Position numbers and translations under genes: made by a program | From: a virus | Direction: 5' to 3' (one strand) | DNA length: 31,588 nt | Virus record (IMG/VR): IMGVR_UViG_3300022074_000219 | Coordinates: 1-31,588 of that record | The notes under the pieces: generated by a model | What the model saw: the letters and a program-made list of their open reading frames with translations, nothing else | Told to the model about the DNA's origin: nothing | The model's database searches: none | In this document: piece by piece, positions 1 through 31,588 of the stretch | Layout of the letters: every line of letters starts with the position of its first letter | How positions within the stretch are numbered: position 1 is the stretch's first letter

Positions 1-2
1 CA

Positions 3-782
3 GAGCAAAGTATAGAGTTTCAAACTGCTGATAGTGAAAGGATGCGTATTACTTCTGATGGCAAGGTTGGTATCGGAAAAACTGACCCTAATTATCCTTT
101 AGTCGTAGCAGGTACTAATCCAAAAGTGCAAATATACGATAGTGCTGGTAGTGGACAAACAAATCTTTATTTTGGAGATTCAGGCAGTAACTTAGCAGGA
201 TTTGTTATTTATCAGCATAGTGATAATGCTATGAGGTTTGGTACAGATGCGACAGAGAGAATGCGAATTGATGGTAATGGTGCTGTAATGTTTCATACTA
301 CTACAGCATTAGGAGCAACCACATCTCTTGCAGGAACTAATACTAATAATTTTACTGGAAAAACCACAACAGATACTTACTCTAATTTTTTAGGATTTGC
401 TAGTGGGGGTAATATAACTTATTACGTTACAGGACAAGGTAATTATTTTTATAATGGATCAGCAGTTTCAGATAGAGATTTAAAAGAAAACATAGAATCA
501 ATAACGGAATCTTCTTTGGCAAAAGTTAAACTACTTGAGCCTAAGACATTTAACTTTAAAGCAGACGATAATTTTGGTACTAATAAAAAAACAGGTTTTA
601 TAGCACAAGAAGTAGCAGCTATATTCGGCACAACAGATGGAGTAGCAACTGGTACAGATGGACAAAAAGATATGGGTATTGACCCAACAGCATTAATTGC
701 TCACTTAACTAAAGCAATCCAAGAACAACAAACACAGATTGAAGCCTTACAATCTGAAATTAACACTCTAAAAGGAGAATAA
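3..782 (+). CDS. Tail fibre C-terminal part with S74 intramolecular chaperone (5'-partial)
   Basis: The frame is open from base 3, so the gene begins outside the window; the internal Met at 42 is not a convincing start. The product is a beta-rich fibre segment with repeated 'ERMRI.S/D.G' motifs, typical of marine phage fibres. It ends in an endosialidase-type intramolecular chaperone (peptidase S74) with motif SDRDLKENI. Ser143 and Lys148 (counted from the Met at 42) match the Ser/Lys self-cleavage dyad spacing of S74 domains. A GFIAQEV segment and a C-terminal coiled coil (IQEQQTQIEALQ) follow. Such domains drive trimerisation and then cleave themselves off. The family is certain; the host receptor is unknown. 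It may be the 3' part of the gene cut at the right edge of the window. Confidence 0.9.
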   Translation, partial: EQSIEFQTADSERMRITSDGKVGIGKTDPNYPLVVAGTNPKVQIYDSAGSGQTNLYFGDSGSNLAGFVIYQHSDNAMRFGTDATERMRIDGNGAVMFHTTTALGATTSLAGTNTNNFTGKTTTDTYSNFLGFASGGNITYYVTGQGNYFYNGSAVSDRDLKENIESITESSLAKVKLLEPKTFNFKADDNFGTNKKTGFIAQEVAAIFGTTDGVATGTDGQKDMGIDPTALIAHLTKAIQEQQTQIEALQSEINTLKGE

Positions 783-783
783 A

Positions 784-1137
784 ATGGCAATATCATATGA
801 ATGGAATGTAGGTACTGTTGACACTTACCCTACAAAGGATTCTAAGTCTGATGTAGTGCATAATGTTCACTGGAGACTAACAGCTACTGACGACACCAAT
901 AAAGAAACTGTTGATGGAGTAGAAGTCAATATCACATCGGAAGTTTACGGTAGTCAATCAGTAGACACTTCAGACTTATCAAGCTTCAAAGCCTTTGCAG
1001 ACTTAGCAGCAAGCGATGTGCAAGGTTGGGTTGAAGCAGCTTTAGGAGCTGATGAAGTTACTGCAATGAAAGCTAGTCTTGATGCTAACATAGCTGCAAA
1101 GATTACACCTACATCTGTCACTAAAACTATAGGATAA
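784..1137 (+). CDS. Hypothetical tail-associated protein, 117 aa
   Basis: The gene starts one base after the fibre stop, with AGGAG just upstream of the ATG. The protein opens with a region of alternating beta character (YEWNVGTVDTYPT, then VHNVHWRLTATDD). A helical half follows that is rich in Ala, Asp and Ser. Proteins beginning like this are familiar next to fibre genes in marine phages, where they are annotated as hypothetical. There is no signal peptide or membrane segment. The tight spacing on both sides places it in the fibre operon. A role as a fibre accessory or assembly factor is inference from position only. Confidence 0.8.
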   Translation: MAISYEWNVGTVDTYPTKDSKSDVVHNVHWRLTATDDTNKETVDGVEVNITSEVYGSQSVDTSDLSSFKAFADLAASDVQGWVEAALGADEVTAMKASLDANIAAKITPTSVTKTIG

Positions 1138-1138
1138 T

Positions 1139-1861
1139 ATGACAACTAAAATACCTGCAGAATTATCAAGCACTCCCGGAATATCTGATAGTAGTAATGC
1201 TACGGCTATTACTATTGATAGTAATGAAGATGTGACAGTAAACAACGGAACTCTTACTTCTTCTGGTGCAAATGGAGTAGGTAATCAAGGTTTTCATATA
1301 ACTGATACAGGTTATAGCAAAACACATAAACTTTTTGGAGATAACTCATTACACATACAAGCTGATTCTGGTCAATCAATCTTAATAAAACCAAACGCAT
1401 CTGAGATAGCAAGGTTTACTTCTGATGGTCTAACTTTTAATGGCGATACAGCAGCAGCAAATGCCTTAGATGATTATGAAGAAGGAACTTGGACACCACA
1501 AATAACAGCAAGTGCAGGTTCGGCTGGTACAGCAGCTTATTCAAACCAAATTGGTCGATACACAAAAATTGGAAATAAAGTATTTTTTGAGTTTTCAGTT
1601 GTAATGACAAATAAAGGTAGCTGGTCAGCTTACACTAGAGTTTTAGGTTTTCCGTTTACTGCAAACAGCACAGGACTTTCACCTTTTGCAGTATCAAGAT
1701 TTCCAGACGATACCATTGGAGCAAATATGATAGCAGGTGAGTTACAACCTAATACTACCTACAGTTTTTTTACTACAGGTTCAAGGTTAGATAGTTTACA
1801 CGATATTAGCAATGTAGATACAGGATATTATTTAGTTGGTGCTGGTCACTACACAATTTAG
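1139..1861 (+). CDS. Tail fibre/receptor-binding protein, 240 aa
   Basis: The N-terminal part is rich in Ser, Thr, Asn and Gly. A short fibre-like region (IARFTSDGLTFNGDTAAAN) leads into the motif ALDDYEEGTWTPQ at about residue 119. That motif is a recurrent junction in marine phage fibres before a compact beta-sandwich tip. The last 110 residues (YTKIGNKVFFEFSV... GHYTI) look like this globular head, which is the probable receptor-contacting part. No S74 chaperone is present, unlike the flanking fibre genes. The ATG follows the previous stop by one base, so translation is probably coupled. The structural class is well supported; receptor specificity cannot be read. Confidence 0.8.
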   Translation: MTTKIPAELSSTPGISDSSNATAITIDSNEDVTVNNGTLTSSGANGVGNQGFHITDTGYSKTHKLFGDNSLHIQADSGQSILIKPNASEIARFTSDGLTFNGDTAAANALDDYEEGTWTPQITASAGSAGTAAYSNQIGRYTKIGNKVFFEFSVVMTNKGSWSAYTRVLGFPFTANSTGLSPFAVSRFPDDTIGANMIAGELQPNTTYSFFTTGSRLDSLHDISNVDTGYYLVGAGHYTI

Positions 1862-1869
1862 AGGTAAAA

Positions 1870-2151
1870 ATGGCAATAACAAAAGAAACAGTAGTAGATA
1901 AAATTGAAGTACTTGAAATGGGTCAAGTGCAAGTTAGGACTGCTACAGTAATAAAAGAAGATGACACAGAAGTTAATAGAACTTTTCATCGTCATGTCTT
2001 AAACCCTAGAACAAAATCAGGTGACACTTGGGGTGATACCGACATATCTGGTGAAGATGCTAGAGTTCAAGCGATTGCAAACGCAACTTGGACTGATGAT
2101 GTTAAGTCAGCTTATGAAACATTTATTGATTCTCAAGAACTGCCTGAATAG
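1870..2151 (+). CDS. Hypothetical fibre-region protein, 93 aa
   Basis: A good ribosome site (GAGGT, 5 bases before the ATG) sets the start. The product is acidic and soluble. It has a beta-like N-terminal half (KIEVLEMGQVQVRTATVIKEDD), an RTFHRHVLNP segment, then a helical C-terminus (WTDDVKSAYETFIDSQ). The spacing of hydrophobic residues suggests a small alpha/beta fold. Similar short proteins sit beside fibre genes in marine phage genomes without an assigned function. It lies between two fibre genes in one operon, so a structural or assembly accessory role is likely but unproven. Confidence 0.75.
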   Translation: MAITKETVVDKIEVLEMGQVQVRTATVIKEDDTEVNRTFHRHVLNPRTKSGDTWGDTDISGEDARVQAIANATWTDDVKSAYETFIDSQELPE

Positions 2152-2167
2152 TTTATAATAAAAAGCT

Positions 2168-2830
2168 ATGACAACGACAACTAACTTAGGATTAACCAAG
2201 CCAACCGTAGGTGGGTCTGATAATACTTGGGGTGGAACTTTAAACAATAACTTAGATTCTGTTGATGCCATATTTGCAGGAGCAGGTAACGGCACATCCG
2301 TTGGTTTAAACGTTGGTTCTGGTAAAACTTTAACTGTAGCTGGCACGGCCACAATATCAGGAACTTTAACTGTTCCAGATAACAGTATTGCTTTAGGCAC
2401 TAAAACGACTGGTAATTACATAGCAACCATAGCAGGAACTAGCAATGAAGTTGAAGTGTCTGGATCTGGTTCTGAAACGGCAGCAGTCACTATTGGTTTA
2501 CCTGCGGCGGTTACTGTCACTACAAGTGTAACTTCAGCGAGCTTTTTTTATTCTTCAGACGCAGCTTTGAAGGAAGATATACAAACTATTGAAAACCCTA
2601 TAGAAAAAGTTCAAAAACTAAGAGGCGTTAGCTATAAATGGAAAGATAGCGGTAAAAAAGATATTGGTTTAGTTGCCGACGAAGTACAAAAAGTATTACC
2701 TGAACTTGTTGTTGAGGACAAACACAAAAGAATGGATTACGGACACATGGTTGGTTTGTTAGTAGAAGCTCTTAAAGAACAACAAAAACAAATAGAAGAT
2801 TTAAAAAATGCCAACCGAAATAACAACTAA
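2168..2830 (+). CDS. Tail fibre protein with S74 intramolecular chaperone, 220 aa
   Basis: The N-terminal 50 residues (TNLGLTKPTVGG..NTWGGTLNNNLDSVDAIF) form the conserved fibre-base domain seen on many marine phage fibres. A short beta repeat region (VAGTATISGTLTV) follows. From residue 129 there is an S74 chaperone with SDAALKEDI. Ser130 and Lys135 form the expected self-cleavage dyad, followed by IGLVADEV and a terminal coiled coil. This is a complete but very short fibre: base domain, little shaft, chaperone. Its N-terminus is clearly paralogous to the gene starting at 31051. No clear Shine-Dalgarno precedes the ATG. Confidence 0.88.
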   Translation: MTTTTNLGLTKPTVGGSDNTWGGTLNNNLDSVDAIFAGAGNGTSVGLNVGSGKTLTVAGTATISGTLTVPDNSIALGTKTTGNYIATIAGTSNEVEVSGSGSETAAVTIGLPAAVTVTTSVTSASFFYSSDAALKEDIQTIENPIEKVQKLRGVSYKWKDSGKKDIGLVADEVQKVLPELVVEDKHKRMDYGHMVGLLVEALKEQQKQIEDLKNANRNNN

Positions 2831-3320
2831 AGTAGACGGCAACTCATCAGTTGTTGTTAGATACGGTCCTGGCTCTGGCGGTAACAGTAGACCAGAATTA
2901 GGTCGTTGGATAAAGATTACAAACAGCAGTTCACAAGCATCACCTTTGTTTGAAAACACAGAAACAGAAAAAAACAGCATGTATTCTAATATTGGATCTG
3001 CCAGCAACATAAGTGTTAAGTTTGGACAGTACGGAGCTAGCACAACCCTTTATAACAATACTTCAGCAATGGCTGTTATAAGTGGCGCTCCTTGTTGGTC
3101 GCCAAGTACGCCGTCAGCTACATACGTTACTCCACCTGCTTGTCCAAGTGGATTTTCTGACGGTGGTGTAACTAATACAAGAAACGCATCTACTTTTCAA
3201 ACAATAGGGCAAGCAGGAGTCAATCACACAGACCAACCTTGGATGTTTTATCAATACGCAGGATTTATTTGTCCATCTCCTTTTGTAGCCAACATATCAG
3301 TAAGAAATTGCACAGCATGA
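2808..3320 (+). CDS. Cysteine-containing putative tail protein, 170 aa
   Basis: The start overlaps the preceding fibre gene by 23 bases and the stop overlaps the next start (ATGA), so three genes are translationally linked. The protein is rich in Ser, Thr, Asn and Gly and beta-predicted, without a signal peptide. It has four cysteines (96, 112, 155, 168), rare in the neighbouring fibre proteins, in contexts such as PPACPSGF and FICPSPF that resemble disulphide-stabilised loops. It is probably a fibre tip or adhesin-like subunit. I do not recognise a named family. Its direct neighbour is a CxxC protein, which suggests that disulphide formation or reduction matters for it (inference). Confidence 0.72.
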   Translation: MPTEITTKVDGNSSVVVRYGPGSGGNSRPELGRWIKITNSSSQASPLFENTETEKNSMYSNIGSASNISVKFGQYGASTTLYNNTSAMAVISGAPCWSPSTPSATYVTPPACPSGFSDGGVTNTRNASTFQTIGQAGVNHTDQPWMFYQYAGFICPSPFVANISVRNCTA

Positions 3321-3673
3321 AAAAAATAGAATTAGATAAATTAGAAATTACTTTAGCTTCTGAACCTGAGCAAAAATTCGCTGTTTTACTCACTCAAGAA
3401 GATTGCGCTGATTGCACAGCTAACGAAAACAGATTAAAAAATGCTTTTTCATCTGTATCAGAGATTATTTGGTACAAAGTATATTTGACCGATGAAACGC
3501 CGTTTTTTGCTCCTTCTGTAGTACCAGCCGTTGTTTTCTTTGAAGGTAGAAATAGATTGTTTGAGGCTTTTGGTTTATTAGAAGATAGCAGTATGGATGC
3601 TTTTGTGCAGTTTGTTAGATCATCTTTAAATCTAACAGATGGGGAGAAATGGTTAAGTTCTACAGTTGAATAG
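3317..3673 (+). CDS. Thioredoxin-fold protein with CADC motif
   Basis: The start is taken at the ATG at 3317 because it overlaps the preceding stop as ATGA; an in-frame upstream extension would run deep into the previous gene. The 118-residue protein has beta-alpha-beta order with C30-A-D-C33 in the thioredoxin/glutaredoxin CxxC position. A VVPAVVFF segment (Pro70) lies at the usual cis-proline position, and a C-terminal helix closes the fold. These are the key sequence marks of the thioredoxin fold. It probably acts in the cytoplasm, since no signal peptide is present. The motif differs from the classical WCGPC, so its redox potential and partner are unknown. A scaffolding, non-catalytic use is possible. 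Confidence 0.72.
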   Translation: MKKIELDKLEITLASEPEQKFAVLLTQEDCADCTANENRLKNAFSSVSEIIWYKVYLTDETPFFAPSVVPAVVFFEGRNRLFEAFGLLEDSSMDAFVQFVRSSLNLTDGEKWLSSTVE

Positions 3674-3831
3674 TGGAACTAAAATCAATTAGAGACAAAA
3701 AATTAGCTATTTGTTCTGACTGCGAAAACTATAAAAAAACCATTAAAACTTGTAGTATTTGTAAGTGTATAATGCCTTTAAAAGTATTTATGAAAGGAAA
3801 TACTTGTCCAATAGGCAAGCATGAGGTATGA
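3673..3831 (+). CDS. Small zinc-binding-type protein, 52 aa, GTG start
   Basis: The frame begins with GTG, whose first base is the last base of the preceding TAG, and ends in TGA directly before the next ATG. It fills the whole gap between two tightly packed genes. The protein carries six cysteines (14, 17, 27, 30, 32, 45) as CxxC, CxxCxC and a terminal CPIGK. This pattern is seen in small cyanophage and marine phage proteins of unknown function and is typical of a zinc ribbon. No ATG start is available in the frame before the cysteines. Function unknown; a structural zinc site is likely. Confidence 0.75.
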   Translation: MELKSIRDKKLAICSDCENYKKTIKTCSICKCIMPLKVFMKGNTCPIGKHEV

Positions 3832-5349
3832 ATGGCTTTAATAAACATAACGCCGCCAGCAGGTATAGTTAAAAACGGAACTGAATACGCCAACAAAACT
3901 CGTTGGGTTGACGGTAATCTTGTGCGTTTTGAAAACGGTTTTCTAAAACCTTTGGGCGGTTGGCAAAACTTTTTTTCTTCTGGTTTAACAGGTACGCCAA
4001 TAGGCATGTACGCCTACAACGACAATAGCGGTAAGAAAGTTTTAGGTATTGGCACAAGAGAAAAAATCTACGTTTTTTACAACGAAAATAACTACGAAGT
4101 ACAACCAGGAGATTTTGTTAGCGACAAAAGTAACAATCCGTTAGGTTATGGAGCTGGGCTATACGGCAAAGAAGAATGGGGAGAAGCAAGAGAAGGTAAC
4201 GGAGATGCAGGCCCATCTGGTTTTGACTTTGAAACTAAATCATTCTCTTTTGATAACTACGGACAAAACTTACTTATATGTTCTGCTAGTGATGGCAGAG
4301 TGTTTGAGTGGAATCCATCTTCTCCAAGCTCAGTCACAACTCTTGCTAACGCACCAACAAATAATTTAGGTGTCATAGTTACTAACGAAAGGCACGTTGT
4401 TTGTATCGGTGCAGGTGGAGATCCTAGAAAAATACAATGGAGTGAAAGAGAAGATAACACGGCGTGGACTGCTGCTGCTAATAACACAGCAGGAGATTTA
4501 CAAATACCAACAGGAGGTCAAGCGCATTATGCGGTTAAATATAGAGGAGATATTATTATTTTTACTGACGTTGGTATCAACCGTTTGTATTATGTCGGAG
4601 CGCCTTTCACATATGGTATAGCTGAAGCAGGTACAAACTGTAAAGCTATTAGCAGAAGATGTATTGTGCAAGCAGGTGATTTTTTAACTTGGATGGGGGA
4701 GAACTCATTCTTTGTTTACGATGGCACAGTTAAAGAAATTAAGTCAGACGTACATGATTTTGTATTTGATGACTTAGACACAGTAAATAGATTAACAACT
4801 TGTGGTGGTCATAACCAAAAACACAATGAGATATGGTGGTTTTTTCCTACTGGTAGTGACCAATCAACGCCTAACAAATACGTTATCTGGAATTATTTAG
4901 AGAATGTATGGAGTACAGGTGAATTAAATAGAAGTTGTTGGATAGACGAAGGTGCTTTTGATTTTCCGTTAGCAGGCGACGCAAGCACAAATAACATAGT
5001 GCAACATGATTTTGGTGTGTTAGAAGGTTCGCCAGAGTTAGGCAGCAATACACCTTTTTGTGAAACAGGACCATTAGAAATAGGACAAGGCGACAGACTG
5101 GCACAAGTTAATCAATTAATACCTGATGAAAAGACTACAACTTTGCCTGGTATAACTCTTAGTTTTAAAGGCAGAAACACGCCGTTAGGCGCAGAAACAG
5201 ACTTTGGATCTTTTACGTTTGAAACTGACGGTTACACCGATGCTAGGTTTACAGCTAGACAAATGCAAATGAAGATTACAGGCGACACAAATCAAGCGTT
5301 TCAAGTAGGTAACATTAGAGCTGACATTAAACAAAGAGGCAGAAGATAA
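3832..5349 (+). CDS. P22 gp10-like stabilisation/tail-nozzle protein, 505 aa
   Basis: The N-terminus (ALINITPPAGIVKNGTEYANKTRWVDGNLVRF, quoted here in part) matches what is known of the phage stabilisation family (P22 gp10, packaged DNA stabilisation). In P22 this protein forms the tail-machine ring beneath the adaptor and closes the head after packaging. The length is close to the family norm (about 470-500). The body is beta-rich with repeated WxxG and Y/F-rich strands, consistent with a beta-propeller-like fold. It sits at the head of the ejection gene block, as expected in P22-like gene order. The ATG follows the previous TGA without a gap. The family call is good; the exact fold is inferred. 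Confidence 0.82.
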   Translation: MALINITPPAGIVKNGTEYANKTRWVDGNLVRFENGFLKPLGGWQNFFSSGLTGTPIGMYAYNDNSGKKVLGIGTREKIYVFYNENNYEVQPGDFVSDKSNNPLGYGAGLYGKEEWGEAREGNGDAGPSGFDFETKSFSFDNYGQNLLICSASDGRVFEWNPSSPSSVTTLANAPTNNLGVIVTNERHVVCIGAGGDPRKIQWSEREDNTAWTAAANNTAGDLQIPTGGQAHYAVKYRGDIIIFTDVGINRLYYVGAPFTYGIAEAGTNCKAISRRCIVQAGDFLTWMGENSFFVYDGTVKEIKSDVHDFVFDDLDTVNRLTTCGGHNQKHNEIWWFFPTGSDQSTPNKYVIWNYLENVWSTGELNRSCWIDEGAFDFPLAGDASTNNIVQHDFGVLEGSPELGSNTPFCETGPLEIGQGDRLAQVNQLIPDEKTTTLPGITLSFKGRNTPLGAETDFGSFTFETDGYTDARFTARQMQMKITGDTNQAFQVGNIRADIKQRGRR

Positions 5350-5714
5350 TGAATCTCTCTGCTAAAGAACAATATATTCAAAGAGCTACTAACGTAAAAT
5401 ATTCTTTTTCGGCTACTACACAGCAAACTATTTACACAGCACCAACAGGCGATGATTTTACTTTTGCTATAGTTGAAGGCATATTTGCTTGCGATCACGG
5501 AAATCAACAAACAAACTTAGATATATCAATAACCGATACAAGTTCTGTTGAGTTTTTCTTATTTAAGCAAAAAAACATAAGCGCACATGAAACAATAGAA
5601 TTAGTTGTTAATTCTGGTTTAATTTTAAAACAAGGCGAAATCATCAAAGCGCAAGTTAATCACGCAAATATAGATTTAGTTTTTAGTGTTATAGAATATG
5701 CAAAAGGTGACTAA
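5349..5714 (+). CDS. Hypothetical beta-rich virion protein, 121 aa
   Basis: The ATG overlaps the TAA of the gp10-like gene by one base, and GAGG lies about 9 bases upstream. The sequence alternates polar and hydrophobic residues across its length (YSFSATTQQTIYTAP, then TNLDISITDTSSVEFFLFKQ). This is typical of a small jelly-roll or Ig-like domain, and there are no membrane or signal segments. In many marine podovirus-like genomes a protein of this size follows the gp10 homologue and is annotated as hypothetical or decoration-like. A virion role is likely from operon position; no specific function can be claimed. Confidence 0.75.
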   Translation: MNLSAKEQYIQRATNVKYSFSATTQQTIYTAPTGDDFTFAIVEGIFACDHGNQQTNLDISITDTSSVEFFLFKQKNISAHETIELVVNSGLILKQGEIIKAQVNHANIDLVFSVIEYAKGD

Positions 5715-6078
5715 ATTACCTGAATGGCAGGAACAATGGCAACGTTGTAAACCTTACATAGAAAAAGCGGTCAAATACCAAGATTCATATACAATAGACG
5801 ACATAGAAGATAAAATTCGTGAAGGTTTATTCCATTTATGGCCTGGTGAAAGATCAGCTATAGTTACGCAGTTTGTTCTATTCCCCCAAGTGAAAGGATT
5901 AAACATATTATTTTGTGGTGGAGATTTCGAAGAATTGCAAGAAATGTTACCATATATAGAAGATTTTGCTCGCCGAGGCGGTATAAAACGTTTATACGGT
6001 GGTGGCAGAAAAGGATGGATTAGAAAACTAAAACATCTTGGTTTTGAAAAAGAATATTTAATTAAAAAGGATTTATAG
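5698..6078 (+). CDS. GNAT-like phage protein, possible internal virion component, 126 aa
   Basis: The start overlaps the previous gene by 17 bases and the stop abuts the next ATG. The protein has a mixed alpha/beta pattern with a central strand (KGLNILFCGGDFEELQEM) and the segment YGGGRKGWIRKLKHLGF near the C-terminus. That pattern recalls acyltransferase (GNAT) C-terminal helices seen in short phage proteins beside ejection genes. T7 gp13, also near the ejection proteins, has been likened to GNATs. The glycine-rich acetyl-CoA loop is not complete, so catalysis is doubtful. Assignment is by pattern and location only. Confidence 0.6.
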   Translation: MQKVTKLPEWQEQWQRCKPYIEKAVKYQDSYTIDDIEDKIREGLFHLWPGERSAIVTQFVLFPQVKGLNILFCGGDFEELQEMLPYIEDFARRGGIKRLYGGGRKGWIRKLKHLGFEKEYLIKKDL

Positions 6079-7164
6079 ATGTCAGAAGCATTACCATTTA
6101 TAGAAGCAGGAGCATCGTTATTAGGCGCTGCCCAAGGTTTTCAAGGTCAAGGGCCAACTGTAACTGAAACTGTTGGTGTTGATCCAGCTACACAAGCTAG
6201 GCAAGAAGATATTTACCAAAGAGCTTTAGGTTTAGCAGACCAACCTTTTATTCCGTACACAGGACCAATGGTTGCTGGCTTTACACCAGACCAATTAGCA
6301 GCGTTTGAAGGCCAAAGAGGTTTATTTGAACAAGCAGGTAGATTTGATCCAGGCGCTTTTCGACAATCATTATTAGAACAACAAGCACCACAGTTTGCAG
6401 ACCCAAGAAGAATACAAGCAAGATCTTTATTAGACGTTGATTTAGGCGCTTATCAATCGCCTTATCAACAGCAAGTTATTGATTTAGCAATGCAAGACAT
6501 TCAAAAGCAAGAAGATATTGCTAGAGGTGGAGCGCAAGATAGAGCTATCAGAGCAGGCGCTTTTGGTGGTTCTAGGTCTGCTATATTAGAAGGCGAAGCA
6601 ACCAGACCGTATGTTGAGCAGAAAGCTAGAACAGCAGCAGACTTGAGACAAAGAGGTTTTGAACAAGCTGCAAGATTAGCGGAATCTGATATTGCAAGAA
6701 GTATGAGAGCGCAAGAGTTCGATATATCTGGTGAAGCCGACGTAGCTAGACAAAGAGCTGCGGCAGGCTTAGCACAACAACAATTTCAAGCAGGTTTATT
6801 AGGCGGTCAAGAAAGAGCGCAACAACAAGCATTGGCTGGTTTATTAGGTATTGGTGGTCTACAACAAAGCCTCCAACAACAAGCTCTTGGCGCTGCTAGA
6901 GGTGAATTTGAAAGAGCATTACAATATCCTCTTCAACAGTTTGGTTTATTAAGTGGAGCAGCAAGTGGTATGCCTGTGCAACAAATAGGAACAACATCTA
7001 AGCAATTAGATCCTCTTGGCGCTGCTGCACAAGGCTTAGGTGGTTTGGGAAGATTTTTTGATTCATCATTATTTACACCACCACCATCAACTAATCCAGG
7101 AGCGTTTACTGCGTTGCCTGCACCTGTTAATTTTGGTCAAGGATTACCAACTATTGAATACTAA
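6079..7164 (+). CDS. Putative DNA ejection/internal virion protein A, 361 aa
   Basis: The protein is strongly rich in Gln, Ala, Gly and Leu, with long amphipathic helices between residues 100 and 280 (for example IARGGAQDRAIRAGAFGGSR and QERAQQQALAGLLGIGG). A small N-terminal segment, LPFIEAGASLLGAAQG, could insert into a membrane. Low-complexity helical proteins following a gp10 homologue are typical ejection or internal core proteins of podoviruses; P22 gp7, gp16 and gp20 occupy the same place. Sequence identity to those is not evident, so the call rests on composition and gene order. Confidence 0.7.
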   Translation: MSEALPFIEAGASLLGAAQGFQGQGPTVTETVGVDPATQARQEDIYQRALGLADQPFIPYTGPMVAGFTPDQLAAFEGQRGLFEQAGRFDPGAFRQSLLEQQAPQFADPRRIQARSLLDVDLGAYQSPYQQQVIDLAMQDIQKQEDIARGGAQDRAIRAGAFGGSRSAILEGEATRPYVEQKARTAADLRQRGFEQAARLAESDIARSMRAQEFDISGEADVARQRAAAGLAQQQFQAGLLGGQERAQQQALAGLLGIGGLQQSLQQQALGAARGEFERALQYPLQQFGLLSGAASGMPVQQIGTTSKQLDPLGAAAQGLGGLGRFFDSSLFTPPPSTNPGAFTALPAPVNFGQGLPTIEY

Positions 7165-7167
7165 ATT

Positions 7168-8091
7168 ATGAGCATAGGAATATTTGAAACTCCAGAGGAA
7201 CAACAAAAGTTTGTTCAAGGTCTTGGGAATATAGAAAGAAACTTACTAGGACAAAGCGCAAGACAACAAGCAATGTTAGGAGATCCGTCTTTACTAAATG
7301 CTTTGATGGAACAAACAATGCCAAAAACAAAAGAATTGACGGCTGCGCAAAAAGATTATGATTTTTTTAAAAATTTATCACCTGACCAAAAAGTACAATT
7401 TTTACAATCTACAGGTAGAGGGTCTGCTAGTCCTGAGTTACAAGAACTTATTAGAGCATCAAAATCTCCTGGCGGTTTAGATTTAACGTCTGGTGAAAAA
7501 AAAGTAGATGAAAAATTTGCTGATATTTACACAAAATGGCTAGGAGGAGAAAAACAACAGGCAGAATCTAATATAGTCAATTTAGAGAATAAATTAGAAA
7601 GGCTCGCTACTGGACAAGAAAATGTTTCAGGGCCATTAATAGGCGCAATGTATGATCCTTTAAAACCAATTATTTTTCCAGAGGCTACTGGATTTTTAGA
7701 CGAAGTAACTGATATTGTGTTTCAATCATTAAGGGCAACTTTAGGAGCGCAATTTACAGAAAACGAAGCTAAAAAATTAATAGCAGCAACCTTTAATCAA
7801 TCCTTAGATGAATCTTTAAATACACCAAGATTGCAAAGATTATTAGCAAAAGTTAAATCTATATATAACGAAAAACAAGCAAAATCAGATTTCTTTAATC
7901 TTAAAGGAACTCTTAAAGGTTATGAATCTAAACAAGAAACTTTTGATAGCATATTAGACGACATATTGTTTAGCGAATTCGAACAGTTAAATGAAGAACA
8001 AGTTTTAGAAAGATATAAAACGGCAAACACAGCAGAGGAGAGACAATCTATTTTAAGATTTGCAAAACAATTAAAAGAAAAACAGAAGTAA
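7168..8091 (+). CDS. Putative ejection/internal virion protein B, 307 aa
   Basis: This mostly helical, charged protein lies between two probable ejection proteins, with 3 and 7 base gaps. It contains helices such as EKKVDEKFADIYTKWLGGEK and a Glu/Lys/Gln-rich C-terminal coiled coil (LNEEQVLERYKTANTAEERQ). No Shine-Dalgarno is visible before the ATG, so translation is probably coupled to the upstream gene. Nothing in it identifies an enzyme; no transglycosylase Glu-Ser motif could be found. A role as an internal core protein is inferred from position and composition. Confidence 0.66.
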   Translation: MSIGIFETPEEQQKFVQGLGNIERNLLGQSARQQAMLGDPSLLNALMEQTMPKTKELTAAQKDYDFFKNLSPDQKVQFLQSTGRGSASPELQELIRASKSPGGLDLTSGEKKVDEKFADIYTKWLGGEKQQAESNIVNLENKLERLATGQENVSGPLIGAMYDPLKPIIFPEATGFLDEVTDIVFQSLRATLGAQFTENEAKKLIAATFNQSLDESLNTPRLQRLLAKVKSIYNEKQAKSDFFNLKGTLKGYESKQETFDSILDDILFSEFEQLNEEQVLERYKTANTAEERQSILRFAKQLKEKQK

Positions 8092-8098
8092 ACATAAA

Positions 8099-9652
8099 AT
8101 GTCTTTACTTGAAAAGTTAGAAAATTTAGAACAAATAGAAAAAGCTGTTGCTAAAGCTGAGCCAGAACAAAAACCAATATTACAACAAGCTGTTCAAAAT
8201 TTACCATCAAGCACATATAAACTTGGAAAAGATTTACTTGATGTAATTATTAATCCAATAACCACAGCAAAATCAATTTTTGAACTTGGTAAAGGAGTAG
8301 TTGAGCTTGCAATACCAGGCGAGCAACCAAGTGAAGAAACTGCAAAAGCCGTAGGTAAATTTTTTGCTGAAAGATATGGAAGTTTAGATGATATAAAAAA
8401 TACATTTGCAAACGATCCAGCAGGACTTTTAGCTGATGCATCATTTGTTTTAACAGGCGGTGCAAGTCTTTTAAGAAGAGTGCCGCAAGCAGCAGCAGGA
8501 GCTGAGTTAATAGGTAGAGTTGGTACTGCTATTGATCCAATAACAGGAGCAGTGAAAGGAGGTCAAGCCTTAACTAAAGCAGGCACAGTTTTTGTAAGAG
8601 AAATTTTAGGCAATACAACAGGAGTTGGTGCTGAAGCCCTCAAACAAGCTGTGCAAGCAGGAAGAGTAGGTGGAGAATCGCAAGCACGTTTTATAGAAAA
8701 TTTAAGAGGTCAAAAAGATGTGCAAGACGTTGCTGATAGAGCAATGGATGCTTTAAAAAAAATGGGATCAGAGAAAGCTGCACAATACACAAAAGGTATG
8801 GAAGGTCTTAAGTTAGCAGAAACACCAATAGATTTTAAACCGATAGTTGATAAGTACCAAAAAATAGTTGACGATTCTTTTTACCAACCAAAAGGCTCAA
8901 CAGTAAAAGTCCAAAAAGTTAGCGACTCAACAATGAAAAAAGTTAAAGAATTGGGAGACGCAATAAACGAATTTACACCAGAATTTTTTCACACAGCAGA
9001 AGGTTTAGATATTTTAAAAAGAAAAATAGACGACTTGTACCCTTTGCAAGCAGCAGCGAAAAATGAAACAAGAGTAGTTATGGATATGCGAAATGCAGTA
9101 AGAGAACAAATTTTAAAACAAGTGCCAGAATACGCAGAAGTTATGAAACCTTACGAAGAAGCCACTAATTTAGAAAGACAAATAATTGGTGAATTGTCTC
9201 TTGGTAAAAAAGTAAACGCAGGAACTACTCTTAGAAAATTACAATCTGTAATGAGAAACAATGTAAATACATCTTACGGAAACAGATTAGATTTAGTAAA
9301 CAAATTAGATCCAAACCTTTTACCTGATTTGGCAGGACAAGCGTTAAGTGAATTTACTCCAAGAGGATTGCAACGATTGGCAGCAACTGGACAAATAGGA
9401 GCTGGCGCACTTGGATATATAGATCCTTTGACCCTACCTCTAACTTTAGCTGGACAATCCCCTAGATTAGTTGGTGAAACTGCTTTAAAACTAGGACAAG
9501 CGCAAAGAGTGTTAGATCCATTAGCTACTGGAGTAGCTCCAGCAGCGTTACCAACTCTAAGAACTGGAAGATTTATAAATCAAGTTGAAGAAAATGATTT
9601 GACTGATGAACAGATTAAAGGTCTTAAAGAGTTAGAAAAATTACTAAAATAA
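8099..9652 (+). CDS. Putative ejection/internal virion protein C, 517 aa
   Basis: The largest of the three consecutive helical proteins. Residues 1-45 are Gln/Glu/Lys-rich. A central stretch (ITTAKSIFELGKGVVELAIPG, then PAGLLADASFVLTGGASLL) has amphipathic or weakly hydrophobic segments that could interact with membrane. Long charged helices run from 180 to 400. A hydrophobic Gly/Ala-rich C-terminal region (GQIGAGALGYIDPLTLPLTLAG) precedes an acidic tail. Proteins of this kind in marine podoviruses are called internal virion or ejection proteins. It ends the virion gene block before the nuclease and integrase. No enzymatic motif is visible. Confidence 0.7.
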   Translation: MSLLEKLENLEQIEKAVAKAEPEQKPILQQAVQNLPSSTYKLGKDLLDVIINPITTAKSIFELGKGVVELAIPGEQPSEETAKAVGKFFAERYGSLDDIKNTFANDPAGLLADASFVLTGGASLLRRVPQAAAGAELIGRVGTAIDPITGAVKGGQALTKAGTVFVREILGNTTGVGAEALKQAVQAGRVGGESQARFIENLRGQKDVQDVADRAMDALKKMGSEKAAQYTKGMEGLKLAETPIDFKPIVDKYQKIVDDSFYQPKGSTVKVQKVSDSTMKKVKELGDAINEFTPEFFHTAEGLDILKRKIDDLYPLQAAAKNETRVVMDMRNAVREQILKQVPEYAEVMKPYEEATNLERQIIGELSLGKKVNAGTTLRKLQSVMRNNVNTSYGNRLDLVNKLDPNLLPDLAGQALSEFTPRGLQRLAATGQIGAGALGYIDPLTLPLTLAGQSPRLVGETALKLGQAQRVLDPLATGVAPAALPTLRTGRFINQVEENDLTDEQIKGLKELEKLLK

Positions 9653-9672
9653 ATAACAAATGATTTAGAACT

Positions 9673-10077
9673 ATGGGCCGCGTCACAGAACGACTAGGCA
9701 GAAGCGGAGAATATTTTACTGCCAGCGTTTTAGCCCTTGTTTCAGACACAGTAATTATTGTTCCGCATGGCGCAGAAGCAGATATAATTTTTGACTTTGA
9801 AGATAAATTATATAAATGCCAGGTAAAGTCAAAAACTAAGAAAGAAAAAGGTCACAACAAATGGCGGTTTGATTTACGCCGAGGCTCGCACACCAAGAAC
9901 AGACATTTTGCAGAAGGCGCAATAGATATCTACGCCTTATATTCAAAGCAATACAACAACGTAATTTTTATGCCTTTTGGTGTCAATAAAAGAGAAGTAC
10001 GCATAGAAGAAGATATAATGAAAAACGCAGATTCATTGGCTACCTTTCATCAAACAATAAAAGAGTTGAATTATTAA
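9673..10077 (+). CDS. PD-(D/E)XK family endonuclease-like protein, 134 aa
   Basis: The core has Glu13 (SGEYFTASVLAL), Asp37 (GAEADIIFDF) and Gln50-Val-Lys52 (YKCQVKSKT). This is the PD-(D/E)XK arrangement with a Q-x-K variant, as in the PDDEXK_11-type family that also includes Holliday-junction-resolvase-like folds. A basic segment (RFDLRRGSHTKNRHF) and a C-terminal alpha/beta part (AIDIYALYSKQYNNVIFMPF) complete the domain. The size equals a single-domain nuclease. It follows the last ejection protein by 20 bases and precedes the integrase promoter. It could resolve recombination or packaging intermediates, act as a moron, or be a nuclease used in competition; the sequence does not decide. 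Confidence 0.75.
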   Translation: MGRVTERLGRSGEYFTASVLALVSDTVIIVPHGAEADIIFDFEDKLYKCQVKSKTKKEKGHNKWRFDLRRGSHTKNRHFAEGAIDIYALYSKQYNNVIFMPFGVNKREVRIEEDIMKNADSLATFHQTIKELNY

Positions 10078-10094
10078 GACTACTATCCTATACT
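10066..10094 (+). promoter_or_regulatory. Putative sigma-70 promoter for integrase
   Basis: TTGAAT (10066-10071) and TATACT (10089-10094) are separated by exactly 17 bases. This puts the predicted start near 10101 and leaves a short leader with GGAG at 10110-10113, six bases before the integrase ATG. The -35 lies inside the end of the upstream nuclease gene. Match to consensus is 4/6 and 5/6. Read by eye. Confidence 0.5.
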
Positions 10095-10119
10095 TTGCAG
10101 TACATTTTTGGAGAAATAA

Positions 10120-10986
10120 ATGCACGAAAGTATCAACGATTTACACAATCTTTATCAACAGGATTGCGCTAGACGTAAAACAAAGACAATTAAAGAACTA
10201 AACAGGATCTACCACAAATACATTGCAGGTTCATTGGGCCAGAAAAAACTTAATGAGGTTGTTAGAGGTGACATAGCCAAACTGCATTTTAGTTTATCAG
10301 AGACAGCGCCTGCACAAGCCAATAAAGTATTAACGTTGCTCAGATCTATGTTTAATCTGGCTATCACTCTTAGCTTGGTTGAAAGCAATCCTGCGACACA
10401 CATTGCCAAGAACAAAGAAAACAAAAGAAAGCTATACCTAACAAGCGAACAACTTATTCAAGTTAAAGAACAACTCGACTTGTTATACAAAAACAAACGC
10501 TATCAAGAATCTGTAGATTTCATCTGGCTACTGCTCCTAACAGGAGCTAGATGCGGTGAGATTGCGAAAGCTAAGTGGACGGACTTACAAGGCAATATGC
10601 TTGTCTTGAGCGAGCATAAAACGGATCAGTACGGCGAGGAAAGAGTCATACATTTGAGTGAACGCGCCCTGGATATAATAAATCGCAGGGCGCAGGAGGG
10701 CGAGAGAATATTTAACATTCAAGCGCCTCGGAGAGCGTGGGATAAAATTAGAAAAACACTTGGTATAGAAGAGTTTAGATTGCATGACTTACGCCACACT
10801 TTCGCGTCGTTTTCTTTACAAAAATTACCGTTAGCGCAAGTTGGTCATTTGCTCGGACATAAAGATCAAAAGACAACTGCGCGGTATGCACATATACATA
10901 AGGACAAGGCTATTGAGTCTGCTGCGCTAGTGAGCGAGCATATAGAAGCTCTGTTACAACCTACAGATTTTCGAAATCAAATATGA
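10120..10986 (+). CDS. int: Tyrosine integrase (site-specific recombinase), 288 aa
   Basis: The C-terminal catalytic domain of the phage integrase family is complete. It has Arg144 (TGARCGEI), Lys167 (SEHKTD), His222 and Arg225 (LHDLRHTFAS), His247 (LLGHKD) and the nucleophile Tyr256 (TTARYAH). The N-terminal 100 residues form the SAM-like core-binding domain (KLNEVVRGDIAKLHFSLSE). There is no clear long arm-binding domain. The protein is a little shorter than typical (about 300-400). It integrates and excises phage DNA, which suggests a temperate life cycle. Its 3' end overlaps the convergent leftward gene by 26 bases. A predicted promoter and a GGAG ribosome site support the start at 10120. 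The attachment site was not identified. Confidence 0.95.
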   Translation: MHESINDLHNLYQQDCARRKTKTIKELNRIYHKYIAGSLGQKKLNEVVRGDIAKLHFSLSETAPAQANKVLTLLRSMFNLAITLSLVESNPATHIAKNKENKRKLYLTSEQLIQVKEQLDLLYKNKRYQESVDFIWLLLLTGARCGEIAKAKWTDLQGNMLVLSEHKTDQYGEERVIHLSERALDIINRRAQEGERIFNIQAPRRAWDKIRKTLGIEEFRLHDLRHTFASFSLQKLPLAQVGHLLGHKDQKTTARYAHIHKDKAIESAALVSEHIEALLQPTDFRNQI

Positions 10987-11197
10987 TGTTTTGGTTGCGC
11001 TCAGATGAATTGAGACCTACTGAGATTAAATACTCAGCTACGTCTCTTGGGTCTTTACCTTGCGACTCAGCAAACTTTAATAAATCTTCATTTAGATACC
11101 TATTAATCCAGACAGGCTTTCTATTATTACGAAGCATTATTGGGTCATCAAAGTCGCTTAAAATTTTACCTACCATTTTAGTTGCCTTTATTTTCAT
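10961..11197 (-). CDS. Small putative ribbon-helix-helix-like regulator, 78 aa
   Basis: This leftward gene lies between the integrase and the Xis-type gene. The middle of the protein (KPVWINRYLNEDLLKFAESQ, then DPRDVAEYLISVGLN) reads as one strand followed by two helices, as in Arc/CopG ribbon-helix-helix DNA-binding proteins. Basic residues precede the strand. It has no Shine-Dalgarno. A weak TATACC -10 lies so close to the ATG that the message would be nearly leaderless, as known for some phage repressors. Divergent placement against the HTH gene fits a switch regulator. Strand choice is based on protein-like composition; a same-length rightward frame is rejected. The regulator role is inference. 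Confidence 0.6.
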   Translation of the reverse strand: MKIKATKMVGKILSDFDDPIMLRNNRKPVWINRYLNEDLLKFAESQGKDPRDVAEYLISVGLNSSERNQNIIFDFENL

Positions 11198-11209
11198 AAT
11201 AAATAAAGG
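11185..11209. promoter_or_regulatory. Perfect dyad in divergent control region (putative operator)
   Basis: CCTTTATTT (11185-11193) and AAATAAAGG (11201-11209) are exact inverted copies with a 7-base spacer. The spacer holds the start codon of the leftward regulator (11195-11197). A rightward -10-like TATATT begins at 11210, directly next to the dyad. A protein bound here would cover the start of one gene and the promoter of the other. It could also form an RNA hairpin in rightward transcripts. Confidence 0.5.
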
Positions 11210-11235
11210 TATATTTTAGTAGAAACAGGAGAAAT

Positions 11236-11436
11236 ATGGAAACCACAGAAAACCTAGATTTAGTAACGACCAAAGAGTTGGCCAGAATACTCAAGATGTC
11301 GCATAGAACATTAGAGAATTGGCGCGGTCTTAATAAAGGTCCACGTTACAGAAAAGTAGGCGGTAAAATCTTGTACGACAAACAAGACATACAAGCCTTT
11401 ATAAATTCAGAGGTCATTGACCCAAATGCCGAGTAG
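11236..11436 (+). CDS. MerR/Xis-type helix-turn-helix protein, 66 aa (excisionase-like)
   Basis: The protein is a single winged-HTH of the excisionase/AlpA type: LVTTKELARILKMSHRTLENWRGLNKGPRYRKVGGKILY, here cut into VTTKELARILKMS, TLENWR and GPRYRKVGGKILY, then DKQDIQAFI. The order is a helix-turn-helix at about residues 10-30 and a wing at 36-48. AGGAG precedes the ATG by 5 bases. Such proteins direct excision or act as early regulators. Being first in the rightward early operon and near int, an Xis or early activator role is plausible. The family is well supported, the exact role is not. Confidence 0.8.
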   Translation: METTENLDLVTTKELARILKMSHRTLENWRGLNKGPRYRKVGGKILYDKQDIQAFINSEVIDPNAE

Positions 11437-12184
11437 ACACGCTTTACTTTCCCCTTCGGCGGCGGAGCGTTGGACCAAGTGTCCAGCGTCTCCTGTCATG
11501 TCGCAAGGATCACCGTACAGAACAAGCTACCCTGCGGAGCGCGGTACTTTGATCCACGAAATGGCAGAGAAGGTTTTAAAAGACCAACTCAAAGATTCTT
11601 CTATAGAAGATCACTACGCAGGTAAAACATTTACCACAGTTATAGAAGAAGATGACGAAAAAATAGAAGTTGTTGTTGACGAAGAAATGCTGGGTATGGC
11701 TCAACAATACGCAGATTACATATTGCAACGCCACGAAGAGCTAGGCGGTAAAAGATTAATTGAAGAACAAGTTACCCTGGAGGAGATAAACCCACACCTT
11801 TGGGGTACGCTTGACTGTGCCATCATTACAGAAAAAGAAATAGAGATAATAGATTTAAAGACAGGCGCTTGGCCTGTAGATCCAAATAACTTACAGCTCA
11901 AGATTTATGCTTTAGGCATACTTGATAGATACCCTTACGAAAACGCAAAAGTAAAACTTACTATTGTGCAACCTGTAAGCAGAGACAAAAAAGGTCCAAT
12001 AAAAACCTACGAAACTAGCGTAGAAGATTTAGTCAATTGGGCTTACGATTTTTTAAAACCTGCGGCTGACGCATGTTTAGAACCAGAACCAAAATTTAAC
12101 TTTGGTGAGCATTGTCGTTTTTGTTTGTATCAACAACAATGCCCTACTTATAACACTAATCAAGGAGGTGTAAATGTCGGATAA
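11426..12184 (+). CDS. DUF2800/Cas4-like PD-(D/E)XK nuclease with Fe-S cysteines, 252 aa
   Basis: I use the ATG at 11426; an in-frame TTG nine bases upstream is less likely. Nuclease residues are His44 (RGTLIHEMAE), Asp130 (WGTLDCAI), Asp143-x-Lys145 (IIDLKTG) and Gln157 (LQLKIYAL), the RecB/Cas4-like set. Cys19 (WTKCPAS) with Cys230, Cys233 and Cys239 at the C-terminus matches the four-cysteine iron-sulphur cluster of Cas4/AddB nucleases. Phages pair this DUF2800 protein with a Sak4 ATPase and SSB, as here, for recombination or end processing. It overlaps the HTH gene by 11 bases and the next gene by 11. Confidence 0.88.
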   Translation: MPSRHALLSPSAAERWTKCPASPVMSQGSPYRTSYPAERGTLIHEMAEKVLKDQLKDSSIEDHYAGKTFTTVIEEDDEKIEVVVDEEMLGMAQQYADYILQRHEELGGKRLIEEQVTLEEINPHLWGTLDCAIITEKEIEIIDLKTGAWPVDPNNLQLKIYALGILDRYPYENAKVKLTIVQPVSRDKKGPIKTYETSVEDLVNWAYDFLKPAADACLEPEPKFNFGEHCRFCLYQQQCPTYNTNQGGVNVG

Positions 12185-12524
12185 CGAAAAGCCACCTGTT
12201 TTACAAATTGATAAAACAGACGGTCCACCAACCATAGTTTTTGAAGAAGATATGCAAGATGAAAATGTTGCAAATCTGACACAAAACATTCAGTCTCGTA
12301 ACGCTATGAATAATCTTATTAATGGCATTATGAAGAATGAAAACCAGGAACTAGCTAATCTTAATGTTGTCATTAATGAGATAGTTAGATTAATATTAAG
12401 CTCGCTTGTGAATAACAACAATCAAGTTATGGAAAATTTAAGTAACCAACTTGGCGAAGTTATGCAAGCAAAAACTCAAGGAGAAAATACAAATGAGTCT
12501 AGCGAAGATAAGAAAGAAAGCTAA
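12174..12524 (+). CDS. Hypothetical acidic helical protein, 116 aa
   Basis: The start overlaps the nuclease gene, with AGGAGG placed before the ATG. The first 40 residues are acidic and probably extended (DGPPTIVFEEDMQDENV). The middle is a long Asn/Leu/Ile helix (NEIVRLILSSLVNNNNQVMENLSNQLGEVM, given here only as NEIVRLILSS and QVMENLSNQLGEVM). The end is hydrophilic. It resembles no domain I know. It lies in the recombination operon between a Cas4-like nuclease and a Sak4-like ATPase, overlapping the latter by 32 bases. A coiled-coil partner of one of these is possible. Confidence 0.68.
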   Translation: MSDNEKPPVLQIDKTDGPPTIVFEEDMQDENVANLTQNIQSRNAMNNLINGIMKNENQELANLNVVINEIVRLILSSLVNNNNQVMENLSNQLGEVMQAKTQGENTNESSEDKKES

Positions 12525-13248
12525 AAAGAAAGCTCCCAGGATTGTGCTGTTCGGAAGCGGTGGCGTTGGGAAGTCTACTTTTGCTTCTACAATGAATAAA
12601 CCTATATTCCAACTTTGTGAAGATGGTTTGGTCAATATAGAAGTGGATCACTTTGACATGCCAGAAACGTATGACGAAATAATTCAAAACATCAAAGATC
12701 TTTTAGCAGAAGATGATTTAGGCGGTTATAAAACTTACGTTTTAGATAGCTTGGATCAATTTGAGTTGAATTATGTTTGGCCAAAAGTCTGTAAAGAAAA
12801 TAACTTTAAGTCTATGGAATCCGTAGCTTACGGTAAGTCTTATGCAGAGGCACTAAATGTTTGGCGTGAATTTTTGAAGTACACCAACGAACTCAGAGAA
12901 CGTGGTATGACTATTGTTTTTATTGGTCATAACGTTGTCAAAAGAGTGGAAGATCCTGCACAGGATCAGCCATACGATAGGCACGAAATTAAAATACACA
13001 GGAAAGCTGCCGACTTAGTGTTAGAGCAGAGCGATTGTGTCTTTTATGCAACACGAAAAATCGGCACAGTTAAAGTACAAGGTACAAAAGGTACATCTAC
13101 TAAACAGACTGTTGGCGATAGAGTGTTAATCACAGAAGAGTCGCCTGGTTGTATGGCAAAAAATAGATATGACTTACCTAATGAGTTACCAATGAATTGG
13201 GAGACAGTCAGAGAAGCTATGATTGGTAACATCAAAAAAGATGTCTAA
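12493..13248 (+). CDS. Sak4-like RecA-fold ATPase (AAA_24), 251 aa
   Basis: The ATG at 12493 is chosen because AAGGAG sits nine bases upstream; an in-frame extension to 12451 has none. Walker A is GSGGVGKST (residues 21-29). Walker B is in KTYVLDSLDQ. A sensor-like IVFIGHN follows (about residue 150). This is the Sak4 type of phage single-strand annealing ATPase, usually working with a phage SSB. The neighbourhood (DUF2800 nuclease before, DUF669-type SSB after) is the standard recombination cluster. The C-terminal part contains RVLITEESPG and a basic tail. Confidence in the family is high; DNA annealing activity is inferred from homologues. Confidence 0.85.
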   Translation: MSLAKIRKKAKKKAPRIVLFGSGGVGKSTFASTMNKPIFQLCEDGLVNIEVDHFDMPETYDEIIQNIKDLLAEDDLGGYKTYVLDSLDQFELNYVWPKVCKENNFKSMESVAYGKSYAEALNVWREFLKYTNELRERGMTIVFIGHNVVKRVEDPAQDQPYDRHEIKIHRKAADLVLEQSDCVFYATRKIGTVKVQGTKGTSTKQTVGDRVLITEESPGCMAKNRYDLPNELPMNWETVREAMIGNIKKDV

Positions 13249-13438
13249 TTATAACGAAGTAGATAGGTTGGCTCGCTCTATCAAGCTAGTCAAATTAATT
13301 TTAACTAAACATCTGGAGAATCAAGCTCTACGCGATGAAGGACCTCATGGCATAGAGTTTGATTTAGAAGATGTATTATCAATCCTAGATAATCTTTTGG
13401 AAGAATTAAATAAATTTGAAAATTACGATTTAGGATAG
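13241..13438 (+). CDS. Hypothetical helical protein, 65 aa
   Basis: The ATG at 13241 overlaps the previous gene by 8 bases. The protein is a short helical polypeptide (NEVDRLARSIKLVKLILTKHL, then DLEDVLSILDNLLEELNKFE) with two amphipathic helices rich in Leu, Glu and Lys. There are no cysteines and no membrane segment. Its position between the Sak4-like ATPase and the SSB-like gene suggests a small recombination or replication accessory. The family is not recognised. Confidence 0.7.
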   Translation: MSNYNEVDRLARSIKLVKLILTKHLENQALRDEGPHGIEFDLEDVLSILDNLLEELNKFENYDLG

Positions 13439-13447
13439 GAGTATATT

Positions 13448-13900
13448 ATGGACGTAACAAGTTGGGATCTGGATGCAATTCCAGAAGAAGAAGAGCTGAA
13501 AGAAGGCAGGCATGTCATGGAATATCACGATGCAGAAGTGATAGGTAATGACAATGGTTGGCAAGCTATTAAAGTAACTTTTAAAATAAAAGATAGCGGT
13601 AACTTTGTAGGTTGCACTTTTACTATGCAGGCTAATAATCCAAAAGCAGTCGAAATAGGTAAAGGGTCTTTCAACGCTTTAGTCAAAGCAGCAGGTCTTA
13701 CTTCTATGAAAGATACGGATGAGCTTAAAGGCAAATTCATATCTGCGGAAGTTGGTTTTAACGACAACGGTTATCCAGAAATCAAAGATAACTTTGGTAA
13801 AACCTGGCAAGCAGTTGAAGCAACTAAGTCAAGCGCTAAACCAAAAGTCGAAGAAGAAGAGGAATCGTCAGGAATTGTAGATGACGAAATCCCTTTTTAG
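13448..13900 (+). CDS. DUF669-type ssDNA-binding protein, 150 aa
   Basis: AGGAG ahead of the ATG supports this start. The core (WQAIKVTFKIKDSGNFVGCTF, cut here to WQAIKVTFKIKD and FVGCTFTMQ) is an OB-like beta domain of the DUF669 type found in phage recombination clusters. A variable, acidic linker (VEEEEESSG) leads to the C-terminal DDEIPF. This acidic tail is like that of bacterial SSB, which recruits partners. It would coat single-stranded DNA made by the nuclease and feed the Sak4-like ATPase. The next gene starts 20 bases before its end. The fold is inferred; the tail is visible. Confidence 0.82.
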   Translation: MDVTSWDLDAIPEEEELKEGRHVMEYHDAEVIGNDNGWQAIKVTFKIKDSGNFVGCTFTMQANNPKAVEIGKGSFNALVKAAGLTSMKDTDELKGKFISAEVGFNDNGYPEIKDNFGKTWQAVEATKSSAKPKVEEEEESSGIVDDEIPF

Positions 13901-14273
13901 TCTCGACTATTTTATAAAATACAACAGACAGTCTCTTTGCGGTTATTGCAAAGCGCCTGCAAAGGGATTGCTTGTTGAAAAAGAAAAAGATATTTACTAC
14001 GCGGCATGTAGTAGAAAACACGCAGAAAAGATAATGAATGGAGAGAAATTAAACAGAAAAGCATACGCAAGCCGAGACGGTGTGCGCTATGCGACAAAAC
14101 AAAGCAAGGACAAATATATAGAGATCGCCAAGAAAAGCGGTACTTACGTTATGCATGAGTGGGACAGCAACGATAGAGAACAATTTTTTAATGAAGTAGT
14201 CTTAAACTATCTTGATTGGGCCAATGAGCAGGCAGAGAACGGCAACATAAGAGAGATAGTTATAGATGGTTAG
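13881..14273 (+). CDS. Putative zinc-finger protein (DUF6511-like), 130 aa
   Basis: The start overlaps the SSB-like gene by 20 bases and the end overlaps the primase start by 8. Cys20-Gly-Tyr-Cys23 with Cys43 and His47 (YYAACSRKHAEK) form a CxxC...CxxxH zinc site. The remainder is a basic linker (RKAYASRDGVRYATKQSKDKY, partly) and a C-terminal helix (QFFNEVVLNYLDWANEQ). Similar small proteins next to phage primases are annotated DUF6511; I rely on overall pattern here. DNA binding is likely from the charge and zinc site. Confidence 0.68.
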   Translation: MTKSLFSLDYFIKYNRQSLCGYCKAPAKGLLVEKEKDIYYAACSRKHAEKIMNGEKLNRKAYASRDGVRYATKQSKDKYIEIAKKSGTYVMHEWDSNDREQFFNEVVLNYLDWANEQAENGNIREIVIDG

Positions 14274-16116
14274 CGTAACTAAACATTACGGAGAAGATGG
14301 TTTAGTCTTAGATAAGAGTCTAGCGTTTGCAAGTTCAGGCAAAGATATCAGCGACTTACTGCGCGAGATGGAAAGCAATGCAGGGTTGCGCGTTAGCAAC
14401 TTAGTCACAACAGGCGAGATAGTTAGAGTTTCCGTTGGCGCGGTTGCGAACCAACGTCCAGACAAAGGACAAGAAAAATCAGGTTGGTATTCAGTCAATT
14501 ACTACGGCGACGCAATCTTCGCGTCTTACGGTAATTGGCGACAAGGCATAGAGTTTAAGTTCAGCTCTATCAATCCAAACGAGATGTCGGCGCGAGAGCG
14601 TGAAGATTTAAAACGGCGTATGGAAGAATCCATAGAGCGGAGCAAACAGCAACGCGCTGAAAGGTATGATGAAGTTAGCCAGGATTGTAAAAAAAGATTT
14701 GAGTCTGCAATAGAAGTTATAGATCATCCGTATTTAGATAAAAAGCAAATTAAAAGTTATGGGTTAAAAGCAATCAGAGATAGTCTCGTTGTGCCTGTGC
14801 ATTGTATAGAAAAAGGCCTGAGAAGTTTGCAATATATTAATAACGAAAAACGCTTTGTGAGCGCAAGCGAAGTCAAAGGCAATATTTATCATCTGGGTTT
14901 TGATTTATCCGATATTGCTAATCAGAAAAAAATTATTGTCTGTGAAGGCGCAGCTACCGCGCATAGCATTTTTGAGGCAACTAACCTTCCAACTATCTGT
15001 GTATTCTCGGCGTCGTTTGGCGAGGCGGCGTTACTCAAGTTGCGTAAGCATACTCAAGCAAAGTTTGTCTTAGCGTTTGACAACGACGAACACGGTTTGG
15101 GCGCGAGTAAAGCGGAGGCGGTAGCGCAAGCGGTGGCGAGTGTGGAAATAAGAATACCGAGCGAGCGCGGCGACTATAACGACATGCACGTTGCTCATGG
15201 TTTAGCAAAAGTCAAAGAAGAGATAATTAAAAGTAAGTTCAACTTTGCAAGTTTCGCTATTAGTAACTATGTGGGTGAGCCGCCAGAGCGAGATTGGTTA
15301 GTAGAAAATTTTATTGAAAACAAAGCAGGCGTATTTTCTTCGATTGGTGGCGTGGGTAAATCCATGCTTGCTTTGGATTTAGCTCTCAAAGTAAGAGATG
15401 GTTTTGGCGACTTCATGGGTAAACCTATCAAAAAGTCAGGATCAGTGGCAGTATTTGCAGCCGAGGACGATAAACTGGAAATTCACCGTCGTTTGAAGGC
15501 GCTAAATGCCTTAGACGCTACAGGAGCTACAAAAGCGTCGTCTAACGAAGTTTATGTAATTACCATACCAAACCTTAAACAACCTATAAATTTGCTCGTG
15601 GAGGACAGTTCTGGGCTTCGAATTTCTAATGAAGGTTACGAATTGTTGGAACAATTAGAGAGTATCAATAATTTAGCATTATGTATCTTTGATCCGATAT
15701 CTTCGTTTGTTTCTGGTGTGCCAATTACGACTAGTCAAGAAGCGGCACAAATGTACGGACAATATTGTTCTATGTTGAGCAGTAAATTTAACTCAAGCGT
15801 GATTTCGATCCACCATATGACAAAAAGCGCATTGCAAGGTATTGATGATCCGCTTATCGCTAGACAGAGCGTCAAAGGATCTGTCGCAATTTTGGACTCG
15901 GCAAGGTTTGGATTGGCGGCCTGGTTAGCAAGCGAGAGCGAGGCAGAGCGCATTTGTTTAGAGCAAGGCGTAGAATTTGACCGCATGCGCGTGATTAAAG
16001 CGGCGATAGTAAAAACTAACTCAGGCGAAGTCGATACAAAAATTAAGACTTTGTTTCGAAAAAATGCTTTACTTGAAATCATAGAAGAAAACAATGGAGC
16101 TATAAATTGGGATTAA
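14266..16116 (+). CDS. TOPRIM primase fused to RecA-like (RepA/AAA_25) helicase, 616 aa
   Basis: Residues 60-95 hold the GWYSVNYYGD...GNWRQG motif common at the head of phage primases. A TOPRIM domain follows with VCEGAAT (Glu227) and FDND (Asp272, Asp274). From 350, a RecA-like ATPase has Walker A SSIGGVGKSM (Lys365), a FAAEDD acidic motif and Walker B LCIFDP (Asp476), then SIHHMTKS. The two-domain build matches phage/plasmid primase-helicases related to RepA. The phage has no visible DNA polymerase, so this protein would prime and unwind while the host polymerase extends. It is the core of the replication operon. No extra start evidence beyond the ATG. Confidence 0.88.
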   Translation: MVSVTKHYGEDGLVLDKSLAFASSGKDISDLLREMESNAGLRVSNLVTTGEIVRVSVGAVANQRPDKGQEKSGWYSVNYYGDAIFASYGNWRQGIEFKFSSINPNEMSAREREDLKRRMEESIERSKQQRAERYDEVSQDCKKRFESAIEVIDHPYLDKKQIKSYGLKAIRDSLVVPVHCIEKGLRSLQYINNEKRFVSASEVKGNIYHLGFDLSDIANQKKIIVCEGAATAHSIFEATNLPTICVFSASFGEAALLKLRKHTQAKFVLAFDNDEHGLGASKAEAVAQAVASVEIRIPSERGDYNDMHVAHGLAKVKEEIIKSKFNFASFAISNYVGEPPERDWLVENFIENKAGVFSSIGGVGKSMLALDLALKVRDGFGDFMGKPIKKSGSVAVFAAEDDKLEIHRRLKALNALDATGATKASSNEVYVITIPNLKQPINLLVEDSSGLRISNEGYELLEQLESINNLALCIFDPISSFVSGVPITTSQEAAQMYGQYCSMLSSKFNSSVISIHHMTKSALQGIDDPLIARQSVKGSVAILDSARFGLAAWLASESEAERICLEQGVEFDRMRVIKAAIVKTNSGEVDTKIKTLFRKNALLEIIEENNGAINWD

Positions 16117-17432
16117 AAGTATTAAGTTTATTTGATGGTATGAGTTGCGGTCAGATAGCGCTTAATCGACTTGGTATTAAAGTTGATAAGTATTACGCCA
16201 GCGAGATTGATAAGTATGCAATCGAAGTCACACAAAAAAACTTTCCTGACACAATCCAAGTTGGCGATGTGTGCGAGCTAAAAGCAGAAGATTATCAAGA
16301 CATAGATTTAATTATGGCAGGCTCGCCTTGTCAGGGTTTTTCTTTTGCAGGTAAACAGTTGGCCTTTGAAGATCCAAGGTCTGCATTGTTCTTTGAATTT
16401 GTTCGATTGTTAAAAGCAATCAAACCAAAGTATTTTTTACTTGAGAACGTCAGAATGAAGAAAGAATATTTAGCAGTCATCACCGAGCAAGTGTCGGCTT
16501 GTTATCCTGATTATCAAGGTAATGATTTATTTGGTGGTCGTATTGAGCCTATATTTATTAATAGCGCCTTAGTGAGCGCTCAATCTAGGCAAAGATACTA
16601 TTGGACCAACATACCTGGCATTGAGCAACCAGAGGACAAAGGTATAGTCTTGCGAGATATTTTGGAAGATGAATATTTAAGTGAAAAAGATAAATCATAT
16701 TGCATAGACGCTAATTATTATAAAGGCGCAAGCGTTGAGCAATATAAAAACAAATCACGAAGGCAGTTAGTAAGCAAACCAAAACAAGTTGGCACGGCTG
16801 TTGACGTAAGCGGACATGACATACTTAAAAGAGTTTATTCACCAGACGGTAAATCACCTACGCTTAACACCATGGGTGGTGGCAATCGAGAACCTAAAGT
16901 TGTAAGCGGTGCAGCTTTTCGTGGCAGAGCTTACGATAAAGACGGTAAACGTATGGACAAAAACGGCGTTTCTGTAGCTAACCAAACAAAGCAAATGTTA
17001 GAACTGCGTAAAGACGATAAATCCAATGCGATTACTACAGTATTTAAAGATAGTGTGGTTGTTTCAAACGATACAGAAGAGCGCATTATAGTTGATGAAG
17101 AAAATAGACAATTAATTATCGCCGAGGCTACTAAAAAAGGTTATACGGTTATTGAAGATGGCGATTGCTTTGACATTAATTATCCAAAGTCAAAGACAAG
17201 GCGCGGCAGAAACATGAAATACAAATGCAATGCTTTAACGCCAACGGCACAAGATTATATGCGTTTTGAAAACTTAACTTGGCGCAAGCTCACGCCGTTA
17301 GAGTGTGAACGTTTACAGACTGTGCCTGATAATTACACGGAGGGCGTATCAAATACGCAAAGATATAAGATGTTAGGCAACGGCTGGACGGTGGACGTTA
17401 TCGCGCACATACTCGCCAATATGGAGCTATGA
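16107..17432 (+). CDS. C5-cytosine DNA methyltransferase, 441 aa
   Basis: The motif set is complete: I LSLFDGMSCG (residues 6-15), IV GSPCQGFSF with catalytic Cys75, VI ENVR (113-116), VIII QSRQRYYW (159-166) and X GNGWTVDVIAHIL near the end. The variable part between VIII and IX (about 170-390) is the target-recognition region. The start is a TTG at 16107, since no ATG exists before motif I; GGAG lies about 8 bases upstream. It overlaps the primase by 10 bases. Orphan phage C5 methyltransferases are known to protect the genome from host restriction. The recognised sequence cannot be read off. No restriction enzyme is beside it. Confidence 0.93.
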   Translation: MGLKVLSLFDGMSCGQIALNRLGIKVDKYYASEIDKYAIEVTQKNFPDTIQVGDVCELKAEDYQDIDLIMAGSPCQGFSFAGKQLAFEDPRSALFFEFVRLLKAIKPKYFLLENVRMKKEYLAVITEQVSACYPDYQGNDLFGGRIEPIFINSALVSAQSRQRYYWTNIPGIEQPEDKGIVLRDILEDEYLSEKDKSYCIDANYYKGASVEQYKNKSRRQLVSKPKQVGTAVDVSGHDILKRVYSPDGKSPTLNTMGGGNREPKVVSGAAFRGRAYDKDGKRMDKNGVSVANQTKQMLELRKDDKSNAITTVFKDSVVVSNDTEERIIVDEENRQLIIAEATKKGYTVIEDGDCFDINYPKSKTRRGRNMKYKCNALTPTAQDYMRFENLTWRKLTPLECERLQTVPDNYTEGVSNTQRYKMLGNGWTVDVIAHILANMEL

Positions 17433-17433
17433 A

Positions 17434-17676
17434 TTGAAACTTAAAGACAACATAAACCCAAAGCATTATAAGCGTGGCGCGATTGAGTGCATTGACGCTA
17501 TCCAGGCAAGTTTAAGCGAAGAACAATTTAAAGGTTATCTAAAGGCGAGCGCGATAAAATATTTATGGCGTTATGAGCAAAAGAACGGACTCGAAGATTT
17601 GCAGAAAGCAGATTGGTTTTTACAACGATTAATTAAGGAGGAGCAATGTCCAAAGGATCTAACCCAAGACCAATGA
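17434..17676 (+). CDS. DUF3310 protein, 80 aa, TTG start
   Basis: The frame starts at TTG 17434, one base after the methyltransferase stop, with GGAG close upstream. The family pattern is clear: NPKHYKRGAIECIDAI, then EQFKGYLKASAIKYLWRYEQKN and GLEDLQKADWFLQRL. DUF3310 proteins are small and helical. They are common in phage replication regions, sometimes called nucleotide-kinase-like, but their activity is unknown. Here the gene lies beside primase and methyltransferase, matching that context. The next small gene starts inside its 3' end. Confidence 0.8.
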   Translation: MKLKDNINPKHYKRGAIECIDAIQASLSEEQFKGYLKASAIKYLWRYEQKNGLEDLQKADWFLQRLIKEEQCPKDLTQDQ

Positions 17677-17789
17677 ACAGAGATAAATTTAACGAAAACT
17701 TTGATAGAATTTTCGGCAAAAAGAAGGTGGATAAAACTAAGAGTGATGGCAGTAAAAGCAACAACGATGGTTGCAAAATGCAACAATAG
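17646..17789 (+). CDS. Small basic conserved phage protein (MSKGSNPRP type), 47 aa
   Basis: AAGGAGG lies directly before the ATG and marks a strong start. The protein begins MSKGSNPRPMNRDKFNENF, with NFDRIFGKKK after it. This N-terminus recurs in many tailed phages just after DUF3310 genes. Its last 16 residues (Asn, Ser, Lys, Gln-rich) are encoded by the start of the 22-bp repeat array and show no protein-like constraint, as if non-coding signals shape them. It overlaps the DUF3310 gene by 31 bases. Function unknown. Confidence 0.7.
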   Translation: MSKGSNPRPMNRDKFNENFDRIFGKKKVDKTKSDGSKSNNDGCKMQQ

Positions 17790-17843
17790 TTGGCTAAGTA
17801 TGCAACATACGTTGGCAGTAAATGCAACACATATCCATATACA
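17734..17843. repeat. Five-unit iteron-like array, 22-bp period (candidate replication origin)
   Basis: The octamer ATGCAACA starts at 17778, 17800 and 17822, with AAGCAACA at 17756, so four copies lie exactly 22 bases apart. The second half of the unit (consensus GTTGGCAGTAA) recurs at 17745 as GATGGCAGTAA, at 17789 as GTTGGCTAAGT and at 17811 exactly, close to the same period. The R2 half is displaced by one base. An inverted pair GTTGCA-aaa-TGCAAC spans 17770-17784. AT-rich DNA with CATAACATA repeats follows to about 17858. Two helical turns per unit, an AT-rich flank and a downstream HTH gene are the marks of iteron origins. An operator array is the alternative. Confidence 0.6.
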
Positions 17844-17858
17844 TAACATAACATACTT

Positions 17859-17883
17859 TTGGCCTACGCTTGCGCTAGGCCAA
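17859..17883. other. Strong hairpin upstream of a ribosome site
   Basis: TTGGCCTA (17859-17866) and TAGGCCAA (17876-17883) are perfect inverted copies. The inner CGC and GCG can extend the stem around a TT loop with one bulge. It is followed by GAAAGGAG and the ATG at 17897, not by a T-run, so it is not an intrinsic terminator. It may stabilise the message, act as an origin-associated structure or tune translation. Confidence 0.5.
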
Positions 17884-17896
17884 GAAAGGAGAAAAC

Positions 17897-18088
17897 ATGA
17901 AGAAAAGTTTACGAATATTTTTAACTAGATTCTTGTGGGACGACGAGGATTATACAGGGCCTAATATTTATGCGAAGAGTGAGCGCGAGGCGCAAGCGAT
18001 AGCAGAATATTACGGTTGTGATGTCGTCGGTGAATTAACAGATGTAGTGAGCGAGGAGAGCGAGTGCGTGAGCAAGAAGATACATTAA
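17897..18088 (+). CDS. Hypothetical protein, 63 aa
   Basis: AAGGAG lies 7 bases before the ATG. The protein starts with a basic, partly hydrophobic helix (KKSLRIFLTRFLW) and continues with an acidic region (YAKSEREAQAIAEYYGCDVVGELTD), then VVSEESECV. The fold looks like a small alpha/beta unit similar to those seen in short phage proteins with repeated 'Y.K..RE.EA' helices. It overlaps the next gene by 25 bases, so the two are probably translated together. Function unknown. Confidence 0.65.
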   Translation: MKKSLRIFLTRFLWDDEDYTGPNIYAKSEREAQAIAEYYGCDVVGELTDVVSEESECVSKKIH

Positions 18089-18543
18089 AGTATTGGTGGA
18101 TTACTGAGGAGAACGTAGAGAGCGAGAGCGGTTTGATTGAGCAAGCCGTTTGGTATCAATATAAAGATTTCAAAAAGTTAAAGCGTGTAGCGTGGAAGTG
18201 GTTCAGAGCGCGAGCTGGGCGTAAGGATCTCACGCCTGCGAGCAAGTTAGTTCTGTGGGCGCTAGTAGAGAGGCATAGATATAACTGTATGGGTGTGCGC
18301 GATTCGTTGAGCTATATTTCTAAGATGACAGGATTGAACCGACATACTGTGTCGCGGTGTGTGCATGAGCTTGCGAGTGAGGAAAAGAATATCATCTGGA
18401 TAGCGGCAGAGAGCGAGAAACTTCTCATGCGAAAGATTAAGAAAGGGTATAAAACTTATATATTGTTTGTGGGATTGAATAGGGCGCTTAAAGATAGTGA
18501 GCGCGGTCTAGGAGAAAACACATTTTTGGAGAGTGATGATTAA
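18064..18543 (+). CDS. HTH (HTH_36-like) protein, putative replication initiator, 159 aa
   Basis: The GTG at 18064 is the furthest upstream start; it overlaps the previous gene. The core (residues 57-105) reads LTPASKLVLWALVERHRY, SYISKMTGLNRHTVSRCVHE, a helix-turn-helix of the HTH_36 type typical of phage O-like or plasmid replication initiators. A basic patch (KKLKRVAWKWFRARAGRKD) precedes the HTH and would suit DNA binding. It is the last rightward early gene and lies close to the iteron-like array. The link between them is inference, but the location is what a Rep/iteron pair would have. A general transcription factor remains possible. Confidence 0.7.
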   Translation: MREQEDTLKYWWITEENVESESGLIEQAVWYQYKDFKKLKRVAWKWFRARAGRKDLTPASKLVLWALVERHRYNCMGVRDSLSYISKMTGLNRHTVSRCVHELASEEKNIIWIAAESEKLLMRKIKKGYKTYILFVGLNRALKDSERGLGENTFLESDD

Positions 18544-18551
18544 CCGCGCTC
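18499..18551. other. Long-loop inverted repeat at the convergent gene end
   Basis: GAGCGCGGT (18499-18507) is inversely repeated as ACCGCGCTC (18543-18551), nine perfect bases with a 35-base loop. It spans the end of the HTH gene, just before the convergent leftward genes. The following bases are T-rich but not a T-run. A transcript-end or processing role is possible. Confidence 0.35.
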
Positions 18552-18558
18552 TTGGTTA

Positions 18559-18687
18559 TTATAGTTTATTGTCTCTCTCTTGTATTGCTTTTAATGTGTT
18601 TATCTTATCTATGGCTTTAGCTATTTCTTGCGTAGTCATATCATGGTAATCCGCATTTAAGCGTTGTTCTAATTCTTCTATTGTCAT
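18559..18687 (-). CDS. Hypothetical small helical protein, 42 aa
   Basis: Leftward frame whose ATG (18685-18687) overlaps the TGA of the gene behind it, as ATGA, indicating coupled translation. The protein (starting MTIEELEQRLNADYH and ending AIQERDNKL) is charged and helical with Glu, Gln and Lys heptad-like spacing. No known family. It is the last member of a four-gene leftward operon. The reading frame is supported mainly by the overlap and by plausible composition, so I rate it as moderate. Confidence 0.55.
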   Translation of the reverse strand: MTIEELEQRLNADYHDMTTQEIAKAIDKINTLKAIQERDNKL

Positions 18688-18851
18688 AACAAACCTTTAA
18701 ACCTGCCTTCCTCAGACCATTGTAAAACTGTTCTGGCTCGTAGTAATGGGTCGGCTATGTAATAGCTAAAGACCTGGTCGCCTTCAGAATTGAAAGCGAC
18801 AAACCTGTTTTCTTGTTGGTAGATTTCTACCGCGTGGTTATTTGTTTTCAT
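18684..18851 (-). CDS. Hypothetical small protein, 55 aa
   Basis: The start is set at 18851 because GGAG lies six bases before that ATG; an upstream in-frame ATG has no such site. The protein reads beta-like first (VEIYQQENRFVAFNSEGDQVF) and then helical (ADPLLRARTVLQWSEEGRF). The end overlaps the next gene by four bases and the beginning overlaps the gene behind by 14 bases. No cysteines or membrane segments. Not recognised. Tight coupling to its neighbours supports expression. Confidence 0.62.
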   Translation of the reverse strand: MKTNNHAVEIYQQENRFVAFNSEGDQVFSYYIADPLLRARTVLQWSEEGRFKGLL

Positions 18852-18957
18852 TGGTCTCCTTTGATTTGGCTTTTCGCGCTTGCTTGTTTTTATCTTCAAG
18901 CATTTTTATGTAGATAGCGTTATCTTTAACTGGTATTTCTTTCCATTGTTTAGTCAT
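18838..18957 (-). CDS. Hypothetical small basic protein, 39 aa
   Basis: The leader AGGAGAAAACA lies directly before the ATG and is shared with the next gene upstream. The protein has a short first part (TKQWKEIPVKDNAIYIKMLE) and a Lys/Ala/Glu-rich second half (DKNKQARKAKSKETNENK) that is probably a charged helix. It overlaps the genes on both sides. It is too short for a domain call. The ribosome site is the strongest evidence for it. Confidence 0.55.
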   Translation of the reverse strand: MTKQWKEIPVKDNAIYIKMLEDKNKQARKAKSKETNENK

Positions 18958-19255
18958 TGTTTTCTCCTAATTTCTTAACAAAATCTTCCCAGCCTTCTAC
19001 ATAATTAGAAATGAAAATATCGTCATTACCTTCAAAGTCGTATTTCAAAGTAGTTTCTTTTTCCCATTTGCCATCTATTTTGGACCAGTCAACTTCTACT
19101 GGTTCTATTCTTAATAAATAGCTGTAATTAGGACAAGTAAGTTTGACTAAGTTATCTAAAGCGGGTTTGAGTTCTGTATATTCGCTTACCATATCCCAGT
19201 GAGGCGTATCTCCTTCTTGTGTGATTTTTACTAAATGATATTCTACTTTATGCAT
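18950..19255 (-). CDS. Hypothetical acidic protein, 101 aa, first of leftward operon
   Basis: The ATG at 19255 is preceded by AAGGAGAAAACA; an in-frame extension to 19309 lacks any ribosome site. The protein alternates beta and acidic helical parts (KVEYHLVKITQEGDTPHWDM, then LKPALDNLVKLTCPNYSYLL and DWSKIDGKWEKETTLKYDFE). Tyr/Trp-rich strands suggest a small beta-containing fold. No known family. The operon points away from the terminase genes and toward the end of the early operon, so it is transcribed independently of both. It could be an accessory or host-takeover gene. Confidence 0.65.
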   Translation of the reverse strand: MHKVEYHLVKITQEGDTPHWDMVSEYTELKPALDNLVKLTCPNYSYLLRIEPVEVDWSKIDGKWEKETTLKYDFEGNDDIFISNYVEGWEDFVKKLGENND

Positions 19256-19300
19256 TGTTTTCTCCTTAGTTATGTAAGAAATCATTTCCTTACATTCACT

Positions 19301-19328
19301 ATAATACACGAAACTACACTCAATGCAA
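19301..19328 (-). promoter_or_regulatory. Putative promoter of leftward small-gene operon
   Basis: On the minus strand, TTGCAT (19323-19328) and TATTAT (19301-19306) are 16 bases apart. They lie about 45 bases upstream of the first leftward ATG. The region is AT-rich, which lowers specificity. It is the only such pair in the stretch before that gene. Confidence 0.35.
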
Positions 19329-19360
19329 TAAATAAATGTATAAAAAAGTATTTTGACATA

Positions 19361-19366
19361 TATAAT
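19361..19366 (+). promoter_or_regulatory. -10 element TATAAT just before TerS start
   Basis: A perfect TATAAT at 19361-19366 ends 7 bases before the terminase small subunit ATG. Transcription would start at or next to the start codon. No good -35 is found at the right distance (GTATAA at 19338-19343), and a TTGACA at 19353 lies too close to serve. There is no Shine-Dalgarno in front of the gene. Confidence 0.4.
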
Positions 19367-19373
19367 TGTTTAC

Positions 19374-19817
19374 ATGGAAACTAAACCTAAGTCAAAAGCT
19401 GGTAGAAAAAGAATTAAATTTGACGAAGAAACTTTAGAAAAGATAGAAAACTGGGCTGGAAAAGGACTGTCAGAATCACAAATAGCAGATTTGTTAAATT
19501 GCTCATTGTCAACAATAGCAAGGAATAAACGAAATAATGACAAATTTGGCACAGCCCTTAAGACAGGAAAAGCTAGAGCTATCGCCGCGATTTCAAACAA
19601 AGTTTACGAAAATGCTTTAGAAGGCAAGGAAAATTCTGCTTTTTTCTTTCTCCGTAACAGAGATCCAGACAATTGGTCGGATAGACAAGAGGTAAATCAC
19701 AACATAAACCTTAAACAAATCATGCAAAATTCTAAAAATAGACTAATAGAAGGCGAAATAGTAGAAAAACAGGCCATTTCCGTCCCACTCCCTAAGAAGA
19801 AGTTGACCGAAGAATAA
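19374..19817 (+). CDS. terS: Terminase small subunit, 147 aa
   Basis: The ATG at 19374 is chosen over a TTG at 19353 that overlaps the promoter region. An HTH occupies residues 32-52 (LSESQIADLLNCSLSTIARN), and the following helical part (KARAIAAISNKVYENALEG, then FFFLRNRDPDNWSDRQEV) is the usual oligomerisation region of phage TerS. The phrase 'FFLRNR.PD.WSDR' recurs in phage TerS proteins. It binds the packaging signal and hands DNA to TerL. The gene is followed by a 94-base gap, a small membrane gene and TerL. No Shine-Dalgarno is visible; leaderless translation is possible. Confidence 0.85.
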   Translation: METKPKSKAGRKRIKFDEETLEKIENWAGKGLSESQIADLLNCSLSTIARNKRNNDKFGTALKTGKARAIAAISNKVYENALEGKENSAFFFLRNRDPDNWSDRQEVNHNINLKQIMQNSKNRLIEGEIVEKQAISVPLPKKKLTEE

Positions 19818-19911
19818 AATACCTTGAAAAACCAGGAGAAAAATTAAAAATGGCCCCCCTTATTTTCTAGCGGCGGTAGTATTTATATATAACCTTTGAA
19901 ATAAATTTTTT
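19818..19911. other. Intercistronic region between TerS and the small membrane gene
   Basis: It holds AGGAG (19834-19838) followed by an ATG at 19850 that opens a six-codon minicistron (MAPLIF, stop TAG). A C6 run (19853-19858) stands out in AT-rich DNA. TATATA lies near 19890. A packaging site (pac or cos) near TerS would fit here, but nothing in the sequence proves it. In another frame, upstream residues of this stretch read RRIKYLEKPGEKLKMAPLIF, which may be chance. Confidence 0.3.
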
Positions 19912-20139
19912 ATGAAAATTAACAGAAAAGCATTTATAGAGTCAGTCACCGATACAACGCTTGGTGCAGTATTTAACTTTCCAATATCATGGGCCACCCT
20001 TGCTCTCTTGCTCATGTTCACTACTGACGCGCTTTTTATTTCTGTAGTCCAACTCACAGTCCTCACCGTCGCTGCTATTATTAGACGTTACTGCACAAGA
20101 ATTTATTTTGATGAGATGAACAAGAAGAATGAAGTATAG
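19912..20139 (+). CDS. Small two-helix membrane protein (DUF7220-like), 75 aa
   Basis: The protein has a short N-terminus (MKINRKAFIESVTDTTLGAV) and two hydrophobic helices, about residues 19-40 (FNFPISWATLALLLMFTTD) and 42-58 (FISVVQLTVLTVAAIIRR). A basic, hydrophilic tail (CTRIYFDEMNKKN) follows. The pattern 'S..E..TdTt.G' with a terminal R.Y..R..F recalls small phage membrane proteins annotated DUF7220 and found near terminase genes; their role is unknown. No clear ribosome site precedes the ATG. It overlaps TerL by 11 bases. Confidence 0.68.
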   Translation: MKINRKAFIESVTDTTLGAVFNFPISWATLALLLMFTTDALFISVVQLTVLTVAAIIRRYCTRIYFDEMNKKNEV

Positions 20140-21661
20140 TCCGCAACAAGAACAAGAGCTGATGACCGAACTATGGTCACCAATAGTCAAAGATAATCCG
20201 TACAACTTTGTTAAATATTGCTTCCCTTGGGGACAAAAGGACACCCCCCTCGAAGATTTTGAAGGACCAAGGCAATGGCAAGAAAAAATTTTGCGAGAAA
20301 TTACAACGCATATCCAACGTAACGAAAGAGTCGATATGCCAGAGATGTTTAGGCTCGCCGTCGCCTCTGGTCGCGGTATAGGTAAATCTGCTCTCGTCGC
20401 CTGGCTAATTATCTGGATGCTCTCCACGCGCTTGGGGTCGACGATTATTGTTACCGCTAACACCGAACAACAATTACGCTCAAGAACTTGGGCTGAGTTA
20501 GGTAAATGGCTAACGCTTGCCATAAACTCGCATTGGTTTACTAAAACCGCTACTGCAATTAAGCCTGCGGCTTGGTTTGAAGAAGCGTTGATTAGAGATC
20601 TTAAAATCGACACAGGTTATTACTACGCGCAAGCGCAACTGTGGAGCGAGGAAAATCCTGACGCTTTCGCAGGGATTCACTCTAATTACGGCGTTTGCCT
20701 GATTATGGATGAGGCATCTGGTATACCTGCGCCGATTTACTCAGTCTCGGAAGGATTCTTCTCAGAACCAACTACCGATAGATATTGGTTTTGTTTTTCT
20801 AATCCAAGACGGAACACAGGTCCGTTTTACGACTGTTTTCACAGCAATCGCTCTTTTTGGAAGAACGAACAAATTGACTCGCGCACCGTCGAAGGCACGG
20901 ATAAAGAATTATTTCAGCGCATGCTCGAACAATACGGGGATGACTCTACTGTTGCCAGGGTTGAGGTAATGGGAGAGTTCCCCCGTGCCGACGACGATAC
21001 CGTTATTCCAATGGAGTTAGTCCGCGCTGCAATAGACCGAGACGTAGCACTAACGGCGAGTGAGCCGATTTTATGGGGTTTAGACGTAGCCCGCTTTGGC
21101 GGTGACTCTAGCGCGTTGTGTGTGCGCCAGGGTAATACTGTCTTTGAGATAACTAACTTTCAATCTATGGATCTTATGCAGCTCTGCGGAGTTGTGAAAA
21201 ATAAATTTGACGATTGTACGGCGATGGAAAGACCGCAAGAAATATTAATCGATGTGATTGGTTTAGGAGCTGGCGTCGTCGATAGGTTAGCCGAACAGAA
21301 TTTACCTGTGCGCGGTGTCAACGTTGCCGAAGCGCCAAGTACGAAAAAGAATTATTTAAACTTACGAGCCGAGTTATGGTTCAAGGTAAAAGATTGGTTG
21401 GCGCAGCGTGATTGCAGACTTCCTAACGATGATGAGCTTGTTTCTGAATTAGCTGCGCCGTCTTACAAATATACTTCAACAGGCAAAATAAAAATAGAGT
21501 CAAAAGAAGAAATGAAGAAAAGAGGCATCAAATCACCAGACAAAGCCGACGCACTCGCGCTGACGATGGCAAGTAGCGCCGCAAGTTTTGGTGGCGGTGA
21601 GAGCTTTATGGGGTATAATTTTCGCAAGCCTGTTAAATCGAGAATAATACGAGTTGGCTAA
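20129..21661 (+). CDS. terL: Terminase large subunit, 510 aa
   Basis: The N-terminal ATPase has Walker A ASGRGIGKSAL (Lys86), Walker B CLIMDEAS (Asp194, Glu195) and the coupling motif FSNPRRNTG (about 223-231). The C-terminal nuclease has Asp319 (WGLDVARFGGDSSAL), Asp375 (ILIDVIGLGAG) and Asp474 (SPDKADALALT), the RuvC-like metal-binding triad. The length (510) fits the family. It cuts concatemers and pumps DNA into the prohead through the portal encoded next. It overlaps the small membrane gene by 11 bases. The frame on the opposite strand that is open here is a shadow. Confidence 0.95.
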   Translation: MKYSPQQEQELMTELWSPIVKDNPYNFVKYCFPWGQKDTPLEDFEGPRQWQEKILREITTHIQRNERVDMPEMFRLAVASGRGIGKSALVAWLIIWMLSTRLGSTIIVTANTEQQLRSRTWAELGKWLTLAINSHWFTKTATAIKPAAWFEEALIRDLKIDTGYYYAQAQLWSEENPDAFAGIHSNYGVCLIMDEASGIPAPIYSVSEGFFSEPTTDRYWFCFSNPRRNTGPFYDCFHSNRSFWKNEQIDSRTVEGTDKELFQRMLEQYGDDSTVARVEVMGEFPRADDDTVIPMELVRAAIDRDVALTASEPILWGLDVARFGGDSSALCVRQGNTVFEITNFQSMDLMQLCGVVKNKFDDCTAMERPQEILIDVIGLGAGVVDRLAEQNLPVRGVNVAEAPSTKKNYLNLRAELWFKVKDWLAQRDCRLPNDDELVSELAAPSYKYTSTGKIKIESKEEMKKRGIKSPDKADALALTMASSAASFGGGESFMGYNFRKPVKSRIIRVG

Positions 21662-21662
21662 T

Positions 21663-23783
21663 ATGGCAGAAGAAAAGAAAACGAAAGAAGAAGTAGCAGA
21701 AGCATCTATGATGCTCGACCTATCGGCGCAACTAAAAGTCGAGATGGATGACGCGAAAGATTACAACAATCAAGTTGGTCAAGAACGCGCCGAATCAACA
21801 GAATATTATTTAGGTAATGAGCCAGAAGCAACTAGCTCATTGCAATCTTATTACGTCTCAACCGACGTTAGAGACACGGTATTGTTTATGTTGCCGTCTA
21901 TCATGCGTACTTTCTTTGGCACAAAAAAGATTGTTGAATTTGTACCTAAAGGCCCAGAAGATATTCCGATTGCAGAACAACAAACCGATTATATTAATTA
22001 CATAGTCCAAGAAAAAAACTCAGGCTTCCAAGTTTTATACGATGCTTTCAAAGACGCACTTATTCGTAAAACAGGTTTTGTGAAAGCGTATTGGGATGAC
22101 AGTCTTTCAACCACAACGCATGAATACACTAATATTTCACCGCCTGCTTACCAAGCATTAGTGATGGATAAAGACGTTGAAATATTGTCTGAAACAGCAA
22201 CCGAAGAAACAATAACAACTCTCGACCCTATGTCTGGCCAAGAAGTAACGCAAGTTATACCTGTGTCTTACGATTTAACAATTAGGCGAGTTAAAGCTAA
22301 AAACCAAGTTGTTTTAGAGTCTGTACCGCCAGAAGAAGTCTTAATAGCTAGACATGCTAGATCTATGAAAGACTCTTCTTACGTTGCTCACCGCATGATT
22401 AAGACGGTAAGCGAATTAGTTGCAATGGGTTACGACAAAGAAGAAATAGAACAATACGGCGGCGAAGGTTCTTTACTAGATCCGTTAGCTTTTGACGAGC
22501 AACAAGCAAGAAACCCACACGACAATATGGTTTTTCCAGATTCAGGTGCTAGTAAAAATGTTTTATACATAGAGCATTTTATTTACTACGACATGGACGA
22601 TGACGGTATCGACGAATTATTAAGAGTATGTACGTTAGGTGACGCTCTCCACATTATCAACGTAGAGCCTTGCGACGAAGTGCCGATTGTTATGTTTTGT
22701 CCTGACCCCGAACCACACACAGCAATCGGCTCATGTCCTGCGGATTACGTTAAACCAATCCAAGCAGCTAAATCACAAATTGTTAGAGATACTTTAGATT
22801 CTCTTGGTCATTCAATCTTTCCAAGAATGGGTATTGTTGAAGGTCAAGTCAACGTTGACGATGTGTTAAACACCGACATAGGGCAACCGATTAGAATGAG
22901 AGCGCCAGGTATGGTGCAACAACTAACAACACCGTTTGTTGGTAGAGAGGCTTTTCCTGTGCTTGGTTACTTAGACGAAGCCAAAGAAAACAGAACAGGA
23001 GTTTCCAAAGCAAGTGCAGGTTTAAATGCCGACGCATTGCAAAGCTCAACAAAAACTGCGGTTGCCGCTACCATGTCTGGAGCGCAAGGCAGAGTTGAAA
23101 TTATTTGCCGACACTTTGCTGAGAACGGTCTAAAAACTTTATACGGTTTAATTAATAACTTAGTTATCAAACACCAAGACGCACAAGATGTGTTTAGACT
23201 TAACAATCAATTTATTCCCGTTGACCCAAGATATTGGGATAGCGACAAAGATATAGTTGTTAACGTTGGTATATCTAAAACTAGCGATGATGAAAAGATG
23301 TCAGCGCTCACCGCGTTTGCTGGTAAACAAGAACAAATATTGCAACAACTAGGACCAAACAATCCTTTGGTAAGTTTGCAACAATACGCTAACACGCTGT
23401 CTAAACTTATCGAAATGGCAGGTTTCAAAGACGTTACTAGCTTTATCAATACGCAAGTACAACCTATGCAACCACCACCACCCAAACCAGATCCTGCTGA
23501 ACTGCTCGCGCAAGCTGAAGCTCAGAAAGCACAAGTACAAGCGCAGAAAGCAGTCATTGACGCAGAGACTGACAGGATGAAAATTATCATGGATGACGAC
23601 AGACAACGTGATATAGAAGAAGCACAAATACGCCTAAAAGCACTCGAATTGCAGGGTAAGTACGGCACACAGGTTAACATTGCTGAAATCAATGCTATTA
23701 TGGAAAGAGACCGCGAAATGATTAGAGAAGCGGCCAAAATTCAAGCGCAAGGATTATTTAGCAATGAGCCACCAACCAGATAA
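21663..23783 (+). CDS. Portal protein, 706 aa
   Basis: The start is the ATG at 21663, one base after the TerL stop; a TTG nine bases upstream is rejected. The product resembles the long P22-type portal family, about 700 residues. The visible parts are an acidic N-terminus, DVRDTVLFMLPSIMRTFFGT (about residue 70-90), a barrel and stem region, GVSKASAGLNADALQ (about 447-461) near the clip/crown, and a long Gln/Ala/Lys helix at the end (AQAEAQKAQVQAQKAV). It forms the dodecameric ring at the vertex and the docking site of TerL. Gene order TerL-portal supports this. Confidence 0.87.
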   Translation: MAEEKKTKEEVAEASMMLDLSAQLKVEMDDAKDYNNQVGQERAESTEYYLGNEPEATSSLQSYYVSTDVRDTVLFMLPSIMRTFFGTKKIVEFVPKGPEDIPIAEQQTDYINYIVQEKNSGFQVLYDAFKDALIRKTGFVKAYWDDSLSTTTHEYTNISPPAYQALVMDKDVEILSETATEETITTLDPMSGQEVTQVIPVSYDLTIRRVKAKNQVVLESVPPEEVLIARHARSMKDSSYVAHRMIKTVSELVAMGYDKEEIEQYGGEGSLLDPLAFDEQQARNPHDNMVFPDSGASKNVLYIEHFIYYDMDDDGIDELLRVCTLGDALHIINVEPCDEVPIVMFCPDPEPHTAIGSCPADYVKPIQAAKSQIVRDTLDSLGHSIFPRMGIVEGQVNVDDVLNTDIGQPIRMRAPGMVQQLTTPFVGREAFPVLGYLDEAKENRTGVSKASAGLNADALQSSTKTAVAATMSGAQGRVEIICRHFAENGLKTLYGLINNLVIKHQDAQDVFRLNNQFIPVDPRYWDSDKDIVVNVGISKTSDDEKMSALTAFAGKQEQILQQLGPNNPLVSLQQYANTLSKLIEMAGFKDVTSFINTQVQPMQPPPPKPDPAELLAQAEAQKAQVQAQKAVIDAETDRMKIIMDDDRQRDIEEAQIRLKALELQGKYGTQVNIAEINAIMERDREMIREAAKIQAQGLFSNEPPTR

Positions 23784-23946
23784 GTATTACGATTTAGAAG
23801 TTTTAGCAGGCGATACTATTTATAGCGCTTACGAACTCAAAGCAAAATCATTTGACCAAGCATTAAAGATTATGCAGGTCTTATGCGATGAGACTATTTC
23901 CAAAGATTCCGAAGTAATTTATTATAGAGAACAAACAATACACTAA
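23764..23946 (+). CDS. Hypothetical small protein, 60 aa
   Basis: The start overlaps the portal gene by 20 bases, with AAGGA about 9 bases before the ATG. The protein has a beta-like opening (DKYYDLEVLAGDTIYSAYEL), then a helix (KSFDQALKIMQVLCDETI) and a short strand, the order of a small alpha/beta domain. The next ATG overlaps its stop by one base. Small proteins of this shape occur in marine phages without an assigned role. It opens a run of seven very small genes. Confidence 0.65.
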   Translation: MSHQPDKYYDLEVLAGDTIYSAYELKAKSFDQALKIMQVLCDETISKDSEVIYYREQTIH

Positions 23947-24206
23947 TGGCAAAAGACCCTAGGTTAAAAAGAATTGGCGTTTCTGGTTATAATAAACCAA
24001 AACGAACACCAAGCCATCCAACCAAATCGCATGTAGTGGTTGCCAAAGAAGGCAGTAAAATAAAAACGATTAGGTTTGGTCAACAAGGCAAGACAGGTGA
24101 CAAAACTATGACTAAGAGAGCCAAATCATTTAAAGCTAGGCACGCTAAAAATATAGCTAAAGGTAAAATGTCTGCTGCTTATTGGGCTAACAGAGTAAAA
24201 TGGTAA
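23946..24206 (+). CDS. Conserved basic protein of marine phages, 86 aa
   Basis: The ATG shares one base with the previous stop. The protein is strongly basic: MAKDPRLKRIGVSGYNKPKR, then TPSHPTKSHVVVAKEG, and a C-terminus KSFKARHAKNIAKGKMSAAY ending in WANRVKW. I recall this N- and C-terminal pattern from many marine phage genomes, always annotated hypothetical. Lys and Arg make up a large share. It could bind DNA or anionic surfaces. No catalytic motif is evident. It overlaps the next gene by 7 bases. Confidence 0.75.
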   Translation: MAKDPRLKRIGVSGYNKPKRTPSHPTKSHVVVAKEGSKIKTIRFGQQGKTGDKTMTKRAKSFKARHAKNIAKGKMSAAYWANRVKW

Positions 24207-24382
24207 GAAAATTTAAGAAAGTAGCAAAGACTAAAAAGGGCGTACCTAAAAAGTATTTGAAGGGAGCGAAAAACAAATCTAAAAGAGAAAGAGAAATATT
24301 AAATACTATGAAACTCTACAAGATGGGTAAACTAACTCCTGCAATGATGAATAAAATATCTAAACAAAGGAGCAAAGGATGA
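24200..24382 (+). CDS. Conserved lysine-rich protein, 60 aa
   Basis: This basic protein (MVRKFKKVAKTKKGVPKKYL, then AKNKSKREREILNTMKLYKM) has an amphipathic C-terminal helix ending NKISKQRSKG. It resembles short proteins adjacent to the basic 86-residue protein in marine phages. The start overlaps the upstream stop by 7 bases and the end overlaps the next start by 4, so the three are one translational unit. Nucleic acid or capsid binding is suggested by charge only. Confidence 0.72.
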   Translation: MVRKFKKVAKTKKGVPKKYLKGAKNKSKREREILNTMKLYKMGKLTPAMMNKISKQRSKG

Positions 24383-24603
24383 GCGCAAAAGAAGATGTCA
24401 TAGACAAATATCATAAGTCTAGCGGTATTTCTAAATCAGTTTTGAGAAAAGTTTATTCTAGGGGTGCGGCGGCTTATTTTTCGTCAGGCTCAAGACCAAA
24501 GACTTCTCAACATGCCTGGGCCGCAGGACGAGTTCGATCTTTTGCTACTGGTAAAGGTGGCGCTAGAAAAGCCGATGCAGATTTATTAAAACGAAAAAAA
24601 TAA
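24379..24603 (+). CDS. DUF5824-like protein, 74 aa
   Basis: The pattern SKSVLRKVYSRGAAAYFSSG, RPKTSQHAWAAGRVRSFATG and GGARKADADLL is that of the small phage family DUF5824. That family is marked by RG.AA, the W..aRV.SF motif and a terminal aD.DL. Its function is not known. The protein is basic and mostly helical. The start overlaps the previous stop by 4 bases with AAGGAGCAAAGG ahead of it. The three tandem basic genes resemble a conserved cluster following the portal in marine phages. Confidence 0.75.
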   Translation: MSAKEDVIDKYHKSSGISKSVLRKVYSRGAAAYFSSGSRPKTSQHAWAAGRVRSFATGKGGARKADADLLKRKK

Positions 24604-24617
24604 AAATGAGGTAAAAA

Positions 24618-24698
24618 ATGAAACACGGAATGAAAAAAACTAAAGCTAAAAAACCAGCCATGAAAAAGAAAAAAGGAATGAAAAAATACGGAAAATAA
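24618..24698 (+). CDS. Very small lysine-rich peptide, 26 aa
   Basis: GAGGT stands five bases before the ATG, a textbook site given how short the frame is. The peptide starts MKHGMKKTKAKKPAMKKKKG and more than half of it is lysine. It ends one base before the next small gene. It has no hydrophobic core and would be disordered alone. It could be a polyamine-like or DNA-condensing peptide, or a translated leader. The ribosome site is the main evidence. Confidence 0.55.
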   Translation: MKHGMKKTKAKKPAMKKKKGMKKYGK

Positions 24699-24699
24699 T

Positions 24700-24816
24700 A
24701 TGCCTTTTAAAAAATACTCACCTAAGCAAAAGAAGTTAGCTAGAGTTGCTAAACCTAGAAACAAAATAACTGGCGCCGACTTTAAAAAACTAAAAGCTAA
24801 GAAAAAGAAAAAGTGA
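24700..24816 (+). CDS. Lysine-rich small protein, 38 aa
   Basis: The ATG follows the previous TAA by one base. The peptide (MPFKKYSPKQKKLARVAKPR, then ITGADFKKLKAKKKKK) is basic with a short possible helix. The stop overlaps the next start (GTGA). Its frame fits exactly between its neighbours, with overlaps typical of phage operons. Chance is reduced by this fit, though AT-rich lysine codons make such frames easy to obtain. Confidence 0.5.
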   Translation: MPFKKYSPKQKKLARVAKPRNKITGADFKKLKAKKKKK

Positions 24817-24956
24817 AAAAAGTTAAAGCTCCCAAAGGTTATCACTTTATGAAAAGCGGTAAAACTTATAAACTTATGAAACACGAAGGTAAGTTTGTTC
24901 CGCACAAAGGAGCTTCTTTAGAAGCTAAGTTCGAAGTACAGAAAAAGCATAAATAA
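24813..24956 (+). CDS. Basic small protein, 47 aa, GTG start
   Basis: The GTG at 24813 overlaps the preceding TGA. The protein (MKKVKAPKGYHFMKSGKTYK, then LMKHEGKFVPHKGASLE) has a 'K.P.GYHFM..G..Y.LM.H.GKF.PHK' form typical of short basic proteins in phage head regions. A Lys/His/Gln C-terminus follows. It is the last of the basic series and is separated from the lysis genes by a hairpin. Function unknown. Confidence 0.6.
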   Translation: MKKVKAPKGYHFMKSGKTYKLMKHEGKFVPHKGASLEAKFEVQKKHK

Positions 24957-24958
24957 TT

Positions 24959-24977
24959 TAGCCTTCGTCAAAGGCTA
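24959..24977. other. Hairpin at the start codon of the first lysis gene
   Basis: TAGCCTT (24959-24965) and AAGGCTA (24971-24977) are perfect inverted copies with a 5-base loop. The A of the ATG at 24977 is the last base of the stem, and the only ribosome-site-like bases (AAGG) lie in the right arm. It is not followed by a T-run, so it is not a terminator. Confidence 0.5.
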
Positions 24978-25327
24978 TGAATGAAATTGTAACCATAATA
25001 AATGAAGTAGGCTTTCCTATAGCGGCTACGCTTGGGTTAGGTTTTTTCTTGTGGAAGTTGCTGAATAAAATAGTTAACGGCATGGAGCAAAAAGTAGACG
25101 TAGTTGATGACAAGATAAATGAGTCGTTACAAGCTGTAGAGAAAAGATTAGACTCTAAATTAGATTCCCAAACACAAATACTAATTCAGTTGATTGACAG
25201 AGTGCGCTCTGTTGATAATGAAATTATTAGACAGGACATACTTTTAAAAACTATTCTAGGTGTTCCAAACTTAATAGAAAAAGATAAAATAGCTAAAGCA
25301 AATCAAAAAGATAAGAGGAAAGACTAA
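24977..25327 (+). CDS. Holin-like membrane/coiled-coil protein, 116 aa
   Basis: A single hydrophobic helix occupies about residues 8-28 (INEVGFPIAATLGLGFFLWK). A long charged coiled coil follows (KVDVVDDKINESLQAVEKRL) with a basic C-terminus (KIAKANQKDKRKD). One transmembrane segment followed by a soluble coil is the design of BhlA/UviB-type small holin-like proteins. The next genes are a 3-TM holin-like protein and an M15 peptidase, so it opens the lysis cassette. A hairpin ends at its start codon. The class is likely, the activity unproven. Confidence 0.7.
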   Translation: MNEIVTIINEVGFPIAATLGLGFFLWKLLNKIVNGMEQKVDVVDDKINESLQAVEKRLDSKLDSQTQILIQLIDRVRSVDNEIIRQDILLKTILGVPNLIEKDKIAKANQKDKRKD

Positions 25328-25725
25328 TGCCAGATCCTATTACAAATTCAGTTGTTGGTATTGCAGGTAGCGTACTAAATAAATTTGTCGCAGACAAAAA
25401 CTTAAAAATGACGCTTGAGCATGAACTCAAGACTCAATTACAAACCGCCAACCTTGCGCAAATAGAAGTTAATAAAATAGAAGCCGCTAGTAAAAATTGG
25501 TTTGTAGCTGGCTGGAGGCCGAGTGTCGGTTGGGTATGTAGTCTAGCTATGATGTATCACTTTATTCTTGCACCTATGATTCAATTTGCTGTTGGCATAG
25601 CTGGCATACAAGTTGCTTTGCCTGAATTTGATTTTAGTCAACTATCAACAATCTTGATGGCTATGCTTGGAATGGCAGGACTCAGAACTTTTGAAAAGAA
25701 AGAAAAAGTAACAAAGGGAAACTAA
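25327..25725 (+). CDS. GTA-type holin with three membrane helices, 132 aa
   Basis: The C-terminal half has WFVAGWRPSVGWVCSLAMMYHF and LPEFDFSQLSTILMAMLGMAGL, each given in part; these contain the GWRP and LGM.GLR signatures of the GTA_holin_3TM family. Three hydrophobic stretches are visible at about 57-80, 82-95 and 105-122. The N-terminal part is amphipathic. The ATG overlaps the previous stop by one base, and the stop overlaps the endolysin start. The protein is thought to permeabilise the inner membrane. Lysis gene order supports the role. Confidence 0.82.
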   Translation: MPDPITNSVVGIAGSVLNKFVADKNLKMTLEHELKTQLQTANLAQIEVNKIEAASKNWFVAGWRPSVGWVCSLAMMYHFILAPMIQFAVGIAGIQVALPEFDFSQLSTILMAMLGMAGLRTFEKKEKVTKGN

Positions 25726-26096
25726 TGTCTTGGGAAAATTTTCACTTAGATGAATTTGCTTGCAGACATTGTGGTAAAAATTTAATAAGTCATAACTTAG
25801 TAGATAGATTACAAAGTTTACGAACAGAGTTAGCTTTTCCATTTGTCATAACTTCTGGTTACAGATGCCCAGAACATCCGAACGAAATAAATAAAAGTAA
25901 AGTTGGCACACACGCAATGGGCTTAGCAGTAGATATTTTGTCTTACGGAGAACAAGCGTATAAAATTATTGCTACAGCGCCTAAGCATGGATTTACAGGT
26001 ATAGGCGTAAATCAAAAAGGTCAAGGAAGGTTTATACATTTAGATATTGCAGATGAAACACACGGTAAACAAAGACCAACTGTATGGAGTTACTAA
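25725..26096 (+). CDS. M15 peptidase endolysin (D-Ala-D-Ala carboxypeptidase-like), 123 aa
   Basis: Zinc ligands appear as His63 and Asp70 (GTHAMGLAVDI) and His105 (FIHLDI, with Asp107), the HxxxxxxD...HxD pattern of M15A endolysins. ITSGYRCPEHPNE near residue 42-54 is another family mark. CRHCG at residues 13-17 is seen in several short phage members. The length (123) is that of a single-domain cell-wall peptidase. It cuts peptide cross-links of murein. No signal peptide is present, so it needs the holin upstream. It ends by overlapping the next start. Confidence 0.9.
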   Translation: MSWENFHLDEFACRHCGKNLISHNLVDRLQSLRTELAFPFVITSGYRCPEHPNEINKSKVGTHAMGLAVDILSYGEQAYKIIATAPKHGFTGIGVNQKGQGRFIHLDIADETHGKQRPTVWSY

Positions 26097-26335
26097 TGGA
26101 AGCTGATCCTATGTTTTTCTGGAACGTCTTGATTACTTTGATTTTTGCGCCACTTCTATATAATATTAGAGCTAATACAGGTGAAATTAAAAGGATAGAT
26201 ATTCTTTTAAATAAAACTAGAGAAGAGATACCGACAAAATATGTCACAAAAGATGAAATGAAAGAAGATTTTGAAAGACTGTTGGATCGCTTTGATCGCT
26301 TAGAAGAAAAATTAGATAAAATATTACAAGCATGA
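26096..26335 (+). CDS. Small membrane-anchored coiled-coil protein, 79 aa
   Basis: The start at 26096 shares one base with the endolysin stop; an in-frame ATG 12 bases upstream exists but gives no advantage. One N-terminal helix (MFFWNVLITLIFAPLLYNI) is hydrophobic, and the rest is a charged coil (KREEIPTKYVTKDEMK and RLLDRFDRLEEKLDKIL, quoted approximately). It belongs to the lysis cassette by location. It could be a second holin-like protein or a spanin-type factor, though no lipobox is seen. The next gene overlaps its stop by four bases. Confidence 0.65.
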   Translation: MEADPMFFWNVLITLIFAPLLYNIRANTGEIKRIDILLNKTREEIPTKYVTKDEMKEDFERLLDRFDRLEEKLDKILQA

Positions 26336-26859
26336 GTTTAGGACAAATAGCAGACGACATATTAGGTATAGACCCTAGCGGAGAAGGAATATTTGGTAGC
26401 TTTAGAGACAACCCAGAGTTAGGAGCGTTAGCTTCTATTGGTTTATCTTTTGTACCTGGTGTTGGACCAGTATTAGCAAACACAATTCCACAGGCGTTAA
26501 CAGCTATGGCAGCACCTAGCGCTCCAGCAGGAATGTTGTCAGGACCAGCTCCTTCTATGGGCGGCGGTTTACTGGGTAGCCCAATGGACACTTCTGCTTT
26601 TGATTACGCAAGAAGCATTGCAGGTGGTATGCCTTTTAGCCAAGTAGTACAACCTGGCATGTCATTCTCACCGACGCAACCTATGGGTCAACAACTTACA
26701 CCGCAAGCACCCATGCCTGCACCAAAACCAATGATTCCTATGAGGCCAGCTCCAGAGATTAACCTAAAACCTTCAATCGCTCCAGTAGGCGCTGGTGCTA
26801 TGTCGAGAGAAGAAATGGAAAGAATTAGAGCGTTGTTAGGTCCTAGGGAAATTGCATAA
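26332..26859 (+). CDS. Proline/methionine-rich hypothetical protein, 175 aa
   Basis: The ATG overlaps the previous TGA. The N-terminal part (MSLGQIADDILGIDPSGEGI) is followed by a hydrophobic Gly/Ala/Val/Leu stretch (ALASIGLSFVPGVGPVLAN). A long Pro-, Met-, Ala- and Gly-rich low-complexity region follows (PSAPAGMLSGPAPSMGGG, QAPMPAPKPMIPMRPAPE). A short helix (REEMERIRALLGP) ends it. Such sequences are seen in virion minor proteins. No domain is recognised. The low-complexity part argues against an enzyme. Confidence 0.65.
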   Translation: MSLGQIADDILGIDPSGEGIFGSFRDNPELGALASIGLSFVPGVGPVLANTIPQALTAMAAPSAPAGMLSGPAPSMGGGLLGSPMDTSAFDYARSIAGGMPFSQVVQPGMSFSPTQPMGQQLTPQAPMPAPKPMIPMRPAPEINLKPSIAPVGAGAMSREEMERIRALLGPREIA

Positions 26860-26862
26860 TTT

Positions 26863-27120
26863 ATGTCAGAAAAACAAAGAGCAATCCTAGACGGATTGGA
26901 AGCGGAGAAAATATTAGAGAGTGAGGTTTTTAAAAAAGCTCTTGAATCTCTTAAAGCAGAATATATTGCTTATTGGTTAAGCAATAGAGATATTGACGAC
27001 GTTAAAACGAGAGAAGATTTACACAGATCCATATTGTTACTACCAGAGATAGAAAGGCATCTACGCATCATTGCTGAAAAAGGCAAGATTACAAAACATC
27101 AAGTAAATAAACTTAAATAA
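26863..27120 (+). CDS. Hypothetical helical protein, 85 aa
   Basis: The start lies 3 bases after the previous stop. The whole protein is helical and charged (EKQRAILDGLEAEKILESEVF, then IAYWLSNRDIDDVKTREDL and IERHLRIIAEKGKITKHQ). Small proteins of this type in phage head regions are often head-assembly accessories. The shape, three helices with an ERHLR core, resembles short proteins next to scaffolds in marine phages. No cysteine or membrane segment. Function unknown. Confidence 0.68.
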   Translation: MSEKQRAILDGLEAEKILESEVFKKALESLKAEYIAYWLSNRDIDDVKTREDLHRSILLLPEIERHLRIIAEKGKITKHQVNKLK

Positions 27121-27129
27121 CTTACACAT

Positions 27130-27159
27130 TTGCACTTTTTGGTTTAAAATTGCTTAAAA
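27130..27159 (+). promoter_or_regulatory. Putative promoter with dyad before scaffold/capsid genes
   Basis: TTGCAC (27130-27135) and TTAAAA (27154-27159) are 18 bases apart, with the scaffold ATG 15 bases after. A dyad TGGTTT...AAACCA (27140-27162, 8 of 11 positions) overlaps it. The -10 is weak. This may give extra capsid and scaffold expression. Confidence 0.3.
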
Positions 27160-27174
27160 CCACAGGAGTTTTAT

Positions 27175-28167
27175 ATGGCAACAACGGAAAAACCGATTGC
27201 ATTACAAACTGATTATCAAAAATCAGTTGCATCTTTTGAAAGTTTTCTATCTCCAGAAGAAGAGCAAATAGAACAAACAGAAGAAATTATAGAAGATGAG
27301 TTAATTGAAGAAGCTGATGAAGCTGTAGAGATTGATGAATTGGAGGAGGTAGATCAAGAAGATTTACCAGAAGAAGAGTTTGAAGAACAAAGCGAAGTTG
27401 AAGAGGTAGAGCAACCTCAAGTTTACACGGTCAAAGTAGATGGTGTAGAACAAGAGGTAACGCTTGAAGAACTGCAACGCGGCTATTCGAGACAACAAGA
27501 CTATACGAGAAAAACTCAAGAACTGTCACACGAGAGAAAAACTCTTGAACAACAGCAAGCAGAGTTAGCTCAAAGAGATGCAGTTTATTCTCAACTGCTA
27601 CCAAAAATGGAAGCCCAGATTATGGGCGATATAGAGAATGAGCCTGATTGGGCGAAACTGAGCGAAGAAGATCCAATCGCTTACGTTAGAGAAAAACAGG
27701 TATGGGATCAGAAAAAGGAAAAGCTCCAAGCAGTTCAAGCTGAACAACAAAGGCTTCAACAAGAAGCCGCAGTTAAACAGCAAGAACAAGTTCAACAAAT
27801 GGTTGAATTTGGGCAGCAAAAACTTTTAGAAATTGTACCTGAGTGGTCTGACGAAAAGATTGCTAACAAAGAGAAATCTGAAATTAGGAATTACGCGATA
27901 GAAACTTTAGGATTTAGTCCTCAAGAAATGGATCAAGTCTATGACTATAGAGCTTTACTTGGTTTGCGAAATGCTTGGCTACAAAGCCAAACTGCAACCG
28001 CAGCTAAGAAAAAGCCTACACAAAAAGCCTCAGTTAGAGCAGGTAAACCAGGCGCATCAACTAGAAAAGTAACGGTAGCACCAGAGAAAAAATTACGTCA
28101 AAGGTTGGCCAAATCTGGAAAAACAACAGATGCGGCTAAAGTTTTTGAACAAATGCTTAATAAATAA
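27175..28167 (+). CDS. Scaffolding protein, 330 aa
   Basis: CAGGAG precedes the ATG. The N-terminal third is very acidic (EEEQIEQTEEIIEDELIEEA), followed by VYTVKVDGVEQEVTLEELQR (residues about 82-101), a conserved scaffold segment. A long Gln/Glu coiled coil follows (ELSHERKTLEQQQAELAQRD), then a basic C-terminus (APEKKLRQRLAKSGKTTDAA) that would contact the coat. Acidic-coil-basic layout and the position directly before the capsid gene are typical for phage scaffolds. It would be released or degraded on maturation; no protease gene is seen. Confidence 0.85.
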   Translation: MATTEKPIALQTDYQKSVASFESFLSPEEEQIEQTEEIIEDELIEEADEAVEIDELEEVDQEDLPEEEFEEQSEVEEVEQPQVYTVKVDGVEQEVTLEELQRGYSRQQDYTRKTQELSHERKTLEQQQAELAQRDAVYSQLLPKMEAQIMGDIENEPDWAKLSEEDPIAYVREKQVWDQKKEKLQAVQAEQQRLQQEAAVKQQEQVQQMVEFGQQKLLEIVPEWSDEKIANKEKSEIRNYAIETLGFSPQEMDQVYDYRALLGLRNAWLQSQTATAAKKKPTQKASVRAGKPGASTRKVTVAPEKKLRQRLAKSGKTTDAAKVFEQMLNK

Positions 28168-28177
28168 GAGGTAAAAA

Positions 28178-29128
28178 ATGGCACAAGTTACAAATGCTTT
28201 CGATTCATATGAAGCGATTGGTAACAGAGAAGATTTAGCAGATATTATTTATAATATTTCTCCTACTCAAACACCTTTCCTTTCAGCTATCGGAAAAAGA
28301 AATATTTCAAACGTCCAATTTGATTGGCAGACAGAAGTTTTACCAACTCCATCTTCAACAGGTCAACTTGAAGGATTCGAGTTAAGTAAATCTACGTCTA
28401 CTAATACAACTAGGGCAACCAACGTAGCGATGATCTCAAGTAGAGACGCTACAGTAACAGGATCTCAAGAGGCTACTGACACGGCTGGTAAAAACTCTGA
28501 GATGGCGCACCAACTAGCTATTATGGCTAAAGCTCTGAAAAGAGACATGGAAGAAGCGCTTACTCAGAACATTGCCAAAAATGCTGGTAATGTCTCTACT
28601 GCGAGACAAACTAGATCTTTGGAAACTTGGTACGCTACCAACGTAAACAAAGCTAGTGATGGCGCAAACGGATCTGACTCAGCAGCTAGAACTAACGGAA
28701 CTAGAAGAGATTTAACCGAAGCTATGGTTAAAGATGTTCAACAACAATGTTTCGCTAGTGGTGCAGAGCCTTCTTTATTGATGGTTGGACCTTACAATAA
28801 ATCAGTTATATCTGGTTTTACAGGTAGGTCTCAAGCTAGACAATTTGTCGACGCTAACACTATCGAGGCTTCTGTCTCTATCTACTCTGGAGATTTTGGT
28901 GAACTACAAGTAGTTCCTTCAAACAGAAGTAGAGAACAAGCTGTTCACTTGTTAGACCCAGAATACGCTGCTGTAGCATATCTTAGAGATTTTGAAACTG
29001 TTGATATTGCAACGGTGGGCGACGCCGACACAAAAATGATTTTGTGTGAGTACGGCTTAGAAATGAAAAATGAAGCTGCACACGGTATCGTGGCAGATGT
29101 CAAAGTATCATCTACTGACGCTGGTTAA
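28178..29128 (+). CDS. Major capsid protein (SU10/DUF5309 type), 316 aa
   Basis: GAGGT stands five bases before the ATG. The N-terminus TNAFDSYEAIGNREDLADII, continued by YNISPTQTPFLSAIGKR, is the hallmark of the DUF5309/SU10-like capsid family, an HK97-fold. The middle carries AMVKDVQQQCFASGAEPS (spine helix region), and the C-terminal part has VDANTIEASVSIYSGDFGEL and a beta end. The length (316) is near the family average. The gene directly follows the scaffold and ends in a strong terminator, as expected for a highly expressed coat gene. Confidence 0.93.
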   Translation: MAQVTNAFDSYEAIGNREDLADIIYNISPTQTPFLSAIGKRNISNVQFDWQTEVLPTPSSTGQLEGFELSKSTSTNTTRATNVAMISSRDATVTGSQEATDTAGKNSEMAHQLAIMAKALKRDMEEALTQNIAKNAGNVSTARQTRSLETWYATNVNKASDGANGSDSAARTNGTRRDLTEAMVKDVQQQCFASGAEPSLLMVGPYNKSVISGFTGRSQARQFVDANTIEASVSIYSGDFGELQVVPSNRSREQAVHLLDPEYAAVAYLRDFETVDIATVGDADTKMILCEYGLEMKNEAAHGIVADVKVSSTDAG

Positions 29129-29133
29129 TAACT

Positions 29134-29165
29134 AAAAAAGGGAGGGTTATCCCCTCCCTTTTTTT
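29134..29165. terminator. Strong intrinsic terminator after capsid gene
   Basis: GGGAGGG (29140-29146) pairs with CCCTCCC (29152-29158) around a 5-base loop. Six A on the left (29134-29139) can pair with T on the right, and seven T (29159-29165) follow. This is the clearest terminator in the window. The run of A on the left means it can also work for leftward transcription. Confidence 0.9.
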
Positions 29166-29167
29166 AC

Positions 29168-29458
29168 ATGGCAATACGCACAATCATAGATCACACCACA
29201 GGCCTCAAAAACGAATTTGTTACTGAGGACAACAAACACATATACCACACCACGCAAGACGTTAAACCTGTTTTAGACGCAGTTAAAAACTATAGTGAAT
29301 TGCAACCTGGCAAAGAATTTAGGCATGTAGCCGAGATACCTATGGTAATATATCAACAGATGTTACGAGAAGGATCTACTAAAGATAAAAAGCATCTTAA
29401 AAAATGGTTAAACGATCCAGACAATAAAATGTTTAGAGTTTGGAAAGGCAAAATATGA
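29168..29458 (+). CDS. Hypothetical protein, 96 aa
   Basis: The ATG stands three bases after the terminator T-run, with no Shine-Dalgarno. The protein has MAIRTIIDHTTGLKNEFVTE, then DAVKNYSELQPGKEFRHVAE and IYQQMLREGSTKDKKHLKKW ending in RVWKGKI. It is mixed alpha/beta and basic. It is a familiar hypothetical between capsid and adaptor genes in marine phages. Expression would need transcription reading through the terminator or starting within it. The stop overlaps the next ATG by four bases. Confidence 0.75.
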   Translation: MAIRTIIDHTTGLKNEFVTEDNKHIYHTTQDVKPVLDAVKNYSELQPGKEFRHVAEIPMVIYQQMLREGSTKDKKHLKKWLNDPDNKMFRVWKGKI

Positions 29459-30099
29459 CGTATTCAGAATTAAAAACAAGGATTGCTAGTTATTTAAACA
29501 GAAGTGATTTAACTTCTGAGTTAGATGGTTTTATTGACCAAACAGAAGCGGAGTTGAATAGAAGATTAAGAGCTGCCGACATGGTTAAAAGAGCAACAGC
29601 TACGGCAGAACTACAATATTTATCTTTACCCACAGATTGGTTAGAAGTTATAAACGTAGAAATTACTTCAAATGATTTTAAGCCTGTATTACAACAATCT
29701 ATTGAGTCTTTAGACGTACATAGGGCAGCAAACGACAACATAACAGGCCAACCAATTTTTTATGCAATAGTGGATAACACAATGGAGTTCTCTCCAAAAC
29801 CAGATAAAGCATACACTTTACAACTTACTTACTATGAAAAAATTGCAGCGCTTAGTGATTCCAATACAAGTAACTTTGTATCTAATAATCATCCTGACGT
29901 TTATTTATATGGCGCTTTAAAACACGCATCATTGTTTCTTATGGAAGATGACAGAGCTGCTAGATTTAGCGCTTTGTTTGAAAAAGCATTAGAAGAAATA
30001 AGACTTCAAGAAGAGAATAAAGAATTTAGTAAAGGCTCACTATTACCAAGAAGAAGAACTTATGGTAAGGCTAAAAAAAATGTATACTTTATGAGTTAA
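29455..30099 (+). CDS. Head-tail adaptor (SU10 adaptor-like), 214 aa
   Basis: The start at 29455 is preferred: its ATG overlaps the upstream TGA and AAAGG lies six bases before. The protein has a helical front (MTYSELKTRIASYLNRSD, then DGFIDQTEAELNRRLRAADM), a beta core (YLSLPTDWLEVINVEI, FYAIVDNTMEFSPKPDKAYT) and a C-terminal helix with a basic end (RRRTYGKAKK). This arrangement matches the phage adaptor family that connects portal to tail, placed after the capsid in SU10-like phages. The family is good; the exact stoichiometry is unknown. Confidence 0.8.
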   Translation: MTYSELKTRIASYLNRSDLTSELDGFIDQTEAELNRRLRAADMVKRATATAELQYLSLPTDWLEVINVEITSNDFKPVLQQSIESLDVHRAANDNITGQPIFYAIVDNTMEFSPKPDKAYTLQLTYYEKIAALSDSNTSNFVSNNHPDVYLYGALKHASLFLMEDDRAARFSALFEKALEEIRLQEENKEFSKGSLLPRRRTYGKAKKNVYFMS

Positions 30100-30111
30100 T
30101 AAGAGGAAAAA

Positions 30112-30501
30112 ATGTCTGGATTTACTGATTATTTAGAAGATGCTTTATTAAAGCACGTTTTTACAAACACAGCGTACACTTCACCAACAACTGTGTATGC
30201 TGCTTTATTTACTGTAGCTCCATCCGATACTGGTGGCGGTACTGAAGTTTCTGGTGGAGCTTACGCCAGACAATCAATGGCTTTTTCTGTGTCAGGGACA
30301 GGCACATTAGCAACTAACTCTGCTGCGGTAGAATATCCAACTGCAACTGCTGATTACGGAACGGTTGTAGCTGTAGGTATATTTGATGCTAGCACAAGCG
30401 GTAATTTATTAGCATACGCAAACTTAACAACTTCAAAAACTGTCTCTTCAGGAGATGTATTTAGATTTAACGCAGGTGACGTAGATATAACCCTGACGTA
30501 G
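30112..30501 (+). CDS. Phage tail/virion structural protein, 129 aa
   Basis: GAGG lies close before the ATG. The opening FTDYLEDALLKHVFTNTAYT, then TVYAALFTVAPSDTGGGTEV and SGGAYARQSMAFSV, is a widely found phage virion-protein pattern (small tail-associated beta protein beginning with a 'TDYLE.ALL.HV' helix). The rest is beta-rich (VAVGIFDASTSGNLLAYANL and DVFRFNAGDVDITL). It forms, with the following gene, the proximal part of the fibre operon. The family has no assigned biochemical role. Confidence 0.78.
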   Translation: MSGFTDYLEDALLKHVFTNTAYTSPTTVYAALFTVAPSDTGGGTEVSGGAYARQSMAFSVSGTGTLATNSAAVEYPTATADYGTVVAVGIFDASTSGNLLAYANLTTSKTVSSGDVFRFNAGDVDITLT

Positions 30502-30505
30502 AGTA

Positions 30506-31051
30506 ATGTCCGAACAAACCTATAATTTTGGACGTTACAACAAGTCTAATTGGAATAATCTTCAATACGATTTTGGTGCGGTAGCTGTTACAGGCGTATC
30601 AGCTTTTACTGCTGATGGTCGTAAAATTAATTTAGGCGCTAGTGCTGTAAGTCTTGCTTCTAGCACATCTGCTAGTGGTTTAAGAATACTTAACACCGAT
30701 GCAGCTACTATAAGCACGACAAGTATTGTCGCTGTTGGTATACAAATAGATTTAGGCGCTTCTGATATATCAGCAGTTTCTAGCCTGGCGGCCACTCCAA
30801 GAATAGTTTTCTTAGGCGCTTCTAATGTAGAAGGTGTATCTGCTCTAGTGTCTGTTAGTTCAGTATTAAGAACATCGCCAGCAGATGTATCAGGAACAAG
30901 TAGTTTTGTATCTCTTGGTGGTTTAAAATGGGAAGAAGAAATAGTCGCTGGAACAACTTTTACAGAACAAACTGTAGCAGATGGGATCTGGACAGAACAA
31001 ACGGTTTCTGCGGCTACATATACAGAATTAGATAAACAGGCTTCAGCGTAA
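30506..31051 (+). CDS. Repeat-containing tail protein, 181 aa
   Basis: The start is 5 bases after the previous stop. Residues 24-142 hold six imperfect repeats of about 20 residues (GASAVSLASSTSASGLRIL, GASDISAVSSLAATPRIVFL, GASNVEGVSALVSVSSVL and similar). The consensus is GA..[VI]S..S....... followed by a hydrophobic pair. A second set of three 10-residue repeats ends the protein (TFTEQTVADG, IWTEQTVSAA, TYTELDKQAS). The regular spacing suggests a beta-solenoid or stacked beta-hairpin shaft. It lies next to a fibre gene and is probably a tail component. The stop shares one base with the next ATG. Confidence 0.75.
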   Translation: MSEQTYNFGRYNKSNWNNLQYDFGAVAVTGVSAFTADGRKINLGASAVSLASSTSASGLRILNTDAATISTTSIVAVGIQIDLGASDISAVSSLAATPRIVFLGASNVEGVSALVSVSSVLRTSPADVSGTSSFVSLGGLKWEEEIVAGTTFTEQTVADGIWTEQTVSAATYTELDKQASA

Positions 31052-31588
31052 TGGCAGATACTACAACAACAAATTTATCGTTAACTAAACCAGAGCTAGA
31101 TGTTTCTACCAACTGGGGACAAAAGTTAAACGCTAACTTAGATGCTATTGATGCAATCTTTAGCGGTACTGGTACAGCCGTATCACTTAATATTGACGGT
31201 GGAGATATTGCATCTGCTGTAACTATAAATAAATCACCTGTCATTACACTAGGTGGCGATCTTACAGGTAACGTTACACTTACTAATTTAGCTAGTGGTA
31301 CTTTGTCAGCTAGTTTAGTTGCTGAAAGCGTACAAGACATAGTAGGACCTATGTTTTCATCTAATACTGAAAACGCTATTTCAGTCGGCTACGAAGACAG
31401 CGATGGCACAATAGATTTATCTGTATTAGTAGACGATAGTTCTATAGAAATTAATTCCCTTAACAATACCTTAAACGTCAAAGCATCAGGTGTAACAAAT
31501 GCTATGTTAGCTGGCTCTATTGCAAACTCTAAATTAGCTAACTCATCAATTACAGTTAGTGATGGAAGCAATACAACGGCAACAGCAC
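31051..31588 (+). CDS. Tail fibre N-terminal part (3'-partial)
   Basis: The ATG shares one base with the previous TAA and the frame stays open to the right edge (179 codons plus one base). The N-terminus TTTTNLSLTKPELDVSTNWG, then QKLNANLDAIDAIF, is the fibre-base domain paralogous to the gene at 2168. A repetitive fibre shaft follows (VTLTNLASGTLSASLVAESV, then KASGVTNAMLAGSIANSKL and ANSSITVSDGSN). The remainder is missing. If the ends join, the frame continues into the S74-bearing part at 3-782, giving about 439 residues. Fibre identity is clear. Confidence 0.85.
   Translation, partial: MADTTTTNLSLTKPELDVSTNWGQKLNANLDAIDAIFSGTGTAVSLNIDGGDIASAVTINKSPVITLGGDLTGNVTLTNLASGTLSASLVAESVQDIVGPMFSSNTENAISVGYEDSDGTIDLSVLVDDSSIEINSLNNTLNVKASGVTNAMLAGSIANSKLANSSITVSDGSNTTATA

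Follow-up and report, generated by a model that had tools for sequence, protein, structure and literature searches.

The window, i.e., the whole 31,588-nt stretch of viral DNA that was analysed, harbors a replication region in which all the genes considered below as part of the module lie on the + strand. Its upstream part is formed by a primase-helicase gene (14266–16116), the product of which combines, according to profile and PDB sequence matches, a TOPRIM domain with a helicase domain resembling RepA of RSF1010; the sole PDB sequence match of its C-terminal domain was RSF1010 RepA (1g8y, E 3e-12, residues 335–587). Exonuclease, Sak4-like, and single-strand-binding families are matched by other genes of this region, whereas the window translations read or searched included no recognisable DNA polymerase. 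A cytosine methyltransferase-like gene (16107–17432) is situated directly before the module and is missing or replaced by other genes in several relatives; a DUF3310 gene (17434–17676) adjoins the module in several relatives. The reading frame of a 47-aa gene (17646–17789) follows, and its last codons enter a repeat array, in line with the overlap reported in the first-pass annotation; in the related loci L004 and L006–L008, this gene stops before the array. The gene at 18064–18543, with a GTG start, encodes a 159-aa protein with a helix-turn-helix (HTH) domain. The array was initially placed about 220 bases before this gene: it is indeed located upstream, but in the window a 63-aa gene (17897–18088), recognised by its reading frame and in relatives, intervenes. 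The 63-aa gene occupies this position in L025/L029 and in the group to which the window belongs, and many relatives lack it there, so that the array is directly upstream of the HTH gene.

Direct reading of the sequence reveals a 22-bp repeat, represented by AAGCAACA at 17756 and ATGCAACA at 17778, 17800, and 17822, the spacing being exactly 22 bases as originally described. The inverted pair GTTGCA-AAA-TGCAAC (17770–17784) and the AT-rich DNA 3' of the array, where CATAACATAACATA is found, were likewise borne out. The second half-unit (TGGCAGTAA-like), claimed to recur three times, is discernible at 17747 and 17813 and degenerate between these positions. Accordingly delimited, the four iterons of the + strand are TGGCAGTAAAAGCAACA (17747–17763), GGTTGCAAAATGCAACA (17769–17785, holding the perfect dyad), TGGCTAAGTATGCAACA (17791–17807), and TGGCAGTAAATGCAACA (17813–17829). 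When the units of the window and those of L002 were combined into a weight matrix, these four sites scored 20–25 bits, and no other site in the window exceeded 13.5 bits. Tandem Repeats Finder gave its top score in the window (67) to 17747–17829, with a period of 22 and 3.8 copies. The self-periodicity scan with shuffled controls suggested in the first-pass annotation yielded a mixed picture: the lag-22 maximum of the whole window (41 of 74 positions) was at the array and was reached in 1 of 200 dinucleotide shuffles, but the top place in the any-period scan was 27261, with a period of 18. Overall, the window taken alone provides moderate evidence for the periodicity; it is the relatives that make it convincing and confirm the 22-bp array as real.

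Over 100 marine viral contigs encode homologs of the 18064 protein; none were detected in 50,697 phage records (two queries), and a search of 84,980 bacterial and archaeal species, each represented by one genome, yielded neither a homolog nor a host. The arrays were compared in 70 non-redundant loci from the marine viral contigs with enough sequence upstream of the HTH homolog. The periodicity, the loss of which in relatives had been named earlier as a refutation, was retained: each of the 70 loci had its best period at 21 or 22, and in 67 of them the upstream region surpassed all control stretches of the same contig for periods of 18–26 bp. Four units, counting back from a conserved ATATCC motif, were found in 54 of 59 loci. 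The mean self-match of 32 distinct arrays was 0.49 at lag 22, 0.43 at lag 44, and 0.41 at lag 66 (background 0.26). The sequences of the units are highly varied, e.g., ATGCAACA in the window, TGTACATAGA in L005, ACGTCCTTAGA in L025, GGCGATTCTAG in L037, GGGACATATTGTCCC in L039, TAGTAAGTTTTACTA in L040, and TGTAGCAAAGCGCTACA in L098. Thus, candidate binding sites repeated at a regular, helically phased spacing, as in iteron-type origins, recur across the 70 loci. Strong iteron matches were confined to the array in the relatives searched whole, save single weaker sites in two records. An isolated iteron-like site, TAGAGTAGCGCTACAA, with one mismatch, occurs off the array at G002:C1:1391–1406 and G004:C1:10142–10157.

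The usual layout in the relatives comprises four units 21–22 bp apart, followed by ATATCC (directly 3' of the last unit in most relatives), an AT-rich inverted repeat, a hairpin, and the HTH gene. The corresponding AT-rich segment of the window (17831–17856) begins with ATATCC (17831–17836) and continues with CATAACATAACATA; the motif and the hairpin, designated P2 (TTTTGGCCTACGCTTGCGCTAGGCCAAGA; 17857–17885, + strand), are present here, and the AT-rich inverted repeat is absent. The L003–L008 and L025 groups lack ATATCC, possess TATA-rich repeats instead, and retain the hairpin. Hence, judged by sequence only, 17831–17856 and its equivalents in relatives represent a candidate AT-rich unwinding region adjoining the repeats. 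Of 44 distinct sequences, 41 contain the AT-rich inverted repeat with arms of at least 6 (25 kinds of arm; 2.4% in shuffles), and 39 contain the hairpin (22 kinds of inner arm; 3.2% in shuffles). As inferred from the alignment of relatives, the place and the pairing of the hairpin are kept and its sequence is not: in an alignment of 31 sequences, 13 of the 14 pairs showed compensatory changes, 90% of the cells were paired, the 3' arm carried a one-base bulge, and for most measures none of 500 shuffles scored equally high. In L056, L057, L062, and L063, nearly the same iterons are followed by differing, still paired AT-rich inverted repeats, i.e., their sequence seems to turn over fast with the pairing kept. 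The Rfam search returned no match. An ordinary terminator was considered for the hairpin and rejected: the stem in the window has no T-run after it, and no + strand terminator was found in 17600–18100. The hairpin is terminator-like in some relatives (the L003 group). Within the columns that pair, G-U and A-C cells, a possible discriminator of RNA and DNA folding, were about equally numerous, and no strand preference was evident.

The 18064 protein, a presumed initiator, is predicted by modelling and profile matches to be a winged-helix DNA-binding protein. AlphaFold2 supplied with 13 diverse sequences returned a model with a mean pLDDT of 71.8 that contains a winged-helix domain (block means of 88–93 at residues 41–70 and 81–110); an earlier model from eight close sequences was of low confidence. 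The predicted recognition helix (RHTVSRCVHELA) spans residues 93–104, encoded by 18340–18375 of the + strand, and was located by structure prediction and by the correlation with the array described below. Pfam models HTH_36 and MarR_2 scored under their cut-offs (MarR_2, 16.9 bits vs. a cut-off of 27), and the likeness to MarR-type regulators is one of fold only. Replication-initiation PHROGs ranked first, albeit weakly, for five of the five homologs tested (best E 2.7e-5), these matches spanning the DNA-binding part alone. The Foldseek search against PDB put MarR-type transcription regulators first (best E 4e-3), so the fold alone cannot separate an initiator from a regulator.

The array and the HTH gene change jointly. 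L001 and L002 carry the array as in the window, and their HTH proteins are 97–100% identical; L003–L008 possess a different array and HTH proteins of 57–60% identity, being otherwise near-identical (primase-helicase 89–96%, TerL 98–100%). The methyltransferase is 99% identical in L005 despite its different array, and the 63-aa gene shows 86% identity in L002 and also 86% in L003, though the L003 array differs. At the DNA level, the identity of L051 and L046 is 93–98% just upstream of the array, falls to 33–46% within it, and regains 98% at 5460 (L051 coordinates), beyond the HTH gene; the recognition helices differ as well (SRKTISRG in L051 vs. NRKTAGRA in L046). In both sets, L051 vs. L046 and L001/L002 vs. 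L003–L008, the array and the HTH gene are exchanged together between otherwise near-identical phages, as if the identity of the origin were under diversifying selection.

In a set of 32 proteins of less than 95% identity, 6-mer similarity of the arrays was compared with identity of the recognition helices. The two were correlated (Spearman 0.69; partial 0.42 given the remaining protein; 0 of 2000 permutations), part of this correlation being due to shared ancestry; the remaining protein, given the helix, added almost nothing (0.09). Scanning with a 15-residue window, the correlation peaked at residues 85–105, i.e., the recognition helix, and equally at residues 55–69, the first helix of the DNA-binding domain, and was below zero at the C-terminus. 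The early guess that the 18064 protein binds the array thus gains support from two sides, the joint change in near-identical genomes and the recognition-helix correlation, which argue strongly that this protein reads the array. A nearby cognate initiator with a specificity matched to the iterons, another hallmark of iteron-type origins, is therefore suggested by comparison.

Collectively, the phased sites, the AT-rich segment, the matched protein, the adjacent replication genes, and the confinement to a single cluster are best accommodated by an iteron origin. We estimate at roughly 75% the probability that the array supplies the iterons of a phage replication origin bound by the 18064 protein and shaped like lambda ori or IncQ oriV. 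An iteron-controlled origin had been suggested in the first-pass annotation, and such a function agrees with the AT-rich and hairpin elements, the weak initiator matches, and the linked primase-helicase (15 of 15 relatives tested carry it upstream of their array, at 43–52% identity). Against it stand the shortness of the 18064 protein and the skew analyses: both GC skew and fourfold-site skew were flat or tracked gene direction, giving no origin signal. The proposed chain of events runs from binding through dimer use, melting, and helicase loading to a replication start at the array. The winged-helix protein would occupy the four 22-bp iterons, which all face the same side of the DNA helix; each unit is partly dyad-symmetric and would probably take up a dimer. 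The complex would then melt the adjoining AT-rich segment (17831–17856). Subsequently, the primase-helicase 14266 would be loaded and would prime synthesis, perhaps via the hairpin 17857–17885, and, as the window revealed no DNA polymerase, that of the host would presumably carry out the extension. Replacement in sister phages affects the array together with the DNA-reading part of the protein, so that lock and key stay matched in each phage.

The same arrangement could in principle serve transcription: as an autoregulatory operator array, the four sites would be occupied by 18064 as a regulator repressing or activating its own operon, with the hairpin at the transcript start and replication initiated elsewhere or without 18064. 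In all relatives examined, the array precedes the gene or operon of the protein itself, which conforms to this, as do the preference of the fold search for MarR-type regulators and the -10-like hexamers (TATACT, TATAAT) that several relatives have before the hairpin; operators, too, are expected to change jointly with their protein. Still, the promoter scan revealed no sigma-70 promoter on the + strand between the array and the gene (the promoter count was at the shuffle level), the usually four phased units together with two structures exceed the needs of an operator, and the top PHROG matches are replication-initiator families in phages whose primase-helicase is consistently linked. We consider this reading, the main rival of the origin, unlikely. 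In iteron replicons, operator and origin roles can coexist, and the two readings are not exclusive.

A related scenario, in which a temperate phage would use 18064 as an immunity-type repressor acting on several operators, draws on the tyrosine-type integrase gene of the window (10120–10986, read from its translation) and on the swapping of specificity typical of immunity regions. It is rendered very improbable by the strong sites being in one cluster only, by a divergent promoter layout not being evident, and by profile searches in which no repressor or cleavage domain was found. A reading of the repeat as fortuitous, or as coding sequence where the 47-aa gene ends, is compatible with the moderate window-only signal (1 of 200 shuffles reaching the lag-22 score), but its probability is practically nil: it is refuted by the conservation of the period in relatives with an entirely different sequence, in several of which the 47-aa gene stops before the array.

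Returning to the origin reading, the array belongs to a widespread module of marine phages that probably marks the replication start site, its repeat sequence changing with the neighboring DNA-binding protein, the most likely reader of the repeats. A large group of uncultured marine phages thereby obtains a predicted initiator–origin pairing, and the many natural protein–site specificities within one small family constitute a data set for the recognition code of winged-helix initiators. The paired structures, the base pairs of which persist as their sequence changes, indicate that the origin contains a functional fold. That near-identical phages exchange the module suggests that the identity of their origin is under selection, e.g., by origin-targeting parasites or incompatibility, as was proposed for PLE satellites (PMC8263062).

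No description of this phage module was found in the literature searched; three known systems share parts of it, and it conforms in full to none of them. Lambda ori possesses four 19-bp iterons (PMC3985674), and the likeness to it includes four iterons, a dimeric initiator, and a higher-order complex, the latter two being putative in the phage (PMC3985674). At the same time, the lambda iterons are inside the O gene, whereas those of the phage are upstream of the HTH gene, and lambda P delivers the host DnaB, whereas the phage encodes a RepA-like helicase. The 18064 protein matches the O-like PHROG phrog_678 weakly (E 0.002) and, at E up to 0.1, does not match Pfam Phage_rep_O, the lambda O family.

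IncQ plasmids combine iterons, an AT-rich region, and palindromes with the RepA helicase (PMC7557826), and in RSF1010 RepB' primes at hairpin sites (PMC4538821). The phage module resembles the oriV of IncQ/RSF1010 (served by RepA, RepB, and RepC) in its iterons, AT-rich region, and palindromes and in the use of its own primase and a separate (here presumed) initiator; RepA is homologous to the C-terminal part of 14266, which is predicted from the 1g8y match to be a RepA-type hexameric helicase. The pairing of the phage hairpin is conserved, its role in priming being putative. The differences include the primase, a TOPRIM domain rather than the AEP fold of RepB', and the initiator, for which no RepC match was found. 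A tentative and rather doubtful extension of the analogy is an IncQ-like origin of a tailed phage, in which a short winged-helix initiator on four iterons would open the AT segment, and extruded inverted repeats, with rapid sequence turnover and preserved pairing, would become single-strand start sites for the fused TOPRIM primase and RepA-type helicase in strand-displacement-like replication.

The PLE satellites of Vibrio cholerae, the replicon of which comprises a RepA_N initiator and iterons (PMC8263062, PMC7145576), exchange the iterons together with the DNA-binding domain (PMC8263062). In both cases, a mobile-element initiator binds (in the phage, putatively) semi-palindromic iterons through its DNA-binding domain, and the iterons and this domain vary together and swap as a module. 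PLE have three repeats of ~30 bp, whereas the phages usually have four units of 21–22 bp; PLE RepA bears a conserved C-terminal domain with a presumed role in replisome recruitment, whereas the phage protein is short, with no evident helicase-loading or other extra domain. For RepA_N, the 18064 protein gave no Pfam match, the fold list containing only the DnaD N-terminal domain (E 0.33). The phage module also differs in its two conserved paired structures and linked phage primase-helicase. Since the exchange of iterons together with a DNA-binding domain is already known in PLE satellites, the phage module represents a variant on that theme.
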